64,000 nt of DNA from Chloroflexota bacterium. Its GTDB lineage: Bacteria; Chloroflexota; Dehalococcoidia; Lucifugimonadales; UBA3495. Of the stretch, positions 1 through 64,000 are shown in pieces (within the stretch, counting starts at the first letter, position 1; each line of letters starts with the position of its first letter). Below the pieces are notes generated by a model. The model had not been told where the DNA came from and did not search any database. It saw only the letters and a program-made list of their open reading frames with translations. The position numbers and the translations under genes are program-made. The stretch is taken from positions 1 through 64,000 of the forward strand of contig VXTR01000053.1 of assembly GCA_009837355.1 (NCBI GenBank). The letters run 5' to 3'.

Positions 1-168
1 GGGTAACCCGTGAGTCGGCATCGGTTCTCGATTTTGTCCAGTCCGGCCCACCATGACGCAGCCGGCGCCGACAATCGCCAGTGGATGTCGTATCGGCGCT
101 GCCCCTATTGATCGCAACGTTGGATTGTTGTGGGATCGGGCATTTAATTCCCGTATTGAGAGGCGTCG

Positions 169-1215
169 ATGCAACTCCGCAAACTATCCAATGGACTGAA
201 GGCCGCGTATGGCGGGCAGGACGTCGCCCATCGCGTGCAACGCTTCAATGGATGGCAGGACAGATTGTCCAGGCCAGACGCTGACGCGGCGGGCTACGAC
301 CACTCTGAAACCGTCAGAGAGTACTACGACCTTTGCGGCGAATTCATGGTGTTCAGTTGGGGCGAGTCCCTGCACTTTGCCCCGCTATCGCCGCAGGAAA
401 GCCTGGAGGAGTCCAAGATTCGCCACCAGCGGTTGATGATGGCGAAGTTGGAGTTGCGCCAGGGCATGACGGTGATTGACGTCGGTTGTGGAATCGGTGG
501 CCCGATGCGCCGTATCGCCCGGGAGGCCGGGGTCAGGGTCGTAGGCGTCAACAACAATGAAATCCAGTTGGAGAGGGCGAGGGCGCTGAACGCCGAGGCA
601 GGACTGGACCACATGGTTGAACATTTCGCCTGCAGTTTCATGGACATGGGAGTCATCGCTGACGACACCTTTGACCGCGGATACGCCATCGAATCAACTT
701 GCCACGCGCCGGACAAGGCGGGCGCATTCGCTGAAATCTACCGTGTGCTGAAACCCGGTGCCCTCTTTTGGGGTCAGGAAATGTGCATGACGGACAAGTT
801 TGACCCCGATGACAGACGTCACCAGGCTATCAAGCAAGACCTGATGCAGGGCATAGCATTGAATGATATTGCAACTACGGCAGAGGTGAACCGGACGCTG
901 GCAGCAGCGGGGTTTCAGGTCGTAGAAGGGATAGACCGGGCCGCTGTGGAAGATGGCCCGACGACGCCGTGGTATCAGCCGATGGTGGCTCAGCGCAGAA
1001 CAGTGGGCAACGCCTTATACCGTACTCCGCTGGGGCGCAAGGCATTCACGGGGGCGTCGCGGCTGGCCGAAACGCTGGGGCTGTTCCCGAAGGGTTCTGC
1101 GGAAGTCGTTAGATTACTGCATGGAACCGCCAACGCCTACGTCGCGGGGGGCAAGGCGGGAATTTTCACGCCGTTGTACTGCTTCCTGGCGCGCAAGCCG
1201 TTCACAGGTCAATAA
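169..1215 (+). CDS. Sterol 24-C-methyltransferase-like SAM methyltransferase
   Basis: The 348-residue protein has the arrangement of eukaryotic Erg6/SMT enzymes. An aromatic segment YYDLCGEFMVFSWGESLHF lies at residues 52-70, the SAM-binding motif IDVGCGIGGP at 103-112, the segment YAIESTCHAP at 172-181, and YRVLKPG followed by MTDKFDPDD at about 191-214. Its last 60 residues (APKG-like FPKGS, then AGGKAGIFTP) resemble the SMT C-terminal domain. The family transfers a methyl group from SAM to the C-24 side chain of sterols. The actual substrate is inferred only, and no other sterol gene is in the window. The ATG follows GAGAGG at a 5-base gap. The 3' end overlaps the convergent lactonase gene by 14 bases. 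A tocopherol- or natural-product-type methyltransferase is the alternative. Confidence 0.8.
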   Translation: MQLRKLSNGLKAAYGGQDVAHRVQRFNGWQDRLSRPDADAAGYDHSETVREYYDLCGEFMVFSWGESLHFAPLSPQESLEESKIRHQRLMMAKLELRQGMTVIDVGCGIGGPMRRIAREAGVRVVGVNNNEIQLERARALNAEAGLDHMVEHFACSFMDMGVIADDTFDRGYAIESTCHAPDKAGAFAEIYRVLKPGALFWGQEMCMTDKFDPDDRRHQAIKQDLMQGIALNDIATTAEVNRTLAAAGFQVVEGIDRAAVEDGPTTPWYQPMVAQRRTVGNALYRTPLGRKAFTGASRLAETLGLFPKGSAEVVRLLHGTANAYVAGGKAGIFTPLYCFLARKPFTGQ

Positions 1216-2233
1216 TCAGCACCCACATCGGCCCTTGGCCTACCGGATACGTTGCCAGCGGCTCCAGGTGTCCGTTGTCCCGGTCGATGTGGTAGGCGGC
1301 CAGGTTGCCGGAGTCCAGCCCCGACGCGTAGAGGAAGCTGCCCGAACTGTCCAGGCTGAAGGCTCGCGGGATGGGTTCGGTGTCGGTTTGCCCCCGGGCA
1401 GTAAGGCTGCCGTCGGCCTGGTCCACGGCAAAAGCCGCGATGCTGTTGTGTCCACGGTTGGGCGCGTAAAGAAACCGCCCGTCCGGCGTTATCTGAATCT
1501 GGGAGCAGGAGTTGGGGCCGTCGTAACCATCGGGCAGGGTGGGCACGGTCTGGAAAGGCGTCAGCAAGCCGGCCTCGGGGTCGAAACGGTAAGCGGAGAC
1601 GCTGCAGCCCTGCTCGTTGGAAGAGTACAGCACGTTGAGGTTGGGGTTGAAGCAGAAGTGCCGAGGCCCTTCGGGAGCGTTGGGGATGACCCGGTCGGGT
1701 TCGTTGGGAGACAGGCGTCCCGATTCCTGGTCAAACCGGAACTGGAAGATGGCGTTGGCGCCGGTGTGATTGCCCTCGGCGATGTGCGGCACGAAGGCGA
1801 AGCGGTTGGACGGGTCGGTTTGGATGTAGTGCGCGCCGGTGCCGGTTTCCCGCCATTCGATGGGCGACGCTTCCAGAACGCCCTCACCGTCAAAGCCATG
1901 CACAGCGACCCGGGCCTGGTAGTAGTAAGCGGACATCAGGTAGCGTCCGCTGCGGTCAACGGAGATGTGTACCGGGTCGCCGCCCAGGGGTACGTGGTTC
2001 ACCGGCTCCAGGCTGCCATCGTTTGGGCGGATGCGAAAACCGGAGAGGCCGAACTCGCCTGGCAGGCGTCGGCCGGCGAACAGAAAGCGCCGTTGCGGGT
2101 CAGCAGCCAGAGGAGCGGGCATTCCCGCCAGGGCATAGTCGGCTTGATGCTCCAGTGCGCCGGTGTCAGGGTCAACAACGTACTGGGCGATGCGGTCTTC
2201 CCGTTGGAGGGATACGTACATGAACCTAGTCAT
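1202..2233 (-). CDS. Beta-propeller lactonase family protein (6-phosphogluconolactonase-like)
   Basis: This 343-residue protein begins MTRFMYVSLQREDRIAQY and carries repeated propeller blades with the pattern 'DPxxRFLFA / DPSNRFAFVPH / TPDGRFLYAPNRGHNSIA', typical of the Pgl/YbhE-type seven-bladed lactonase family (PF10282). Members hydrolyse sugar lactones such as 6-phosphogluconolactone, or cyclic muconolactones; the substrate here is unknown. The ATG at 2233 was chosen over an upstream in-frame start because GGGAGG lies just upstream of it and the family homology begins there. It is followed upstream (18 bases) by the Fpg gene on the same strand, so the two are probably co-transcribed. No signal peptide is seen, so it is likely cytoplasmic. 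Confidence 0.85.
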   Translation of the reverse strand: MTRFMYVSLQREDRIAQYVVDPDTGALEHQADYALAGMPAPLAADPQRRFLFAGRRLPGEFGLSGFRIRPNDGSLEPVNHVPLGGDPVHISVDRSGRYLMSAYYYQARVAVHGFDGEGVLEASPIEWRETGTGAHYIQTDPSNRFAFVPHIAEGNHTGANAIFQFRFDQESGRLSPNEPDRVIPNAPEGPRHFCFNPNLNVLYSSNEQGCSVSAYRFDPEAGLLTPFQTVPTLPDGYDGPNSCSQIQITPDGRFLYAPNRGHNSIAAFAVDQADGSLTARGQTDTEPIPRAFSLDSSGSFLYASGLDSGNLAAYHIDRDNGHLEPLATYPVGQGPMWVLIIDL

Positions 2234-2250
2234 AGCTTTTCCTCCCGGCG

Positions 2251-3072
2251 TCAGTTTTTCAGCAGCATCCCCGGCTGGCAGCGTCGGCAGTAACTGGTGA
2301 TGCGCTGATTCGCACGCAGCTCGGTGATGGCGTTGCCGCATTGGGGGCAGGGTTGGCCGCCCTTGTTGTGTACGGCCAGGAAATCCCGCGCCTTGTGGTC
2401 AATCTGGTCGCCCATGCGCTGGCGCACTTCCTCGATGGCGTCCAGGATAACCTCGCGTGAGCACTGGTGGATGCGTCGTAATTCATCATCGGACAGCGCC
2501 CGGCGCTTCTTGAAAGGGTACACGCCGGCGCGGAACAGAATCTCGTCGGCGTAGGCGTTGCCGATGCCGGAGATGACACGGCCGCGAGTCAGCACGCCCT
2601 TGATTTCTCCGCTGAACCCTTTGAGGCCCGCCTTGAAGTCATCAAAGGTGAAGTTATCCAGCACGTCCGGCCCCTGCTCGGCCAGCCCGGGAACGCTCTC
2701 CACTTGCTCTGCTGGCACGTAGTAGAACTGCCCCATCTGCCGGTCGTCAACATAACGCAAGTCGTTTCCGTCGGAGAGGCCGAAGCGTACGCAGGTCTTT
2801 TTGAGAACCCGCTGCTTGCCGGCAACGTACTGCAATCCACCGGTAAGCTTGGGGTTGATGACCAGGGCATAGCCGCCGGAGAGTCCCAGCAGCAGGAACT
2901 TGCCGCGTCGCTGGATGGTTACGAACTCCCGCCCCACAGCGTCGTCGGACAAGGATGCCGCCCGCGAACGGACGACACTGGGTTTGAGCACCTGGGCGTC
3001 GGCGATAGCCTGCCCCGGCAGGCGCGGGCGCAGGAACTCCACCGTGACTTGAAGTTCGGGCGCTTCCGGCAT
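2251..3072 (-). CDS. mutM: Formamidopyrimidine-DNA glycosylase (Fpg/Nei family)
   Basis: The 273-residue protein starts MPEAPE, which places the catalytic Pro2 and Glu3 of the Fpg/Nei family. It has the beta-hairpin lysine region RRGKFLLL near residue 55-62, the helix-two-turn-helix region around GRVISGIGNAYADEILF (lesion recognition), and a C-terminal zinc finger CPQCG...SYCRRCQ. Fpg enzymes excise oxidised purines such as 8-oxoguanine and nick the strand by beta/delta elimination. The length is normal for the family. Downstream in the same direction is the lactonase; upstream, 15 bases away, is an alkyltransferase-like gene, giving a small DNA-repair group. An Nei-type preference cannot be excluded. 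Confidence 0.92.
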   Translation of the reverse strand: MPEAPELQVTVEFLRPRLPGQAIADAQVLKPSVVRSRAASLSDDAVGREFVTIQRRGKFLLLGLSGGYALVINPKLTGGLQYVAGKQRVLKKTCVRFGLSDGNDLRYVDDRQMGQFYYVPAEQVESVPGLAEQGPDVLDNFTFDDFKAGLKGFSGEIKGVLTRGRVISGIGNAYADEILFRAGVYPFKKRRALSDDELRRIHQCSREVILDAIEEVRQRMGDQIDHKARDFLAVHNKGGQPCPQCGNAITELRANQRITSYCRRCQPGMLLKN

Positions 3073-3087
3073 GGTATCGCCTCTCGT

Positions 3088-3417
3088 TCAGTATGGGTCC
3101 AGCCAGCCGAACCTGCGGAAGCTGATGCGGTCGGCGTCGCTGAACTCCACTCCCTCGGCGATGAGCAGATGCCGCTGCCTCAGCGCGCCGTCGCCGACTC
3201 CGCGAGGACTGATTTTACCCTGGGCGTTGATGACCCGCTGCCAGGGGACGTCGGAATCGGGGTCGAGAGACGCCATGCAGTAACCGACCATGCGAGGAGT
3301 GCATTCGCCTACGATCATGGCAATCTGCCCATAGGTCACCACCTGCCCGCGGGGAATCTGTCGCACCACTTCCAGCACGCGGTCATAGACGGCGGGGATT
3401 TCACGAACTGGCGTCAC
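3088..3417 (-). CDS. Alkyltransferase-like protein (MGMT-type DNA-binding fold without the reactive cysteine)
   Basis: The 109-residue protein matches the DNA-binding domain of O6-alkylguanine-DNA alkyltransferase (VYDRVLEVVRQIPRGQVVTY, then the arginine-finger region). The alkyl-acceptor motif PCHRV is PWQRV here (after DSDV), so it cannot accept an alkyl group. This is the signature of ATL (Atl1/YbaZ-type) proteins, which bind O6-alkylguanine and hand it to nucleotide excision repair. The start is taken as GTG at 3417 with AAGG upstream; this gives the usual ATL length of about 100 residues, and longer reading frames would run into the upstream membrane-protein gene, which ends 7 bases before. 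It sits directly next to mutM. Confidence 0.87.
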   Translation of the reverse strand: MTPVREIPAVYDRVLEVVRQIPRGQVVTYGQIAMIVGECTPRMVGYCMASLDPDSDVPWQRVINAQGKISPRGVGDGALRQRHLLIAEGVEFSDADRISFRRFGWLDPY

Positions 3418-3424
3418 CAGGGAA

Positions 3425-3991
3425 CTACCTTGATGCTTCCGGAGCCGCGGTGTTGGTCCGGACGGCCCCGGCGGCCCAAGCCAGTTCGGTGAGCATCCGT
3501 ACCGGGTCCAAAATCTGCCAGAGCACTCCGTTGTTGACGAAGTAAGCATTGGCGAATACGACGGCGCCCAGGACGACGCAGGCCGCCGCACCCACCCTGC
3601 CGGCCGCGCACCCGCAGCGCCACAAGGCCACTGCCGCCACGCTGGAGGACGCAATGAACAGGGGATTGACGGTGCGCCATACGTCACCCCAGTATTCACC
3701 GAACAACCCGGTATATCCGTTGGCTAAGACCACCGCCGCGAGGATGCCCAGAGCCAGGCTGCGCACCCAGGTAACCCGGCACGTGCTGAGCCAAACCCAC
3801 CACACGCCGACAAAGCCCATCAACAGCGGGCCGATTTGCCACAGTTTCCAGGGCCAATACGCAACGGACAGCCCGTCAGGGTCAACGATAACCGTCCGCT
3901 CCGTCCAGGCGAAGACGGCAACCGCCACGAAAGCGCAGGCGGCAATGGCCTGGACGGCGTTCAGGTCGTAGCGGAAGAACGGGTTTCGCAT
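3425..3991 (-). CDS. Hypothetical multi-pass membrane protein
   Basis: The 188-residue product is strongly hydrophobic, with about five predicted membrane-spanning stretches, for example around residues 13-29 (VQAIAACAFVAVAVFAW), 50-66, 76-92, 108-124 and 130-148. No enzymatic motif is visible and I do not recognise the family. The C-terminal tail (AAGAVRTNTAAPEASR) is polar. It lies between the ABM-fold gene upstream (6-base gap) and the ATL gene downstream on the same strand, so it is probably part of a leftward transcription unit running from about 4.4 kb to 1.2 kb. Confidence 0.6.
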   Translation of the reverse strand: MRNPFFRYDLNAVQAIAACAFVAVAVFAWTERTVIVDPDGLSVAYWPWKLWQIGPLLMGFVGVWWVWLSTCRVTWVRSLALGILAAVVLANGYTGLFGEYWGDVWRTVNPLFIASSSVAAVALWRCGCAAGRVGAAACVVLGAVVFANAYFVNNGVLWQILDPVRMLTELAWAAGAVRTNTAAPEASR

Positions 3992-3996
3992 GGCGA

Positions 3997-4335
3997 TTAC
4001 CAGTTGACCAGCCCCGGCTTCTGCGCCCGCCAGCCGGCATCGGACGGGAAGACGGTTTCCATCTCCACGCGGCCCAGGTCGCCCTCAAACATGTGCTCAA
4101 CGGCTGAGCGCCAGGCGACATAGTGGGGTTGCTCCCGGTGGGTGGCGTGAGCGGCGCGGTCGGAGTACACCTCGTAGAGATAGAACTGATTGGGGTTGTC
4201 GGGACTGCGCAGGATGTCGAAGCGGAAGCAGTTTTCCTCGTCGCGGACGCTGCCCTGGCCGTCGCCCAGGCTGGCGGCGGCGAACTCGTCGGCGTGGCCG
4301 TCCTTGATGTTGATGGTAACGAAAATGGCGTACAT
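3997..4335 (-). CDS. Antibiotic-biosynthesis-monooxygenase (ABM)-fold protein
   Basis: The 112-residue protein has the dimeric alpha/beta-barrel pattern of ABM proteins: a first strand YAIFVTINIKDGHADEFAAA, then FRFDILRSPDNPNQFYLYEVYSD and a final helix-strand containing HYVAWRSAVEHMFEG. Such proteins include quinol monooxygenases, LsrG-type isomerases and haem-handling enzymes; the reaction here is unknown. The ATG at 4335 is preceded by AGGAGG with an 8-base gap, which excludes the slightly longer upstream frame. It is the first gene of the leftward group, with an extended -10 promoter motif about 65 bases upstream. Confidence 0.83.
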   Translation of the reverse strand: MYAIFVTINIKDGHADEFAAASLGDGQGSVRDEENCFRFDILRSPDNPNQFYLYEVYSDRAAHATHREQPHYVAWRSAVEHMFEGDLGRVEMETVFPSDAGWRAQKPGLVNW

Positions 4336-4398
4336 TGAGAGGTTCCTCCTGTGCATTTAAAGGCGGCCCGGGTCGCTGCTTAGGTAGCCGCCGGGGGC

Positions 4399-4407
4399 AT
4401 TATAGCA
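4399..4407 (-). promoter_or_regulatory. Extended -10 promoter (TGCTATAAT)
   Basis: On the minus strand the sequence reads TGCTATAAT, a perfect TGn extended -10 element, about 64 bases upstream of the ABM-fold gene. No good -35 hexamer is seen at the usual distance, which is common for extended -10 promoters. The same nonamer recurs at other gene starts in the window. Confidence 0.55.
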
Positions 4408-4499
4408 GGGCAAGTTGAGGAGACGTGCGTAGGGAGCGTCGCGATGACTAGTATAGTAGTAGAATGACGGGCCAGTAGCATGGTCGACCCGGAGGAGTA

Positions 4500-6446
4500 A
4501 TGACAATTGCCATAGCGACCGAAAACGAGGGAGCGGTTACATCTTCGGTTTCCCATCCCCTTGATCCACTTACGCCCCAGGAAATCGCGGAGGCGTCGGC
4601 CATCCTGAAAGAAGAACGGCGGCTGGGGCCACGAGTCCGGTTCGAGACCGTCGTCCTTCGGGAACCGGCAAAGGACGCCGTGCTCAACTTTAAGCCCGGC
4701 ACCCCTATTCGTCGGGACGTCTTTCTGGTGGTGCTGGACAATGACGGCCCGGCAACGTATGAGGCGGTGGTGTCCCTGGACGACCGCAGGGTCGTGTCGT
4801 GGGAGCATATTCCCGGCGTGCAGCCCAGAGTTATGTTTGATGAGTTCGTCGAGTGCGAGGCCGCCGTGCGGGCCGATCCCAGGTTCCAGGCCGCCATTAA
4901 AAAGCGCGGCATCGCAGATCCCAGCCTCGTGATGGTGGACCCGTGGTCGGCCGGCAATTACGGGTTCGAAGACGAAGAGGGACGTCGGCTGGTGCTTGCC
5001 CGTAATTTCGTCCGCTCCAGTCCCACGGACAACGGGTATGCTCGTCCCATTGAGGGCGTAACCGCCGTAGTGGACCTGAACAGCATGGAGGTGTTGCGGG
5101 TTGACGACTACGGCGTGATTCCTCTACCACCGGAACCCGGGAACTACGCCGCCGAATTCGTGGGGGGGTTCCGCCAAGACCTGAAGCCGCTGGACATTTC
5201 GCAGCCGGAGGGGGCAAGTTTCCAGGTGGACGGTTGGAGCGTAACCTGGCAGAAGTGGCATATCCGCATCGGATTCACTCCCCGGGAGGGGTTGGTCATC
5301 CACACCGTCGGCTACGAGGATCGGGGGCGCGTCCGGCCCATTCTGTACCGGGCTGCCCTGTCCGACATGGTGGTGCCTTACGGCGACCCCGGCAAAGACC
5401 ATTACCGGAAAAACGCTTTTGACGCCGGCGAATACGGCATAGGTTCCCTCACCAACTCGCTGACCCTGGGATGCGATTGCCTCGGAGAGATTTACTACTT
5501 CGACGCGGCTCTCAACGACGGCCGGGGTGAACCGTTCACCATACCCAACGCCGTGTGTATGCACGAGGAGGACTACGGCATTCTGTGGAAACACACTGAC
5601 TGGCGCACCGGTCAGACCGAGGTCCGTCGCTCCCGCCGCCTGGTCGTGTCCAGCGTGGCCACCGTCGGCAACTACGAATACGGTTTCTTTTGGTACTTTT
5701 ACCAGGATGGCGCCATCGAGGTAGAGGTAAAACTCACCGGCATAATCAACACCGCCGGCATCGCCGAAGGCGAGACGCCGAAGTACGGCACGCTGGTGGC
5801 CCCCCAGCTGAATGCCCACATCCACCAGCACTTCTTCAACTTCCGCCTGGATATGAGCGTGGACGGCGAAGACAATTCGGTCTTCGAAGTGAATACCGTT
5901 GCCGAACCCCCGGGGCCGGATAACCCCCATGGCAATGCTTTCTATGCAGAGAAGGCCGCGTTACGGACAGAGTGGGAAGCCCAGCGGGTGGTTGACCCGA
6001 TGAAGGCCCGTTACTGGCTGGTTTCCAATCCGGCAGTTACCAATGCCCTGGGCCAGCCGGTAAGCTACAAACTGATGCCCGGCGAAAACATCTTGCCCTT
6101 TGCCCATCCTGACGCCAGCATCATCAAGCGTGCTGGATTCATGACCAAGCACTTGTGGGTAACTCCTTACGATCGGGACGAAATCTCGGCAACCGGACCG
6201 TATCCCAATCAGCACCCGGGCGGCGCCGGACTGCCTGAGTACACCAGGAACGACCGGAACGTCGAGAACACGGATGTAGTGCTCTGGTACACCCTAGGCT
6301 ATCACCATGTCCCGCGTCCTGAAGACTGGCCAATCTCCCCGGTGGCCTACTGTGGATTCAGCCTCAAGCCAGTGGGATTCTTCGACATCAACCCAGTTCT
6401 GGACGTTCCGCCCAGCGCCCACCATGAGACGGCCTGTCATCCGTGA
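4500..6446 (+). CDS. Copper-containing primary-amine oxidase (TPQ enzyme)
   Basis: The 648-residue protein has all catalytic elements of copper amine oxidases. The cofactor motif NYEY is at 391-394, where Tyr392 would become topaquinone. The catalytic base Asp308 lies in FDAGEYGIG, 84 residues before the TPQ tyrosine, the spacing known from the bacterial enzyme. Two copper ligands are His442 and His444 in HQHFF, and a third histidine is expected near the C-terminus. The enzyme oxidises primary amines to aldehydes with release of ammonia and hydrogen peroxide. No signal peptide is visible, so it is probably cytoplasmic. GGAGGAG precedes the ATG by 2 bases. The stop overlaps the next gene's GTG start, so the two are probably coupled. 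Confidence 0.96.
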   Translation: MTIAIATENEGAVTSSVSHPLDPLTPQEIAEASAILKEERRLGPRVRFETVVLREPAKDAVLNFKPGTPIRRDVFLVVLDNDGPATYEAVVSLDDRRVVSWEHIPGVQPRVMFDEFVECEAAVRADPRFQAAIKKRGIADPSLVMVDPWSAGNYGFEDEEGRRLVLARNFVRSSPTDNGYARPIEGVTAVVDLNSMEVLRVDDYGVIPLPPEPGNYAAEFVGGFRQDLKPLDISQPEGASFQVDGWSVTWQKWHIRIGFTPREGLVIHTVGYEDRGRVRPILYRAALSDMVVPYGDPGKDHYRKNAFDAGEYGIGSLTNSLTLGCDCLGEIYYFDAALNDGRGEPFTIPNAVCMHEEDYGILWKHTDWRTGQTEVRRSRRLVVSSVATVGNYEYGFFWYFYQDGAIEVEVKLTGIINTAGIAEGETPKYGTLVAPQLNAHIHQHFFNFRLDMSVDGEDNSVFEVNTVAEPPGPDNPHGNAFYAEKAALRTEWEAQRVVDPMKARYWLVSNPAVTNALGQPVSYKLMPGENILPFAHPDASIIKRAGFMTKHLWVTPYDRDEISATGPYPNQHPGGAGLPEYTRNDRNVENTDVVLWYTLGYHHVPRPEDWPISPVAYCGFSLKPVGFFDINPVLDVPPSAHHETACHP

Positions 6447-7327
6447 TCGATATGAACCACTCACAAGACCATCACACCACCTTGCGAGGCCTCCCCTTTC
6501 ACTATCGGGATTGGGGCGGCGACGGTCGGCCCGTGCTGCTGCTGCACGGGTTGGCGTCCACTTGCCACATCTGGGACCTCGTTGCTCCGTTGCTGGCCGC
6601 CGATTTTCGCATCGCGGCGTTGGACCAGCGAGGGCATGGACAGTCGGCACAGGTTGACGAGGGCTACGACTTCGCCACCGTGCTGGGCGACGCCGCGGCT
6701 TTCATTCACCATCTGGGCTGGCAGCGTCCGATTATCGTTGGTCACTCCTGGGGCGCAGACGTGGCGCTGGAGTTTGCCGCGGCTCATCCGCAGGTGGTGA
6801 GCGGGTTGATTTTCGTGGACGGCGGCACCATCGACATCTCCAACCGCCCCGGCTGGACGCTGGAACAGGCGAGGGAGGAAATGGCGCCGCCGATTTTCAC
6901 CGGCTTTACGCCTCAGATGATGCGCGAGCGAGTAGAGTCCAGCGGGCGGTTCGGGCCGAACGCGCCCCCGGAAACTACGGAGGCCGTGCTCGCCAACTTC
7001 CGCGTGCTGGAAGACGGCACCATCCAGTCCAACCTGCGCCGGGAGAACCACCTGCGCATCATCGACGCCCTGTGGGAGCACAAGCCCTTTGGGCTGTTCC
7101 CCACGCTGCGATGTCCCGTGCTGATGCTGCCGGCGCGCCAGGCGGTGCCAGACGCCATGGCCCGCCGGTTTCGACGAGAGGAATCCATCGCCAAAGCCGA
7201 ATCCCTGCTGCTCCGCAGCAAGACGGTGTGGCTGGAGGACAGCATCCACGACGTCCCGTTGCAAAGGCCGACGCTGGTGGCCGATACGATACGGGAACAC
7301 ATCATCGCCGGCTTTTTTGACGACTAA
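6443..7327 (+). CDS. Alpha/beta-fold hydrolase
   Basis: The 294-residue protein has a classic alpha/beta hydrolase layout: LLLHGLASTCHIWD (oxyanion region), LDQRGHGQSA, the nucleophile elbow GHSWGADVAL (Ser) and a late histidine in DSIHDVPLQRP. The substrate is not apparent; esterases, epoxide hydrolases and C-C bond hydrolases share this pattern. The start is taken as the GTG that overlaps the amine-oxidase stop codon by four bases (GTGA), which implies translational coupling; an ATG three codons later at 6452 is a possible alternative. An aldehyde or ester derived from amine catabolism could be its substrate, but that is only context. Confidence 0.87.
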   Translation: MIDMNHSQDHHTTLRGLPFHYRDWGGDGRPVLLLHGLASTCHIWDLVAPLLAADFRIAALDQRGHGQSAQVDEGYDFATVLGDAAAFIHHLGWQRPIIVGHSWGADVALEFAAAHPQVVSGLIFVDGGTIDISNRPGWTLEQAREEMAPPIFTGFTPQMMRERVESSGRFGPNAPPETTEAVLANFRVLEDGTIQSNLRRENHLRIIDALWEHKPFGLFPTLRCPVLMLPARQAVPDAMARRFRREESIAKAESLLLRSKTVWLEDSIHDVPLQRPTLVADTIREHIIAGFFDD

Positions 7328-7343
7328 CGCTGTTGCGGTCGTT

Positions 7344-7352
7344 TGATAGAAT
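7344..7352 (+). promoter_or_regulatory. Extended -10 promoter (TGATAGAAT)
   Basis: TG-A-TAGAAT lies 40 bases before the start of the NHL-repeat gene, in the short gap after the hydrolase gene. It fits an extended -10 element with one mismatch to TATAAT. No clear -35 is visible. Confidence 0.4.
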
Positions 7353-7391
7353 GTCGCCAACCGCCACTGGAGAACGGACAGGAGGCCCACA

Positions 7392-8267
7392 ATGACTACC
7401 GTAGGTTCCGGCAAATATACGTACACCCTGGAAGAGCACTGGGCGCGTCTGCCCGAAGGCATGACGATGGGCAACGCTTCGGCGGTGGCCACCGACTCGC
7501 AGAACCGCGTTTACGTGTTCCAGCGCAAGGACCCGCCGGTGCTGATTTTCGGAGCGGGCGGCAACTACCTGGGTTCCTGGGGCTTGCGCGCCATCGACGA
7601 AGCCCACGGCATCTACATTCAGGACGACGTCGTGTATCTCACCGACCGCACCGACTCGGTGTGCGTGATCTACACCCTGGACGGGAAGCCGTTGCAGGTC
7701 ATTGGACAGCGTGGCGTGCACTCCGACACCGGCTGCGAGGTTCCCGGCGAGGTCTGCCCCCGTTCCGCCGGCCCGTTCAACTACCCGACGGAGCTGGTGC
7801 CAGCGCCCAACGGAGACCTGTACGTGTCCGACGGATACCGCAACGCCCGGGTGCATCGCTTCTCCCGGGATGGTCAGTTGAAGCAGTCTTGGGGCGAGCC
7901 TGGCAAGGGCGGTCCCGGCCAGTTCCACCTGCCGCACAGCATCGTGGCCCACCCCAACGGAAACCTGTACCTGTGCGACCGGGAGAACAACCGGATGCAG
8001 GTCTATTCGCCCGACGGAGAGTTCCTGGCCATGTGGGAGGATATGCGCCGGCCGTTGGATATATCCGTGGATGGCGAGGGCGCGCTGGTCATCAGCGAGG
8101 GCGGCGTCAACGGTATGTCGCCTCGGGTCAGCATCATGGACGCCGACGGCAACGTGCTGGCTCGCTGGGATTCGGAATCAGCCCATGGCAGCTGGGTTGA
8201 CGCCAACGGCAACATCTACATGGCGCTGGGAGCGCAGGAGCGCGTGGACAAGTACGTGCGGCAATAA
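7392..8267 (+). CDS. NHL-repeat beta-propeller protein (peptidyl-alpha-hydroxyglycine lyase-like)
   Basis: The 291-residue protein consists of NHL-type propeller blades, for example 'ASAVATDSQNRVYVFQR', 'EAHGIYIQDDVVYLTDR', 'PTELVPAPNGDLYVSDGYRN', 'PHSIVAHPNGNLYLCDREN' and 'WVDANGNIYMALG'. The order and the DRENNRMQV segment resemble the lyase domain of peptide-amidating enzymes and SMP-30-like proteins often annotated in uncultured bacteria. No signal peptide is visible. The ATG is preceded by GGAGG with an 8-base gap. The biochemical role is unknown; a lactonase or binding scaffold is possible. Confidence 0.8.
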   Translation: MTTVGSGKYTYTLEEHWARLPEGMTMGNASAVATDSQNRVYVFQRKDPPVLIFGAGGNYLGSWGLRAIDEAHGIYIQDDVVYLTDRTDSVCVIYTLDGKPLQVIGQRGVHSDTGCEVPGEVCPRSAGPFNYPTELVPAPNGDLYVSDGYRNARVHRFSRDGQLKQSWGEPGKGGPGQFHLPHSIVAHPNGNLYLCDRENNRMQVYSPDGEFLAMWEDMRRPLDISVDGEGALVISEGGVNGMSPRVSIMDADGNVLARWDSESAHGSWVDANGNIYMALGAQERVDKYVRQ

Positions 8268-8275
8268 AGGGTGTG

Positions 8276-8284
8276 TGCTATAAT
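8276..8284 (+). promoter_or_regulatory. Extended -10 promoter of rplS (TGCTATAAT)
   Basis: A perfect TGCTATAAT lies 72 bases upstream of the rplS ATG and just after the preceding stop codon. The leader between them contains a small inverted repeat (AGCCGT...ACGGCT, about 8290-8315), which could fold at the start of the mRNA. No -35 hexamer of good quality is present. Confidence 0.6.
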
Positions 8285-8356
8285 CAACAGCCGTATTCGC
8301 TGCCGTAAACGGCTACCTTGAATCCGCGCTGCAAGCGCTGACTGAGAAAATCTGCA

Positions 8357-8713
8357 ATGAAAGCATCCGAACTCGTTCCCCCCGAAGTCAACGAAGGCAT
8401 CCCCGAATTCGGCCCCGGCGATACGGTGCGCGTGAACTTCCGAATCCGCGAAGGCACCCGCGAACGCGTGCAGGCGTTCCAGGGCGTTTGCATCCGCCGC
8501 AGCAACGGCAAAGGCCCGGCTGCGAACTTCACCGTGCGCCGCATCACGGCCGGCATCGGCATTGAGCGCGTTTTCCCGCTGCACTCGCCGCTGATTGATT
8601 CCCTGGAGGTTACCCGGCAGGGCAAAGTGCGCCGGGCCAAGCTCTACTACCTGCGCGGGCGACAGGGACGCGCCGCTCGCATCAAGGAACGTACTACCTA
8701 CGGAACTCGCTGA
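8357..8713 (+). CDS. rplS: 50S ribosomal protein L19
   Basis: The 118-residue protein is full-length L19: [20 protein letters not shown], then [18 protein letters not shown] and the conserved [20 protein letters not shown], followed by [20 protein letters not shown]19 lies at the 30S-50S interface. In many bacteria rplS follows trmD; here it is alone behind its own extended -10 promoter, upstream of priA with an 81-base gap. Confidence 0.98.
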
Positions 8714-8794
8714 ATCCCAATGGCAAACCGTAAACCGCCGCCCGTGCCCTCCAAAGCGCGGCTGCGGCGGTTTCGCATTTATTGAGGCTGCGCC

Positions 8795-11239
8795 GTGGAC
8801 TACGCCGACGTTGCCATAGACGCCGATTGGATACCCCCCGGCAAAACTTTCTCCTACCGCATCCCCCGGCATCTGCCAGTGGAACCTGGCCAGTTGGTGT
8901 GGGTGCAGTTCGGACGCAGCTACGTCCAGGGCGCGGTCGTCAGCTTGTCCGACGCCTCGGCGGTGTCGGAAGAAGAAACCCGAGATATTTTGCATCCGGT
9001 GGAACCGTCTCCGCTGGTAGGTTCACTAGGCTTGGAGTTGGCGGACTGGCTGGGGCAAACCTATCTGTGCTCTCCTTTCGAATCCCTCGCGCCGATGTTG
9101 CCGCCCGGATTCCGCGCTCAGCAGCGCTCCCGCCTCACGGCGGTTGCCGGTCCTGATGACGACGGCGGTCTGGCGTCTTTTCGGCAAGAGACTCGGGATG
9201 CCTGGCGCGAGCTGGTGGCGTCGAGAAAAACCTGGGATGAGCCGGATTTTGTGAAACGGATTGAATCTAACCGCAACCGCGTTGATCAAGCACGCCGCGA
9301 CATGCGTCGCCTGGTTGACCGGGGGATGGTGCATAAAGAGGTCAGCCTGCCCCGGCCGCGCACCCATCGCTATCGGCGCCTGCTGATTCCCGGACATTAC
9401 CCGGCAACCGATGACGACACTGCCGCTGAAGTTCCAAGTCGTGCCCACCGTCAGGCGGACTTGCTGGCGGCGGTTCGAGAGTCGCTGATGCCTTACGCCG
9501 CCACGGGAATCGGACCCGTCGCCGACGCCCTGCTCAACCGCGGCCTCATCGCCGAGGAATGGCAGCGCATTGACCCTGAAATACCCGCCGGAGTGTCGCC
9601 GGTCAACGCGCCGCCCGTCGCTCTGACGTCGTCCCAAGCCGACGCGGTGGCCCGCATTACGGCTGCCCTGGACAATACCGACGCCACGCCGCGCAGTTTT
9701 CTGCTGCACGGCGTAACCGGCAGCGGCAAAACTGAGGTGTACCTGCGCGCCATCTCCCACGCTGTTGCCCTGGGCAAGCAGGCCATCTACCTGGTGCCTG
9801 AGATCGCATTGACTCCGCAAACCCTCGGCCTGGTTAATGACCGTTTCCCCGGACGCGCCGCCGTGCTGCACCATCGCCTTACCGACCGAGAGCGTTTCGA
9901 CCAATGGTGGCGAATCCGCGACGGTCTGGCGGACGTGGTGGTCGGTCCGCGCAGCGCGCTTTTCTCGCCGGCGTTCAACGTTGGCATAATTGTGGTGGAT
10001 GAGGAACACGAGCCGGCCTACAAACAGAGCGAGTTTGAGCCTTTCTATCATGCCCGCGACGCCGCGTTGGCCCTGGCCCGGCGCTGCGGCGCTGTGGTGG
10101 TGATGGGCTCGGCCACGCCTGACGTTTGCACCTACTACAACGCTCAGCGAGGACGCCACCACCTGATGACTCTGCCCGAGCGTATCCCGGGAGCCGACGG
10201 CGCGCCGATACCGCTGGCCGATACGCAGATTGTTGATATGCGCCGGGAGTTACGGGAAGGCAATCGCAGCGTTTTCAGCCGCAGCCTGTCCGCCGCGCTG
10301 GACCAGACCATAGCTGCCGGCCAGCAGGCAATCCTGTTCCTGAACCGTCGAGGCAGCGCGGCGTTTATGCAGTGCCGCGACTGTGGACATGTGGTTACCT
10401 GCAGCCGTTGCTCGGTGGCCTACGCCTACCATGGCGAAACCGGACGGCTGCTGTGCCATTACTGCAACCGATCACGGCGATTGCCAAGGGCGTGTCCGCA
10501 ATGCCGTGGCGGGCGCATCCGCGAGATGGGCGCTGGCACCGAGTCGGTAGAAGCCGAGTTGAAACAGCGTTATCCCGGCGTCACCATTGAACGATGGGAT
10601 TCGGACTCGGTGCGCGACCCGGCGGAGCTGGAGCAGGCGATGGGGAGGCTGGCCGACGGAGAGGCGCAGATTTTGATTGGCACCCAGATGGTAGCCCGCG
10701 GACTCGACCTGCCCAACGTAACTCTCTCGGCGGTGCTGCTGGCTGACCTGGGGCTGAATCTACCCGACTTCCGCGCCGGTGAGAGAGCATTTGCCCTGCT
10801 GTGCCAGGTTTGCGGACGCGCCGGCCGAGGGCAGCAGGCCGGACAGTCCATCATCCAAACCTACCAGCCCGACCACTACGCCATCATGGCCGCCGCTGCT
10901 CAGAATTATGACCTGTTCTACGGCATTGAAATCAACGCCCGGCAACAGCAGGGGAATCCTCCCTTCAACCGTCTGGCGCAAGTAGTTTGCGCCGATTCGA
11001 GCGTACGCTTGGCTCAGCAAACCCTGGATGACCTGGCGGAACGGTGGCGAAGCAAAGCCTCTCTGCAAGGTCGTGGCGACGTCGCAATCATCGGCCCGAC
11101 ACCCTGCCAGCCTGAGCGCCTACGGGGCCGCTACCGCTGGCGATTGCTGCTGCGAGGACGCCGGCTGTGGCAATTCCTGCAGGGTGAGACCATCCCGCGC
11201 AACTGCCGGGTGGAGGTTGACCCGGTGCATCTGGACTAG
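8795..11239 (+). CDS. priA: Primosomal replication restart helicase PriA
   Basis: The 814-residue protein begins with the 3'-end-binding domain (DYADVAIDADWIPPGKTFSYRIP) and has a Walker A motif GVTGSGKTEVYL at about residue 305-316, the DEEH box (VVDEEHEPAYKQ), helicase motif III GSATPD, and the paired zinc-binding cysteines CRDCG...CSRC and CHYCN...CPQC. Motifs V-VI (GTQMVARGLDLPNVTL and QVCGRAGRG) follow. PriA reloads the replisome at stalled forks. GTG is used as start. Length is typical. It lies 50 bases before fhs. Confidence 0.97.
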   Translation: MDYADVAIDADWIPPGKTFSYRIPRHLPVEPGQLVWVQFGRSYVQGAVVSLSDASAVSEEETRDILHPVEPSPLVGSLGLELADWLGQTYLCSPFESLAPMLPPGFRAQQRSRLTAVAGPDDDGGLASFRQETRDAWRELVASRKTWDEPDFVKRIESNRNRVDQARRDMRRLVDRGMVHKEVSLPRPRTHRYRRLLIPGHYPATDDDTAAEVPSRAHRQADLLAAVRESLMPYAATGIGPVADALLNRGLIAEEWQRIDPEIPAGVSPVNAPPVALTSSQADAVARITAALDNTDATPRSFLLHGVTGSGKTEVYLRAISHAVALGKQAIYLVPEIALTPQTLGLVNDRFPGRAAVLHHRLTDRERFDQWWRIRDGLADVVVGPRSALFSPAFNVGIIVVDEEHEPAYKQSEFEPFYHARDAALALARRCGAVVVMGSATPDVCTYYNAQRGRHHLMTLPERIPGADGAPIPLADTQIVDMRRELREGNRSVFSRSLSAALDQTIAAGQQAILFLNRRGSAAFMQCRDCGHVVTCSRCSVAYAYHGETGRLLCHYCNRSRRLPRACPQCRGGRIREMGAGTESVEAELKQRYPGVTIERWDSDSVRDPAELEQAMGRLADGEAQILIGTQMVARGLDLPNVTLSAVLLADLGLNLPDFRAGERAFALLCQVCGRAGRGQQAGQSIIQTYQPDHYAIMAAAAQNYDLFYGIEINARQQQGNPPFNRLAQVVCADSSVRLAQQTLDDLAERWRSKASLQGRGDVAIIGPTPCQPERLRGRYRWRLLLRGRRLWQFLQGETIPRNCRVEVDPVHLD

Positions 11240-11251
11240 CCCGCGTGGCAT

Positions 11252-11257
11252 TATAAT
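11252..11257 (+). promoter_or_regulatory. -10 element (TATAAT) before fhs
   Basis: A perfect TATAAT lies 32 bases upstream of the fhs ATG, directly after the priA stop. It has no TG extension and the nearest TTGACC (11217) is too far away for a standard -35, so the assignment is tentative. Confidence 0.4.
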
Positions 11258-11289
11258 AGAGCCTTAAGCAGCGAAATTATGGGGGCACA

Positions 11290-12930
11290 ATGGACCAGAT
11301 TAGCGCCGTAGCCGACCGCCTCGGCATCGACCGGAAGCATCTCATTCCCTACGGGCACTACAAGGCCAAGATAAGCCTTGACGCCATAAAAACCGACACC
11401 GCAAGGGGCAAGCTGGTGGTCGTTACCGGCATTACTCCAACGCCGGCCGGGGAAGGCAAAACCACCACTTCCATCGGACTTACCGACGGGTTGGGCCGGC
11501 TGGGCTATCATCCGGTGGTCAACTTGCGGGAGCCGGCCCTGGGGCCGATTTTCGGCATCAAGGGCGGCGGCACCGGCGGCGGCAAGGCCCGCATCGTTCC
11601 AGAGGATGAAATCAACATCCACTTTACCGGCGACGCTCACGCCGTGGGCTCCACCCACAACCTGCTGGCCGCGCTGGTTGAGAACGCAGTGTATCGCAAC
11701 AATGCCAACGACATGGCGCCCGAGGGTGTTACCTGGTCCAGGGTAACCGACGCTTCCGACCGGGCCTTGCGCCAGATAACTGCCGGCTTGGGCGGCAGCG
11801 CCAACAGCCCCTTGCGAGAAACCCGCTTCGATTTCATCACCGCGTCGGAAATCATGGCCATCCTGGCCCTGTCCACCGACCTGGCAGACCTGCGTGCCCG
11901 GCTTTCCAGGATGGTAGTGGGAACCAACCGGAGCGGCGCGCCCGTGTCGGTGGGCGACCTGGGGTTTGAGGGCTCGCTGATGGCAGTGATGCGCCATACT
12001 GTGATGCCCAACCTGGTGCAGACATTGGAAGGCCAGCCGGCCATCGTCCACGCCGGGCCTTTCGGCAACATTGCCCACGGCTGCAGCTCCATCATCGCCG
12101 ACCGGCTGGCCATGGGTTATGCTGACCATATCATTACCGAGGCCGGATTCGGCTCCGACCTGGGCTTTGAGAAATTCATGCACATCAAGACCCGGCAGAG
12201 CGGCCTGCCCGTCAGCGCGGCGGTGCTGGTGGCGTCGGTGCGGGCCATGCGCTGGCACGGCGGCGCAACTCGTCGTAACCTGGGCGAGCCAAATCTGGAA
12301 GCCATGAAAGCAGGCGCGGCTAATCTGGTCCATCACATCAACAACGTGCGCGCCTTTGGACTGCCCTGCGTGGTGGCGTTGAACCGTTTTCTCGGCGACA
12401 GCGCCGAGGAACTCCACGCCGCCGCTGACATTGCTACCGACGCGGGTGCCTGCGCGACGGCGGAATACGCCGGCTTCACCGACGGCGGCGAGGGCGGCAT
12501 GGCCCTGGCCGAGGCAGTCGCTCAGGCAGCCGCCAGCAATGACGGGCTGGCTCCTGCGCAAGTGGATTACGCTTACGAGCTGGACGGGACCATCGAGGAG
12601 AAAACCCTGGCGTTGGCCAAGCGAGTGTACGGCGCGGAATCGGTCAGTTGGTCGGCAGAGGCCCGCCGGCGGGCACGGTTCTTCACCGAACAGGGCTGGG
12701 GCAACCTGCCCATCTGCATGGCCAAGACCCACCTGTCAGTGTCCCATGACCCGGTGCTGCGGGGCAGCCCGTCGGGATATTCCTTCCCGATTTCCGACAT
12801 TCGCGCCTCCGTAGGGGCCGGGTTCCTGTACGCGCTGGCCGGCCGCATCGAAACGCTGCCCGGCCTGCCCACGCGTCCCAGGGCAATGGACATGGACGTT
12901 ACGGCGGAGGGTGAGATAACCGGGCTGTAG
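11290..12930 (+). CDS. fhs: Formate--tetrahydrofolate ligase
   Basis: The 546-residue protein is a full-length formyl-THF synthetase. It has the ATP-binding TPTPAGEGKTTTSIGL at about residues 55-70, EPALGPIFGIKGGGTGGGKA, and the C-terminal signature NLPICMAKTHLSVSHDP. It joins formate to tetrahydrofolate using ATP, feeding one-carbon metabolism or a Wood-Ljungdahl methyl branch. No other folate gene is adjacent, so the direction of use is unknown. It is a stand-alone gene with a TATAAT just upstream and def 81 bases downstream. Confidence 0.98.
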   Translation: MDQISAVADRLGIDRKHLIPYGHYKAKISLDAIKTDTARGKLVVVTGITPTPAGEGKTTTSIGLTDGLGRLGYHPVVNLREPALGPIFGIKGGGTGGGKARIVPEDEINIHFTGDAHAVGSTHNLLAALVENAVYRNNANDMAPEGVTWSRVTDASDRALRQITAGLGGSANSPLRETRFDFITASEIMAILALSTDLADLRARLSRMVVGTNRSGAPVSVGDLGFEGSLMAVMRHTVMPNLVQTLEGQPAIVHAGPFGNIAHGCSSIIADRLAMGYADHIITEAGFGSDLGFEKFMHIKTRQSGLPVSAAVLVASVRAMRWHGGATRRNLGEPNLEAMKAGAANLVHHINNVRAFGLPCVVALNRFLGDSAEELHAAADIATDAGACATAEYAGFTDGGEGGMALAEAVAQAAASNDGLAPAQVDYAYELDGTIEEKTLALAKRVYGAESVSWSAEARRRARFFTEQGWGNLPICMAKTHLSVSHDPVLRGSPSGYSFPISDIRASVGAGFLYALAGRIETLPGLPTRPRAMDMDVTAEGEITGL

Positions 12931-12933
12931 TCG

Positions 12934-12942
12934 TGCTATAAT
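12934..12942 (+). promoter_or_regulatory. Extended -10 promoter of def (TGCTATAAT)
   Basis: A perfect TGCTATAAT starts four bases after the fhs stop codon and about 70 bases before the def start. It probably drives the def-cca-secD-secF run of genes, which have gaps of only a few bases. Confidence 0.6.
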
Positions 12943-13011
12943 TGCCGCCAATCATTACGAATTTCGCAATAGCATGGCCCGGCTCTGCCGGGCTGCCAGC
13001 GGAGTAATACC

Positions 13012-13656
13012 GTGGCCGTACTGCAAGTACGATTGTTTCCCGACCCCATACTGCGCCAGCGTGCGCTCAAGGTAACCCAGTTTAACGCCAAACTGGCCCA
13101 ACTGGCCGGTGATATGGTGGAAACCATGGAAGCGCAGCGCGGCGTAGGCTTGGCTGCCAACCAGGTTGGCGTATTGCAACGCCTCTGCGTGGTAAAGCCG
13201 GAGGATTGGGACGAGCCTCTGGTACTGGTTAACCCCGAAGTCATTCGCCGCGAGGGCGAGCGCGAAGTTGAGGAAGGATGCCTTAGCCTGCCCGGTTATC
13301 GAGGCATGGTCAACCGCGCGGTGCGTATTCGCGTCCGTTACCAGGACTTGACGGGCAAACAGCTGCGCCTGAAGGCCGACTGCATCCTGGCGCAGGCTAT
13401 CGAACACGAAACCGATCACCTCAACGGCATCCTGTACATAGACCACCTGATTGCCCACGACCAGTTTTTCCGCATCCACGTCAACGAAGAGGGCGACGTT
13501 GAATACCTGCCCACCGGCGAGCCTGACGCCGCCGAGTTGGAGGCCGCCGCCCGTCGGATGCACCAGCCCTCTGCAGGCGGATCGGTGCCGCAGTTCGACC
13601 CCACCAGTGGACGCACTGCGTCCCGTGGCGCTGGCGACGCAACCGCCGCCGACTAG
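13012..13656 (+). CDS. def: Peptide deformylase
   Basis: The 214-residue protein has the three PDF motifs: GVGLAANQVG at about 44-53, EGCLSLPG at 88-95 (metal-ligand Cys) and HETDH at 132-136 (two metal-ligand His and the catalytic Glu). It removes the formyl group from nascent N-terminal methionine. It uses a GTG start after GGAG. Compared with the usual 150-190 residues it has an extra C-terminal tail of about 40 residues (DAAELEAAARRMHQPSAGG onward), Pro/Ala/Gly-rich and without a recognised domain. The cca ATG follows the stop after one base. Confidence 0.97.
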   Translation: MAVLQVRLFPDPILRQRALKVTQFNAKLAQLAGDMVETMEAQRGVGLAANQVGVLQRLCVVKPEDWDEPLVLVNPEVIRREGEREVEEGCLSLPGYRGMVNRAVRIRVRYQDLTGKQLRLKADCILAQAIEHETDHLNGILYIDHLIAHDQFFRIHVNEEGDVEYLPTGEPDAAELEAAARRMHQPSAGGSVPQFDPTSGRTASRGAGDATAAD

Positions 13657-13657
13657 C

Positions 13658-15136
13658 ATGGACGCTGACGGCCTGCTCACCCGGTTGGGCGGGTTTTTCG
13701 CTGCCCGGAGCGATACCGACGTTTGGCTGGTAGGCGGCGCCGTCCGCGACGCCATCCTGGGCCGGGAAATTCACGACATCGACCTAGCCGTGGCCGGCGA
13801 CTCCGAACCAATCGGACGAGCGGTTGCCGATTACCTGGGCGGCACGGCAGTACCCGTCGAAGCGTGGAACGTTACCCGCGTTGCTCTGCCGCCGGCAAAC
13901 GATAGTGCAGCCCCTTTTATCATCGACGTCTCCGGCTACTGCGGCTCTTTTGAGGATGACCTTCGCGCTCGCGATTTCACCGTGAACGCAATAGCGCTGC
14001 CGCTTCGTTGCTGGGACAGCGACGAACGGATTGAAAGCATCCTTGACCCGCTGAACGGCCGGGCCGATATGGTCCGCCGTATTCTGCGCGCTACCGGCGA
14101 CGACGTTTTTCGGAATGACCCGGGCCGGATGTTGCGTGGTGTGCGCCTGGCCAAGAGCCTGGATTTCCGCATGACGCCGGAAACGGCGCAAGCCGTCCGC
14201 CGGGACGCCCACCTGCTGGAACGCATCGCTCCCGAAAGAGTGCGCGACGAGTTCATGGCGATACTGGCCGCCGACGGCGCCAGGGCGCAGCTGGAAATTC
14301 TGGACCGGCTGGGCCTGCTTTGCCGGGTCATCCCGGAACTGGAAGCCGCCCGCAACTGCGAGCAGCCTCGGGCCCATCACTATTGGGACGTGCTGGGCCA
14401 TCTGCTGCATTGCGTGGAATACGCCGAAGAAATTACCGCCGGACGCCGCAACAGCGCCATCTACACCATGGCTCCCTGGACTGCTGTAGAGGACGCCTAC
14501 TTCTCGGAAGCAATCGGCGACGGGCACAATCGGCGCACCGTGCTCAAGTTGGCCGCTCTGCTCCACGATATTGCCAAGCCCCAAACCCGCGGGCCGGACG
14601 AAAACGGCCGCATCCGATTCTTGGGCCACAGCGAACAGGGAGCCGAGGTGGTGGAAACCCTTTTGCCCAAACTCCGCGTCGCCGGACGGACTACGTCCTT
14701 GGTGTCCGCGATGGTGCTGCACCACCTGCGGCCCAGCCAATTACGCGAAGGCGACCAGATGCCATCCCGTCGGGCCATTTACCGATACTACCGCGACGTC
14801 GGAGACGCCGCGGTGGATACGCTGTACCTGGCCATGGCCGATTTTTTGGCAGCGCGCGGCCCGGAGTTGTCGCCGGAACGATGGAATAACTATGCTAGAA
14901 TGATTGCCACTGTTCTTGAAGCGGGAGCCACGCCCCAGGCCGGGGATGATGGCCCCCGCGGATTAGTCAACGGCCACGATTTGATGGATACATTGCACAT
15001 GGAACCCGGCCCTCGAGTGGGCGCGCTGCTGGAGAGGCTGCGCGAGGCCCAGGCAGTGGGCGAAGTCTCTAATCGTGAAGAAGCCCTGTCCCTGGCCGCG
15101 CGTCTGTTGGACGATGATGCGATTGAGGTTGGATAA
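13658..15136 (+). CDS. cca: CCA tRNA nucleotidyltransferase / poly(A) polymerase family, with HD domain
   Basis: The 492-residue protein starts MDADGLLTRLGGFF. It has the class II nucleotidyltransferase signature LVGGAVRDAILG, the DxD pair in HDIDLAV, RARDFTVNAIAL, the NDPGRMLRGVRLA basic helix region, and a C-terminal HD phosphohydrolase domain (LAALLHDIAKP). It adds or repairs the CCA end of tRNAs. The ATG at 13658 was chosen because homology begins immediately and the gene then abuts def by one base; a longer in-frame extension would overlap def. The HD domain may give phosphatase or phosphodiesterase activity. Confidence 0.93.
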   Translation: MDADGLLTRLGGFFAARSDTDVWLVGGAVRDAILGREIHDIDLAVAGDSEPIGRAVADYLGGTAVPVEAWNVTRVALPPANDSAAPFIIDVSGYCGSFEDDLRARDFTVNAIALPLRCWDSDERIESILDPLNGRADMVRRILRATGDDVFRNDPGRMLRGVRLAKSLDFRMTPETAQAVRRDAHLLERIAPERVRDEFMAILAADGARAQLEILDRLGLLCRVIPELEAARNCEQPRAHHYWDVLGHLLHCVEYAEEITAGRRNSAIYTMAPWTAVEDAYFSEAIGDGHNRRTVLKLAALLHDIAKPQTRGPDENGRIRFLGHSEQGAEVVETLLPKLRVAGRTTSLVSAMVLHHLRPSQLREGDQMPSRRAIYRYYRDVGDAAVDTLYLAMADFLAARGPELSPERWNNYARMIATVLEAGATPQAGDDGPRGLVNGHDLMDTLHMEPGPRVGALLERLREAQAVGEVSNREEALSLAARLLDDDAIEVG

Positions 15137-15141
15137 CGTAA

Positions 15142-16974
15142 ATGCGACGCCGCACCATTCTGTTGACCCTTCTGATAGTAATTGTCCTGGCCATCTCGGC
15201 CGTCGCGCTGGCCCTTCCGGAAATCCACGTAGCCATACCCGGCTTGCCTCGGATTGACCGTGCCGAAACCGGCCCGCTGGGTTTGAAGCTCGGGCTTGAC
15301 CTGCAGGGCGGGGCGCACTTGGTGTATCAGGCGCAAACCGGCACTACCTTGTCTGTAACCTTCGCCGATGATGCCAATGTAGACGTCGACGCAGTGCAGA
15401 ACGCCCTGGTGGACGCAAACTATGAAGCCCAGGTAACCCAGGACGGCGATGCCCTCAGCTTTGCAATTGTTGGCCCATACCTCGCTCCCGAGCGGCGCGC
15501 CGAGGTGAGGCAAGCCCTGGTGGACGGCATCGGCGAGCCGGTTGACTTCGTCAACGACGACCTGCCGCCGCCCACTTCGGAGCAGATGGACGGGGTGCTG
15601 AACATAATCAGCCGCCGCGTCAACCTGTACGGCACCGATGAGCCGATTGTCCAGCGCTTTGGCGAAGACCGCATCATCGTTCAACTGCCCGGCGCCAGCG
15701 GCTCGGTCATATCCGTTACCTTTGCCGAGGGGGCCGACGTTGAGAAGCTGGGCAGCGTAATGTTGGGCCAGGGGTACGATGACGTTGAAGTAGTCGACCG
15801 GGGAGGCAACCGGTTCCGAATTACCACCGCAACCACGTTGAGCATCACCGAACGCAGCGCATTGGAAACCCTGCTGGCGTCGGAAGTGGGTACCGTCGAA
15901 TCGTACCTGGTAACCGGCAGCATTGAAGATGCCAAGCGGCTTATCGGTGAAACGGCGCAACTGGAGTTCCTGCGGCGCAAATGTGCTGGGCCGGTGGTCG
16001 GCGTGGGTTGTTTGCCTCCGTTCGTCGACAGCAGCATCGGTCTCACCGGGGACGACCTGGTTGACGCCTACGCGAGCACCGACTCGGTTACGGGTGAATG
16101 GGTTGTCAACATTCAGTTCAACGACCGTGGCGCGGATATATTCGGCCAGATGACCGGTGAAATCAACGTGCAGACCAATCGTCAGTCCGACGAGGTCATC
16201 GCTGTTATTCTTGATGGAGAACAGCTGATTGCGCCGGTTGCCCGCGCCCATATTCGCGATGGCCGCAGCCAGATTTCCGGCAGCTTCAACCGCGAAAGCG
16301 CGCGCACGTTGGCGGTTCAATTGAAGTCCGGTCGCCTGCCGGTGCCCCTGGAACTGATACAGGAATCCGAGGTGGACGCTCTACTCGGCCGAGAGTCGCT
16401 GGAACGCAGCCTGATGGCGGGCCTGGTCGGATTGGGCCTCGTGCTGGTTTTCGTGGTCGCTTACTATCGCGCGGCCGGGGTCGTGGCCGCGATAGCGTTG
16501 ATTTACTACGCCATCGTGACCCTGGCGATTTTCAAGCTGGTGCCGATCACGCTGACGCTGCCTCACATCGGCGGATTCATCCTGTCCATTGGTCTGGCGG
16601 TGGACGCCAACATACTGATATTCGAGCGCATCAAAGAGGAAATCAGGTTGGGGCGCAGTTTGGCCTCGGCAATGGAAGTGGGCTTCAACCGCGCCTGGCC
16701 GGCGATACGGGACGGCAACGTGAGCACTCTGATTACCTGCGCCGTGCTGCTGTGGTTCGGCAACCGGTTGGGCGGCGGGCTGGTCAACGGATTCGCGCTG
16801 ACCCTTCTGGTTGGCGTCATGGTGAGCATGTTCACGGCGGTACTGGTCAGCCGCAACCTGCTGCAGGCGTTTCAGGCCATGGGCTTGGGCCGCATGGCCA
16901 ACCTGTTCACACCGGAGAAAATTCAACCCCGCGCCACCGGGCAGCAGCCCAGGTCGGCTCAGGGAGGCCGTTAG
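15142..16974 (+). CDS. secD: Protein translocase subunit SecD
   Basis: The 610-residue membrane protein has an N-terminal anchor (ILLTLLIVIVLAISAVAL), the SecD signature LGLDLQGGAHLVY at about 50-62, a large extracytoplasmic P1 domain, and a C-terminal block of about five membrane segments including GGFILSIGLAVDANILIFERIKEE and SMFTAVLVSRNLL. SecDF uses the proton motive force to help pull secreted proteins through SecYEG. The start is 5 bases after cca and secF follows 3 bases after the stop, so all are probably on one transcript. Confidence 0.97.
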   Translation: MRRRTILLTLLIVIVLAISAVALALPEIHVAIPGLPRIDRAETGPLGLKLGLDLQGGAHLVYQAQTGTTLSVTFADDANVDVDAVQNALVDANYEAQVTQDGDALSFAIVGPYLAPERRAEVRQALVDGIGEPVDFVNDDLPPPTSEQMDGVLNIISRRVNLYGTDEPIVQRFGEDRIIVQLPGASGSVISVTFAEGADVEKLGSVMLGQGYDDVEVVDRGGNRFRITTATTLSITERSALETLLASEVGTVESYLVTGSIEDAKRLIGETAQLEFLRRKCAGPVVGVGCLPPFVDSSIGLTGDDLVDAYASTDSVTGEWVVNIQFNDRGADIFGQMTGEINVQTNRQSDEVIAVILDGEQLIAPVARAHIRDGRSQISGSFNRESARTLAVQLKSGRLPVPLELIQESEVDALLGRESLERSLMAGLVGLGLVLVFVVAYYRAAGVVAAIALIYYAIVTLAIFKLVPITLTLPHIGGFILSIGLAVDANILIFERIKEEIRLGRSLASAMEVGFNRAWPAIRDGNVSTLITCAVLLWFGNRLGGGLVNGFALTLLVGVMVSMFTAVLVSRNLLQAFQAMGLGRMANLFTPEKIQPRATGQQPRSAQGGR

Positions 16975-16977
16975 CTA

Positions 16978-17934
16978 ATGTTCAACATTGTCGGCAAGCG
17001 AGGCTGGTACTTTGTCCTATCGGCCATCCTGATTATACCGGGGCTGATTTCGATGATCGCGCCGCCGGGTTGGGCCAGCGGCGGTTCGGGTCTGCGTCCT
17101 GGTATCGACTTCACCAGTGGGTCGGTCCTGAACGTGGCCTTTGAACAGCCGGTGGATACCGAAGCCGTCCGCAGCCTGATGGCTCGATTGGACCACCCCG
17201 AGGCGTTGGTGCAGTCGGTGGGCTCCGATTCGGTGCTGATTCGCACCCGCGTGCTGGAAGAAGCGTCGGGAGCGGAGTTGTCGGAGCGCCAGCGCATCGA
17301 GGACGCTATGGAGAGCGAAATCGGCTCGATTGCGGCTTCGGGTGTGGACACCGTATCGCCAATCATCGCTCAGGAGACCGTTCGCAACACCTTCCTGGCG
17401 CTGATGGTGGCGTCGGTGTTCATCCTGGTGTACATCTGGTACGCCTTCCGGCGCGTGCCGCGAGCCTATCGCTACGGCGTGGCTGCTGTAGTTACTCTCG
17501 CCCACGACACCATAATCGTGCTGGGCGTGTTTTCCATCCTGGGCCGGGTGCTGGGCATCGAGGTCAACTCCATGTTCATCGTCGGCATCCTCACGGTGGC
17601 CGGCTACTCGGTGAACGACACTATCGTAGTGTTTGACCGCATCCGTGAGAACACCATCCGCGTGCCCGACCGTCGCCTGGAAGACACCGTTAATCTGAGC
17701 ATCGTCGAAAGTGTGGGGCGTTCCATCAACACCAGCTTCACCACCCTGATGGTGCTGTTGGCAATGCTGCTGATTGGCGGCGATTCCATCCGCGAGCTGC
17801 TATTGGTGGTGGCCATCGGCGTCGTGGTGGGAACGTACAGTTCCATCTTCATTGCCGCTCAGTTCATCGTAATCTGGGAACGCCGGGAATTCGGGCGCAT
17901 CTTCACGCTGGGACGGCGGGAAGCGGCGGCGTAA
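16978..17934 (+). CDS. secF: Protein translocase subunit SecF
   Basis: The 318-residue membrane protein carries an N-terminal membrane segment, the GIDFTSGSVLNVAF motif, and the conserved C-terminal membrane block with GILTVAGYSVNDTIVVFDRIREN and a final region RSINTSFTTLMVLLAML. It partners SecD. Its last 32 bases overlap the convergent alcohol dehydrogenase gene. Length is normal. Confidence 0.97.
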   Translation: MFNIVGKRGWYFVLSAILIIPGLISMIAPPGWASGGSGLRPGIDFTSGSVLNVAFEQPVDTEAVRSLMARLDHPEALVQSVGSDSVLIRTRVLEEASGAELSERQRIEDAMESEIGSIAASGVDTVSPIIAQETVRNTFLALMVASVFILVYIWYAFRRVPRAYRYGVAAVVTLAHDTIIVLGVFSILGRVLGIEVNSMFIVGILTVAGYSVNDTIVVFDRIRENTIRVPDRRLEDTVNLSIVESVGRSINTSFTTLMVLLAMLLIGGDSIRELLLVVAIGVVVGTYSSIFIAAQFIVIWERREFGRIFTLGRREAAA

Positions 17935-18991
17935 GCACCACCCGTCCCAGCGGGCGGCGCTCCGCCACTAGCCGCCATGCCTCAGCCGCTCCCTCGGCCG
18001 TCAGCGGCAGCGTTTGCGATACCACTGGCCGCAAGCGGCCCGTCGCTGCCAGATTCACCGTTCGCTCCAGCGCGGCCCGCGACACGCCGGATACCCCCAT
18101 TATCCGCAGGTCGCGGAAGATTATCTCCGCCAGCGGCAGCGTGGCCGGTTCCCCGGTAACGTCGCCCAGCAGGGTAAGCCGCCCGTACTGCCCCAGGCAG
18201 CGCAGCGTCGCCGGCCACAGCGGAGGCCCTACCGTGTCAATCACGGCGTCTGCGCCGGCGTCATCGGTCAATGCCATTACCACATCGGCGATGTTCAAGC
18301 CGTCTTCGGCTTCGATTACCACCGACGCGCCCATCGTTTCCAGTTGCGCTGTCTTTTCCGATGAAGTGGTTACGGCGATGACCTGCGCTCCGGCCATGGC
18401 GGCCAGTTGCGCGGCGTGCGCGCCCAATCCGCCGCCGGCCCCGCTTACAACTACGGTGTCGCCCGATTTGACTCCGGCCGCCTCGATGCCGGTCAGGGCA
18501 ACGCCGGCGGGACAGGCGAGCAGCGCTGCCTCCTCGGGCGGTATGCTGTCGGGGACGGCCACCAGCGCGGACGCCGGCAGCGCCACGTATTCGGCGAAAC
18601 CGCCGTCCCGCCCGTGGCCGATGCCGGCTCCTGCCACGCAGCGGTGCTCAAGACCGGCCAGGCAACGCGCGCATTGCCCACAGGCGGCAGTCAACAGGCT
18701 GACCACTCGGTCGCCCGCGCGGAACTGCGTTACTCCCTCGCCGACGGCAACGACGGTTCCGGCGGTTTCGTGGCCGAGAATGACGCCGGGCCCGACTCCC
18801 CGTCGCAGCGTCCCGGCCATCACCAGCAGATCGTGATGGCAGAAACCGCAGGCGTCCACACGCAGCAGCGCCTCCCCTGGGCCGGGCGTCGGAACGGGCC
18901 GGTCCTCGATGCCTAGCTGCGGCGGACGGCCCGCCTCCACGACCGTCAGCGCTTTCATCGTTCTCGGAATAGGTGATGCCGGTATTGTCAT
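17903..18991 (-). CDS. Zinc-dependent alcohol dehydrogenase family protein
   Basis: The 362-residue protein is a medium-chain dehydrogenase. The catalytic zinc site is CGFCHHD and GHETAGTVVAVGEGV; the structural zinc loop is CGQCARCLAGLEHRC; the NAD(P)-binding glycine motif is SGAGGGLGAHAAQLA. It oxidises alcohols or reduces aldehydes; the substrate is unknown. Two starts are possible: ATG at 18991 (MTIPASPIPRT) and ATG at 18958 (MKALTVVEAG, where family homology begins). Neither has a strong Shine-Dalgarno sequence. It is divergent from nfo, with a 72-base shared upstream region, and ends inside secF. Confidence 0.92.
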   Translation of the reverse strand: MTIPASPIPRTMKALTVVEAGRPPQLGIEDRPVPTPGPGEALLRVDACGFCHHDLLVMAGTLRRGVGPGVILGHETAGTVVAVGEGVTQFRAGDRVVSLLTAACGQCARCLAGLEHRCVAGAGIGHGRDGGFAEYVALPASALVAVPDSIPPEEAALLACPAGVALTGIEAAGVKSGDTVVVSGAGGGLGAHAAQLAAMAGAQVIAVTTSSEKTAQLETMGASVVIEAEDGLNIADVVMALTDDAGADAVIDTVGPPLWPATLRCLGQYGRLTLLGDVTGEPATLPLAEIIFRDLRIMGVSGVSRAALERTVNLAATGRLRPVVSQTLPLTAEGAAEAWRLVAERRPLGRVVLTPPLPAVPA

Positions 18992-19063
18992 AGGGGTTAC
19001 ACAGCGGTTTGATTCTGCGATACTGCCGACAGCGTAGCAACAGCACAGCGAGGAGAGCAGAAA

Positions 19064-19927
19064 GTGATTATCGGAGCTCACGTTTCCGCAGCCGGCGGGA
19101 TTGCTAACGCAATTGACCGTGCCGTTGAGATCGGCGCCGAAGCCGTTCAGATTTTTGGGTCCTCCACCCGTTCTTGGCGCTTCAAGGCGCTTACGGACGC
19201 TCAGGCCGAGCAGTTTCGGGAGAAAAACGCCGGCGCCGGACTGGCCCGGCCGTTCCTGCACGCCATCTATCTTATCAACCTGGGCAACTCGAACCCGGAC
19301 AACGTCGATAAATCCGTAACTTCGCTGGTCAACTATATGCAGTTGGCCGACCAGATTGGCGCCGCCGGCGTCATATTTCACCCCGGCAGCCATGGCGGGG
19401 CCGGCTACAAAGGCGTGTTTCCCCAAGTGGTCGAGAGCGTCAACCGGGTTTTGGAGCAATCCCCGGAGGGGCCGTTGCTCTGCCTGGAGAACATGGCCGG
19501 AATGGGTCACCACATCGGCGCTAAGTTCAACGAACTGGGCGAAGTCCTCCGCGCCGTGGACAGTCCGCGCCTGGGCATCTGCCTGGACACCCAGCACGCC
19601 TTTGCCGCCGGCTACGACCTCACCAATCCCCAAGGCGTCGCCGGCATGATTGACGAGTTCGACCGCGACATCGGTCTGGAACGGCTGTCAGCAGTGCACG
19701 CCAACGACTCCAAGCGGCCCTGCGGCTCCGGCGTTGACCGCCACGATAACATCGGAGAGGGTCTGATTGGCGAGCAGGGTTTCGCTAGCATAATGTCCCA
19801 CCCCGCCTTTGCCGACGTGCCCTTTTTCCTGGAAGTCCCCGGTTACGACAAGGATAACCGTGGCCCGGACAAGCCCAACGTGGACATTCTGAAGGCCATC
19901 CGCTCCCGGGTAGCTCCCGATGGCTAG
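19064..19927 (+). CDS. nfo: Deoxyribonuclease IV (AP endonuclease Nfo)
   Basis: The 287-residue TIM-barrel protein begins IIGAHVSAAGGIANAI and has the zinc-ligand motifs of the family: FHPGSH, LENMAG, GICLDTQHAFAAGYD and HANDSKRPCGSGVDRHDNIGEG. It cleaves abasic sites in base-excision repair. The start is GTG preceded by AGGAGAG. Its stop overlaps the convergent pgpA gene by four bases. Confidence 0.96.
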   Translation: MIIGAHVSAAGGIANAIDRAVEIGAEAVQIFGSSTRSWRFKALTDAQAEQFREKNAGAGLARPFLHAIYLINLGNSNPDNVDKSVTSLVNYMQLADQIGAAGVIFHPGSHGGAGYKGVFPQVVESVNRVLEQSPEGPLLCLENMAGMGHHIGAKFNELGEVLRAVDSPRLGICLDTQHAFAAGYDLTNPQGVAGMIDEFDRDIGLERLSAVHANDSKRPCGSGVDRHDNIGEGLIGEQGFASIMSHPAFADVPFFLEVPGYDKDNRGPDKPNVDILKAIRSRVAPDG

Positions 19928-20463
19928 CCGAAGACCAAGGCGGCGGCGAATGGCAGTCCGAGGGCATAGGCAGCCAACAGCGCCAGCATTATCAGCATCC
20001 CCCACAGTCCCGCGCCCACGTCGTCCAGCATGATACCCCACCCGCCGGGCAGACGCTCCAGCCGTCGGCAGGGCCAGGGTTTCAGGACGTCCAGCGCGCG
20101 GAACACCACGAAGGCTATCGCCAGCCACACCGGGGAGTGGAACGGTATCAGCAGGCAGGTCAGCCACATTCCCACGAACTCGTCCCAGGTCGCGCTGCCG
20201 GGGTCGGGGTTCTCCGGCGTCGACATTCGCCCGGTGGCCCAAACGCCGATGGCCAGGCCTATGATGGACATTGCGGCCAATATCCCCATGCGTTCCCAGC
20301 CGCCCGGTATGCCGGGCATGGCGAAGGTCAATAAGTAGAGTATCGCCGCCGCGCCCAGCGACCCAACCGAGCCCGGCGCCAGCGGCGACAACCCGCACCC
20401 AAAACCCGACCCGATGAACCAGGCCAGGCGGTCGGCCCACGAATCGCCGGGCAGTTCAGCCAT
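19924..20463 (-). CDS. pgpA: Phosphatidylglycerophosphatase A
   Basis: The 179-residue membrane protein has the PgpA signatures: GSGFGCGLSPLAPGSVGSL, then the acidic DEFVGMW, FRALDVLKPWPCRRLERLPGG and GIMLDDVGAGL, with about four membrane segments. It dephosphorylates phosphatidylglycerophosphate in phosphatidylglycerol synthesis at the membrane. The ATG at 20463 overlaps the upstream metallopeptidase gene's stop by eight bases (ATGGCTGA), which points to translational coupling in the ybeY - metallopeptidase - pgpA operon. Confidence 0.93.
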   Translation of the reverse strand: MAELPGDSWADRLAWFIGSGFGCGLSPLAPGSVGSLGAAAILYLLTFAMPGIPGGWERMGILAAMSIIGLAIGVWATGRMSTPENPDPGSATWDEFVGMWLTCLLIPFHSPVWLAIAFVVFRALDVLKPWPCRRLERLPGGWGIMLDDVGAGLWGMLIMLALLAAYALGLPFAAALVFG

Positions 20464-20893
20464 AACCAAGGCGTTCCAGATCTTGTTCGTCGAGGCCGAG
20501 GTAATGCCCAATCTCGTGGAGCAGCGTAACGCGAATTTCTTCCACCACTGTGTCGTAAGAATCACAAGCCTCCAGGATCGGGCAGCGGTAGATATAGATG
20601 CAGTCGGGCAGCGCCGGCTCGCCGCCGTAGCGGTCAATCAGCGGCACGCCGACGTACAGGCCCAGCAGGTTTGCGTGGCTGCCATGACGATCAGGCAGCG
20701 GTACACCCACGTACAAGCTCTGCGGGTTTGGGTCGCCGGCTTCGGGGTCAAAGGCTCCTTCGGACTCCGGCCCGGGCCAGTCCTCCACTACGATGTCGAT
20801 GTTGCCTTCGTCCAGCGCAACCCGGGCAGATTGAGGCAGCTGTTCGTAGGCCGACAGCACGTGTTGCTCAAACTCCTGTCGAGACATCATCAT
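20456..20893 (-). CDS. Minimal zincin-type metallopeptidase family protein with internal duplication
   Basis: The 145-residue protein ends with the zinc-protease motif HEIGHYLGLDE, as in the small metallopeptidase family PF06262, often coded near translation and repair genes. A segment with LYVGVPL occurs twice, as LYVGVPLPDRHG and, 19 residues later, LYVGVPLIDRYG. The family normally has one such segment (LxGLYxGVPL), so this looks like a 57-base tandem duplication that kept the frame. Three ATG codons in a row open the gene (20893, 20890, 20887). It starts 2 bases after ybeY. Confidence 0.85.
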   Translation of the reverse strand: MMMSRQEFEQHVLSAYEQLPQSARVALDEGNIDIVVEDWPGPESEGAFDPEAGDPNPQSLYVGVPLPDRHGSHANLLGLYVGVPLIDRYGGEPALPDCIYIYRCPILEACDSYDTVVEEIRVTLLHEIGHYLGLDEQDLERLGYG

Positions 20894-20895
20894 TT

Positions 20896-21459
20896 TCAGC
20901 CCTCCGCCTCTCTGAAGATTGCTGCCAGCGCCGCCCGCTCCAGCCGCTGCATCTCCGCCCGCTCACCATCGCCGTAATGGTCGTGCCCCAGCAGATGCAG
21001 CGCGCCGTGGGCGATTAGCAGTGCTAGCTCGCGATGCAGTGAGATATCTTGCTCCTCCGCTTGCCTGGCGGCCTCGGGTATTGAGATAACGATGTCTCCC
21101 AACGGCGGCGGCTCGTCAGTGGGAATCGGAAAAGCGGCGGCTATTTCCCCCTCTCTCTCGATGGGAGAGGGCTGGGGTGAGGGTGAACTATTATCCCCCT
21201 CCCAATGGCCGGCGTACTCCGCTGAGAACGACAGCACGTCGGTGGTTTCATCAAGGCCGCGATACTGGCGGTTCAGTTCCTGAACGGTCGCATCGCCGGT
21301 GAGCAGCAGGCTCACCTGGCCGATGGCGTCCGGAGCCAAAACCTGAGCCAGACCGCAACGCACCGCCGCAACGAGCCACTGTGGGCAGGGCACTTTCACA
21401 GCGCCGTCGGGCAAATCCGTTTGAACGGATACCGCGATTCCGGGTAGAGGGACGTCCAT
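20896..21459 (-). CDS. ybeY: Endoribonuclease YbeY (16S rRNA maturation), with an in-frame repeat insertion
   Basis: The 187-residue protein has the YbeY core: LNRQYRGLDETTDVLSF, LGDIVISIPEA and the zinc motif with His151, His155 and His161 (HGALHLLGHDH). YbeY acts in 16S rRNA 3' processing and ribosome quality control. Between the DVLSF strand and LGDIVIS there are about 30 extra residues, including SPSPQPSPIEREGE, which are encoded by a palindromic repeat described separately. The ATG at 21459 was preferred because homology begins nearby; an in-frame GTG at 21486 would add nine residues. It heads the leftward operon with the metallopeptidase and pgpA. Confidence 0.93.
   Translation of the reverse strand: MDVPLPGIAVSVQTDLPDGAVKVPCPQWLVAAVRCGLAQVLAPDAIGQVSLLLTGDATVQELNRQYRGLDETTDVLSFSAEYAGHWEGDNSSPSPQPSPIEREGEIAAAFPIPTDEPPPLGDIVISIPEAARQAEEQDISLHRELALLIAHGALHLLGHDHYGDGERAEMQRLERAALAAIFREAEG
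21144..21185. repeat. Palindromic interspersed repeat inside ybeY
   Basis: The core is a 9-bp inverted repeat (CCCTCTCTC / GGGAGAGGG, 21149-21171, one G-U pair) followed by CTGGGGTGAGGGTG. The same arrangement, CCCTCTCCC / GGGAGAGGG followed by CCGGGGTGAGGGGG, occurs in the intergenic region at 57171-57213. Inside ybeY it is read in frame on the minus strand and adds a Pro/Ser/Glu-rich loop. Confidence 0.75.
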
Positions 21460-21498
21460 AGGCTTGTCATTCGCCGCTGCGCGCACACCTTGTTGTCA

Positions 21499-21529
21499 AC
21501 AGGGGCGACCTGTCGTAGGCCGCCCCTGT
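21499..21529. repeat. Inverted repeat (ACAGGGGCG / CGCCCCTGT)
   Basis: A 9-bp perfect stem with a 13-base loop lies in the 104-base gap between the ybeY start and the end of the DUF11 gene. On the plus strand it is followed by CTTTT, yet both flanking genes run leftward, so it does not read as a simple terminator for them. It resembles the AGGGGCG/CGCCCCT palindromes elsewhere in the window. Confidence 0.5.
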
Positions 21530-21563
21530 CTTTTCGCACAAGTGGCTCGGTTTTACCCGAAGG

Positions 21564-24206
21564 CTACCTGTCGATGATGGTGGTGCCTTCCTGTGCGGCG
21601 ATGGGCCGACTGAACTCGTTGTATTCGAGCGTAGCCTGCGCAACCACGTCGCCCGCAGCGTTGGCTTGCACCGTGATGGTGTAAGTCAGGGTTTGGCCGG
21701 CGCCCAGGGTTTCCACTGCCGGGAAGGCAACGCTGTTGCCGGTTGCCACGCCGGTTCCCGCGTCAATGATGGTGAACTCCGTTGGGATGTCAACCGTTAC
21801 CCTGACGTTGGTGATGGAACTGTCGGGGCTCTGGTTGGTCAGGGTAGCGGTGTACGTAACCTGCTCACCAATGCCCACCGGGTCCGGATTGTCGCTGAGT
21901 TGCAGTGTTGCGCCGGCGGCGGCCAGCACCGACACCGCGAAGTTGGCGTCGGAACTGACACCTTGGTCAGTAGTCACGCTGGCTTCGTTGGTGAATTCAC
22001 CGGCCGTTTCGCCGCGCAGGGTCAACGTTACGGTGGTGCTGGCTCCGGTGGCCAGTTCGCCAATGGTCCAGGTTACGGTGTTGGCGTTCAGGCTGCCGTT
22101 TTCGCTGCTCACGTAGGACAGTCCGTCGGGGATGGTGTCGGTGATGACGACTCCGGTCAGATTGGCCGTACCGTTGTTGGTCGCCGTAATCTGGTAATCG
22201 CGCTCTCCACCGATGTACATCACTGAGCCGCCGGTCTTGGCCAGTCCGATGGCAGTGGTCTGAACAACCACTGTAGCTTCCGCCGTGCCGATGACGCCGT
22301 CTCCGCTGATGGCGGCGAGGTTCACCAAGCTGCCACCGGAATTGCCCTGGGCGACGACGGTGAAGGTCTCAGAGGTGCCGGGGTTCAGGCGGTCGATGGT
22401 CCAGCTCAAGGAACCGTCGCTGCCCACGGTAGCTTCCGGAGTGGTGGATACCATTTCCATCCCGTCGGGCAGGTTGTCAACGACGCTGATGTTGGACGCG
22501 AAACCGTCTCCGTTGTTAGTAGCGGTGATGGTAAAGGTCGTCTGTTCACCAACCAGGATGGTGCCCGGGTTGGCGGTCTTGGTTACCGCAACGGTGGGCG
22601 ATTGCACCGTGGTGGATGCCTCGGCGCTGCCGGTTTGGCCTTCGTCGGAGGTGACGCTGACCCGGTTGACGTAATCACCGGCTGTGGCGGAAGAAACGGT
22701 CAATCTGACCGACTTGCTTTCACCCTGCGCCAGTGTGCCCAGGTTCCAGGAAGGCCCTTCGGCAGCGGTTGGCTCACTGCTGACCAGGGTGAACTCGGCC
22801 GGCAGCGCGTCGGTGACCACTACGTTGGTCAAGGCGCCGTTCCCGTTGTTGGTAACTGTTACGTCGTAGTTGAATTCTTCGTTGAAGTTGACTTGGCTGG
22901 GGCCGGTCTTGCTGACCATGAGAGAGCCGGCCAGCACGCCGGTAGAGTGCGTATCCGTGCCGGAGTACTCACCCGAAACGGCGGTGGCAGTATTTTCCTG
23001 GTTGCCTATTGCCACGCCCTGCAAGGTCATTGTGACGCTTGCAGACTCGCCAACGGCAATATCGCCCAGGGACCAGGACAGGACGTTGTTGATGTTCTGG
23101 TCCGGTTCAGGGCTGGCGCTGACGTACTGCAACCCTGCCGGCAGCTGGTCAATCAGTTGGACGTCGGGAGCCATTGCCGTGCCGTTGTTGGTAACGGTTA
23201 TGCTGTAGCTGCCTTCAGCCAGCAGGCCCAGAGCTGCCGGGCCCTGCTTGTCAACCGCGATGTCCTGAGCCACCCAGGTCTTGGTTACGGTATGGGTGAA
23301 GGTGGCGCGGTTGTCCTGGTCCTTAACTGAGATGTCAACGGTGTTGTCGCCGGTGGCGGCGCTGGCTTGCTGGAGCGTCACGGTCGTAACGCCGTTCTCA
23401 TCGGTCACCGTTGAAGTCTGGCTCAAACTGGCGCCGGGGTCGTTGTCGGTAAGTGCCCAGTCCACGTGCACGCCGGACAACGGAGTTACGGGGTTGCCGT
23501 CGATGTCCTTGCCGTCGCTGGACTTATAGACCACGACTGTCATCTGGTGCGGCGCGCCGGCCTGGTTGGTAGCCTCCGCGGGCGGGAAGTCAACCGCGAT
23601 GTCCACCCAGTGCTTGACGGCGAACACTTTATGAGCGTCGGCGTCGGCAATGCCGGGAGCATAAGCGGTTACGTCCGTGTCGCCTTCACGGGTGGCGGTG
23701 ATGGTAAGCGTAGCTTGGCCGCTGGAATTGGTAGTGACGGTTCCGTAGGTGTTATCCACTTTATTGGGGTTGTTGCCGCCAATGTCAACGATATCGCCGA
23801 CTGCAGCGCCAAAGCGGTTCAGAATCAACTCAACCGCTGCGCCGGATGCCGGAGAGCCGTCGGCTCGCTTTACCGTTATGGTGAAAGTGTGCTGCGTTTT
23901 GATTGGGTTCCAATCTTCCGCGGGGGAGAGCTCAATGCTGGCCGGAGCGCCGGACTGTTGTGTCACGGACGAGCCGCCGTCGGTCGAGTCAATAACTGAG
24001 TCGGACTTCAAAGTAGCCGGCAAATCCCTGGCGCCTATGGGGTCGGTAACCGGTATCGATTCAGTCGTCAGGCTGTCAGGAGCAGGAGCGGCGGCTTGAA
24101 ACGCGCCGGCCGGCAACACTATTCCGGCAACGATGGCTCCGACGACTGCCATAAGCGCCACGCTGCCTATAATCCAGGGAAGAGATTTGCCGGTTACTGC
24201 GTGCAT
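21564..24206 (-). CDS. Secreted DUF11/Ig-like repeat surface protein
   Basis: The 880-residue protein starts with a signal peptide or anchor (WIIGSVALMAVVGAIVAGIVL, shortened here: residues about 11-31). Next come two Ig-like (Big_1-type) regions (about 75-320, containing FTITVKRADGSPASGAAVEL and VTPLSGVHVDWAL). The rest is about five DUF11 repeats, each with a strand like YSITVTNNGT, a segment DxLPxGLxYVS and a segment WxIGxLxxGxS. Such proteins are surface or adhesin-like. No C-terminal anchor, LPxTG motif or PEP-CTERM signal is visible; the end is EFSRPIAAQEGTTIIDR. AGAGGAG precedes the ATG. It is a single gene, divergent from the next one. Confidence 0.88.
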   Translation of the reverse strand: MHAVTGKSLPWIIGSVALMAVVGAIVAGIVLPAGAFQAAAPAPDSLTTESIPVTDPIGARDLPATLKSDSVIDSTDGGSSVTQQSGAPASIELSPAEDWNPIKTQHTFTITVKRADGSPASGAAVELILNRFGAAVGDIVDIGGNNPNKVDNTYGTVTTNSSGQATLTITATREGDTDVTAYAPGIADADAHKVFAVKHWVDIAVDFPPAEATNQAGAPHQMTVVVYKSSDGKDIDGNPVTPLSGVHVDWALTDNDPGASLSQTSTVTDENGVTTVTLQQASAATGDNTVDISVKDQDNRATFTHTVTKTWVAQDIAVDKQGPAALGLLAEGSYSITVTNNGTAMAPDVQLIDQLPAGLQYVSASPEPDQNINNVLSWSLGDIAVGESASVTMTLQGVAIGNQENTATAVSGEYSGTDTHSTGVLAGSLMVSKTGPSQVNFNEEFNYDVTVTNNGNGALTNVVVTDALPAEFTLVSSEPTAAEGPSWNLGTLAQGESKSVRLTVSSATAGDYVNRVSVTSDEGQTGSAEASTTVQSPTVAVTKTANPGTILVGEQTTFTITATNNGDGFASNISVVDNLPDGMEMVSTTPEATVGSDGSLSWTIDRLNPGTSETFTVVAQGNSGGSLVNLAAISGDGVIGTAEATVVVQTTAIGLAKTGGSVMYIGGERDYQITATNNGTANLTGVVITDTIPDGLSYVSSENGSLNANTVTWTIGELATGASTTVTLTLRGETAGEFTNEASVTTDQGVSSDANFAVSVLAAAGATLQLSDNPDPVGIGEQVTYTATLTNQSPDSSITNVRVTVDIPTEFTIIDAGTGVATGNSVAFPAVETLGAGQTLTYTITVQANAAGDVVAQATLEYNEFSRPIAAQEGTTIIDR

Positions 24207-24517
24207 GCCACTCGCTCCTCTTGGGTACAAGTATAAGATTTCTGTGAGATTAGGTTTGGGATGCTGAATCGGGCTAAGGACGCCCTGACATAAAGCCGCG
24301 TAAAGTTTGACAGCGACGTTTGGATGTGTCAACCCGTTTTGCTTCTGGAGGCGGCCGGGCGGGTCTGACGGAGGGCGTAAATCCTGCAAGGAGGACCGGC
24401 CTCATCGGGGTTGGCGGCGTGGGCGTGATACAATGCAAGGAGACGCGCAACCGGCCCCGCCATACAGCGGTTTTCAGCTTGCCCGGCCCGTCAAGTCTGC
24501 CCACGCAGGACCTTACG
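24207..24517. other. Intergenic region between divergent genes
   Basis: This 311-base gap separates the leftward DUF11 gene and a rightward hypothetical gene. It holds a possible minus-strand TATACT at 24230-24235 for the DUF11 gene and an extended -10 at 24426-24434 for the rightward gene. No RNA gene, terminator or long repeat is seen. Confidence 0.5.
24426..24434 (+). promoter_or_regulatory. Extended -10 promoter (TGATACAAT)
   Basis: TG-A-TACAAT lies 83 bases upstream of the hypothetical gene at 24518. It matches the extended -10 consensus with one mismatch and may serve the following rightward genes up to the PAC2 gene. Confidence 0.4.
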
Positions 24518-24991
24518 ATGAGCGACGATCAGTACACCCCCCACCCTGAATCCGGCGATGACCAGTGGGCAAGCTTCGCCCTGCCTGAAGAAGGGGTTGC
24601 CGACCTTACCGATCGGCTCACCGAGTTTCTGCCGGAGCAGGATGAAAATGACCCGCCCTTGATTATCGGCCAGGTGCTGGATGACTTTATCGACCAGTCA
24701 GGGGCAATGCCCGAAAACGTGCGCGAAGACGACGCCCACGCCCTCATCTGCCAGATGCAAATGGCTGTCACTCTGGCTTACCAATTGGGCCGTCTGGAAG
24801 CGCGCTCCCCGGACATGGTGCGGCGCTTCATTCTCGAAGCCATCCAAAAGTGGGAAGCCCGGCCCCTGCCAGACTCGCTGGACTTTGTCGAAGCGGACTT
24901 TCGCAAGCCCAAGGAACTGGTGCTGCCTCGCTTGCGACGCTGGTGGCAGGAAAACCTTACTACGGAAGACTACTACTGGGATGAGTACTGA
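24518..24991 (+). CDS. Hypothetical acidic protein
   Basis: The 157-residue product starts MSDDQYTPHPESGDDQW and is acidic in its first half, with a predicted helical middle (AHALICQMQMAVTLAYQLGRL) and the ending RRWWQENLTTEDYYWDEY. I do not recognise the family and see no catalytic motif or membrane segment. The ATG at 24518 was chosen because the longer frame upstream passes through the promoter region; AGGA lies 8 bases upstream. It is followed after 25 bases by an amidohydrolase gene on the same strand. Confidence 0.65.
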   Translation: MSDDQYTPHPESGDDQWASFALPEEGVADLTDRLTEFLPEQDENDPPLIIGQVLDDFIDQSGAMPENVREDDAHALICQMQMAVTLAYQLGRLEARSPDMVRRFILEAIQKWEARPLPDSLDFVEADFRKPKELVLPRLRRWWQENLTTEDYYWDEY

Positions 24992-25016
24992 CTGAAGCCG
25001 GAGGGATTCGGTACCT

Positions 25017-26195
25017 ATGACTACTGCCACCCACGACCTCGTTTTGACCGGCGGCAACCTGCTTGACCCGGCCCAGGGCATCAACGACGAACCGCGAGAC
25101 ATCGCGTTCAGGGATGGCAAAGTCGCCGCCGTAGCCAATCACATTGACCCGGCCAGCGCAACGCAAACCGTCGATGCGTCCGGCAAATTGGTAACCCCCG
25201 GTCTGATCGACCTCCACGGCCATTTCTACCATGGCGGCAGCGGCAGCGCAGTTCACGCCGACCAGAACTGCCTCGGCAGCGGCGTAACCACTGGGGTCGA
25301 CGCCGGCAGCTCTGGATTCCTGAACTACGGCGCGATGCGCGACTACGTTTTTCCGGCACACCGCACCCGGCTCATCGCTTTCCTTCACATCGGCGCAGTT
25401 GGATTGGCGGCCAACGGGGTTCTGGGCGGTGGCCTCCACGATATGCGCATCATCGACGTTGAGCAAACGGTAAAGGCAATCAAGGACAACCCCAACCTCC
25501 TTTTTGGCGTCAAGGTGCGGATGCACCATGACGCCGTCGCGCGCTGGAATGCCCACGAGGCCATGGCCAAAGCGAAAGAGGCCGCATCCGAGGCCGGGGT
25601 TCGCCTGATGGTTCACGTCAGCGGCACGCCGATACCGCTGCCCGACGTGCTGGAACACCTCGGACCCGGCGACATCGCCACCCATGCTTTCAACGGCCTG
25701 CCTGAAAACATCCTGGACAACTCCAGCAAGATTCGCCCTCAAGTGCGGGCCGCCGCCGACCGGGGCGTCATCATGGACGTGGCCCATGCCGGCGTCCATT
25801 GCGACGTTGAAGTAGTCAAGGCAGCCATGGACCAGGGAATTGTCCCGGATACCATCAGCACTGACATTCACTTCGCGCCGCCCGGCCGCATCGTCTATTT
25901 GATGAACGACCTGGTGAGCAAGTTTCACGCCATGGGGATGCCCTTGGCTGACGCCATTGCCGCCAGCACCAGCCGGCCGGCAGAAGTACTGGGGCTGCAG
26001 GACAGCATTGGTTCCCTGGCCGTTGGCATGGAAGGCGACGCTGTGGTCTGGGAGCAACGTCAGGGCCGCTTTGTATGGCATGACATGGCCGGACACAATG
26101 TGGACGGCTCGCTGCGATTGGACACCTTCGCCACGGTAAAAGGCGGCGCGGTAGCCTGGCGTGAAGGCCGTCTCACCCGTATGGGCGAGTGCTGA
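25017..26195 (+). CDS. Amidohydrolase / dihydroorotase-like deacetylase
   Basis: The 392-residue protein has the amidohydrolase pattern: LTGGNLLDPAQGIN and IAFRDGKVAAVA at the N-terminus, the metal motif LIDLHGHFYHGG (HxH), KVRMHHDAVA, MVHVSGTPIPL (His), ATHAFNG (His), ISTDIHF (Asp) and a C-terminal DAVVWE composite-domain strand. It resembles the EF_0837 / AHA_3915 deacetylase group or dihydroorotases. The substrate is unknown; N-acyl or cyclic amide hydrolysis is expected. It lies in a rightward group with PAC2 and an M20 peptidase. Confidence 0.87.
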   Translation: MTTATHDLVLTGGNLLDPAQGINDEPRDIAFRDGKVAAVANHIDPASATQTVDASGKLVTPGLIDLHGHFYHGGSGSAVHADQNCLGSGVTTGVDAGSSGFLNYGAMRDYVFPAHRTRLIAFLHIGAVGLAANGVLGGGLHDMRIIDVEQTVKAIKDNPNLLFGVKVRMHHDAVARWNAHEAMAKAKEAASEAGVRLMVHVSGTPIPLPDVLEHLGPGDIATHAFNGLPENILDNSSKIRPQVRAAADRGVIMDVAHAGVHCDVEVVKAAMDQGIVPDTISTDIHFAPPGRIVYLMNDLVSKFHAMGMPLADAIAASTSRPAEVLGLQDSIGSLAVGMEGDAVVWEQRQGRFVWHDMAGHNVDGSLRLDTFATVKGGAVAWREGRLTRMGEC

Positions 26196-26263
26196 CCCGA
26201 CAGCAAACACGGCTGAAGCTGCCTTGACGCTGTTACACCTCGGTGTTACCGTGAGGCGCGTTT

Positions 26264-27178
26264 ATGCGAATCGGCGAATTTGACATTGCGGAACCCCTGC
26301 CCGAACTCCGGGACCCGCATATGCTGGCCGTGCTTCGGCCCTGGATAGACGTGGGAAACGTGGGCAGCCTGTCGCTGGGGCGTCTCGAACGCCATCTGCG
26401 CAGCAAGGAATTAGGTCGGCTGTACCGCCCCGGCCGTTACTACGATTTCACCCGTTACCGGCCACGCTCGTATCTGGTCAGCGGCAATCGTGAAGTTACC
26501 ATCCCTAACACCATCCTGCGCTACGCCAACCCGGAAGACGGGCAGCACCTGATTACCGCCCACCTGCTGGAACCTCACCTGTACGGCGAAGACTACTCTG
26601 ACGCACTGCTGGAAATCATCAGGTATTTCGGTGTGAAGCAGTACGCTCTCATCGGCGGCATGTACGACATGGTTCCCCACACCAGGCCCTTGGTTGTTTC
26701 CGGCCTGGGCACCGGGGAAAACGTGGACCGCGACTACAACATCGCCAACGCCCGGCCCAGCAGCTACGAAGGGCCGACGACTATCACCTACACCATCACC
26801 GAAACCGCCACCAAAATGGGGCTGGAAACCCGGGCTTTCGTGGTGCATCTGCCGCAGTATCTCAACCTGGACGATGACTACCGCGGGGCGGCCCGGATGA
26901 TGGAACTGTTGTGCCGACTCTACGACCTGCCGGAACGCATTGCCCAGACGGAGCGCGGTCAAAAGCAGTACGATGAGTTATCCCCGCAGGACGGTCAGAT
27001 ACCGGCCGGAGACGTCCTCAGTCGTATTGAGGAAATGTACGACAGTGAGTACGAAACGGACAGCCTCCCTGAGCCTGAGACTCCGTTGCCGTCCAGTATT
27101 GAGGAGTTTTTGCAGGGCTTGACCGTTGATCTGGACGATGGGGATTCAAACGATGACGATTCCCCTGGCCGTGCGTAA
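26264..27178 (+). CDS. PAC2 family protein
   Basis: The 304-residue protein matches the PAC2 (proteasome assembly chaperone 2-like) family: GGMYDMVPHTRPLVVSG, a Glu/Thr-rich segment YTITETATKMGLETRAF and HLPQYLNLDDDYRGAARMME. The function of bacterial members is not known; some resemble ATP-grasp partners or purine-nucleoside-phosphorylase-like folds. The C-terminal 60 residues are acidic and low-complexity (VDLDDGDSNDDD). The start is 25 bases before the next gene's region, and the M20 peptidase gene follows 24 bases downstream. Confidence 0.82.
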   Translation: MRIGEFDIAEPLPELRDPHMLAVLRPWIDVGNVGSLSLGRLERHLRSKELGRLYRPGRYYDFTRYRPRSYLVSGNREVTIPNTILRYANPEDGQHLITAHLLEPHLYGEDYSDALLEIIRYFGVKQYALIGGMYDMVPHTRPLVVSGLGTGENVDRDYNIANARPSSYEGPTTITYTITETATKMGLETRAFVVHLPQYLNLDDDYRGAARMMELLCRLYDLPERIAQTERGQKQYDELSPQDGQIPAGDVLSRIEEMYDSEYETDSLPEPETPLPSSIEEFLQGLTVDLDDGDSNDDDSPGRA

Positions 27179-27202
27179 CCGCCACCCGATAGCAGGCTGG
27201 CG

Positions 27203-28534
27203 ATGACTGCGTCAAGTCAAACCCTTGGGACGCGACCTTACGTTGCCGAACTGCTGCAAGCGCTGATTCGGCACGACACCACCAATCCACCCGGCAATGA
27301 GCGCGAGTGCGCCGTCTATTGCCGCGACGTGCTGAACCGCGCCGGCATCGCTGCCGACCTGCTGGGCGACGACCCCAACCGGGTCAACGTCGTCAGCAGG
27401 CTGCCGGGCCGAGGCAATGCTCCGCCCCTGCTGCTCTATGGCCATATTGACGTGGTGCCGACGGCGGCGCAGCCCTGGGAGGTGCCACCCTTTGAAGGCC
27501 GGCTGCAGGAAGGTTACATCTGGGGCCGAGGCGCCCTTGACATGAAGGGCGGCGTTGCCATGATGATGGACGCCTTTATGCGCGCCCACCTGGAAGGAAC
27601 CGACCTGCCCGGCGACGTGATTCTGGCCCTGGTTACCGACGAAGAAGCCGGCGGACACACCGGGGCAGAGTGGCTCGTGGATGCTCGCCCGGGTCTGTTT
27701 GAGGACGCGCGTTACGCCGTCGGCGAGTTCGGTGGCTTCAGCAAGACCTACCGGGGCCGTAAGTTCTACATGGTGCAGGTAGCGGAGAAGCAGGGGTGCC
27801 GCGTCCAGGCCATCGCCCGCGGGCCGGGCGGACACGGCTCCCTGGTGCACCACTCCACCGCTCCCACGCGTATGGCCGAATTCCTGGTCAAGCTGGACCG
27901 CATGGCGCTGCCGTACCATATCCACCCGGTAACGCGGATGATGATTGAGGCCATGAGCAGCAGTCTGCCCATGCCTGACTGCGCCTTTCTGAAGCTGCTG
28001 CTCAACCCAACCTTCACTGGTCGAATGCTGCGCCGCATGGGAACTGCCGGGCAGGAGATGGAACCGCTCTTCCGCCATACTGCCAACGCCACCATCATCA
28101 ACGGCGGTGAAAAGGCCAACGTCATCCCCAGCGAGGTAGTGGTCAACCTGGACTGCCGGATGCTGCCCGGCTACGACTCCGAGGACCTCTTGGGCGAGTT
28201 GCAGGATATCGCGGGACCCGATATCGAGTTCCAGGTTGTGAACTTCCAGCCCAAGCCGTGGCTGCTCAACATGGGCCTCTTCGACACGCTGGCCAGCATT
28301 ATCGCCGAGCAGGACGGCGAAGGCGTGTCGGTCCCCATGCTGATGCCCGCCGGCACCGACGGGCGACACTTCGCCCGCCTGGGAATACAGACTTACGGCT
28401 GGATGCCCATGAACCTGCCGGCCGATTTCGACTTCCTGAAAACGATACACGCCGCCAACGAGCGCGTCCCGGTATCGGCCCTCGAATTCGGTGCCGAAGC
28501 CTTGCACCACCTCCTGCAACGCTTCCACGAATGA
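27203..28534 (+). CDS. M20 family metallopeptidase (ArgE/DapE/CPG2-like)
   Basis: The 443-residue protein has the M20 metal-binding motifs: GHIDVVP (His and Asp), WGRGALDMKGGVA (bridging Asp), TDEEAGGHTGAEW (catalytic Glu-Glu) and a late MPAGTDGRHFARLG (His). A dimerisation domain lies in between. Such enzymes deacylate amino acids or cut dipeptides. The substrate is unknown. It ends just before a palindromic repeat that probably separates it from the convergent rplT gene. Confidence 0.92.
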   Translation: MTASSQTLGTRPYVAELLQALIRHDTTNPPGNERECAVYCRDVLNRAGIAADLLGDDPNRVNVVSRLPGRGNAPPLLLYGHIDVVPTAAQPWEVPPFEGRLQEGYIWGRGALDMKGGVAMMMDAFMRAHLEGTDLPGDVILALVTDEEAGGHTGAEWLVDARPGLFEDARYAVGEFGGFSKTYRGRKFYMVQVAEKQGCRVQAIARGPGGHGSLVHHSTAPTRMAEFLVKLDRMALPYHIHPVTRMMIEAMSSSLPMPDCAFLKLLLNPTFTGRMLRRMGTAGQEMEPLFRHTANATIINGGEKANVIPSEVVVNLDCRMLPGYDSEDLLGELQDIAGPDIEFQVVNFQPKPWLLNMGLFDTLASIIAEQDGEGVSVPMLMPAGTDGRHFARLGIQTYGWMPMNLPADFDFLKTIHAANERVPVSALEFGAEALHHLLQRFHE

Positions 28535-28550
28535 GGCGGACAGATTAGTT

Positions 28551-28574
28551 AGGGGCGAATCATCATTCGCCCCT
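28551..28574. repeat. Palindrome AGGGGCGAAT / ATTCGCCCCT at a convergent gene junction
   Basis: A perfect 10-bp inverted repeat with the loop CATC and CTTTAT downstream lies between the M20 peptidase end and the rplT end. It can act as a bidirectional terminator. Close relatives are at 36894-36917 and 54352-54379. Confidence 0.7.
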
Positions 28575-28602
28575 CTTTATGACTCTCGGTGACGGGCGCT
28601 GC

Positions 28603-28962
28603 TCAGTTCGCAGTAGCTGCGCCCGCGACCTCCACCAGCCGTTCGAAAGCATCCGGGTCTCGGACTGCCATGTCGGCCAGCATCTTGCGGTCAATCTCGA
28701 TGCCGGCGGCCTTTAGGCCGTGCATGAATTGGCTGTACGTAGTGCCGTGCTGCCGGCAGGCCGCGCCGATGCGGACAATCCACAGGCGACGGAAGTCGCC
28801 CTTGCGCTCCCGGCGGTGTCGGTAAGCGTGACTCCAGGCGTGCATCACGGCCTCTTTGGCCCACTTGTAGTTGCGGCTGGAAGAGGCCCGGTAGCCCTTG
28901 GCGGCTTTCAGGATTTTCTTATGGCGGGCGCGCTTGGTCACGCCCCGTTTGACTCTGGGCAC
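28603..28962 (-). CDS. rplT: 50S ribosomal protein L20
   Basis: The 119-residue protein is full-length L20: [19 protein letters not shown], then [19 protein letters not shown], and [20 protein letters not shown]. It binds 23S rRNA early in 50S assembly and in many bacteria represses its own operon. It is last in the infC-rpmI-rplT operon. Confidence 0.98.
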
Positions 28963-29013
28963 GGTGGTTGGTACTCCGTAAGTTGCGGGTTGACTGGCTA
29001 AAGGATACGCCGG

Positions 29014-29214
29014 CTAGATGTCGTAAGGCACCAGGCGGCTCAGCCGTTTGACGTCGGCCTGCTCGAAGGGCATCTTCTGGGCATATTTGCGCGTAACCTT
29101 CTTGGGCTTCTTGCGGCGCAAATGACTGCTCATGCGCTTGCGGCGCATGAGCTTGCCGGAGCCGGTGATGTGGATGCGGGCTTTGGCGCCCTTGTGGGTT
29201 TTGAGTTTGGGCAT
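29014..29214 (-). CDS. rpmI: 50S ribosomal protein L35
   Basis: The 66-residue protein is L35: MPKLKTHKGAKARIHITGSGK, then MRRKRMSSHLRRKKPKKVTR. It is the middle gene of the operon; infC ends 5 bases upstream and rplT begins 51 bases downstream. Confidence 0.98.
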   Translation of the reverse strand: MPKLKTHKGAKARIHITGSGKLMRRKRMSSHLRRKKPKKVTRKYAQKMPFEQADVKRLSRLVPYDI

Positions 29215-29219
29215 ATTCG

Positions 29220-29780
29220 CTATTCCGATTCCGCTGTAGCGGTTGAGTTGCTTTCTTGGCGAGCGGCGACTGCCGGGCTGGGGATGAGAACCATGGACAT
29301 GGCTCGACCCTCCATCGACGGCTGCTGCTCCAGGCGAATTTCGTCCTTCATTTCCTCGGCGACCTTCTTGAGCAGAGACAGCCCGTTCTGCTGATGGACG
29401 GCCTCTCGCCCCCGGAACCGGACGGTGAGTTTCACCTTGTCGCCGTTGCCGATGAACTGCTTGACCTTGCGCATCTTAGCGTCGAAGTCGTGGGTGCCGA
29501 TGTTGGGGCGAAAGCGCACTTCCTTCAGTTCGTTGCTCTTCTGCGACTTGCGGGTCTCGCGTTCCTTCTTGGAAGTCAGGTAGCGTAGCTTGCCGTAGTC
29601 CAGCAGGCGAGCCACCGGAGGATCGGCATTGGGCGCCACCTCCACCAGGTCAAGGTCGTGCATACGCGCCCTGGAGAGCGCGTCTGACACTGTCATTACG
29701 CCAAGCTGCTCGCCATCTTCTCCGATTACCCGCACTTGCGGAACGCGTATCTGTTCGTTGACCCTGTATTGTCTGGCGAT
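29220..29780 (-). CDS. infC: Translation initiation factor IF-3 (probable AUC start)
   Basis: The product (186 residues from the chosen start) reads ARQYRVNEQIRVPQVRVIG..., with the IF-3 N-domain, the lysine-rich linker KKERETRKSQK and the C-domain VRFRPNIGTHDFDAKMRKV. No ATG, GTG or TTG lies at the right place after the strong Shine-Dalgarno AAGGGAGGT; six bases after it is ATC at 29780. Rare AUU/AUC/AUA starts are conserved in infC, since IF-3 discriminates against them and so represses its own synthesis. A TTG at 29798 would overlap the Shine-Dalgarno sequence itself. An acidic, Glu/Ser-rich tail ends the protein. Confidence 0.93.
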   Translation of the reverse strand: MARQYRVNEQIRVPQVRVIGEDGEQLGVMTVSDALSRARMHDLDLVEVAPNADPPVARLLDYGKLRYLTSKKERETRKSQKSNELKEVRFRPNIGTHDFDAKMRKVKQFIGNGDKVKLTVRFRGREAVHQQNGLSLLKKVAEEMKDEIRLEQQPSMEGRAMSMVLIPSPAVAARQESNSTATAESE

Positions 29781-29795
29781 GGTGCCACCTCCCTT
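29778..29795 (-). promoter_or_regulatory. infC ribosome binding site with AUC start codon
   Basis: On the minus strand AAGGGAGGT is followed after six bases by ATC. The perfect Shine-Dalgarno match and its spacing decide the start in favour of the non-canonical codon and imply the known IF-3 autoregulation. Confidence 0.75.
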
Positions 29796-29952
29796 CAATT
29801 GAGTTTAAACGCTCGTCCGCCGCCCTTTCCAATCTCTGAAATGGGCTAACTGCTCGCCTATTTTAGCGTCGGGTCAACACCCAGTCAACGGCGTACCGTC
29901 AATTGGCGATATTTGTTATTCCCGATTATGCCAACTGGCGAGTCAGGGGACG

Positions 29953-30543
29953 TTAATCTTCGTCCCCATCCTCATCGTCATCCTCTTCGTAAGGGTCATC
30001 TTCATACAGGTCTTCGTCGTCCTCAACGTCCGCATCGATGAAATCCGCTTCGTCCGCCAAAGCCGTGGCTGCGTCGGTCTCGGCTGCGAACAACATGGGC
30101 AGGTCGGGTTCCAGGGCTTCCGGCTCCGGGGCCGGAATCGCCTCAAACCCATAGAACGCGTCGTTGTCCAGAATTTTGGACAGGCCGGCGACTGTAACAG
30201 TGATGGGACGGATGGGCGATGACCAGCGTTCGCTCAGTTCGTGATGGATTGCGCCCAGCGTCATGGTCTGGTCGTCTGCCAGGAGCAGTGTACGAAACAC
30301 TATCTCCTGCAAAGGCATCGACTGGCGGATGAAGTCGGGGTCATCGGCGCAGTGAGCGCGGATTTCGGCGTTCAGTTTATTGGGGTCGTCAACGTCGGCG
30401 GACGTCTTTCCGTAGGAAGGACAGGCGGTGTTCAGGCGCGCCAGAAGCAAGGGTATTGGAGAGCGGTTGAGTTCCCCCAGACGCTCCAGACTGAAGCGAT
30501 ATTCCAGGCTTTCCAGGCGGGTGTTGGCGGCAACTGTGGTCAT
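29953..30543 (-). CDS. Hypothetical protein with strongly acidic C-terminal tail
   Basis: The 196-residue product has a helical first part (ESLEYRFSLERLGELNRSP), a middle region of winged-helix character (MTLGAIHHELSERW) and an acidic, Asp/Glu-rich last 35 residues. I do not recognise the family. The ATG overlaps the moeA stop codon by four bases (ATGA), so it is translationally coupled to moeA. The 154 bases from its stop to the infC start region hold no clear gene. A role tied to molybdenum-cofactor genes is possible but not shown. Confidence 0.6.
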   Translation of the reverse strand: MTTVAANTRLESLEYRFSLERLGELNRSPIPLLLARLNTACPSYGKTSADVDDPNKLNAEIRAHCADDPDFIRQSMPLQEIVFRTLLLADDQTMTLGAIHHELSERWSSPIRPITVTVAGLSKILDNDAFYGFEAIPAPEPEALEPDLPMLFAAETDAATALADEADFIDADVEDDEDLYEDDPYEEDDDEDGDED

Positions 30544-31952
30544 TGAGCAACCTCTTCATTCCAATCCAGCATGATGATTTTCACGGCCTGTCCCGCTTCC
30601 TTGCGCGGCAGGTCAGCCGGGCAGACGGCCAATCCGTTGGCCCGGGATAGGGAGGTCAAGATGTTCGAGCCCTGCGGCCCGGTGGGAGTGGCAAACCATG
30701 CGCCCTCTCGTCGTTTCACTTCAACTCGGGCATAAACGCGACGACCGTCGCTGTTGAATATAGGCCCGGTCAACACGCCTTCAACCACCGGACGCGCCAG
30801 CAGGTCCCGACCCAGCATCCGGCGAATCGCCGGCCGGCCGAACATCTCAAAAGCCAGCAGCGCGCTCACCGGATTGCCCGGCAGACCCAACAGGGGCAGA
30901 AAACTGCCGTCGGGCCGGCGCAACAACCCGAAGGCCAGCGGCTTGGCCGGCCGCATCCGCACCGACCAGAAGTTCATGTCTCCGCGCTGTTCCAGCACGT
31001 CCTTGACCATGTCGTAATCGCCCTTGGACACGCCAGCCGACGTTACCAGCAAGTCGGCGTCCGACGCTTCGTCGATGCAGCGGTGCAGGTCTTCCAGCGT
31101 ATCTCGAGCAATGCCGATGATGCGCGGCAAACCGCCGGCGGCGATTACGGCCGCTGCGACGCTGCTGCTGTTGCTGTCGTAGATGTGCCCCGGCGTCAAC
31201 GCTTCACCGGCCGGCGTGAGCTCGTCTCCCGTGGACAGCACCGCTACCACCGGCCGGCGAATAACGCGAGCCCTGGTCAGCCCTAGGGACGCCATGACGC
31301 CGGCCTCGGCAGGTCGTACAATCGTGCCGGCCGGCAGCACCAGCTCGCCGGCGGAAACATCCTCGCCGGCCGGGCGCACGTTGCTGCCCAACGGTAGCGC
31401 CTTGTGGATAACGATTTCATCCAGGGGCTGCCCGCTGCGCCGGCGGTCAATCTCGTCAGTTTCCTCAAAGGGAACCACGGTATCGGCGCCGTCCGGAACC
31501 GGCGCGCCGGTCATAATTCGTATGGCCTTGCCGGCGGTTACAGTGTCTTCCGACACCTGCCCAGCTGCTACCGCAGATATGACGGAAAGTGTCGGCGCGT
31601 CATCGTCAGCGCCGGCAATGTCGGCGTACAGCACGGCATAACCGTCCATAGCCGAGTTGGCCAGTGGCGGCAGGTCCAGCGGCGAAGTAATGTCCTCTGC
31701 CAGCGCCAGCCCGAGACATTCCAGCGCCGGCAATTCAACGGCGTCCAACGGTGCGAAATGGGCGATGATGCGCGAGAACGCCTCTTCCACCTCCAGCATA
31801 TCCTCGTGCCCGTGCCCGTTGTCGCGCCCATGGTGTCCGCCGTGATGTCGGCTGCCATGGCCGTGCCCACCATGGTCGTGGATGCTCTCATGGTCTCCGT
31901 CGCCGTGGGCGTCGTGAGCGTGCAGAGTGCGATTGTGCTGGTCAGTAGTCAT
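30540..31952 (-). CDS. moeA: Molybdopterin molybdenumtransferase MoeA with His-rich N-terminus
   Basis: The 470-residue protein has the MoeA layout: DAVELPALECLGLALAEDI, the NSAMDGYAV motif, RIMTGAPVPDGADTVVPFE, a MoCF domain with LSTGDEL, and the GGLPRIIGIARDT and PLLGLPGNPVSALLAFE segments. MoeA inserts molybdate into adenylylated molybdopterin. The first 50 residues form a His-rich leader with 15 histidines (for example HGHGSRHHGGHHGRDNGHGH), not found in standard MoeA; it looks like a metal-binding tail. It is coupled to the downstream hypothetical gene. No other moa/mob gene is in the window. Confidence 0.95.
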   Translation of the reverse strand: MTTDQHNRTLHAHDAHGDGDHESIHDHGGHGHGSRHHGGHHGRDNGHGHEDMLEVEEAFSRIIAHFAPLDAVELPALECLGLALAEDITSPLDLPPLANSAMDGYAVLYADIAGADDDAPTLSVISAVAAGQVSEDTVTAGKAIRIMTGAPVPDGADTVVPFEETDEIDRRRSGQPLDEIVIHKALPLGSNVRPAGEDVSAGELVLPAGTIVRPAEAGVMASLGLTRARVIRRPVVAVLSTGDELTPAGEALTPGHIYDSNSSSVAAAVIAAGGLPRIIGIARDTLEDLHRCIDEASDADLLVTSAGVSKGDYDMVKDVLEQRGDMNFWSVRMRPAKPLAFGLLRRPDGSFLPLLGLPGNPVSALLAFEMFGRPAIRRMLGRDLLARPVVEGVLTGPIFNSDGRRVYARVEVKRREGAWFATPTGPQGSNILTSLSRANGLAVCPADLPRKEAGQAVKIIMLDWNEEVAQ

Positions 31953-32018
31953 AACGTTGCCAGATAATGGAGAGTTGCTTCACGGACGGCTTAACATCGT
32001 ACCACAGTACCGCACGCT

Positions 32019-34445
32019 TCACCCGCGCACCGTAGCCCCGACTTCTCGCTCCAGCGCTCGGGTCAGCCCGTTGACGGCCCGGTTCACGTCCTCCGCCGTC
32101 AGCGTGCGGTCGCCGGCTCGGAACCTGATGCGAAAAGCCAGCGAGCGCGTCCCCTCCGGAACGTTCTCCCCTTCATACACGTCGAACAGCTCGGCCCGTT
32201 CCACCAGGCGCACCCGCTCAATCAGTTGCCGGACCCGACTGGCCGGCACGTCCGCCGCCACTACCAGCGCCAGGTCTCGGTTCGCGGCCGGGAATCGGGA
32301 AAGCGATTGGAACCGGCTCGCCGCAAATTCATCACCCAATTGCGCCGCCAACAGGTCGTCCAGCCGCAGCTCAAAGTAGATAACCGGCTCCGCGTCCAGG
32401 TCAAAGGCGGCGGCAACGTCAGGGTGCAACTCCCCAATCAGGCCGATGGCTGCGTCCTGCTCTCCGGCGATGGCAACGTTGGCGCAGCGGCCGGGGTGAA
32501 ACATGGCGTGGTCGGCGGACGAAAAGTCAGCGTCTATGCCCATGCGGTTCAAGGCAGTTGCCAACGTTCCCGACAAGTCGAAGAAGTCTAACACTTCAGT
32601 ATCGTTGAGCCAGTTGGCGTCATAGCGTGGGCCGCACATCACGCCGGCCGCCACTTCCCGCTCTTTCGGCAGCCCGTCGCTCTGGGGTATGAATGCCCGC
32701 CCCAACTCAAACAGCCGAAAACCGCCGTCGTTGTGCCCCCGGTTGTACGCCAGCGTGTTGAGGATGCTCGCCGCCAGCGTGGGCCGCAGCACGTCCTGCT
32801 CGGCGGACATCGGGTTGGCGACTCGCAGCAGTGATTCCCCTTCATCGTAGCCGTTGCCCAGCTTCGCCAGCTCGTCCGGTCCAACCAGCGGGTAGCTGAT
32901 GGTTTCCTGCATCCCGGCGGCGACCAGAGCGTCGCGCAGCCTGTCCTTCAGCGTCGTCATCGCGTCGCCACGGTGGTACGGAATCGGCGACGACAGCATC
33001 GTAGTGGGCACTTCGTCGTACCCGATGATACGGATTACTTCCTCAATCAGGTCTTCCTCGATGGCAATGTCGCTGCGCCAGTAGGGAGGTTCCGCCTCCA
33101 GGCTGTCTGACCCGGTGCGCTTGGTGGCGATGCCCAGGCTGTTCAGCACCGATTCGGCCCGGCCAATGTCCAGGTCCATGCCCAGCACCTGCCGCAGCCG
33201 TTGCACCGTCAAAGGCACGGACGCAACCGCCTTGTCCCCATCGGGAAACACGTCAATAATGCCGGCAGCGGCTTCCCCGCCGGCGGTTTCCAGAATCAGC
33301 TGCGTAGCGCGACGCAGGGCGATGGGCGCCAGTTCCGGGCGCAGGCCTTTTTCAAAACGCTGGCTGGCCTCCGTCCGCAGGTTCAATTCCGTCGCCGTCC
33401 GCCGATTGTTCAGGTTGTGGAACGTGGCCGACTCCAGCAACAAATTGGTGGTGGACGCCGTGATTTCGCTGTTGGCGCCGCCCATCACGCCGCCAATTCC
33501 GATGGCCTGCGTCGGGTCGGCAATCAGCAAGTTGTCGGCAGTCAGCGTGCGTTCCACGTCGTCCAGAGTGGTGAACTTTTCGCCGTCGGCAGCCCGGCGC
33601 ACCACCACGTGACGGTCGGTCACCGTGTCCAGGTCAAAAGCGTGCAGCGGCTGGTTGAACTCCAGCATCACGTAGTTGGTTACGTCCACCACGTTGTTGA
33701 TAGGCCGCAGCCCGGCCCGTATCAGTCTGTCCTGCAGCCAGTGAGGAGACGGGCCGATGCTGATGCCGGTGACTACCGATGCCGTGTAACGCAAGCACAG
33801 GTCCGGGTCGGCGATGCTAACCCGCGCCAGTTCCGATGCGGCGGTGCCAGACTCCCGATAAGACACGTCCGGCACGCGCACCTGTTGGCCGGTCAGTGCC
33901 CCGATTTCCCGGGCTACGCCCAGCATAGACAGGCAATCGCCCCGATTGGGCGTCAACTCCAGCTCCAGGAACGTATCGCCCAGCACGTCGTCCAGCGGCG
34001 TGCCCACCTCGGCGTCGTCGGGCAGCACGATGATTCCCTCGTGCTCTTCGCTGATTTCCAGTTCGGCTTCGGAGCAAATCATCCCTTCCGAAACCACGCC
34101 CCGAATAGTGGCCGGCTTGAGTTCCTCCCGCCGTCCGGTGTGCATATTGAGCAGCGTTACGCCCGGCCGCGCAAAGCAGATTTTCTGCCCGGAGGCCACG
34201 TTGGGCGCGCCGCAAACCACTTCCACCGGCGGCCCGTCGCCGGGATCAACTTCGCACAAGGTCAGCGTATCGGCGTTTGGATGCGGCCGCGTAGCCCGCA
34301 CGTAGCCCACCACGCAGCCTTCCCAGCCGCCGCGAGTGAAAACGTCGCCCACCTCAATTCCGCCCATCGTCAGCCGGTGGGCCAACTCATCAGCGGGCAG
34401 CGTAATGTCAACGTACTGGGAAAGCCAGGAAAAGGGAATGAGCAT
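32019..34445 (-). CDS. pheT: Phenylalanine--tRNA ligase beta subunit
   Basis: The 808-residue protein is full length. It begins LIPFSWLSQYVDI, has the N-terminal tRNA-binding (EMAP-like) domain (about residues 40-150, with VVCGAPNVASGQKICFA), B3/4 and B5 domains (EEDLIEEVIRIIGYDEVP), the catalytic-like core and the C-terminal FDX-ACB anticodon-binding domain (FPAANRDLALVV...). Together with PheS it charges tRNA-Phe as an alpha2beta2 enzyme. It lies 33 bases downstream of pheS. Confidence 0.98.
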   Translation of the reverse strand: MLIPFSWLSQYVDITLPADELAHRLTMGGIEVGDVFTRGGWEGCVVGYVRATRPHPNADTLTLCEVDPGDGPPVEVVCGAPNVASGQKICFARPGVTLLNMHTGRREELKPATIRGVVSEGMICSEAELEISEEHEGIIVLPDDAEVGTPLDDVLGDTFLELELTPNRGDCLSMLGVAREIGALTGQQVRVPDVSYRESGTAASELARVSIADPDLCLRYTASVVTGISIGPSPHWLQDRLIRAGLRPINNVVDVTNYVMLEFNQPLHAFDLDTVTDRHVVVRRAADGEKFTTLDDVERTLTADNLLIADPTQAIGIGGVMGGANSEITASTTNLLLESATFHNLNNRRTATELNLRTEASQRFEKGLRPELAPIALRRATQLILETAGGEAAAGIIDVFPDGDKAVASVPLTVQRLRQVLGMDLDIGRAESVLNSLGIATKRTGSDSLEAEPPYWRSDIAIEEDLIEEVIRIIGYDEVPTTMLSSPIPYHRGDAMTTLKDRLRDALVAAGMQETISYPLVGPDELAKLGNGYDEGESLLRVANPMSAEQDVLRPTLAASILNTLAYNRGHNDGGFRLFELGRAFIPQSDGLPKEREVAAGVMCGPRYDANWLNDTEVLDFFDLSGTLATALNRMGIDADFSSADHAMFHPGRCANVAIAGEQDAAIGLIGELHPDVAAAFDLDAEPVIYFELRLDDLLAAQLGDEFAASRFQSLSRFPAANRDLALVVAADVPASRVRQLIERVRLVERAELFDVYEGENVPEGTRSLAFRIRFRAGDRTLTAEDVNRAVNGLTRALEREVGATVRG

Positions 34446-34478
34446 ATCAGTCTTTGGTATCGGGCGAGCGCCTGCCAG

Positions 34479-35540
34479 TCAGAACTGCCGCAGGAACCTC
34501 ACGTCGTTCCGGTAAAAGTGCCGGATGTCGTCAATGCCGTACTTCAGCATCCCGATGCGCTCCGGCCCCATGCCGAACGCGAAGCCGGTGTAACGCTGCG
34601 GATCGTAGCCAACCCCTTCCAGCACCCTCGGATGCACCATGCCGGCCCCCATAATCTCGATCCAGTCCTCATCACGGTTGATGGGACGCCGCCCGGTGGC
34701 CGGGTCAACGAAGTTGGAAATCGACATATCCACGCCCGGCTCAACGAATGGGAAGTAATCGCAGCGGAAGCGAATCTGGCGGTCGGCCCCGAACACCCGC
34801 CGGGCGAATTCGTACAGCGTTCCTTTCAGGTCCGCAAAGGTGATGCCTTCAGCCACGGCCAGCCCCTCAATCTGGTAGAAGTGCCATTCGTGGGTGGCGT
34901 CGGTGGCTTCGTAGCGATAGCACTTGCCCGGCACCACCACCCGCACCGGCGGCTCCTGTGATTCCATGACCCGCGCCTGCATCGGCGAGGTGTGCGTCCG
35001 CAGCAGCATCGGCTGCTGCCCGTCCTCGTTCACGTAGTCCACCCACAGCGAGTTCCACATATCCCGTGCCGGATGGCCCGCCGGAATGTTTAGCATCTCA
35101 AAGTTGTAGTGGTCCAGTTCCACTTCCGGCCCTTCCACAACGCTGAACCCCATCGCCATGAACGCAGCGCAAACCTCGCGCACAATCTGCGTGGTCGGGT
35201 GCAACCGCCCCGTAACCACCGGCCGCCCTGGCAGGGTTACGTCCAGCGCGCCGCGCGCCGCCAATTCGGCCTCGGCCAGTTCACGGATGCGGCGGGACAA
35301 CGCTTCATCTAGGAGGTTTCTGGCCTGGTTGGCCGCTGTGCCGACCTCACGTCGCAGCTCCGGCTCCAGCTGAGGTATGGAACGCAGGATGCCGGTGATT
35401 TGGCCGCGCCGGCCCAACCAGGCCACCCGCCACTGCTCTGCGCTGTCGGCATCGGGAACTGCATCCAATTCGGCCAGCGCTTGGCTGGCCAGCTCTGAAA
35501 TTGATTCGGCGGACTGCGTCTGGGCTAAGACTTGGGACAC
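34479..35540 (-). CDS. pheS: Phenylalanine--tRNA ligase alpha subunit
   Basis: The 353-residue catalytic subunit has the class II core: HPTTQIVREVCAAFMAMGF, EVELDHYNFEMLNIPAGHPARD motif 1 region, LLRTHTSPMQ and CYRYEATDATHEWHFYQ motif 2 region, and FGMGPERIGMLKYGIDDIR motif 3. An N-terminal coiled-coil helix (residues about 1-90) binds tRNA. The reading frame is open far upstream, but homology starts at about residue 5 from GTG 35540, giving normal length. A TTG a few codons upstream is the alternative. A TTGACC/TATAAT promoter lies just upstream. Confidence 0.94.
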   Translation of the reverse strand: MSQVLAQTQSAESISELASQALAELDAVPDADSAEQWRVAWLGRRGQITGILRSIPQLEPELRREVGTAANQARNLLDEALSRRIRELAEAELAARGALDVTLPGRPVVTGRLHPTTQIVREVCAAFMAMGFSVVEGPEVELDHYNFEMLNIPAGHPARDMWNSLWVDYVNEDGQQPMLLRTHTSPMQARVMESQEPPVRVVVPGKCYRYEATDATHEWHFYQIEGLAVAEGITFADLKGTLYEFARRVFGADRQIRFRCDYFPFVEPGVDMSISNFVDPATGRRPINRDEDWIEIMGAGMVHPRVLEGVGYDPQRYTGFAFGMGPERIGMLKYGIDDIRHFYRNDVRFLRQF

Positions 35541-35573
35541 GATAATGCGCTGCAATAAAGTCAAGGATGTAAA

Positions 35574-35603
35574 ATTATAGGCAGCGCCCTGACGAAGGGT
35601 CAA
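35574..35603 (-). promoter_or_regulatory. pheST promoter (TTGACC - 18 - TATAAT)
   Basis: On the minus strand TTGACC (35598-35603) and TATAAT (35574-35579) are separated by 18 bases and sit about 34 bases before the pheS GTG. It is the best complete sigma-70-type promoter seen in the window. Confidence 0.65.
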
Positions 35604-35644
35604 GCGAATGGACCAGCGCCCTGCGCGCAGCCGCCAATTTGTCA

Positions 35645-35650
35645 TATAAT
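35645..35650 (+). promoter_or_regulatory. -10 element (TATAAT) before the Rieske gene
   Basis: TATAAT lies 59 bases upstream of the Rieske protein ATG, in the 169-base divergent region shared with pheS. No convincing -35 hexamer is present. Confidence 0.4.
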
Positions 35651-35709
35651 AATCGCGCCGCAGCCATGTTTTGCATAGGCTGAACGAGCATCCGAGGAGG
35701 AACATCCCA

Positions 35710-36036
35710 ATGGCCGACGAATTCGTGAAAATTGCCTCACTCAGCGACATCCCGCCGGGCGATATGCTTTCGGTGAGGGTCGGATCCGAAGAGATTCTGC
35801 TGGTGAACCTGGACGGGGAGATGCACGCCTGCGACGACATCTGCACCCACGCTTATGCCAACCTTTCCGAGGGCGACCTGGAAGAGGGCGAGGTGGTTTG
35901 CCCGCTGCACGGGGCGGTTTTCGACGTTGCCAGCGGGAACCCGGTTACGCCGCCGGCCACCGAGGCGTTACGCAAATTCGCCGTCCGCATCGACGGCGAT
36001 GACGTGCTGGTTGGGCCGGCCATCGAAGCGGAGTAG
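35710..36036 (+). CDS. Rieske-type [2Fe-2S] ferredoxin
   Basis: The 108-residue protein has the Rieske cluster ligands CTH (residues about 48-50) and CPLH (about 68-71), as in small ferredoxin components of non-haem iron dioxygenases. It passes electrons to an oxygenase; none is adjacent. The ATG at 35710 follows GAGGAGG and was chosen over a longer frame. The convergent SDR gene ends 5 bases beyond its stop. It could alternatively be a NirD-like or stand-alone redox protein. Confidence 0.93.
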   Translation: MADEFVKIASLSDIPPGDMLSVRVGSEEILLVNLDGEMHACDDICTHAYANLSEGDLEEGEVVCPLHGAVFDVASGNPVTPPATEALRKFAVRIDGDDVLVGPAIEAE

Positions 36037-36041
36037 CCCGC

Positions 36042-36872
36042 CTAATCCCCTTCCCGGATGTTCTGATACACCGCCAGCGGCGTCGCCGCCAGCAGCCCGG
36101 CGTCCACCGGCAGCACCACGCCGGACACCCACCGCGCTTCGTCGCTGGCCAGAAACAGCGCCGCGTAAGCGATGTCCCAGGCGCTGCCCTCGGTTCCCAG
36201 CGGGCCGGCCTTGCGGCGGAGATCCCGCGTCCGTTCCGGCATCATCCCGGCCACCATCGGCGTGTAGATGTGGCCCGGCGCGATAACGTTCACGCGAATG
36301 TTGTCCCGCCCCAGGTGCACCGCCATCGTTTCCGACATACCGATGACGCCGGACTTGGAAGCGGAGTAGGGAATGCTGGCCAGCCCGCTGCCGGCCCGCA
36401 CGCCGGCGATGGACGACATATTGATGATGCTGCCCCCGCCGGCGTCGATCATCCTGGGCACGGCGTACTTGGTGGTCAGCATCATGCTTTTCAGGTTCAC
36501 GTCCAGCACGTTGTCCCACACGCTTTCCTCAACGTCGGTGGGCGTGCCCGGCCCGGTGATTCCCACGTTGTTGAACAATACGTGCAGCGCGCCATAGCGC
36601 TCCACCGCGGCGTCCACGATAGCTTGGCAATCCTCGGCGGAGGTGACGTCGGCCGCTATAACTGAGCCTTCGCCGCCCTGCTCGTGGATGGCGGCCAGCG
36701 TTTCCTCGGCGGCCTGCGGGTTCCGGTCCACCAGCAGCACCTTGGCCCCTTCCCGCGCAAACAGTATCGACGCCGCCTTGCCCGTGCCCATTCCCGGCCC
36801 GCTGGACCCGGCGCCCGTGATGATGGCGACCTTGTCTTGCAATCGTGGCCGGCCGGCCGGTAGCAATGTCAT
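36042..36872 (-). CDS. Short-chain dehydrogenase/reductase (SDR) family oxidoreductase
   Basis: The 276-residue protein has the SDR dinucleotide motif TGAGSSGPGMGTGKA (residues about 20-34), NNVGITG, a catalytic Ser near SSIAGVRAG, YSASKSG (catalytic Tyr and Lys) and a C-terminal segment ASDEARWVSGVVLPVDAG. It should interconvert an alcohol and a ketone with NAD(P); the substrate is unknown. It is downstream of the thioesterase gene with a palindromic repeat between them. Confidence 0.92.
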   Translation of the reverse strand: MTLLPAGRPRLQDKVAIITGAGSSGPGMGTGKAASILFAREGAKVLLVDRNPQAAEETLAAIHEQGGEGSVIAADVTSAEDCQAIVDAAVERYGALHVLFNNVGITGPGTPTDVEESVWDNVLDVNLKSMMLTTKYAVPRMIDAGGGSIINMSSIAGVRAGSGLASIPYSASKSGVIGMSETMAVHLGRDNIRVNVIAPGHIYTPMVAGMMPERTRDLRRKAGPLGTEGSAWDIAYAALFLASDEARWVSGVVLPVDAGLLAATPLAVYQNIREGD

Positions 36873-36893
36873 CTTGAACCTCCGAAAAGTAGC

Positions 36894-36917
36894 AGGGGCG
36901 AATAACCATCCGCCCCT
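36894..36917. repeat. Palindrome AGGGGCG / CGCCCCT that reaches into the thioesterase gene end
   Basis: A stem of AGGGGCGAAT and ATCCGCCCCT (one mismatch) with a short loop lies between two leftward genes. Its outer bases provide the end of the thioesterase gene, whose TAG stop is at 36916-36918. It belongs to the same family as 28551-28574 and 54352-54379. Confidence 0.65.
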
Positions 36918-37305
36918 ACGATGCTTGCTCCACCACGGCCAGGTAGAGCTGCGCCGTGCCCAATATCGTATCGTCGCGCTGTACCTGCGCCGAAAACTCC
37001 AGCCGGTTGTACGTAACGTCCGTCAGCGTGCAGCGCGTTGTGACGCGGTCGCCAATGCCCGCCGACGCCAAGTGCCTGATGTTGAACTGGTAGCCGACTA
37101 CGGTTTGCCCCGGATAGAGCAGGGACACCACCGCGCGGTAGCAACCCTGCTCGATGAGAAAGAGCATCGCCGGCGTGCAGAACTTCGGCACGTGTGGCGC
37201 CAGGTGCTCCGAGCCGATGGTTAGCTCTACCTCGCCCGTCAGGCCGGCCCGAATGCCCGGGTTCACAGCCGGGCGAGGCGGCTCTGACCCCTCGGTGGTT
37301 GACAC
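36916..37305 (-). CDS. Hot-dog-fold thioesterase (FlK-like)
   Basis: The 129-residue protein shows the FlK-type hot-dog pattern: RAGLTGEVELTIGSEHLAPHV, TPAMLFLIEQGCYRAVVSLL (the central helix with the Thr/Glu pair) and GYQFNIRHLASAGIGDRVTT with the conserved His. FlK-like enzymes hydrolyse acyl-CoA thioesters. The substrate is unknown. The gene lies 16 bases downstream of the selenoprotein gene, on the same strand, so they may share a transcript. Confidence 0.8.
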   Translation of the reverse strand: MSTTEGSEPPRPAVNPGIRAGLTGEVELTIGSEHLAPHVPKFCTPAMLFLIEQGCYRAVVSLLYPGQTVVGYQFNIRHLASAGIGDRVTTRCTLTDVTYNRLEFSAQVQRDDTILGTAQLYLAVVEQAS

Positions 37306-37321
37306 GAAACGGCCCGCAACG

Positions 37322-37888
37322 TCAGGCAGACGCTGCGGGTACGCCGGTCAGGATGGACTCAACCTCGTCGGCCAGCTCATTGGCCCGGGCCTTCACTTCG
37401 TCATCGGTGAGGCTGGACAGCGGATGCTGCGCCACCACGTAGCGATATTCGGGCACTCCCATCATCCGGGTCATCGCCTGGGCGGTGTTCAGGAACACGT
37501 GGGTGATGATGGCTGCGGTGGGAACGCCGCGCTTTTCCATGTCGATTCCGTCGTGCACACTGCACGAACTGCACGACCCTCAATCACCCACCCCGGTGAT
37601 GAGGTAGTCAACCTCGCCCAGGATGGAGTCAATCACGTCCTGCTTGGCGGGCAGGCTGGCGTGGTGCTTGCTGAAGTACTTGACCTCGGCGAAACCGTGC
37701 CGCTCGTTGAGGATGCTGCCCAGCTCATGCAACAGCTTGTCGGCGTTGGCTTTGGAGTTCTCCATCAGCCCCAGCCGCTTGCCGGCCAGGCCGCCGGAGC
37801 GGTCGTTCATGTGAAATTCGCTCTTGGGCAGCTCCGTGCCCTTGGGGTTGACGAGCCTCAGGCGGCTCATGGATTCGGCGGTCGTCAT
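37322..37888 (-). CDS. UGSC-type selenoprotein, UGA read as selenocysteine
   Basis: Two open segments in the same frame (37583-37888 and 37322-37579) are separated by a single TGA and together give 188 residues. The text across it is TGVGD-U-GSCSSCSVHDGID, matching the U-G-S-C motif of the family annotated as UGSC family (seleno)protein, from memory; homologues carry Cys in place of Sec. Sec103 would be the redox residue, with Cys106 and Cys109 near it. The second half then reads KRGVPTAAIITHVFLNT. A stable hairpin follows the UGA. GGAGG precedes the ATG at 37888. The function is unknown; a thiol-redox role is likely. A nonsense mutation of Cys is the alternative. Confidence 0.8.
37551..37582 (-). 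promoter_or_regulatory. Selenocysteine UGA with bacterial SECIS-like hairpin
   Basis: TGA is at 37580-37582. About 12 bases after it, on the minus strand, TCGTGCA - GTG - TGCACGA forms a perfect 7-bp stem (37551-37567) with the apical loop GUG, which begins with G and lies about 20 bases after the UGA, within the known spacing range of bacterial SECIS. A competing 8-bp stem GTCGTGCA / TGCACGAC (37550-37577) is possible because TCGTGCAGT is directly repeated. Confidence 0.65.
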
Positions 37889-37986
37889 TGCTATCTAACC
37901 TCCGTCGTCGTGGTTGTAACCGTCATTGTGATGTGATGCCCCGATTGTACCGTCAAACCGGGTGATTGTGTAACCCCTGTTTCCGA

Positions 37987-39015
37987 CTAGTCGGCGCCAA
38001 TCTTGCGGGTGCGGATGCGGTAGCCGGTGGTGTCAATGATGGCGCTGTAGCGTCCGCCGGTGCCGCCGCCGTGCATAATCAGGATGTCGTCGGGGTCGTT
38101 GGCGCAGCGCATGATAACGTTCTCGTCGCCGGGGCGCTCCGGCCCCTGCTTGGAACCCAGCCGGATCAGTTCGGAGCGGGAACGTCCGCTGTTTTCAATC
38201 AGGAACTCCTGGATGTCACGGCGGCTCCAGCCGTCGCCTTGCAGGGTCAGGGCGTGCTCCGGCCCGATGACGATAACCCACTGGGCCGGGTAGCGATGAA
38301 CCAGAGTGGCGGAACGGAGGGAATCGCAGATGGAGTTCAGGATCTGGCGACCGGTGTGCCCGTAACTGTTGGGCACGCTGACGGGGTTGTAGGCCACCGC
38401 CACCGTCACCACGCTGTCCGAGGCGTCAAATCCCCTGCTCACGTGCAGCGGTTCCCAGGGCGAGGTTTCCTCGTTCTCGGCGATGCAGAAGGTGTACTTC
38501 GCCGGTGTGCCCATGGTGCCCCGGTCTAGCTGCCCGGGCCAGGCGTCAAATCCGTTCATAAAGCAGAGGCGCACGGCCCGCCCGATGCTGGCGTTGGCCC
38601 GGAAGCCGGGACCGAACAGCCCGTCCCTGCTGTTGATGCCCAGCGCGTCCCGTATCGGCCCGTTCAGCACCATCAGGATGCTTGGCGAACTGGTTGAGGA
38701 CGCGGCCATGTTGACGAAGTTGCGTTCCTCCTCCAGGGTTTTCAGCGCTGTAACCAGCACCGGGAAATACTCGGCCTGGCAGCCGGCCATCACCGCGTTG
38801 GCCGCGGCATTCTCCGACGTGATGACCCTGCTGCGCATGTCCAGGTTGAGCAGTTCCTCCTCGCCGGTGAGTCCGGCCACGGACAGCATCTCCCGTACCT
38901 TGTAGTCGGCCGGCGGAACCACCGGCAGGCCGTCGGTCCAGCCCAGGCGAAAACATTCCTCAATGGCCTCAATGGTGTCGGCGGTTTCAACGTGCCGTTC
39001 GGCGCTGCTGGTCAT
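37987..39015 (-). CDS. Conserved protein next to the selenoprotein (DGLPVVPP motif family)
   Basis: The 342-residue protein has an N-terminal segment GWTDGLPVVPPADYKVREML and a hydrophobic core with several Gly/Ser-rich stretches (FGPGFRANASIGRAVRL, IMHGGGTGGR). Cysteines occur at CQAEYFP, CFMNGF and CIAENE. I do not know its reaction. In other bacteria, from memory, the DGLPVVPP segment is linked to UGSC proteins as a second domain or a neighbouring gene. Here it is separate and lies 98 bases upstream of the selenoprotein on the same strand, so co-transcription and a functional pair are likely. Confidence 0.7.
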   Translation of the reverse strand: MTSSAERHVETADTIEAIEECFRLGWTDGLPVVPPADYKVREMLSVAGLTGEEELLNLDMRSRVITSENAAANAVMAGCQAEYFPVLVTALKTLEEERNFVNMAASSTSSPSILMVLNGPIRDALGINSRDGLFGPGFRANASIGRAVRLCFMNGFDAWPGQLDRGTMGTPAKYTFCIAENEETSPWEPLHVSRGFDASDSVVTVAVAYNPVSVPNSYGHTGRQILNSICDSLRSATLVHRYPAQWVIVIGPEHALTLQGDGWSRRDIQEFLIENSGRSRSELIRLGSKQGPERPGDENVIMRCANDPDDILIMHGGGTGGRYSAIIDTTGYRIRTRKIGAD

Positions 39016-39041
39016 CGTAATCTCCTGATGTTTGGTGGTGG

Positions 39042-39365
39042 TTATTCTCGCAGTTTCCCGGTAACTATCAAACCGTCGGTAACGCTGTAGCCGTGCCCGG
39101 GGTCCGCAAGGTCGGTATTGGTTGCCATGTAGGACGTTCTTCCGCTGACCACCGGCGTAATCGATATAACGTCGTAGCCGGCGGCGTCCAGGTCGTTGCA
39201 GCAGCGTTCCAGAAAATCGGCCATCTGCTGCAAACGAGTATGTTCTTCGCTGGTAATGCTGACCCGACCCACGTTGCCGCCGTGAGTGGACAGCTGTGTG
39301 TCGGCATACACGTAGCGGGTAACGTACCGGGGCTGGTCACTGGCAGGATAAGCCGAGCGGAACAA
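39042..39365 (-). CDS. Hypothetical protein upstream of the selenoprotein pair
   Basis: The 107-residue product (LFRSAYPASDQPRYVTRYV...) has a helical part QQMADFLERCCNDLDAAGYD and a C-terminal half rich in Ser/Thr/Gly. The start appears to be TTG at 39365, with GAGG upstream. I do not recognise the family. It is the gene directly upstream (26 bases) of the DGLPVVPP protein, and the dehydrogenase gene ends 11 bases before it, so all belong to one leftward group. Confidence 0.5.
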   Translation of the reverse strand: MFRSAYPASDQPRYVTRYVYADTQLSTHGGNVGRVSITSEEHTRLQQMADFLERCCNDLDAAGYDVISITPVVSGRTSYMATNTDLADPGHGYSVTDGLIVTGKLRE

Positions 39366-39376
39366 CGGTAGCCTCG

Positions 39377-40264
39377 TCAGAATCGCAGCTGCACGCCGGA
39401 CTTTTCTTCCTGTAGCTTGGATACGGCGTCGGAGTCCTCCGGCCCCAGCCCATGGAACATTGCTTCCACGTGGCGTTGGTCAACCAGGTTGGACAGGTCC
39501 ATGGGGATACCGTACTCCCGCCCCAGGTCCGTAGCCAATCGCACGTCTTTGGCCGCCAGCGCGGTGGCGAAACCCGGCTCGAAGTTGCCGGCAAACAGGT
39601 AGCGAGGGTGCTTTTCCACCAGGCGACGGCTGCCCCCGCTGCTGTTGGCGATTACGTCGGCCAAGGTTTCCAGCGGCACGCCCGCCTTCACGCCCAGCGT
39701 CAGCGCCTCCGCCATCAGCACGCCGATGCCCATGGTCAGCAGGTTGTTGCAGATTTTGGTAACCATTCCATTGCCGATTTCGCCACAATAGACAACGTGC
39801 GCGCCGATGGCGTCCAGCATTGGCTTTACCTTGTCGTAGGTCGCCTCGTCGCCGCCGACCATCACGGCCAGCGTGCCGGCCGCCGCGCCGTACACGCCGC
39901 CGCTCACCGGAGCGTCCAGCACGGTTACGCCCCGCGCCGCGCATTCGGCATGGATGCTGCGGATGACGGTGGGCGAGTTGGTGGACAGGTCAACGTACAC
40001 GTCGCCGTCGCCGGCGGCGGACATAATGCCGTTCTCACCCATCACCACGGCCTCCACGTCCCGCGGCACCGGCAGCGAGGTGAACACCGCGTCGTTGCCC
40101 GCCACGCAGCCGGCCGGCGTATCGGCCCACTCTGCGCCCATTTCCAGCAGGTTGGTCGCCGATTCCCGGCGCAGGTCGTGAACGGTCAATTGATGCCCGG
40201 CCTTGATCATGTTCGCGGCCATAGGGTTGCCCATATTGCCAACGCCAATAAACCCAGCTCTCAT
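39377..40264 (-). CDS. 3-Hydroxyisobutyrate dehydrogenase-family NAD(P)-dependent oxidoreductase
   Basis: The 295-residue protein has FIGVGNMGNPMAANM (Rossmann motif), the substrate-binding DAPVSGGVYGA and the catalytic-lysine segment GNGMVTKICNNLL, all typical of beta-hydroxyacid dehydrogenases. It oxidises a 3-hydroxyacid such as 3-hydroxyisobutyrate or tartronate semialdehyde. The exact substrate is open. ATG 40264 was chosen over a longer frame because the family starts there and a TGCTATAAT element is 60 bases upstream. It leads the leftward group toward the selenoprotein. Confidence 0.92.
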   Translation of the reverse strand: MRAGFIGVGNMGNPMAANMIKAGHQLTVHDLRRESATNLLEMGAEWADTPAGCVAGNDAVFTSLPVPRDVEAVVMGENGIMSAAGDGDVYVDLSTNSPTVIRSIHAECAARGVTVLDAPVSGGVYGAAAGTLAVMVGGDEATYDKVKPMLDAIGAHVVYCGEIGNGMVTKICNNLLTMGIGVLMAEALTLGVKAGVPLETLADVIANSSGGSRRLVEKHPRYLFAGNFEPGFATALAAKDVRLATDLGREYGIPMDLSNLVDQRHVEAMFHGLGPEDSDAVSKLQEEKSGVQLRF

Positions 40265-40322
40265 AACGTTTTCATCTCCGCAAGTACGCGCCGGCGCAGT
40301 CAGCCCGGCGACAGGTGAGCGC

Positions 40323-40331
40323 ATTATAGCA
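40323..40331 (-). promoter_or_regulatory. Extended -10 promoter (TGCTATAAT)
   Basis: Perfect TGCTATAAT on the minus strand, 59 bases upstream of the hydroxyacid dehydrogenase start. It overlaps the divergent promoter region of the esterase gene. Confidence 0.55.
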
Positions 40332-40344
40332 CCGGGTACCCGTG

Positions 40345-40350
40345 TATAAT
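40345..40350 (+). promoter_or_regulatory. -10 element (TATAAT) of the esterase gene
   Basis: TATAAT lies 42 bases upstream of the ATG at 40392 in the 127-base divergent region. It is back-to-back with the minus-strand element at 40323-40331, 14 bases apart. Confidence 0.45.
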
Positions 40351-40391
40351 GCGTAGAAAACCAGCGAACCGGAACCAACGGGGTACGCACC

Positions 40392-41324
40392 ATGGCAACC
40401 CAAGCAGACTTGGTATCCTTCACTACCCGGGTCAGCTGTCCCGACGAATTTGACTCCTTCTGGGACAACGTACTGGCCGAGCTGGCGACAATCCCCCTGG
40501 ATGCCCGCATCGGCCACGACCCCTTCCGCAGCACGGACTCTGCGAAGGTGTACCAGGCCACCTATCGCAGCCTGGACGAGCTGGAGATTTTTGCCTGGTA
40601 CAGCGTGCCGGCCGTGGGAGATGGCCCCTTTCCGGCGGTGCTGATTCTGCCCGGTTACAAATCCGAGCCGGCCCTGCGTCGCGATTGGGCCGCCAAAGGC
40701 GTAGCCTCCCTGGCCGTGGCCGTGCGCGGCAAGCTGCCGAGCAGCAGCACGTTCAATCCCGGTTACCCCGGCCTGCTCACCCACGGCGTGGAAGACCGGG
40801 ACACCTATGGCTACAAGGGCGTCATCTCCGACTGCGTACGCGGCGTCGATTTCCTGCTATCACGTCCTGAAATCGACCCGGCGCGTATCTACTGCTGCGG
40901 CAGCAGCCAGGGCGGCGGACTGACCCTGATCACCTCGGCTCTGCGGCCGGAAATCAAGGCCGGCGTCTCCGGCTATCCGTTCCTGTGCTGCTTCCCTGAG
41001 TCGATGCGGATGCTGCGCAGCTACCCCTACGACGAGCTTTCCTGCTACGCCCGCGCCTATCCCGACCGCGCCGAGCAGATGCTGGAAACCCTGCGCTACT
41101 TTGACGCTGTGAACTTCGCCCCGCGCATCAAGTGCCCTATGGTCGTAGGCATCGCAATGGAGGACGAAGTTTGCCCGCCCGAAACGAGCTACGCCGCCTA
41201 CCGTCTGCTTGGCGGCCAGCGGGAGCTCTGGCTGTTCCCTAACTCCGGCCACGGCAACGCCCACGAATACCCCGCCCGTGAAGCCTCCTGGTTGCAGCAG
41301 CGCATCGGCGCAACGCCAGCGTGA
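40392..41324 (+). CDS. Acetylxylan esterase-family alpha/beta hydrolase
   Basis: The 310-residue protein matches AXE1/cephalosporin-C-deacetylase-type enzymes: SCPDEFDSFWDNVLAEL, PAVLILPGYKSEP, the nucleophile motif YCCGSSQGGGLTL (Ser), an acidic residue in GIAMEDEVCPPETSY and the histidine in NSGHGNAHEYPA. It should hydrolyse acetyl esters. A related gene lies 10 bases downstream. No signal peptide is visible. Confidence 0.88.
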   Translation: MATQADLVSFTTRVSCPDEFDSFWDNVLAELATIPLDARIGHDPFRSTDSAKVYQATYRSLDELEIFAWYSVPAVGDGPFPAVLILPGYKSEPALRRDWAAKGVASLAVAVRGKLPSSSTFNPGYPGLLTHGVEDRDTYGYKGVISDCVRGVDFLLSRPEIDPARIYCCGSSQGGGLTLITSALRPEIKAGVSGYPFLCCFPESMRMLRSYPYDELSCYARAYPDRAEQMLETLRYFDAVNFAPRIKCPMVVGIAMEDEVCPPETSYAAYRLLGGQRELWLFPNSGHGNAHEYPAREASWLQQRIGATPA

Positions 41325-41334
41325 GTGATACCCC

Positions 41335-42225
41335 ATGACCAGTACGCCATCATCCCCGGCAGCCTTCTGGGAACAGACCGAAGCCCAGTTGGCCGAAACC
41401 GACCCCAACATTGCGCTGGAGCACGACGCCTTCTACTCTCAGCCCGAGTGGGACGTGTACCGGATGCGCTACGACACCACCGACGGCCACCGCCTGTTCG
41501 CCTGGTTCTCGGTTCCCAAAAGCGGCGGCCCGTTCCCGGCCCTGGTTCGAATACCGGATTACGCCAGCGTCCACGACATAATCTACACGCCCCTGCGCCA
41601 CCGCGCCGTGGTGATGAACGCCACCCACCGGGGCCAGCGCAACAGCGACGCCCTCATGCAAGCCACTTACCCCGGCCTGCTCACCGAGGGCATCGACCAC
41701 CCGCACACCTACGCGCTGCTCGGCGCTTACGCCGACGCCCTGCGCGCGCTGGACGCTCTGGCTACCCAGAACCTGGCACAGATTAGCACGGTCGCTCTGA
41801 CCGGCGCCGGTCTTGGCGCCGCTCTCGCTCTGGCCGCAGCCGCCCGACGTCCCAACGTGGCAGCCGTAGCCGCCGACACTCCTATGGCGCTGGGGCATCC
41901 GGCTGCCCTGCAGCCCGGCCTCGGCTATCCGCTGGGCGAGCTGGGCGACTACCTCCGAGCCTACCCGGAGCGCCGCGAAGCGGTAACGGAAACTCTGTCG
42001 CCGCTCAACCCGCTGCGCACCGCTCCGTCGGTGTCGGCTCCGGTGCTGATGAGCGCCGGCCGTTTCGACCGCAGCCTGTGCCCGCTGCCCTTCGCCGAGG
42101 AGTTGGCCGTCGCGCTGCCCAACTGCGATTTTCGCGTGTACGACGGCGCCGCCGAGGGTGGCGGACACGAGCACGCCGTCGTGCGGGGCGCATGGCTCAC
42201 GGAAAAGCTGGACCTCAACGCGTAG
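41335..42225 (+). CDS. Esterase-like alpha/beta hydrolase lacking the nucleophile serine
   Basis: The 296-residue protein is similar in fold to its upstream neighbour: SSPAAFWEQTEAQLAETD, FPALVRIPDYASVHD, GQRNSDALMQATYPGLLTEG and YALLGAYADALRALDAL. At the nucleophile elbow it reads TGAGLGAALAL in place of GSSQGG, so the serine is gone, while the Asp (SAGRFDRSLCP) and His (GGGHEHAVV) positions remain. It may be a regulator, binding protein or a pseudoenzyme. The 3' end overlaps the convergent permease gene by 11 bases. Confidence 0.75.
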   Translation: MTSTPSSPAAFWEQTEAQLAETDPNIALEHDAFYSQPEWDVYRMRYDTTDGHRLFAWFSVPKSGGPFPALVRIPDYASVHDIIYTPLRHRAVVMNATHRGQRNSDALMQATYPGLLTEGIDHPHTYALLGAYADALRALDALATQNLAQISTVALTGAGLGAALALAAAARRPNVAAVAADTPMALGHPAALQPGLGYPLGELGDYLRAYPERREAVTETLSPLNPLRTAPSVSAPVLMSAGRFDRSLCPLPFAEELAVALPNCDFRVYDGAAEGGGHEHAVVRGAWLTEKLDLNA

Positions 42226-43111
42226 TCCGAGGGTCAAGCAAGTCTCGCAATCCGTCGCCCAGCAGGTTGAACCCCAGCACGGCGACGAAAATGGCGGCGC
42301 CAGGCAGCAGCAACAGCCGCGGGGCAGTCTGCAGATGCGGACGCGCGTCGTTGAGCATCGCTCCCCATTCCGGCGTCGGCGGCTGCGCACCCAGGCCCAG
42401 GAAGTTCAGGCCCGCGATGCCCAGGATTATCCAGCCCACGTCCAGCGAGGCGATGACGATAATCGGCCCGATAATGTTCGGCGCAATGTGGCGCACGATT
42501 ATGCGGAAGCCGCCGGCCCCCGTTGCTCGCGCCGCCGTAACGTACTCCTGTTGCCGGGCCGCCAGCGTAACCCCCCGGATGATGCGGGCGTGGCCAACCC
42601 ACCAGACGGCTCCCGCCGCCAGCAGCACGTTGAACAATCCCGGCCCCAACGCGCCCGCGACGGCCAGCGCCAGAATCAGCGAGGGGAAAGCCAGCAGCAG
42701 GTCCACTACGCCCATCAGCGCGGTGTCTGTCCAGCCGCCATGGTATCCGGACAGTATGCCCACGGTCAGCGCGATGGTCATGCTCAAGGCCAGCGTGATT
42801 GCGGCGGCCAACAGCGTCATCCGCGCCCCGTGCACAATCCGGCTGAAAGTATCCCGACCCAGGTGGTCGGTGCCCAAAAGGCGCTCCGCCGACGGCGGCA
42901 GCAGCCGTTCCGGCAGGTTGATTTGAGTTGGATCATCCAAGGGCAGCCACGGAGCCAGCAGCCCGGCCGACAGCAGCGTCAATACCAGGAACAAACCCAA
43001 TGCAGTTCCCGGCTCTCGCAGCAGGCCGGTCCAGCGCCGTCTCTGGCGCGCCCCGCTGGCCACGGCCAGGACGGGACCGCGCTCCCCGGAATGTTCAGCC
43101 CTGCTCGTCAT
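42215..43111 (-). CDS. ABC transporter permease, DppC/NikC type
   Basis: The 298-residue membrane protein has an N-terminal cytoplasmic stretch, the LGTDHLGRDTFSRIVHGARMTL signature of OppC/DppC/NikC permeases, and the EAA-loop region VTAARATGAGGFRIIVRHIAPN. About six membrane segments are expected. It is the last gene of the operon: SBP, permease B, permease C. No ATPase gene follows; the next gene is the convergent esterase. Confidence 0.94.
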   Translation of the reverse strand: MTSRAEHSGERGPVLAVASGARQRRRWTGLLREPGTALGLFLVLTLLSAGLLAPWLPLDDPTQINLPERLLPPSAERLLGTDHLGRDTFSRIVHGARMTLLAAAITLALSMTIALTVGILSGYHGGWTDTALMGVVDLLLAFPSLILALAVAGALGPGLFNVLLAAGAVWWVGHARIIRGVTLAARQQEYVTAARATGAGGFRIIVRHIAPNIIGPIIVIASLDVGWIILGIAGLNFLGLGAQPPTPEWGAMLNDARPHLQTAPRLLLLPGAAIFVAVLGFNLLGDGLRDLLDPRTTR

Positions 43112-43117
43112 CAGATG

Positions 43118-44065
43118 CTACAGTTCGTCCCGCCCGAAACGCAGGCGTGGATCGGCGATGCGCAGGGCAATGTCTGCGGCCAGATTGACCAGCAGCACTA
43201 CCACCGCGATGTACGTCACAAACCCCTGTACCACTGGGTAATCACGGGTTAGCGCTGCGCCTACCATCAGTTGACCCAGGCCCGGCCAGGTAAAGATGGT
43301 TTCCACGATGACGGCTCCACTGAGCAGGTAACCGAGGTTCACGCCGGTACCTCCAATGGCCGGCAACAACGCGTTGCGGAGCGCGTGCCGGAAGGAAACG
43401 GTTCGTTCGGACAACCCCTTGGCCCGCGCCGTGCGGATGTAATCCTCGCCGAGGGTCTCCAGCATACTGGCTCGGATTAGCCGCATCAGTTGCGCCATCG
43501 GCCCCAGAGACAGCGCGAAGGCCGGCAGTATCACCTGCGTCGGCGAGCCATAGCCCAGGGCCGGCAGCCATGACAGTTTCACCGCAAACAGTATGATTAG
43601 CCCGTAGGCCAGGGCATAGGACGGCGCCGCCGCCCCAACCAGCGCCACCAGACGGGCGACGGTATCCACAGCGCTGCCACGCCTGCGCGCCGACAAAATG
43701 CCCATAGGCACGGCGACCAGCAGCGCCAAGGATAATGCCGTGGCCGTAAGTAGGGCCGTCGGTACGGTGCGGCGCGCCAGCTGGCCAGCCACTGACAGTT
43801 CGGTGGAGTAAGACTGGCCCATGTCTCCCGTTAGGGCCCCAGTAGCCCAGCGAACGTATTGCACGGCCAGGGGAGCGTTCAACCCCAACTCGGCGCGCAT
43901 GGCCGCTACTTCCGCCGGGCTGGGTAACTGGCCCGGGTTGCGCTGGCGCAGCACAATCTCTGCCGGGTCTCCCGGGGCCAGATTCAGCAATGCGAAGCTG
44001 ACCGCCGAGATTCCCAGAAGCAGCAGCGGCAGGGTAGCCAGCCGTCGAGTCAGGTATGCCAGCAT
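43118..44065 (-). CDS. ABC transporter permease, DppB/NikB type
   Basis: The 315-residue membrane protein has the typical N-terminus LTRRLATLPLLLLGISAVSF, the long extracellular loop with PGDPAEIVLRQ, and the EAA motif region YIRTARAKGLSERTVSFRHALRNALLP. It pairs with the DppC-type permease that starts 6 bases downstream. Substrate of the transporter is discussed with the riboswitch. Confidence 0.95.
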   Translation of the reverse strand: MLAYLTRRLATLPLLLLGISAVSFALLNLAPGDPAEIVLRQRNPGQLPSPAEVAAMRAELGLNAPLAVQYVRWATGALTGDMGQSYSTELSVAGQLARRTVPTALLTATALSLALLVAVPMGILSARRRGSAVDTVARLVALVGAAAPSYALAYGLIILFAVKLSWLPALGYGSPTQVILPAFALSLGPMAQLMRLIRASMLETLGEDYIRTARAKGLSERTVSFRHALRNALLPAIGGTGVNLGYLLSGAVIVETIFTWPGLGQLMVGAALTRDYPVVQGFVTYIAVVVLLVNLAADIALRIADPRLRFGRDEL

Positions 44066-44105
44066 ACCGACGACCGTCTATTCCCGTACCGGCCGGTGTC
44101 GATCA

Positions 44106-45842
44106 TCACTCGGACAGGCCGACGCGGTGGTCGAAGAAATAGAGGCTGGACGGATGGGGCGAGAAATCGGTGACCTTGTCGCTGATGCCGAACACCAGAT
44201 TCATGTGCGCCACCGGCAAGAACGCCGTTTCCTCTGTGATGATTGCCAGGGCCTCGCAGGCAATCTCCTTTCGACCCTCTATGTCGGATACCGATACGGA
44301 AGGCCCCACTATTTCCGCCAGGGCGGTATTGTCATAGTACCCGTAGTTGTTGCCGCCCGTGCCGCCGGCGTCGGCTCGCAGTCCGGCGAACTTGCTGATG
44401 TTGAACACCGGGTCTCCGCCGCCTTCCACAACGCCGTTGTACCAGCCGAAGAGGTCCCAGGCGGGTTCCTTCACCACCGACCATTCGGTGATCTGCACGT
44501 CCACCTTGATTCCCACGTCGGCCAGCATCGCCTGTGCGGCTTCGGCCATAATCGGTAGCTGGAACCGCTGGGGGTAACCGCCGATAATAATTTCCAGCGG
44601 TTCGCCGTTCCTGTCCAGGATTCCGTCGCCATCGCTGTCCGCGTAGCCGGCATCCTCGAGCAAATGACGGGCTTCGTCAGGATCATAGGCGGGCGCTTGT
44701 ACGTCGGGACATGAGACCACCACTTCCGGCAGCATAAACTCGGCGAATGACCCGGCTCCGGAGGGAGCCACCAGGCCGGCGATGCTCTCCCGGTCAATAG
44801 CGTGGGCCACCGCTCGACGCACCAGCGGATCGGCCAGCGTGCCTCGCTCAAAATTCACCCACCATAGCACCAGGGCAGTGCCCAGGCCGGCGGTCGCGGT
44901 TTGCGTGCCTGGGTTGGCGTTGATTACCTGCGATCCGTCCGGAGACACGTTGATGATTAAATCGACGTCTCCGGCCTGCAGGGCCAGTTCCCGGCTGCTG
45001 GTGTCCGGTATCGCAATGCTATTGATGCCGGCCAGCGGGGGAATTCCACCCCAATAGTCGTCGTTGGCCACGCTGTCAAGGCGTTCCAGCTGGACGTATG
45101 CCGTGGGAATGTAGGGCCCGGTAAGGGCGCGCGCCTCTATGAAATTGCCCTCGCCGGCAGCATCGGCCGCCGCCGCGTCGTGGATGCCGAATACCGGCGT
45201 AATCAACAGGCCCGGCAACGTCGGCTGCGGCACCGTGGTGGTGATGGTGATGGTCTGGTTATCCTTAACCGATATTGTGTCGGCAGACAATATATCGGCT
45301 GCCGCTTCCGAAAGCCGAATGGCCCGCTCCAGGGAAGCCTTGACCGCCTCCGCATCCAACGGGTTGCCATTGTGGAACTTCACACCCGACCGGATTTCGA
45401 TTTCCCAGGTCAGTGGGTCCACGTGAGTGGCTTCCGTTGCCAGCCACGGCTCGGGACTGAGGGTGCTACCCGACAGTCGGAACAAGTTCTCCGACATTGC
45501 CGATTGGTTTGCGACCCAACCGCTCACCACCGGGTCCAGGGGGCTGTCCAGCCAGATGACCCCGGCGTTCAAAATGGGCCGCTCCGCCATTGCGGCTTCA
45601 GCGGGCTCGTTCTGTTGTTGAGCGGAAGACGACGAATCTGACTGTTGGACTGGCGCGGCGGTGGCGACCGGCTGCTGCGGTGCAGACGCGGCCGGCGCGG
45701 TCGCCGGCGCATCACTGCTACCCGTGTAAGGAGTCGTCCCGCTGGGTTCGGCTGCAGTCCCGCAGGCCACCGCCAACGTCAGCAGAAGGCCGCACCCAAC
45801 GGCCACTCCATATTTGAAATTTTGTCTCAATAATTTTTCCAT
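44106..45842 (-). CDS. ABC transporter solute-binding lipoprotein, family 5 (SBP_bac_5)
   Basis: The 578-residue protein has a lipoprotein signal: positively charged start, hydrophobic core and LAVAC with Cys27. A low-complexity Ala/Ser/Gln linker precedes the binding domain, which carries NLFRLSGSTL, EIRSGVKFHNGNPLDAEAVKASLERAI (split as seen) and AGYADSDGDGILDRNG. ATG 45842 was chosen for the signal peptide and the GGAAGGAA upstream. The gene follows a cobalamin riboswitch and an intrinsic terminator, so its expression is expected to fall when cobalamin is present. A paralogue lies upstream. Confidence 0.93.
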   Translation of the reverse strand: MEKLLRQNFKYGVAVGCGLLLTLAVACGTAAEPSGTTPYTGSSDAPATAPAASAPQQPVATAAPVQQSDSSSSAQQQNEPAEAAMAERPILNAGVIWLDSPLDPVVSGWVANQSAMSENLFRLSGSTLSPEPWLATEATHVDPLTWEIEIRSGVKFHNGNPLDAEAVKASLERAIRLSEAAADILSADTISVKDNQTITITTTVPQPTLPGLLITPVFGIHDAAAADAAGEGNFIEARALTGPYIPTAYVQLERLDSVANDDYWGGIPPLAGINSIAIPDTSSRELALQAGDVDLIINVSPDGSQVINANPGTQTATAGLGTALVLWWVNFERGTLADPLVRRAVAHAIDRESIAGLVAPSGAGSFAEFMLPEVVVSCPDVQAPAYDPDEARHLLEDAGYADSDGDGILDRNGEPLEIIIGGYPQRFQLPIMAEAAQAMLADVGIKVDVQITEWSVVKEPAWDLFGWYNGVVEGGGDPVFNISKFAGLRADAGGTGGNNYGYYDNTALAEIVGPSVSVSDIEGRKEIACEALAIITEETAFLPVAHMNLVFGISDKVTDFSPHPSSLYFFDHRVGLSE

Positions 45843-45979
45843 GTCATTCCTTCCTAATATGCTCCTGTTTGTTGCCTGTGAACACCTCATCATCCCCGGC
45901 TCCCGGCGCACCGCCGCGGGTCATGCGAATGTGGATTAACCTGGGCGGCGCGGAGCAATATAACCGTCGAGAGGACAGC

Positions 45980-46014
45980 AAAAAGGCCCCGTCCGCACTT
46001 GGTGGATGGGGCCT
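45980..46014 (-). terminator. Intrinsic terminator downstream of the riboswitch
   Basis: On the minus strand AGGCCCCATCC ... GGACGGGGCCT forms a strong hairpin (one mismatch in the stem) followed by TTTTT. It lies between the B12 box and the SBP start, so it fits the expression platform of a cobalamin riboswitch that ends transcription when the ligand is bound. Confidence 0.75.
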
Positions 46015-46101
46015 GCTCGTGGGCATCCTGTGGCCTTGGTCAGCCATGCCCGATTAGACAGGAGAATCCGCTTCACTCGTTCCGCGAAGTGCAGCCAGAA
46101 T

Positions 46102-46349
46102 ACACCTGAAGGCAGGCTTCCTGGCTCATGGCTGATAGCGACGACTCTCCACCTTCCCATCCGCGCCGTGCAGACAGTGGTTTGCATCAACGACCCTCTT
46201 CCAAGAGAGGTCAACGGGAGAGCGTCTCGCCAATTACAGTGGCGCGACCGCACCGGAATTACACCGGATTTCCTTTTGCCCCGCGTCTTCCGCAGATCGT
46301 CGCCGTCTGGCATCGACCAATAATCGGAGCGCGGGTCACCAACAGGTGT
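46102..46349 (-). ncRNA. Cobalamin riboswitch
   Basis: On the minus strand the sequence contains the core GGAAATCCGGTGTAATTCC, then GGTGCGGTCGCGCCACTGTAA, and the B12 box AGCCAGGAAGCCTGCC (46111-46126). The outer P1 stem is ACACCTG (46343-46349) with CAGGTGT (46102-46108). This order and these motifs are diagnostic of the cobalamin aptamer. It lies 260 bases upstream of the solute-binding-protein gene, with a terminator in between, so it probably works by transcription termination. Confidence 0.95.
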
Positions 46350-46428
46350 TGGTTGGAGTGTTCGATTTTTAACGCGAATAGGCTAGCACGGCAGGCAGCT
46401 GTGGTCAACCAAACCGCCTGCCCGGTTC

Positions 46429-48114
46429 TCACTCGGCCAGCCCGACCCGATGGTCCACGAAATAGAGCGTGGTTGGATGAGGAACGAACCCGGTGACCCG
46501 TTCACTGACCCCGTACACCATGTAGGGGTGCGCCACCGGCAGGTACGCGCTTTCTTCTGTGACCAGCGCCAAGGCCTCGCAGGCAATCTGCTTCCGGCCC
46601 TCGAGGTCAGACATGGTCCGGGCCGGCGCCACTATGTCCATCAGTTCGGAATTGTCGTAGTGCCCGTAGTTTCTTGCGCCGGCGTTGACGTTGGCCAAGA
46701 GCCCGGCAAACTTAATGACGTTCAGCACCGGGTCTCCGGTCTCAATCACGTTGTTGTACCAACCGAAGAGATCCCAGTTTGCTTCCCTTACCGCGGCCGA
46801 CTCGGTGATGTGCACATCGACTTTGATTCCCACGTCCAACAGCATCGCCTGGGCTGCCTCGGCTATGATGGGCAGCTGGAACCGCTGGGGATAGCCGCCG
46901 ATGATAATCTCCAGCGCTTGGCCATCCTTATCCAGAATTCCGTCGCCGTCGGTGTCGGCGTAGCCAGCCTGCGATAGCAACTCGCGGGCCTGATCCGGAT
47001 CGTAATCCAGGGCGTTCACCCCGGGACAGGACAGCAGGGCTTCCGGCAGCATCAGCTCGGCGAATGAGCCGGACCCCTCCGGGGCGACCAGGCTGGCGAT
47101 ACTCTCGCGATCGATGGCCTGGGTCACCGCCCGTCGGACCAGGGGGTCGGCCAGCGTGCCTCGCTCGAAGTTGACCCACCACATCACTACGTTCGTCCCG
47201 ATGCCTGACGTTTGGGTGGACAGCCCCGGCTGGGCGTTGATTGCCTGAGCCCCTTCCGGCGATATGTTAATGGCAAGGTCAACGTCGCCGGCTTGCAGGG
47301 CCAGTTCCCGGCTGCTGGTGTCGGGGATTGCGATGTGATCAATGCCAGCAAGCGGCAACGCGCCGCCCCAGTAATCGTTGTTGGCCACGCTGTTGAGGTA
47401 TTCTTTCTGGACGTACGCAGTGGGGACGTAAGGGCCGGTCAGTGCGCCCGCCTGTAGGAAGTTGCCCTCGCCGGCCGCGTCCACCGCCGCTGCGTCGTGG
47501 ATGGCGGTGACCGGAACAGTCAACAGGCCCGGCAGAGTTGGCTGCGGTTCCGCCGTGGTGATAGTGATGGTCTGTTGGTTCTTTACAGCCACGGAATCGA
47601 TGCCCAGGTTTTCTGCCGCCGCCGCAGACAATCGTATCGTCCTTTCCAGCGATGCCTTGACCGCCTCGGCGTCCATCGCGTTCCCGTTGTGGAATCTGAC
47701 ATCAGGCCGTAGCTCGATTTCCCAGGTCAACGGCTCCAACTGCGTCGCCCCGGTCGCCAGCCACGGCTCGGGGGCGAGGGTGCTTCCGGACAGCCGGAAC
47801 AGGTTCTCAGACATCGCTGATTGGTTGGCGACCCAGCCACTCTCCACCGGATCCAGTGGACTGCTCAGCCATATCACGCCCACTTTCAGCGTGGGTCGCT
47901 CCTCCGATGTCACGGCTGCCGTCGCGCTATCCGCCGGCACCGCCGTAGCGGCCGGCACATTCGTCGCCGCTGCCGCCGGCGCTTGCTGCTGCGCCGTCGC
48001 CGCCGCCGGAGCGGTTCCCGTTGAGTCGCTGCTGGCCGCGCAGGCTATCGCCAGCAGCCCCAGCAGGCTCAACCCTGCTATCAAAACGATACGATGTATC
48101 AATAAAAACGACAC
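46429..48114 (-). CDS. ABC transporter solute-binding lipoprotein, family 5 (paralogue)
   Basis: The 561-residue protein closely matches the downstream SBP (many identical blocks, such as SAMSENLFRLSGSTLAPEPW and ALEIIIGGYPQRFQLPIIAEA). It has a lipoprotein signal ending LAIAC with Cys25, then an Ala/Thr/Gln-rich linker. GTG start at 48114 follows AAGGAG. It lies upstream of the riboswitch and so is not under its control unless read-through occurs. No riboswitch is seen in its own upstream region (48115-48342). The two genes are a tandem duplication with divergent regulation. Confidence 0.92.
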   Translation of the reverse strand: MSFLLIHRIVLIAGLSLLGLLAIACAASSDSTGTAPAAATAQQQAPAAAATNVPAATAVPADSATAAVTSEERPTLKVGVIWLSSPLDPVESGWVANQSAMSENLFRLSGSTLAPEPWLATGATQLEPLTWEIELRPDVRFHNGNAMDAEAVKASLERTIRLSAAAAENLGIDSVAVKNQQTITITTAEPQPTLPGLLTVPVTAIHDAAAVDAAGEGNFLQAGALTGPYVPTAYVQKEYLNSVANNDYWGGALPLAGIDHIAIPDTSSRELALQAGDVDLAINISPEGAQAINAQPGLSTQTSGIGTNVVMWWVNFERGTLADPLVRRAVTQAIDRESIASLVAPEGSGSFAELMLPEALLSCPGVNALDYDPDQARELLSQAGYADTDGDGILDKDGQALEIIIGGYPQRFQLPIIAEAAQAMLLDVGIKVDVHITESAAVREANWDLFGWYNNVIETGDPVLNVIKFAGLLANVNAGARNYGHYDNSELMDIVAPARTMSDLEGRKQIACEALALVTEESAYLPVAHPYMVYGVSERVTGFVPHPTTLYFVDHRVGLAE

Positions 48115-48342
48115 GATGATACTCCTTGATGCCTTTCAGTGGATTTTGAACGAACATCGCCGTTCTCAAACGCCGCATCCCGGATGCGAGCGGTCAAACA
48201 CAGTAACGCTGCCCCCGGCGCCGGTCAACCCTGCCAGCGTGTTGCCTAATCTGCGTTCCCGTGCTAACCTGTCCCTTGAAGCAACAAGCTAACGCAATGC
48301 GGGGCCGAAAGGGCCCGGAAGGGTAAGGGTACTCAACCAGTA

Positions 48343-48609
48343 ATGTTGGACACCGACGTCAAACAGAGAGTCATCGAAGAATACCGCACGCACGAATCCG
48401 ATACCGGCTCTACTGAACTGCAGGTGGCGATGCTCACCGAGCGCATTCGCCAGGTAACGGACCACCTGCGCACCCATCGCAAGGACGTACACTCCCGTCG
48501 GGGCCTGGTTACTATGGTCTCCAAGCGCAGACGGCTGCTCAACTACCTGAGCCGTGAAGATGTCGGACGATACCAGAGGCTAATCTCCCGGCTCGGTCTG
48601 CGCCGGTAA
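48343..48609 (+). CDS. rpsO: 30S ribosomal protein S15
   Basis: The 88-residue protein is full-length S15: [21 protein letters not shown], then [18 protein letters not shown] and [12 protein letters not shown]-like [15 protein letters not shown]. It is upstream of pnp, the usual order. S15 binds 16S rRNA and often controls its own mRNA. Confidence 0.98.
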
Positions 48610-48944
48610 GTTAGAGCCATGAGGCCGTCAGCTTGGGCGCAATCCCTGCCATGTCGGTCGGCCTGAAACCCAGCCGTCCCACGCGCCGCTCCTGGTATGC
48701 CGGCGGCTCTAGCCTGATTTCTCCCCTTTCCGGCAAAACTGCCGGACGCTGGTATGCGTAGCTTGAAATAACCGGCTTCGCCCCTATGTCGCAGCCAGCG
48801 CGCCAGCCAACTATGACCACACGTAAAGCGCGCCGCCGGGGAATCGGCGCCAGCATTTCAACGGAAACCCTGCCGTATCACCGCCGCACCTGACGGCCCG
48901 GCAGCAGCACGAATCGGAAGAGAGAGGTAGAAAACACTCCTGCT
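48610..48944. other. rpsO-pnp intergenic region
   Basis: This 335-base gap has no credible gene. It holds a 7-bp hairpin TCCGGCA - AAAC - TGCCGGA at 48729-48746 without a T-run, which could be an RNase III-type processing site or part of the pnp leader rather than a terminator. A Shine-Dalgarno-like AGAGAGG lies 14-20 bases before the pnp ATG. Confidence 0.45.
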
Positions 48945-51500
48945 ATGACCACAATTGACATCACCAGCTCACTAATGAACCCCTTCGCCATCAGCGGCGA
49001 AATCGGTGGGCATCCTATTACACTGGAAACCGGCCGCCTGGCCCAGCAGGCCCATGGCTCCGTAACCATCACCTGCGGCGAAACCATCCTACTGGCCACC
49101 GCCGTAATGTCCGAGCAGGCCAGAGAGGGCATCGACTTCCTGCCTCTGACCGTAGAGTTTGAGGAGCGTTTGTACGCTGTCGGCAAGATCCCCGGCAGCT
49201 TCTTCCGCCGCGAAGGACGCCCCGGCACCGAGGCCATCCTGTCGGCGCGCCTCACCGACCGCAGCATCCGGCCCCTTTTCCCCAAGGGCCTGCACAACGA
49301 GGTGCAAGTCATCATCACCGTGCTCTCTGTGGACGAAGAGCATCCGCCGGAAACCCTGGGCATGGTCGCCGCGTCCGCCGCCCTGTCCCTCAGCCAGATT
49401 CCCTTCGACGGCCCCATCGGAGCTTGCCGAGTGACCTGGGATGGCAGTGAGTACAGCATCAATCCCAGCTACCAGAGCGCCGCCGCCTCCGAACTCAACA
49501 TGATCGTGGCTAGCAACCGTCACGCCATCATGATGGTGGAATCCGGTTCCGTAGAAGTCTCCGAAGAGGTCATCCTGGAGGGCATCCGGCTGGCCCACGA
49601 GAGCAACGTGCAGACAATCGAAATGATTGACCAGCTCGTCGCCGAGCGCGGCACGGACAAGACCGAGGTTCACGTCGATTACGACGAAGCCGCCCAACGG
49701 GAAAAGAAAGTGGACGCGCTGGTCAACGGCCGCATCGCCGAGGTTCTGGGACAAAACTCATTCAAGAGCGAACGCGACGCCGGCCTGGACGCCATCGAGT
49801 CAGAAGTGAAGGCGCAGCTGGCCGAGGACTATTCCTCCGCCGAAATCGGCGAAGCCTTCAAGAACCTGGTCAAGGCGGAAGTGCGTGGCCGTATTCTCAA
49901 CCTCAAGGTTCGCCCCGATGGACGCCAGCCGGACGAAATCCGCCCCATCACCTGCAGCGTCGGCGAGCTGCCCCGAGCCCACGGCAGCGGACTCTTCACC
50001 CGTGGCCAGACCCAGGTGCTCTCCATCGCCACCCTGGCCTCGCTGTCCATGAAACAAACTCTGGACACCGTCGGCCCCGACAACACCAAGCAGTTCATGC
50101 ACCACTACAACTTCCCGCCTTACAGCGTGGGCGAGGCCCGACGCGTCGGCTCTCCTGGACGCCGCGAAATCGGACACGGCGCCCTCGCCGAACGGGCGAT
50201 TCTGGCCGCCATGCCCCCTGAAGAGGAATTCCCCTACACCGTTCGCATCGTCAGCGAGGTGCTGGCATCCAACGGCTCCACCTCTATGGGCAGCGTTTGC
50301 GGCTCCTCCCTCGCTCTGATGGACGCCGGCGTCCCACTGGCCGCTCCGGTGGCCGGCATCGCCATGGGCCTCATCACCGACGGCGATGGTGAGCGCTACG
50401 CCATCCTCAGCGACATCCAGGGCATTGAAGACTTCCTGGGCGACATGGACTTCAAGGTCGCCGGCACTGAGCAGGGCATCAACGCCCTTCAAATGGACGT
50501 GAAAATCGACGGCCTCACCCAGGAATTGCTCAGCGAAGCCCTGGAACAGGCCCGCGTCGGCCGGCTCCACATCCTCGACCGAATGGCCGAAGCCATTACC
50601 GAACCCCGTTCTCAGATGAGCAAGTACGCCCCCAAGCTGTTGCGGATGCAGATCCCGGTCGAGAAGATTGGCGCCCTCATCGGCCCCGGCGGCCGCGTCA
50701 TCCGAGCTATCCAGGAAGAGACCGGCTGCGGCATCGACGTTTCCGACGATGGCGGCGTGGTCATCTCCTCCAGCGACCAGTCCATGATTGAACTGGCCCG
50801 CAGCCGGGTTGACGGTCTGACCCGCGACCCCGAGGTGGGCGACATCATCACCGGCAAGATAACCCGCACCACCAACTTCGGTGTCTTCGTCGAGATTACC
50901 CCCGGCGGCAAGGACGGCTTGGTGCGCAACGAAGAAATGGGCGACTTGGCCGATGATGACTTGGACATCGGTCAGGAAATCACCGTGATGATTCACGAAA
51001 TCGACCATATGGGCCGCATCAATATGTCCCGCCGCATCCTGATGGGCGATACCGAGCCGGCCCCCGCTCGCCCGGAGCGTCCCTCCTACGGCGGCGGGTT
51101 TGACCGAGACCGGGATCGTGGCCCCCGCGGCGGCGGTTATGGACGTGGCGGCGACCGGGGAGGACGCGGTGGCCCCGGCGGTGGTTATGGTCGTGGCGGC
51201 GACCGTGACCGTGACCGAGGTGGTCGCGGCGGCTTTGGCGGTGACCGCGATCGCGGTGACCGAGGTGGACGCGGCGGCTACGGCGGAGACCGTGACCGTG
51301 ATCGAGGTGGTCGTGGTGGCGGCGGTGGTGGCCGGGGTTACGGCGGCGGCGAACGCGACCGCAATTCCATGCTCGGCAGCGACCCCAACGACCGCGACCG
51401 AGGCGGACGCCGACCGCCCAACCGTTCCTCCGGCGGCGGCAGAGGTAACCCGTCCGATCGCCGCTTCCTGGGCGGCGGCGGAGGCGGCGGTCGCCGCTAG
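48945..51500 (+). CDS. pnp: Polynucleotide phosphorylase with Arg/Gly-rich C-terminal tail
   Basis: The 851-residue protein has two RNase PH domains (GETILLATAVMSEQAREG; and HNFPPYSVGEARRVGSPGRREIGHG read in parts), then a KH domain (IGPGGRVIRAIQEETG) and an S1 domain (VGDIITGKITRTTNFGVFVE). It degrades RNA 3' to 5' by phosphorolysis. After the S1 domain there are about 140 residues of RDRDRG/GGYGRGGDRGG-type repeats, not found in most PNPases, which may bind RNA. The ATG start is the one nearest the homology. Confidence 0.97.
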   Translation: MTTIDITSSLMNPFAISGEIGGHPITLETGRLAQQAHGSVTITCGETILLATAVMSEQAREGIDFLPLTVEFEERLYAVGKIPGSFFRREGRPGTEAILSARLTDRSIRPLFPKGLHNEVQVIITVLSVDEEHPPETLGMVAASAALSLSQIPFDGPIGACRVTWDGSEYSINPSYQSAAASELNMIVASNRHAIMMVESGSVEVSEEVILEGIRLAHESNVQTIEMIDQLVAERGTDKTEVHVDYDEAAQREKKVDALVNGRIAEVLGQNSFKSERDAGLDAIESEVKAQLAEDYSSAEIGEAFKNLVKAEVRGRILNLKVRPDGRQPDEIRPITCSVGELPRAHGSGLFTRGQTQVLSIATLASLSMKQTLDTVGPDNTKQFMHHYNFPPYSVGEARRVGSPGRREIGHGALAERAILAAMPPEEEFPYTVRIVSEVLASNGSTSMGSVCGSSLALMDAGVPLAAPVAGIAMGLITDGDGERYAILSDIQGIEDFLGDMDFKVAGTEQGINALQMDVKIDGLTQELLSEALEQARVGRLHILDRMAEAITEPRSQMSKYAPKLLRMQIPVEKIGALIGPGGRVIRAIQEETGCGIDVSDDGGVVISSSDQSMIELARSRVDGLTRDPEVGDIITGKITRTTNFGVFVEITPGGKDGLVRNEEMGDLADDDLDIGQEITVMIHEIDHMGRINMSRRILMGDTEPAPARPERPSYGGGFDRDRDRGPRGGGYGRGGDRGGRGGPGGGYGRGGDRDRDRGGRGGFGGDRDRGDRGGRGGYGGDRDRDRGGRGGGGGGRGYGGGERDRNSMLGSDPNDRDRGGRRPPNRSSGGGRGNPSDRRFLGGGGGGGRR

Positions 51501-51521
51501 GCTTGCACAGGAGGTCCTGTT

Positions 51522-52211
51522 ATGCCCGTAATCACCATCAACGGCCCCATCGGCGCCGGCTCCATCGCCGTCGGGCAGCAGGTCGCCCGCGACCTGCACC
51601 TGAACTACGTTGATCGCATGGTGTTTGCCGAAGCGGCCCGCGTCATCGGTTCGCCGGTTTCCATGCTCATTGCCAAAGAGCAGCGGGTGGAACGGTTCGG
51701 CGACCGGGTTGCGGCGCTGCTGGGCCGGGTGCTGGAACGGGCTGCCGTCTCCGGCGACTACGACCTCGGCGTGGGCATCGAAACCCTGCCCGAAACTTAC
51801 CACGAACTGGCCGGCGAATCGTCATCCCGCGTGCAGCGGGTCAACGACCAGCTGTTTATCGACACCACCCGCGAAGTGGTGCGCAACCTGGCGCAAGCCG
51901 GCCACGTGGTCATCATCGGGCGCGGCGCCAACGTCATCCTCGGCGACACTCCCGGAGTGCTCCACGTCGGTATGCTGGCCCCTATGTCCCGGCGGGTGCA
52001 AACTATCATGGAGCGCGAGCACCTGGAGGAAGCGGAAGCCAGCGCCTATCTCGAGGGCTTGGAAGAGGCGCGGGTCAGGTTCTTCCAGAAGTTCTTCAAA
52101 GTATCGCCCCACGACCCGACTCTGTATCATCTGATGCTTGACATGGGGCACATGAGCGACGACACGGCGGCCAAAATCATCGCCCACGCTACCGGCGACC
52201 TGGAGCATTAG
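51522..52211 (+). CDS. Cytidylate kinase-like family protein
   Basis: The 229-residue protein starts MPVITINGPIGAGSIAVGQQVA, the degenerate P-loop of the cytidylate-kinase-like family, without the usual GKS/T lysine. It has a segment VIIGRGANVILGDTPGVLHV and a basic helix with RRVQTIMEREHL. Members are thought to act on nucleosides or in regulation; the function is unproven. It begins 21 bases after pnp and is probably co-transcribed. Confidence 0.85.
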   Translation: MPVITINGPIGAGSIAVGQQVARDLHLNYVDRMVFAEAARVIGSPVSMLIAKEQRVERFGDRVAALLGRVLERAAVSGDYDLGVGIETLPETYHELAGESSSRVQRVNDQLFIDTTREVVRNLAQAGHVVIIGRGANVILGDTPGVLHVGMLAPMSRRVQTIMEREHLEEAEASAYLEGLEEARVRFFQKFFKVSPHDPTLYHLMLDMGHMSDDTAAKIIAHATGDLEH

Positions 52212-52286
52212 TCGGCCCCCGATCCCGTCTGCCGTTTCCCAACTCCCAATTGTCCACTAAATCAACTCCAAGGAGGAAATAGCGAA

Positions 52287-52580
52287 ATGTTCATACGAAT
52301 GGTCTGGGGCAAGCTCCGAGCCGGTTCCTGGGAAGAGTTTGAGCGGCATTATCACGAACGCGTTACCGCCGGCAACAAGCCCAAGGGACTCCGCGAGCGG
52401 CAGTTGATTCGCAGCACCGAGGACCCCGACGAGGGCATCAGCGTCAGCGTCTGGGAAACCCTGGGCGACCTGCGGGCCTACGAAACCAGCGAATTTCGCG
52501 CCAACATCGCCCGCGAAGTGGAGCACCTCTATCGCGGCGAATATTGGGTGAAGCACTTCGAGATTTCTTCCACCGACTAA
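52287..52580 (+). CDS. ABM-fold / NIPSNAP-like small protein
   Basis: The 97-residue protein begins FIRMVWGKLRAGSWEEFERHY and has the strand-helix pattern of dimeric alpha/beta-barrel proteins, with SVSVWETLGDLRAYETSEF. The function is unknown. AAGGAGG precedes the ATG. A strong terminator hairpin follows the stop. Confidence 0.75.
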   Translation: MFIRMVWGKLRAGSWEEFERHYHERVTAGNKPKGLRERQLIRSTEDPDEGISVSVWETLGDLRAYETSEFRANIAREVEHLYRGEYWVKHFEISSTD

Positions 52581-52604
52581 TCCCGGAACAGGCTTGAATC
52601 AAAC

Positions 52605-52631
52605 GGCCCCGGCAATTGAATTGCCGGGGCC
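52605..52631. terminator. Bidirectional terminator hairpin
   Basis: GGCCCCGGCAATT and AATTGCCGGGGCC form a 13-bp perfect stem with a minimal loop, with T-rich sequence on both sides (TGATTT on plus; GTTTGATTC on minus). It sits between two convergent genes. Confidence 0.8.
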
Positions 52632-52660
52632 TGATTTATACCTCGGATGAGAGGGCGTTC

Positions 52661-53080
52661 TTAGCGGCTGGCAGAAGCCCCTGAGAGACGGCCAATGCCG
52701 GCCCGCGCGCAGTCCTCGTCCTCCTGCGCCGTGCCGCCGCTGCCGCCCACCGCGCCAATCAGCTCTCCGTTCATGTAGATGGGCAATGCTCCCTGGCCGG
52801 GCACGAACTCACCACGCTCCACTTCCATCACGGCTCGCATGATCGGCGTGGTCGAGCGCTCGGTAAGGTCCCCGCTGGGCTCCCCAAAGCAGGCCGAAGC
52901 CCGCGCCTTGCCTCGCGACACGTAAGGCGTCCGCCAGGCGGAACCGTCCATCTTGCACATGGTAATCAGGTCGCCGCGCGCGTCCACCACTGAGAAACTG
53001 AACGCTTTGCCCAAATCCAGGGCAGCAGCTTTAGCGCCGGCCAGCACGAGTTCGGCCTGATCCAGGGTGATGTTAGGCAT
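52661..53080 (-). CDS. GlcG/HbpS-type haem-binding protein
   Basis: The 139-residue protein has the GlcG pattern: ITLDQAELVLAGAKAAALDLG, FSVVDARGDLITMCKMDGS and FVPGQGALPIYMNGELIGAVG. GlcG-like proteins bind haem or act in corrin-linked redox sensing. A TGCTATAAT promoter lies about 53 bases upstream. Confidence 0.87.
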   Translation of the reverse strand: MPNITLDQAELVLAGAKAAALDLGKAFSFSVVDARGDLITMCKMDGSAWRTPYVSRGKARASACFGEPSGDLTERSTTPIMRAVMEVERGEFVPGQGALPIYMNGELIGAVGGSGGTAQEDEDCARAGIGRLSGASASR

Positions 53081-53132
53081 TAGAAGTCTCCTTTCTGGTT
53101 GAGTCAGGTTGAGGCGGCGAACCGCCTGCGCT

Positions 53133-53141
53133 ATTATAGCA
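53133..53141 (-). promoter_or_regulatory. Extended -10 promoter of the GlcG-like gene (TGCTATAAT)
   Basis: Perfect TGCTATAAT on the minus strand, about 53 bases before the ATG of the GlcG-like gene. No clear -35 hexamer is present. Confidence 0.55.
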
Positions 53142-53202
53142 GGGCCGCCAGCGCATCACTTGATGTTGTCACAGGCCGGCTTTTCAAGGCGACTGCTTCA
53201 AT

Positions 53203-53349
53203 ATGTTCAGGTTCTTCGACTCGTTCAGCAAGGGCTGTGGATGCGTCCTCGGCGCAGTCGTCGGCTTGGTCATTGCTATCGTCATTATCAGCCTGTTTTT
53301 TGCTGTCGACGCCAACGGATGCATCAATAGCTGGTGTATCGGTTTCTAA
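53203..53349 (+). CDS. Possible small membrane protein (48 residues)
   Basis: An open frame begins ATG at 53203 (MFRFFDSFSKGCGCVLGAVV) and ends TAA at 53347. Its middle, about residues 14-35 (VLGAVVGLVIAIVIISLFF), is a clear single membrane segment, with Cys pairs before and after it. No good Shine-Dalgarno sequence is visible, and the frame lies in the 300-base gap between the GlcG-like gene and the LLM monooxygenase gene. It could be real or chance. Confidence 0.4.
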   Translation: MFRFFDSFSKGCGCVLGAVVGLVIAIVIISLFFAVDANGCINSWCIGF

Positions 53350-53380
53350 ATCTCTCCGGTCGTCTATCCAAGAGCATTTT

Positions 53381-54325
53381 ATGCAGTTCGGTTTCTACCT
53401 GCCCAACCATGGCCCCAACGCCCAGCCCGGCCCGCTGGCGCAAATCGCCCGGACCGGCGACCGCCTCGGCTTCTACTGCATGGTGGCCGGCGACCACGTC
53501 CTGGTGCCCGGCCGCATCGACTCGCCCTATCCCTACACCGTCGGCGGCGAGTTCCCCACTGGCGAAAGCGGCGAGTACTTTGAGCAGCTGACCCTCCTCA
53601 CTTACCTGGCCGGCGTAACGGAAAACATCCGCCTGGTGCCCAGCGTCATGATTGTTCCCTACCGCCCGCCTATCCTGGCCGCCAAAATCCTGGCCACGCT
53701 GGACGTGCTATCCCAGGGGCGACTGATTCTTGGCGTCGGTGTCGGCTGGATGGAGGAAGAGTTTGAGGCGCTGGGCACGCCACCCTTTGCCGAACGCGGC
53801 GCCGTAACCGACGAATACCTGCGCGCCTACAAGGAGCTGTGGACCAGCCCCAACCCGGAATTTGACGGCAAGTACGTGCAGTTCTCCAACATCCAGTTCT
53901 TGCCCAAGCCCGTGCAGAAACCCCATCCGCCTATCTGGGTCGGTGGGCAAAGCCGCCCCGCCATCCGCCGCGCCGCCACCATCGGCGATGGCTGGCACCC
54001 CGTCGGCACCATACCCGCGGCCACCCTGGAACCGGAGGAGCTGGCCGGCGACCTGGTAGCCCTCAACCGCTTCGCCGAACAGGCCGGCCGCAACCCTGCC
54101 GAGATACAGATCTCAATGAAAGCCCCGCTCTACGACCCGGCCACGATGCAATCCGGCCCCCGCCGTCGCTTCTCCGGCTCTCCCGACGCCATCCTGGAAG
54201 ACGTGCACACCTACGCCGAAGTGGGCGTATCCCACATCATCTTTGACATCCGCGGCAGCGACCTCAACCAGGCCTTGGAACGGCTGGACTGGTTCGCCGG
54301 CGACATCATGCGACACGTCGATTAG
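53381..54325 (+). CDS. LLM class flavin-dependent oxidoreductase (F420- or FMN-dependent)
   Basis: The 314-residue protein has the luciferase-like TIM-barrel layout: FGFYLPNHGPNAQPGPLAQIA, NIRLVPSVMIVPYRPPILAAK, the LILGVGVGWMEEEF segment and KPHPPIWVGGQSRPAIRRAA. Such proteins oxidise small organic substrates with a reduced flavin or F420. The ATG at 53381 follows a long open frame without homology. Many paralogues of this family are typical of SAR202-type genomes. The substrate is unknown. Confidence 0.92.
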   Translation: MQFGFYLPNHGPNAQPGPLAQIARTGDRLGFYCMVAGDHVLVPGRIDSPYPYTVGGEFPTGESGEYFEQLTLLTYLAGVTENIRLVPSVMIVPYRPPILAAKILATLDVLSQGRLILGVGVGWMEEEFEALGTPPFAERGAVTDEYLRAYKELWTSPNPEFDGKYVQFSNIQFLPKPVQKPHPPIWVGGQSRPAIRRAATIGDGWHPVGTIPAATLEPEELAGDLVALNRFAEQAGRNPAEIQISMKAPLYDPATMQSGPRRRFSGSPDAILEDVHTYAEVGVSHIIFDIRGSDLNQALERLDWFAGDIMRHVD

Positions 54326-54351
54326 CCCGCAGTGGCTACCCAAACAAAAAC

Positions 54352-54379
54352 GTAGGGGCGAATGGTTATTCGCCCCTAC
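54352..54379. repeat. Palindrome GTAGGGGCGAAT / ATTCGCCCCTAC at a convergent gene junction
   Basis: A perfect 12-bp inverted repeat with loop GGTT lies between the LLM gene end and the CaiB-type gene end. It may serve as a bidirectional terminator. It is the best copy of the family also found at 28551-28574 and 36894-36917. Confidence 0.75.
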
Positions 54380-54401
54380 TGCATTGCCATGACGGTCCGG
54401 A

Positions 54402-55616
54402 CTAGCCGGGGACTTCGTCGTAGTGGTCAAAGGTGCCGATGACGTTCGCCTCGTACAATGCCTGCACCTGCTCCTCGCTGTAGTCCAGCAGGCCCGTCAG
54501 CACGTCTTCGTTGTGCTCGCCAACCCGCGGAGTGGTGCCCACCACCGCCGGCGTCCGGCTGAAGTGCCAGAAGTCGCCGGACACTGCAATGCTGCCGGCC
54601 AGGAAGTCGTCCACCTCAACCATGGCTCGCCGCTCCCAGGGATGCGGGTCGGCGGCGGCCTGGGCGATGGTGTTCACCGGCGCAGCCACCACGTCATGGT
54701 GAGTGAAGTGCGCAATGGCTTCCCGCATGCTCATGTTGGCCATCAACGCGCGCATCGCCTCGTTGATGGCCTCGCCGTTCCTCCCCCGCTCGTGGCGGGT
54801 GGTGAAACGCGGGTCTTCCAGCCACTCCGGCTTGCCCAGCGCGTTGCACACCCGATGCCAGTGGTGCTGGTCGCCGGCCGAAATCAGCACCCAGCCGTCC
54901 GCGCAGGGATACGTCCCCGACGGCGGCGCCGCCGACTCGCCCCGACGCGGCTCAATGCCGGCGCCGTGATATGCCGTAACCGGAATCTCGGTGTAGCTGT
55001 AGCCGGTGTCGGCCAGGCAGGCGTCGATGGTCTGTCCCTCGCCGGAGGTCTCCCGCTCGTGCAGTGCGGCCAGCGTGCCGATGGCGGCGTGCAGCGCCGT
55101 GGTACGGTCGATGATGGGCACGCCGGCGCGAATCGGCGGCATTCCCTCTTCGCCGGTAACCATGGCGATGCCGGACATAGTCTGCCCGATGGGGTCGTAG
55201 CCAATCTGCTCCCGGTAGGGGCCGAACTGCCCGTAAGCCGACACGTTCACCATGATGATCCGCGGGTTCAGCTCATACAGCTTGTCGTAGCCGAAGCCCA
55301 TGATGTCAATGGTACCGGGGCGGAAGTTTTGCACCAGCACGTCGGAAACCTTGACCAGCTTGCTCAGGACTTCCTTGCCCTCTTCCTTGCGCAGGTCGAT
55401 GCTCAGGCTCTTCTTGCCGCTGTTGTACTGCACCCAGTACGCCGACTGCTTGCGCACCCAGGGAGCGTGATAGCGGGTCTCTTCTCCGCCCAGCCGCTCC
55501 ACTTTGATGACTTCCGCGCCCAGCCGGGCCAGCACTTGCGCGCAGCGGGGGCCGGCCTGGTGCCGACCGAGGTCAATTACACGTATTCCGTCCAGGGGGC
55601 CTTTCGCTTCTGCCAT
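54402..55616 (-). CDS. CaiB/BaiF family CoA-transferase
   Basis: The 404-residue protein has the family III CoA-transferase layout: GIRVIDLGRHQAGPRCAQVLARLGAEVIKVE, the SLSIDLRKEEG block, FRPGTIDIMGFGYD and YGQFGPYREQIGYDPIGQ (reported in parts). The catalytic Asp is the one in ACLADTGYS. It transfers CoA between carboxylates. The donor and acceptor are not known. ATG 55616 follows AAGGAG. It is divergent from nothing nearby; the next upstream feature is a gene remnant. Confidence 0.92.
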   Translation of the reverse strand: MAEAKGPLDGIRVIDLGRHQAGPRCAQVLARLGAEVIKVERLGGEETRYHAPWVRKQSAYWVQYNSGKKSLSIDLRKEEGKEVLSKLVKVSDVLVQNFRPGTIDIMGFGYDKLYELNPRIIMVNVSAYGQFGPYREQIGYDPIGQTMSGIAMVTGEEGMPPIRAGVPIIDRTTALHAAIGTLAALHERETSGEGQTIDACLADTGYSYTEIPVTAYHGAGIEPRRGESAAPPSGTYPCADGWVLISAGDQHHWHRVCNALGKPEWLEDPRFTTRHERGRNGEAINEAMRALMANMSMREAIAHFTHHDVVAAPVNTIAQAAADPHPWERRAMVEVDDFLAGSIAVSGDFWHFSRTPAVVGTTPRVGEHNEDVLTGLLDYSEEQVQALYEANVIGTFDHYDEVPG

Positions 55617-55720
55617 GACCGGTTCTCCTTGATTGTACTGCTTCGTGGCGATGATAAGTGTCGCCATTCTACGCCGGGATTCCGCAATGGGCAAGCGCAG
55701 CAATCCAGGCAGGGCCTTAC

Positions 55721-55740
55721 AAAACTCCCTCCCCCCTCGC
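55721..55740. repeat. Partial copy of the ybeY/57-kb palindromic repeat
   Basis: The 20-base AAAACTCCCTCCCCCCTCGC matches the left half of the repeat at 57171-57213 (AAAACTCCCTCTCCCCTCGC) with one difference. The right half is absent. It flanks the membrane-protein remnant. Confidence 0.6.
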
Positions 55741-55743
55741 TCA

Positions 55744-56111
55744 TTACCCGTCTCCTACCGCAGCGCCGGCCGTCGCCACCGGACGCGCCGTGTCTTGGAA
55801 ATAGATGCCGCGCCAGAACCCACTGCCGATCACCGTTCCAACTACCACCAACGTAAACGCCGCTCCGGAGATCGCCATAACCTTCCCGGACGGCCAGAAA
55901 TCGGCCAGGCTTCCGTACAGCAGGTTGGCGAACGCCATGCTCCCTCCGATGTGCATGGAGTACGCCGACGACAGCCGACGCCTAGCGCAGCCATCAGCGC
56001 GTAAACGTCGTTCGCGTTGAACGTCACTCCGTCGGGCGACAGTTTCTCCAACGCCAGCGGCGTAGCGTTATAATCTACCCTCGCCTGATATTCGCGACTG
56101 TTACCCAACAA
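55744..56111 (-). pseudogene. Frameshifted, truncated membrane-protein remnant (MFS-like)
   Basis: Two overlapping reading frames on the minus strand give a continuous membrane-protein-like text when joined at about 55985: first FNANDVYALMAALGVG, then, in the next frame, LSSAYSMHIGGSMAFANLLYG, followed by GSLADFWPSGKVMAISGAAF and a further membrane segment. The SMAFANLLYGSLADFW block resembles transporters of the MFS type, though this is weak. The start and most of a full transporter are missing. It lies within a 509-base gap between the CaiB-type and Gfo-type genes. Confidence 0.5.
56069..56074 (+). promoter_or_regulatory. -10 element (TATAAT) before the Gfo/Idh/MocA gene
   Basis: TATAAT lies 52 bases upstream of the ATG at 56126, in the remnant region. 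No clear -35 is present. Confidence 0.4.
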
Positions 56112-56125
56112 CCGGGAGAATAGCT

Positions 56126-57160
56126 ATGTCTGAACCGATACGAGTGGGGCTAATCGGCGCCGGTGGCAACGTCCGCAACCGCCACATCCCCGGCTTCCAG
56201 GGCGTGGACGACTGCGAGATTGTCGCCGTCGCCAACCGCACCGTCCGGTCCGGCCGTGTCGTTGCCGACCAGTTCAACATTCCCAAGGTGTACGGACACT
56301 GGCGGGAAATCCTGGAGGACGACGAAATCAACGCCGTCTGCATCGGCACCTGGCCCTACATGCACCGCGCCATTACCCTGGCCGCCCTGGAGGCAGGCAA
56401 GCACGTACTCACCGAGGCCCGCATGGCCAACGACGCCGAGGAAGCCCGCGATATGTTACGCGCGTCACGTGCCCACCCGCACCTCGTCTGCCAGCTCACC
56501 CCGACTTCCACCAGCTACACCATCGACAACGTCATCAAGCGTCTCATCAACGAAGGATACTTGGGCGAGTTGCTGTCCGTGGATTTCACCTCCCTCCAGA
56601 ACAACTTCGCCGATTTCGACGGCCCCCTCCATTGGCGGCACGACCGCGCCCTCAGCGGCTACAACACCCTCAACATCGGCGCGTCCTATGAGTCCATGAT
56701 GCGTTGGCTGGGCCGCGGAACCCGCGTCATGGCCATGTCTAAAATCCACGTCCCCTACCGCAGAGACGGCGCCGGTCACCTCGCGTCCGTCTCCATACCC
56801 GACCACGTCGACATCCTCTACGAGCTGGCCAATGGCGCCCAGGTCCATATGCAGATGAGCGCCACCTCAGGCCTTAACCGAGGCAACGAGATCTGGATGT
56901 TCGGCGCCGACGGCACTATCCACGTTGATTCCCAGCGCCGCGTCTGGGCCGGCAAGCGCGGAGACCCCGAGCTGACCCAAGTGCCCAACCCGACGGAGAC
57001 CCAGGCCCGCTACCGCGTCGAAGAGCAGTTCACCAACGCCATCCGAGGCACCGAAATTGTGGACATGGTGGCCTTCGAGACCGGCGTCCACTACATGGAA
57101 TGGACCGAGGCAGTCATCCGAAGCGCTATGACCGGCCAGGCCGTGTACCTGCCCCTGTAA
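56126..57160 (+). CDS. Gfo/Idh/MocA family oxidoreductase
   Basis: The 344-residue protein has the N-terminal Rossmann fold (VGLIGAGGNVRNRHI), the substrate-domain region EAGKHVLTEARMAND (the usual EKP/ECP-type lysine site is EAR here) and a C-terminal domain ending TEAVIRSAMTGQAVYLP. Members act as NAD(P)-dependent sugar or inositol dehydrogenases. The lack of the usual EKP lysine hints at an altered reaction. The gene stands alone. Confidence 0.9.
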   Translation: MSEPIRVGLIGAGGNVRNRHIPGFQGVDDCEIVAVANRTVRSGRVVADQFNIPKVYGHWREILEDDEINAVCIGTWPYMHRAITLAALEAGKHVLTEARMANDAEEARDMLRASRAHPHLVCQLTPTSTSYTIDNVIKRLINEGYLGELLSVDFTSLQNNFADFDGPLHWRHDRALSGYNTLNIGASYESMMRWLGRGTRVMAMSKIHVPYRRDGAGHLASVSIPDHVDILYELANGAQVHMQMSATSGLNRGNEIWMFGADGTIHVDSQRRVWAGKRGDPELTQVPNPTETQARYRVEEQFTNAIRGTEIVDMVAFETGVHYMEWTEAVIRSAMTGQAVYLPL

Positions 57161-57170
57161 GAAAGTGTCC

Positions 57171-57213
57171 AAAACTCCCTCTCCCCTCGCGGGAGAGGGC
57201 CGGGGTGAGGGGG
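57171..57213. repeat. Palindromic interspersed repeat (intergenic copy)
   Basis: CCCTCTCCC and GGGAGAGGG form a 9-bp stem (57177-57185 with 57191-57199), followed by CCGGGGTGAGGGGG. The same structure is inside ybeY at 21144-21185. It lies between two convergent genes. Confidence 0.75.
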
Positions 57214-57245
57214 CGCCCTGCGTTTCCTCACTTCCCTTATTGCAA

Positions 57246-58517
57246 TCAGACGGCCCCCTCGGCCTCCAACTCGGCCAACTGCTCCGCCGTCAGCCCGCCC
57301 AAAGTGCACAAGACCTCCGCGTTGTGCTGACCCAGCGTTGGCGGCGCTCCCACGGCGGCCGGCTCGCACCCTGTCAGTCGTATCGGCGTCGCCAGCGACC
57401 GGAACGTTCCGCCGATGGTGTCGTCGGTGTCAACGTACATCCCTCGCGCCGCCAGCTGCGGGCAGTTCGCCAGGTCCGATATGCTCTGCGTAACGCCCAT
57501 GGAAAACCCTATTTCCGTCAGCTTGCCGGCTACTTCCCACTTGGGCCGCTGCGACGACCATTCTTCAATCGCCGGTATCACCTGCTCAAATACGAAATCG
57601 GCGTCGGGAAACTGCTCCAAATACCGTTCGTCCTGCTCCGGCAAATCACTGCGGCCCACCAGCTCCCACATCGCGGCCAGCCGTTGCGGACTGCGCACGC
57701 CGGCCATGATTACGTAGCCGTCCGCCGCTTCAAAGACCAACCCCGGCCCCAGCGACGCCTGCCGGGTGCGTCCGTGCGTGTAATCGCCGGTATGCCCAGT
57801 AGCCTGGTAAGCGTTCATGTTGCTCACCAGGTGCGATGCCATGCAGTCGTACATCGCCACGTCAACGTGCTGCCCCACTCCCGTCCGCCTCCGGGTTTCC
57901 AACGCCAGCACAATGCCCAAAGCCGTCCACACGCCCGGCACCGAATCGCCGATATTGTCGCCCACCGCCTGCGGACGGCCACCCGGATCGCCGGTAACCT
58001 CCATCCATCCCGACATGGCCTGTATCGCCAGGTTGTTGGCCGGCCAGTCCGAGTACGGCCCACGCGCCCCCTCGCCGTCGCCATAGCCAGTAATCTCCGC
58101 GTAAATCAGCCGGGGGTTGATTTCGCTCAGCCGGTCGTAGCCCAGTTCCAGCCGGCGAAACGCCCCCGGCCCCCAGTTGTCCAGCAGCACGTCCGAGTTG
58201 GCCACCAGCGTCTCAAACGCCTCCTTGCAGACCGCATTCCGCAAGTCTAGCGTAACCGATTTCTTGTTGCGGTTCACGCCCAGAAACCGGCTGCTCACCC
58301 GTCCGGTATCGTCATCCCCGATGAACGGCTGCCGACCCCGCGCCAAATCCCCGGTGCGAGGCCGCTCAATCTTGATAACCTCGGCCCCCATGTCCGCCAG
58401 AATCTGCGAACAAAACGGCCCCGCCACAATATGCGTAGCATCCAGCACCCGAACCCCGGTCAGGGGTAATGATAGTCGGTTAACTGGAGTGAGAGACTGG
58501 TCCTGGAAGTCGGGCAT
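57246..58517 (-). CDS. CaiB/BaiF family CoA-transferase (second copy)
   Basis: The 423-residue protein is a second family III CoA-transferase: LTGVRVLDATHIVAGPFCSQI, ADMGAEVIKIERPRTGDLARG, SVTLDLRNAVCKEAF and YSDWPANNLAIQAMSGWM. Its catalytic Asp would be in VDVAMYDCMAS. It differs clearly from the 54.4-kb paralogue. ATG 58517 was chosen, with GAGGG upstream; an ATG at 58535 is possible. The substrate is unknown. Confidence 0.92.
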   Translation of the reverse strand: MPDFQDQSLTPVNRLSLPLTGVRVLDATHIVAGPFCSQILADMGAEVIKIERPRTGDLARGRQPFIGDDDTGRVSSRFLGVNRNKKSVTLDLRNAVCKEAFETLVANSDVLLDNWGPGAFRRLELGYDRLSEINPRLIYAEITGYGDGEGARGPYSDWPANNLAIQAMSGWMEVTGDPGGRPQAVGDNIGDSVPGVWTALGIVLALETRRRTGVGQHVDVAMYDCMASHLVSNMNAYQATGHTGDYTHGRTRQASLGPGLVFEAADGYVIMAGVRSPQRLAAMWELVGRSDLPEQDERYLEQFPDADFVFEQVIPAIEEWSSQRPKWEVAGKLTEIGFSMGVTQSISDLANCPQLAARGMYVDTDDTIGGTFRSLATPIRLTGCEPAAVGAPPTLGQHNAEVLCTLGGLTAEQLAELEAEGAV

Positions 58518-58555
58518 AGTTGGAGACCCTCGCATAGTGTTGACAAGAGACAGAC

Positions 58556-58954
58556 TTACAACCTGTGAACCGTCGCCAGCGACGCCATCCTGCGGTCCAG
58601 CGTCAGCGTTTCCAACCCCGCCCGGTGATAATCGTCTGCTATTAGCCGGTCGAACAGCCCCGGGTTTCCCTCAGCCTGCAGCGCCAGGATGATGGCCTGG
58701 CCGTTCAGCGGAGCAATCAGCCCACTGGTGAGGACGTCAGCCAGGACAGCCTTGGCATCTTTATCCTCAACTCCGTAGTGGTGCCTCATGGCGACATAGG
58801 CTTCCCCGATGACCATATTGGACACGAAGACCTCTCTGCCCTGGTCTTCAACCAGCGCGCGAAGTGATTCTACGCACTGCTGGAAGTCCCCTGCCGGCTC
58901 TCCAGTTGCCAACCTCACCAGAACCGAAGTATCAATCCCGTAAGGCTGGGTCAT
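58556..58954 (-). CDS. PIN domain toxin-like ribonuclease (VapC type)
   Basis: The 132-residue protein has PIN-domain acidic residues: GIDTSVLVRLATGEP (first Asp), NMVIGEAYVAMRHHYG (Glu) and GLFDRLIADDYH...LTLDRRM (late Asps). It should cut RNA with Mg2+. It overlaps the upstream AbrB-type gene by 23 bases, the usual antitoxin-toxin order. Confidence 0.85.
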   Translation of the reverse strand: MTQPYGIDTSVLVRLATGEPAGDFQQCVESLRALVEDQGREVFVSNMVIGEAYVAMRHHYGVEDKDAKAVLADVLTSGLIAPLNGQAIILALQAEGNPGLFDRLIADDYHRAGLETLTLDRRMASLATVHRL

Positions 58955-59174
58955 AGGTCGTCTCACGGAACTTGCCGATGTCGAAAGGCGGGACCCCCTG
59001 AGGTATCTTGGATTGCAGGGTTCCCAGCCGAGAATAGTCGATGCGCCTGGGACGGATCAGGTAGCCGTCCGGGCTCTCGGTGAGTTCCAACTGGTCGCCG
59101 GGTTTCACACCCATGGCGTCCAGTACGCGGGCTGGAAAGGTTACCTGCCGTTTGGATGTAATCTTCACAATCAT
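58932..59174 (-). CDS. AbrB/MazE-like antitoxin domain protein
   Basis: The 80-residue protein begins MIVKITSKRQVTFPARVLDA, the swapped-hairpin AbrB DNA-binding fold, with GVKPGDQLELTESPDGYLI. The second half (RRIDYSRLGTLQSKI...) is the toxin-binding part. ATG 59174 was chosen because AAGGAAAA precedes it; an in-frame ATG at 59192 lacks a Shine-Dalgarno sequence. It pairs with the overlapping PIN gene. Confidence 0.87.
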   Translation of the reverse strand: MIVKITSKRQVTFPARVLDAMGVKPGDQLELTESPDGYLIRPRRIDYSRLGTLQSKIPQGVPPFDIGKFRETTYDPALRD

Positions 59175-59255
59175 AGCGTTTTCCTTACTCATATAGTATA
59201 TTTGGTAAGGCCGAACGTCAAGCCCGCCAGTTTGCGCGAAAAACCCCGCCATCAG

Positions 59256-60041
59256 TCAACTCACCCACTCCGCCAACGACCGCAGTGCCGCCCGCGCCCC
59301 CCGTCGCATTGGCTGGAAGTGGCTAAAGCAAATCACCTCAAAATCCAGCTCCGCCAGCTTCCGCACCGACTCCTTCGCCGCCGCCATGTCGCTGGAAAAC
59401 CACCGTGACGGCAACGTCAGCCGGTCCTGATACCGCTGCACTGCATCCGCTACCAGCAACACCCCCTCGTTGGGAAAGTGCAGGCTGATGCTACCCGGCG
59501 TGTGCCCCGGCGTGTGAATGACCCTTGCGCCGCCCAGCAGCGGCAGCGTATCGCCATCCTCCAGCGCAGTCGTCACCGCGAAAGCCGGCGCCGTCAACGG
59601 CGCAAATATCGGCCACAGCAGCGGACGCAGCCACATCGGATTGATTGGATTCGGTATCGGCGACTCCGACACTCCGCTCAAGTAAGGCGCTTCCACCCGG
59701 TGCGCCGCTACCGTAGCGCCAGTAGTCCGTTGCAGGCTGCGCATCCCGCCCACGTGGTCAGGGTGCCAGTGTGTCGCTATCAGTTGCTGCACCGAGTCCG
59801 GCCCGTACCCAATGTTGCGGAGGTAATTTAGCACTGGACGCTTGTGAAAATGCCGCCAGCCGGCGTCAATCACCGCAACCGATGGTTCCCCGCTTTCTTC
59901 ATCAGGCGTAATCACGATAAACGCACTGGTAGTGCCCAAGGCGCGTTGGTGCAGCCCCGGCAACACCTCTCCCACCCGCGCCCGCGGCCCCGGTATACTC
60001 GGCGGACGGTATATCGAAGCGTCAGGCGGTGGCCAGTCCAT
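59256..60041 (-). CDS. MBL-fold metallo-hydrolase
   Basis: The 261-residue protein has the metallo-beta-lactamase motif THWHPDHVGG (HxHxDH), a later histidine in IHTPGHTPGS and LLVADAVQRY (Asp). It hydrolyses a thioester, lactone or phosphodiester; the substrate is unknown. ATG 60041 was chosen because the longer frame overlaps the upstream CoA-ligase gene and has no homology. It lies downstream of the ligase gene on the same strand. Confidence 0.88.
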   Translation of the reverse strand: MDWPPPDASIYRPPSIPGPRARVGEVLPGLHQRALGTTSAFIVITPDEESGEPSVAVIDAGWRHFHKRPVLNYLRNIGYGPDSVQQLIATHWHPDHVGGMRSLQRTTGATVAAHRVEAPYLSGVSESPIPNPINPMWLRPLLWPIFAPLTAPAFAVTTALEDGDTLPLLGGARVIHTPGHTPGSISLHFPNEGVLLVADAVQRYQDRLTLPSRWFSSDMAAAKESVRKLAELDFEVICFSHFQPMRRGARAALRSLAEWVS

Positions 60042-60072
60042 GGTTGCGGTGTATCCAATACGTTGCGCTATG

Positions 60073-61473
60073 TCACGACCGCAGGTCGATGACCCGGCGC
60101 GCCTTGAACTGCGTCCGCTCAAACTCCCCTTCCGGCTTCAACTCCACCGACACGCCGACGCCCAACGCCCGCCGCAGCGTCTCACCCACCTGGCTCCGCA
60201 ATGACGCCAACCCGTCCGGCCCGCGCTCGCCTGCCGATGCCCACACGCCAGCGGACACTTCCGTCTGCACCGTCAGCCGGTCCAGGTAGCCGCGCTCCCG
60301 TTCCACCACCAGCCGAAACTCGCCGCCGAACTCATTCAACCCCCTCAGCACGTCCTCAACCCGCGACGGGAACACGTTCTGCCCCCGGATAATCAGCATA
60401 TCGTCCGCCCGCCCGTAGATGCCCAGCGGCAGCGTCGGATACGTCCGCCCGCACGGGCAGCCCACCATCTCCCACCGTGCAATATCGCCCGACCAGTACC
60501 GTATCATCGGCTGCGATTCCCGCTCCAGGTGCGTATAGACGGGCACGCCCTCACCGCCCATCGGCACGGGTTCGCGCGTATCGGGATGCACCAACTGCGT
60601 GTACACGATGTCCTGCCACAGGTGCATACCCTGTTCCAGATACCGGCACCCGCCATTGGTCATCCACGGCGTCATCTCCGCCATGCTGCCCTGGTCAACC
60701 ACGTAGCAGCCGAAAGCGTCCTCAATCGCCTGCCGCGTCGCCGGCACGCTGGCCCCCGGCTCGCCGCTGAAAAACATCAGCCGAAATCCGAAATCCGTCC
60801 GGGGGTCAACCCCCATCTCCCGCGCTGTTTCCGCCAGGTACAGCGCATACGACGGCGTGGCGTACAGCGCCCCCGGCCTGACCATCTGCGCCCATTCCAC
60901 CGCCCGCTCAGTCTGCCCCGGCGCGCCGGCCCCGAAGGGAAAGCACGTCGCGCCCAGCCGTTCCGCTCCCACCAGCGCGCCCCAACTGCCCACGTACAGG
61001 CTGAACACCGCCGCCACCATCACCGTGTCGCCGGGACGGACGCCAGCCGCCCATAGAATACGCGCGTGCGCCTCGCCAATACGCTCCCAGTCGCCCCGAC
61101 TGATGCCGAAAACCGTCGGCCTGCCCGTCGTCCCCGACGTCCCGTGTATTCGGTACACCTCGCTCGGCTCAACGCACAAAAACCGACCGTACGGCGGGTG
61201 CGCTTCCTGCTCTACCCGCACCTCCTCCTTCGTCAGGATAGGCAGCTGCGCGAACTCCTCCAGGCTGCGCAGGTTCGCCGGGTCAACCGGCGCGTCCCGC
61301 CAGAACTCTCGGTAAAACCCGGAGCGCTCCCATGCATACTGAACCTGCCCTCGCAGCTTCTCCAGGATGACGACATCCCGTACCTCCGGCGCCATCGTCT
61401 CCAACCCCGCGTCCCAATGCTCGGCGTCAGCGGGCGGAACATACGTTGAGTCGTATTCAGGCGGCCAGTGCAT
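60073..61473 (-). CDS. Phenylacetate--CoA ligase-family (PaaK-like) AMP-forming enzyme
   Basis: The 466-residue protein has the PaaK-type AMP-binding motif YRIHGTSGTTGRPTVFG, the acidic segment SGDIARWEMVGCPCGRTYP and the C-terminal GRADDMLIIRGQNVFPSRVED. It activates an aryl or alkyl carboxylate as CoA thioester with ATP. The start overlaps the mutase small-subunit gene by 17 bases, so the two are coupled. A carboxylate that leads into the B12-mutase step is the inferred substrate. Confidence 0.9.
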   Translation of the reverse strand: MHWPPEYDSTYVPPADAEHWDAGLETMAPEVRDVVILEKLRGQVQYAWERSGFYREFWRDAPVDPANLRSLEEFAQLPILTKEEVRVEQEAHPPYGRFLCVEPSEVYRIHGTSGTTGRPTVFGISRGDWERIGEAHARILWAAGVRPGDTVMVAAVFSLYVGSWGALVGAERLGATCFPFGAGAPGQTERAVEWAQMVRPGALYATPSYALYLAETAREMGVDPRTDFGFRLMFFSGEPGASVPATRQAIEDAFGCYVVDQGSMAEMTPWMTNGGCRYLEQGMHLWQDIVYTQLVHPDTREPVPMGGEGVPVYTHLERESQPMIRYWSGDIARWEMVGCPCGRTYPTLPLGIYGRADDMLIIRGQNVFPSRVEDVLRGLNEFGGEFRLVVERERGYLDRLTVQTEVSAGVWASAGERGPDGLASLRSQVGETLRRALGVGVSVELKPEGEFERTQFKARRVIDLRS

Positions 61474-61882
61474 TGCGGATAAACTCCACCATCTCCCCGG
61501 TAAAGCTGCCCACGGGAAACACCCCGTCCACGCCAATATCCCGCAGCGGCGCAACGTCCCCGTCAGGAATAGTCCCACCCACCAGCAGCGTCACGCCGTC
61601 TCCTTCATCGCCGCCGCGCAGCCCATGCCGCTCCAACGCCGCCACCATCCGCGGCATCAACCGCATATGCGCCCCCGACAGAATGCTGATGCCAACCACG
61701 TCCACGTCCTCCTGCGCCGCCGCCGCCGCCACCTGGTCGGCGGTAACCCGCATCCCCAGGTACACTACCTCCATGCCGGCGTCCCGCAGCGCCCGCGCAA
61801 TCACCTTCACCCCCCGGTCATGCCCATCAAGCCCCAGCTTGGCCAGCAACACCCGCGGCGGATTAGTCTGGCTTGGCGTCAT
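61457..61882 (-). CDS. Methylmalonyl-CoA mutase-type B12-binding subunit
   Basis: The 141-residue protein has the cobalamin-binding signature KLGLDGHDRGVKVIARAL (DxHxxG), then ISILSGAHM and LLVGGTIPD and GVDGVFPVGSFTGEMV. It is a stand-alone B12 domain, as in bacterial split acyl-CoA mutases, and should pair with the large subunit at 62853-64000. Its start overlaps the STAS-like gene by 20 bases. Confidence 0.95.
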   Translation of the reverse strand: MTPSQTNPPRVLLAKLGLDGHDRGVKVIARALRDAGMEVVYLGMRVTADQVAAAAAQEDVDVVGISILSGAHMRLMPRMVAALERHGLRGGDEGDGVTLLVGGTIPDGDVAPLRDIGVDGVFPVGSFTGEMVEFIRNALAA

Positions 61883-62222
61883 AGGATCCAGCCGGACGGG
61901 AAATCACCCAATCACCATCTGCTGTTTCCGAAACAGTCAAGCCGCGATTGTTCACTAGGTTTTTTAGCGACTCCATCGTCGGCGCTTTTCGATAAACCAA
62001 CCGAAGATCGTCACGACCGGTCTCCTCGATAATTTCGTTGAAAATCAAAAGCGCTTCGTCAAAAAATGAGACGCCGATGCGGAGAATGCCATCGGTGTTT
62101 AGCGTAATTTCCCCATCGTCGAACTCGGCCCGCATGGCCGGCTCTACTATCCGCGCCGCTGGCCGCGTGATGAGCACCGTTTTGCCCGATTGCGCTGACA
62201 AATTAACCGTCGTCATGTTCAT
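61863..62222 (-). CDS. STAS-like DUF4325 domain protein
   Basis: The 119-residue protein has a STAS-like pattern: FDDGEITLNTDGILRIGVSFFDEALLIFNEIIEE (in parts) and a second half SLKNLVNNRGLTVSETADGDW. DUF4325 proteins usually lie beside GHKL ATPases. The function is unknown; by analogy with SpoIIAA/RsbS it may act as a switch. ATG 62222 is one of three near starts. It overlaps the B12-subunit gene by 20 bases and follows the ATPase gene directly. GC is lower than in the neighbours. Confidence 0.7.
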   Translation of the reverse strand: MNMTTVNLSAQSGKTVLITRPAARIVEPAMRAEFDDGEITLNTDGILRIGVSFFDEALLIFNEIIEETGRDDLRLVYRKAPTMESLKNLVNNRGLTVSETADGDWVISRPAGSYDAKPD

Positions 62223-62225
62223 CAC

Positions 62226-62852
62226 TTATGCCGGAACCGAAATTGTGACCACTGCCACCGTACCGGCAAGCCGCTCTGATCCTTCCAGATTGCCTTTCAT
62301 TATCGCGCCGCCGGGCTCCACATTCAGAGAGCCGCCAGCGGAAATGATTGTCAGGCTGCCGCTTAAACTTTTCACGACATTCATAACATGGTCCAGTCCG
62401 ATGCCACGATGCGCTTCTCCGGTACCGGTAACGTGCAAGTCAGTCGCGAGAGCTATCGCGTCAGGGTCATTCAATACGTCGGCAAAGGCCGAATTCCGAC
62501 GCAAAGACGCTGGAATCCCTATCCCGCAATCCGCAATGCCAACAGTATGCTCTACACTCCCAACAATGTTGTTGTCTGCTCGGGTGACATAATAGCCTCC
62601 CGCCCACTGCGAATGTTCCACAGCGTTCAAAGCCAGCTCGTAAAAGACGCCCACCATTTCAACGAGTGGGCCAGTTAGTCCAAGCCCTGATGCCAGTTCA
62701 AGATTATTGGCAATCTGTTCAACGTCGTCAACACTCTGAAACCGGGTAATCGGCGGGATTCCGGCATCAAAATCGCCTGCGACACCTGCGTCGTAGTTTT
62801 CAACAAGCAGCTTCACCAGTCGGGAGAGTCGGCGTACCGTTTCCCGATGCAT
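62226..62852 (-). CDS. GHKL-type ATPase (histidine-kinase-like ATP-binding protein)
   Basis: The 208-residue protein has GHKL motifs: ELALNAVEHS (N box with Glu and Asn), VGIADCGIGIP (G1 box) and HRGIGLDHVMNVV (G2 box). There is no dimerisation/His phosphoacceptor helix or receiver domain, so it is probably an anti-sigma-type kinase or ATP-dependent switch acting on the STAS-like partner. The start immediately follows the mutase large-subunit stop. GC is lower than in flanking genes. Confidence 0.78.
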   Translation of the reverse strand: MHRETVRRLSRLVKLLVENYDAGVAGDFDAGIPPITRFQSVDDVEQIANNLELASGLGLTGPLVEMVGVFYELALNAVEHSQWAGGYYVTRADNNIVGSVEHTVGIADCGIGIPASLRRNSAFADVLNDPDAIALATDLHVTGTGEAHRGIGLDHVMNVVKSLSGSLTIISAGGSLNVEPGGAIMKGNLEGSERLAGTVAVVTISVPA

Positions 62853-64000
62853 CTAAAACACCCCAGGGTCCACGTACTCGCCCCATTCATCCCGCAGCGC
62901 GCCCATTATCTCCCCCTCGGTTACGCCGACGGCCACCGCCTCCAGTATCGCCGGCATCAGGTTGCCCTCCGCACGCGCCGTCTTGACAATCCCGCGCAAC
63001 GCCGCCGACGCATCCGCCTCACTTCGGCCCCGGCGTACGGCAACCAGCCGCTCAATCTGCCGGTCCTCCTCTGCCTGGTCAAACTCAAACAGTTCCAGCG
63101 ACCCGGCCGACGCCGCCTCGTCCCGGTACTCGTCGTTGACCCCCACTATCGTGTACTGGCCCGACTCCACCCGCTGCTGGTAACGATACGACGCCTGGGC
63201 AATCTCGCTCTCTATGTACCCGCTGCCCACGGCCTCCAGCATCCCGTCCAGCATGCTCCCGTTGCCCATCCCGTCGATGCGCTCAATATACGCCATCGCC
63301 GCCTCTTCCAATTGATTCGTCAGCGTCTCCAGGTACGCCGACCCGCCCAGCGGGTCCGGCGTCGCCGCCACTCCAGACTCGTGCGCCAGAATCATCTGCG
63401 TCGCCAGCGAAATCCGCATCGCCTCCTCCGACGGTATGTCGTAAGCCTCGTCGTACCCGCTCACGTGCAGCGATTGCGTGCCGCCCAGCACCGCGGCCAG
63501 CGCCTGCAAGCCGCCCCGCAGGATGTTGTTCAGCGGGTCCTGCCGCACGAGTGTGGAACCCAAAGTCTGCGTATGGAACCGCATCCGCATCGATTCCGGC
63601 CGTGTCGCTCCGTAGCGGTCCCGCATCAGCCTCGCCCACATCCGACGCGCCGCTCGGAACTTGGCAATTTCCTCGAAGAAGTCGTTGTGCACCCCGAAGA
63701 AGTGCGACAGGCGCGACGCAAAAGCGTCCACCCGCAGCCCTCGCCCCATCGCCGACTCCACGTAGGCCATCCCCTGCGCGATGGTAAACGCCAGCTCCTG
63801 CACCGCGTCCGACCCGGCCTCCCGCGTGTGGTAGCCGCTGATGGATATGGTGTACCAGTTGGGCACCCGCTCTGTGCAGAACTCCACTACATCCGTGGTC
63901 AGTTTCAGCGCCGGCCCCGGCGGCAGCGCAAAAGTTTTCTGCCCGTGAAACTCCTTCAGCGAGTCGTTCTGCACCGTGCCCCGCAGCGACGGCCAGGCCG
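62853..64000 (-). CDS. Methylmalonyl-CoA mutase-type large subunit (partial, continues past window end)
   Basis: The reading frame is open to the window edge. Visible motifs include ISISGYHTREAGSDAVQELAF, RLMRDRYGATRPESMRMRFH and RQDPLNNILRGGLQALAAVLGGTQSLHVSGYDEA, typical of acyl-CoA mutase large subunits; about 380 of some 550 residues are seen. It carries the TIM-barrel catalytic domain, and the B12 domain is on a separate gene. The ATPase/STAS pair is inserted between the two subunit genes. Confidence 0.93.
   Translation of the reverse strand, partial: AWPSLRGTVQNDSLKEFHGQKTFALPPGPALKLTTDVVEFCTERVPNWYTISISGYHTREAGSDAVQELAFTIAQGMAYVESAMGRGLRVDAFASRLSHFFGVHNDFFEEIAKFRAARRMWARLMRDRYGATRPESMRMRFHTQTLGSTLVRQDPLNNILRGGLQALAAVLGGTQSLHVSGYDEAYDIPSEEAMRISLATQMILAHESGVAATPDPLGGSAYLETLTNQLEEAAMAYIERIDGMGNGSMLDGMLEAVGSGYIESEIAQASYRYQQRVESGQYTIVGVNDEYRDEAASAGSLELFEFDQAEEDRQIERLVAVRRGRSEADASAALRGIVKTARAEGNLMPAILEAVAVGVTEGEIMGALRDEWGEYVDPGVF

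Follow-up and report, generated by a model that had tools for sequence, protein, structure and literature searches.

Results

A gene almost certainly read through an in-frame UGA

The window, the whole 64,000-nucleotide stretch of DNA analyzed here, comes from a draft Chloroflexota genome (3.25 Mb in 89 contigs, 96.6% complete). Inspection of its open reading frames (ORFs) placed the gene of interest on the minus strand, which the initial annotation had not given: an ATG at 37888 is followed by 102 open codons and a TGA at 37582-37580, and the same frame continues to a second TGA at 37324-37322. The junction GVGD-U-GSCSSCSVHD was found exactly as that annotation had read it, from two TGA-joined halves in one frame. 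Its expectation that ordinary gene calling would split the locus also held, since translation table 11 gives two ORFs, the one after the stop being GTG-started. The features of the locus are listed below.

37322..37888, minus strand: UGSC-family gene, almost certainly for a selenoprotein (188 aa, Sec at codon 103); PF24696 and NF041046 matched by the read-through product
37580..37582, minus strand: in-frame UGA, the putative Sec codon 103 of the U-G-S-C (U-x-x-C) motif; TGA in 81/81 related loci
37324-37322, minus strand: true stop TGA of the UGSC gene, at the end of the ORF
37899..37903, minus strand: Shine-Dalgarno sequence GGAGG, read from the sequence, 10 nt ahead of the ATG at 37888
37551..37567, minus strand: very probable SECIS hairpin UCGUGCA-GUG-UGCACGA, with compensatory changes, frozen synonymous codons and an apical GU
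37559..37576, minus strand: tandem repeat, two copies of TCGTGCAGT; the conserved hairpin includes the second copy only (37567-37559)
37987..39015, minus strand: partner protein gene (342 aa, 'WTDGLPVVPP' family), sharing 35% identity with the C-terminal half of a fused UGSC protein

On this strand, past the end of the UGSC gene, positions 36045-37305 encode an FlK/4HBT-type thioesterase and a short-chain dehydrogenase, which could possibly form an operon with the UGSC gene and its partner.

The 188-aa read-through product matched PF24696 over residues 12-181 (E = 1.2e-56, 192 bits against a cut-off of 25) and NF041046, 'UGSC family (seleno)protein', at 158 bits (cut-off 125). The U-G-S-C redox-type family proposed earlier was thus recovered over the whole length, with both profiles above their cut-offs. 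Of the profile, the 102-aa part covered positions 2-92 and the 78-aa part covered 101-171; because the halves align to successive stretches of a single Pfam/NCBIfam profile, and because the hairpin covaries across 38 divergent relatives (see below), chance is excluded. The UGSC family was described from marine metagenomes, and surveys of ocean and fresh water rank it with the most abundant selenoprotein families (PMC2398784), and NF041046 is entered in the list of a 2026 review (PMC13188914). The gene resembles the known members in its full-length profile match, U-x-x-C motif, in-frame UGA and the existence of fused versions, and is itself no different from them (PMC2398784).

The UGA codon in related genes

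The codon at the Sec site was TGA in 81/81 related loci, comprising the window gene and 80 loci from public genome records, mostly SAR202/Dehalococcoidia. Each of the nine UGSC genes in the source genome contains exactly one TGA (9/9), and TGA was present in all UGSC matches except one short fragment across the order (59 genomes) and in all except three across the phylum (301 genomes). Among 62 divergent members, which were collected by profile search independently of the UGSC motif, the residue at this site was Sec in 61 and Thr in one, and Cys was found at +3 from it in 61/62. The homologs that the initial annotation had proposed to align extend over the full length and have a Sec codon where the window gene has its UGA. 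The second Cys (C109) is replaced by Trp in 18/62 distant relatives, so that its role, if any, is not general.

The Asp codon before the UGA (37583-37585) was GAT in 60/63 relatives, whose genes elsewhere mix GAT and GAC; the base preceding the UGA seems to be under constraint. Two unusual loci were also observed. At L101:12421-12879, close to a Sec-bearing copy, a fused UGSC paralog reads Thr-Arg-Ser-Gly instead of U-G-S-C and is probably a non-redox derivative; at L131:6040-6540, a UGSC gene and its partner are broken over frames, reflecting frameshifts or assembly errors.

A conserved hairpin downstream of the UGA

A 7-bp stem (UCGUGCA/UGCACGA) closed by a GUG loop is present exactly at 37567-37551. 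It starts 12 nt past the UGA and its loop 19 nt past, in agreement with the perfect stem and GUG loop about 20 bases downstream that had been pointed out from the sequence. Single-sequence folding could not prove the hairpin, because the fold energy of the 69-nt region alone was not unusual (z = -0.58), and an initial 18-row alignment was too divergent for scanning. Across the 81 loci, positions 37566 to 37554 show no variation and the few that follow show almost none, while the codons ahead vary synonymously; these loci were gathered by a peptide pattern, and their amino-acid invariance is therefore partly selected, which synonymous codon choice should not be. In 66 less redundant sequences, the codons inside the hairpin were Val GTG in 66/66 and Ser AGT in 66/66, against identities of 0.43 and 0.23, respectively, expected from the codon use of the same genes, and the neighboring codons vary.

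In 38 divergent members, 89.5% of stem cells are paired and the stem has changed in a compensatory manner (CGUGC/GCACG, CGGCC/GGCCG, CGUGG/CCACG, CCCGC/GCGGG and CGCGC/GCGCG). The covariation score was 0.418 in this set, as compared with 0.171 for shuffled alignments (0/500) and no more than 0.112 for slid registers. The apical GU is retained in most loops of the relatives. Because synonymous codons are frozen in close relatives and compensatory changes occur in distant ones, the hairpin is very probably a real SECIS, as judged from comparative sequence data. Fused UGSC proteins with a U-STCAPA motif (L053, L054, L056, L057, L059, L060 and L061) were observed to have another hairpin register past the UGA.

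The initial annotation had further suggested that a direct repeat creates two mutually exclusive hairpins that tune UGA reading. The repeat, TCGTGCAGT, is present and consists of two Ser-Cys-Ser codon triplets in tandem, at 37576-37568 and at 37567-37559. In close orthologs, its first copy varies synonymously (TCC TGC AGC, TCT TGC AGT, AGT TGC AGC), and the alternative hairpin formed from that copy is 72.9% paired versus 71.4% in shuffled alignments, with no clear covariation above controls. Since neither conservation of the first copy nor covariation of its pairing was seen, tuning by alternative hairpins is unsupported, and the repeat is best explained as two Ser-Cys-Ser codon triplets.

These comparisons bear directly on whether the TGA is decoded. 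If it were a true stop, the locus would hold either two separate genes or a pseudogene that a nonsense mutation has interrupted. The table 11 split and the GTG-started ORF after the stop are what such a reading would predict, but the TGA is fixed in all 81 related loci with protein similarity on both sides of it, the downstream GTG sits in the SECIS loop, and the codons there are constrained for an RNA hairpin; we consider this explanation very improbable. An error of sequencing or assembly, with TGC or TGT as the actual codon, would be even harder to sustain. Selenoprotein families usually have Cys as their alternative residue, and the GOS survey recorded 21 Cys homologs of UGSC beside 255 with Sec (PMC2398784). 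However, a misread TGC, which had been named as a possible refutation, is very unlikely because TGA was found at all 81 loci from many assemblies (80 come from public records of assemblies other than this one) and in each of the nine paralogs of the genome itself; a SECIS would also be superfluous for a Cys codon.

Selenocysteine machinery of the source genome

Profile searches of the source genome detected selA (556 bits), selB (355 bits) and selD (382 bits), the last with an in-frame Sec codon of its own (HCAGUAAKL, L021:1531-1533), together with a tRNA-Sec with anticodon UCA (66.4 bits). The set of genes that the initial annotation had recommended looking for (selA, selB, selC and selD) is thus complete. 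General reassignment of TGA to a sense codon, by which the frame would likewise be read through, has a negligible probability, given that the UGSC gene itself stops at TGA about where its relatives end, that tRNA-Sec, selA, selB and selD are present, and that the conserved hairpin occurs at the internal TGA only.

In the phylum sample, selA exceeded its cut-off in 31/32 UGSC-bearing genomes versus 8/20 among the genomes listed for the same class or order that lack UGSC (Fisher p = 6e-6, uncorrected for relatedness). Two short PrdB-like genes were also noted in the source genome, at C46:55752-56174 (L190) and C34:5231-5644. The C46 gene runs on past a TGA as U-PLCTHAV and is therefore probably a further selenoprotein gene. 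Taken together, the sequence evidence leaves us nearly certain that the gene at 37322-37888 encodes a UGSC-family selenoprotein with UGA 103 recoded as selenocysteine.

A partner gene accompanies each UGSC gene of the source genome

The partner is the next gene upstream of the UGSC gene. Its protein matched nothing in Pfam or NCBIfam, even with E allowed up to 10, and a PDB sequence search gave no convincing relatives; the fused UGSC protein whose C-terminal half it resembles is encoded on contig C64 of the same genome. The source genome contains nine UGSC genes and exactly nine partner genes, paired one-to-one and adjoining or fused: the pair in the window (37322-39015) and those on contigs C89, C62, C7, C46, C38, C75, C33 and C64 (L062-L069). 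Nine UGSC copies are the most among the 59 genomes of the order that were examined, the next highest number being five. At 107/120 informative loci a partner lies within 1.3 kb on the same strand, in either gene order, and at 14 of those 107 the two share one reading frame; a nearby partner is absent at the other 13.

The GOS paper describes a conserved 'Unknown_1' domain fused to UGSC (PMC2398784). It is possibly the same as the partner, which is here mostly a separate adjoining gene. A Pfam scan of the neighbors of the UGSC paralogs found short-chain dehydrogenases, luciferase-like monooxygenases, enolase-like proteins, AMP-ligases and others, and no single pathway. These varied and often catabolic neighbors fit different substrates and name none.

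Class I fumarase was considered as an identity for the partner and found little support. The top 19 Foldseek matches of the partner model were all fumarate hydratases, and all were weak (best E = 4.2e-4, TM 0.29); a further structure comparison gave Z = 6.3 and an rmsd of 5.2. The fold hint is thus weak, and hhalign finds nothing (0.09%).

Relationship to the GrdB/PrdB selenocysteine domain

A profile of 62 UGSC domains was compared by hhalign with one built from 27 GrdB/PrdB-like Sec domains found in the phylum. With the U columns masked, the two matched at 96.1% (E = 3.3e-9, score 60.7), and U was still aligned to U. Controls scored far lower: 40 column shuffles reached no more than 18.2, the reversed profile 13.8 and nine unrelated families no more than 22.5. 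The UGSC profile scored 59.0 against GrdB alone and 41.4 against PrdB-like proteins alone. Both groups have a U-x-x-C motif after a strand, then an E-x-x-G-[IV]-P segment and, close to the end, an H-P. In contrast, the UGSC protein is less than half the length of GrdB and falls below the cut-offs of the GrdB/PrdB families (PF07355, TIGR01917), matching neither PF07355 when E up to 10 was allowed nor TIGR01917 at 0.001; a fused UGSC paralog reached 12.3 bits with the GrdB/PrdB profile, whose cut-off is 602. Nor is the neighbor of the UGSC gene recognizable as a GrdE/PrdA-type protein, as Pfam and NCBIfam searches at E up to 10 found no pyruvoyl-forming GrdE/PrdA subunit at the adjoining partner gene. 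By profile comparison, the UGSC domain is a remote homolog of the GrdB/PrdB Sec domain, a relative and not a member.

An AF2 model of the UGSC protein (pLDDT 84.7) has five alternating β/α units with Sec103 at a helix start. Structure searches with this model returned PDB matches at Z 8-10 to varied generic Rossmann-like proteins, with no solved GrdB/PrdB structure among the matches listed, and a PDB sequence search with UGSC gave no convincing relatives. The domain is accordingly predicted to be Rossmann-like.

The model and the profile homology also weigh on a different functional assignment, that of a thioredoxin-like thiol oxidoreductase acting alone in general redox defense. The U-x-x-C motif is consistent with such a protein, and the GOS paper gives a likely thioredoxin-like fold (PMC2398784). 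This assignment is nevertheless unlikely: the modeled protein would have five alternating β/α units with the Sec where the third helix begins, the profile homology is to GrdB/PrdB, and one-to-one pairing with a partner favors a dedicated enzyme.

Discussion

GrdB and PrdB are the model for the Sec-nucleophile mechanism that we propose for UGSC. The sequence evidence supports recoding of UGA 103 by SelB and tRNA-Sec through the hairpin 12 nt downstream with its apical GU. Building on the recoding signals, family membership, pairing and homology, all of which the data support, we infer complex formation, nucleophilic chemistry and substrate diversity as follows. The UGSC protein is probably the subunit that contributes the catalytic Sec to a redox enzyme of two subunits, the second being the 342-aa product of the upstream gene. 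By analogy with GrdB and PrdB, Sec103, at the helix start of the Rossmann-like domain, would be the nucleophile, in its selenolate form, toward a substrate that the partner holds, where it may attack an activated carbon or heteroatom, and Cys106 of the U-x-x-C motif would resolve the selenium adduct as a selenenylsulfide. Reductive chemistry of the GrdB kind, which rests on the same analogy, is a reasonable possibility that falls somewhat short of an even chance. The nine pairs probably differ in the small organic substrates that they act on.

The gene belongs to a known family; what makes it interesting is the pairing, repeated nine times, and the link to GrdB/PrdB. Nine paralogs in one genome, a one-to-one partner gene and the GrdB/PrdB relationship go beyond the cited papers, and none of the papers covered by the literature search mentions both SAR202 and selenoprotein. 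Nine copies, each beside an unnamed partner, suggest an undescribed two-part enzyme. Ordinary gene callers cut at the UGA, and all nine copies in the genome could therefore be lost or split. UGSC function becomes testable on a concrete two-gene unit now that it has a one-to-one partner and can be linked to GrdB/PrdB.

More tentatively still, UGSC and its partner could constitute an undescribed class of two-subunit selenoenzyme, sharing its Sec domain ancestry with GrdB/PrdB, whose copies have expanded in SAR202-type Chloroflexota for attack on a wide range of organic substrates, and could be a main reason that these bacteria keep selenocysteine. selA and selB are enriched in sponge symbionts (PMC5649159), and the UGSC pairs may bear on the retention of selA and selB by these symbionts.
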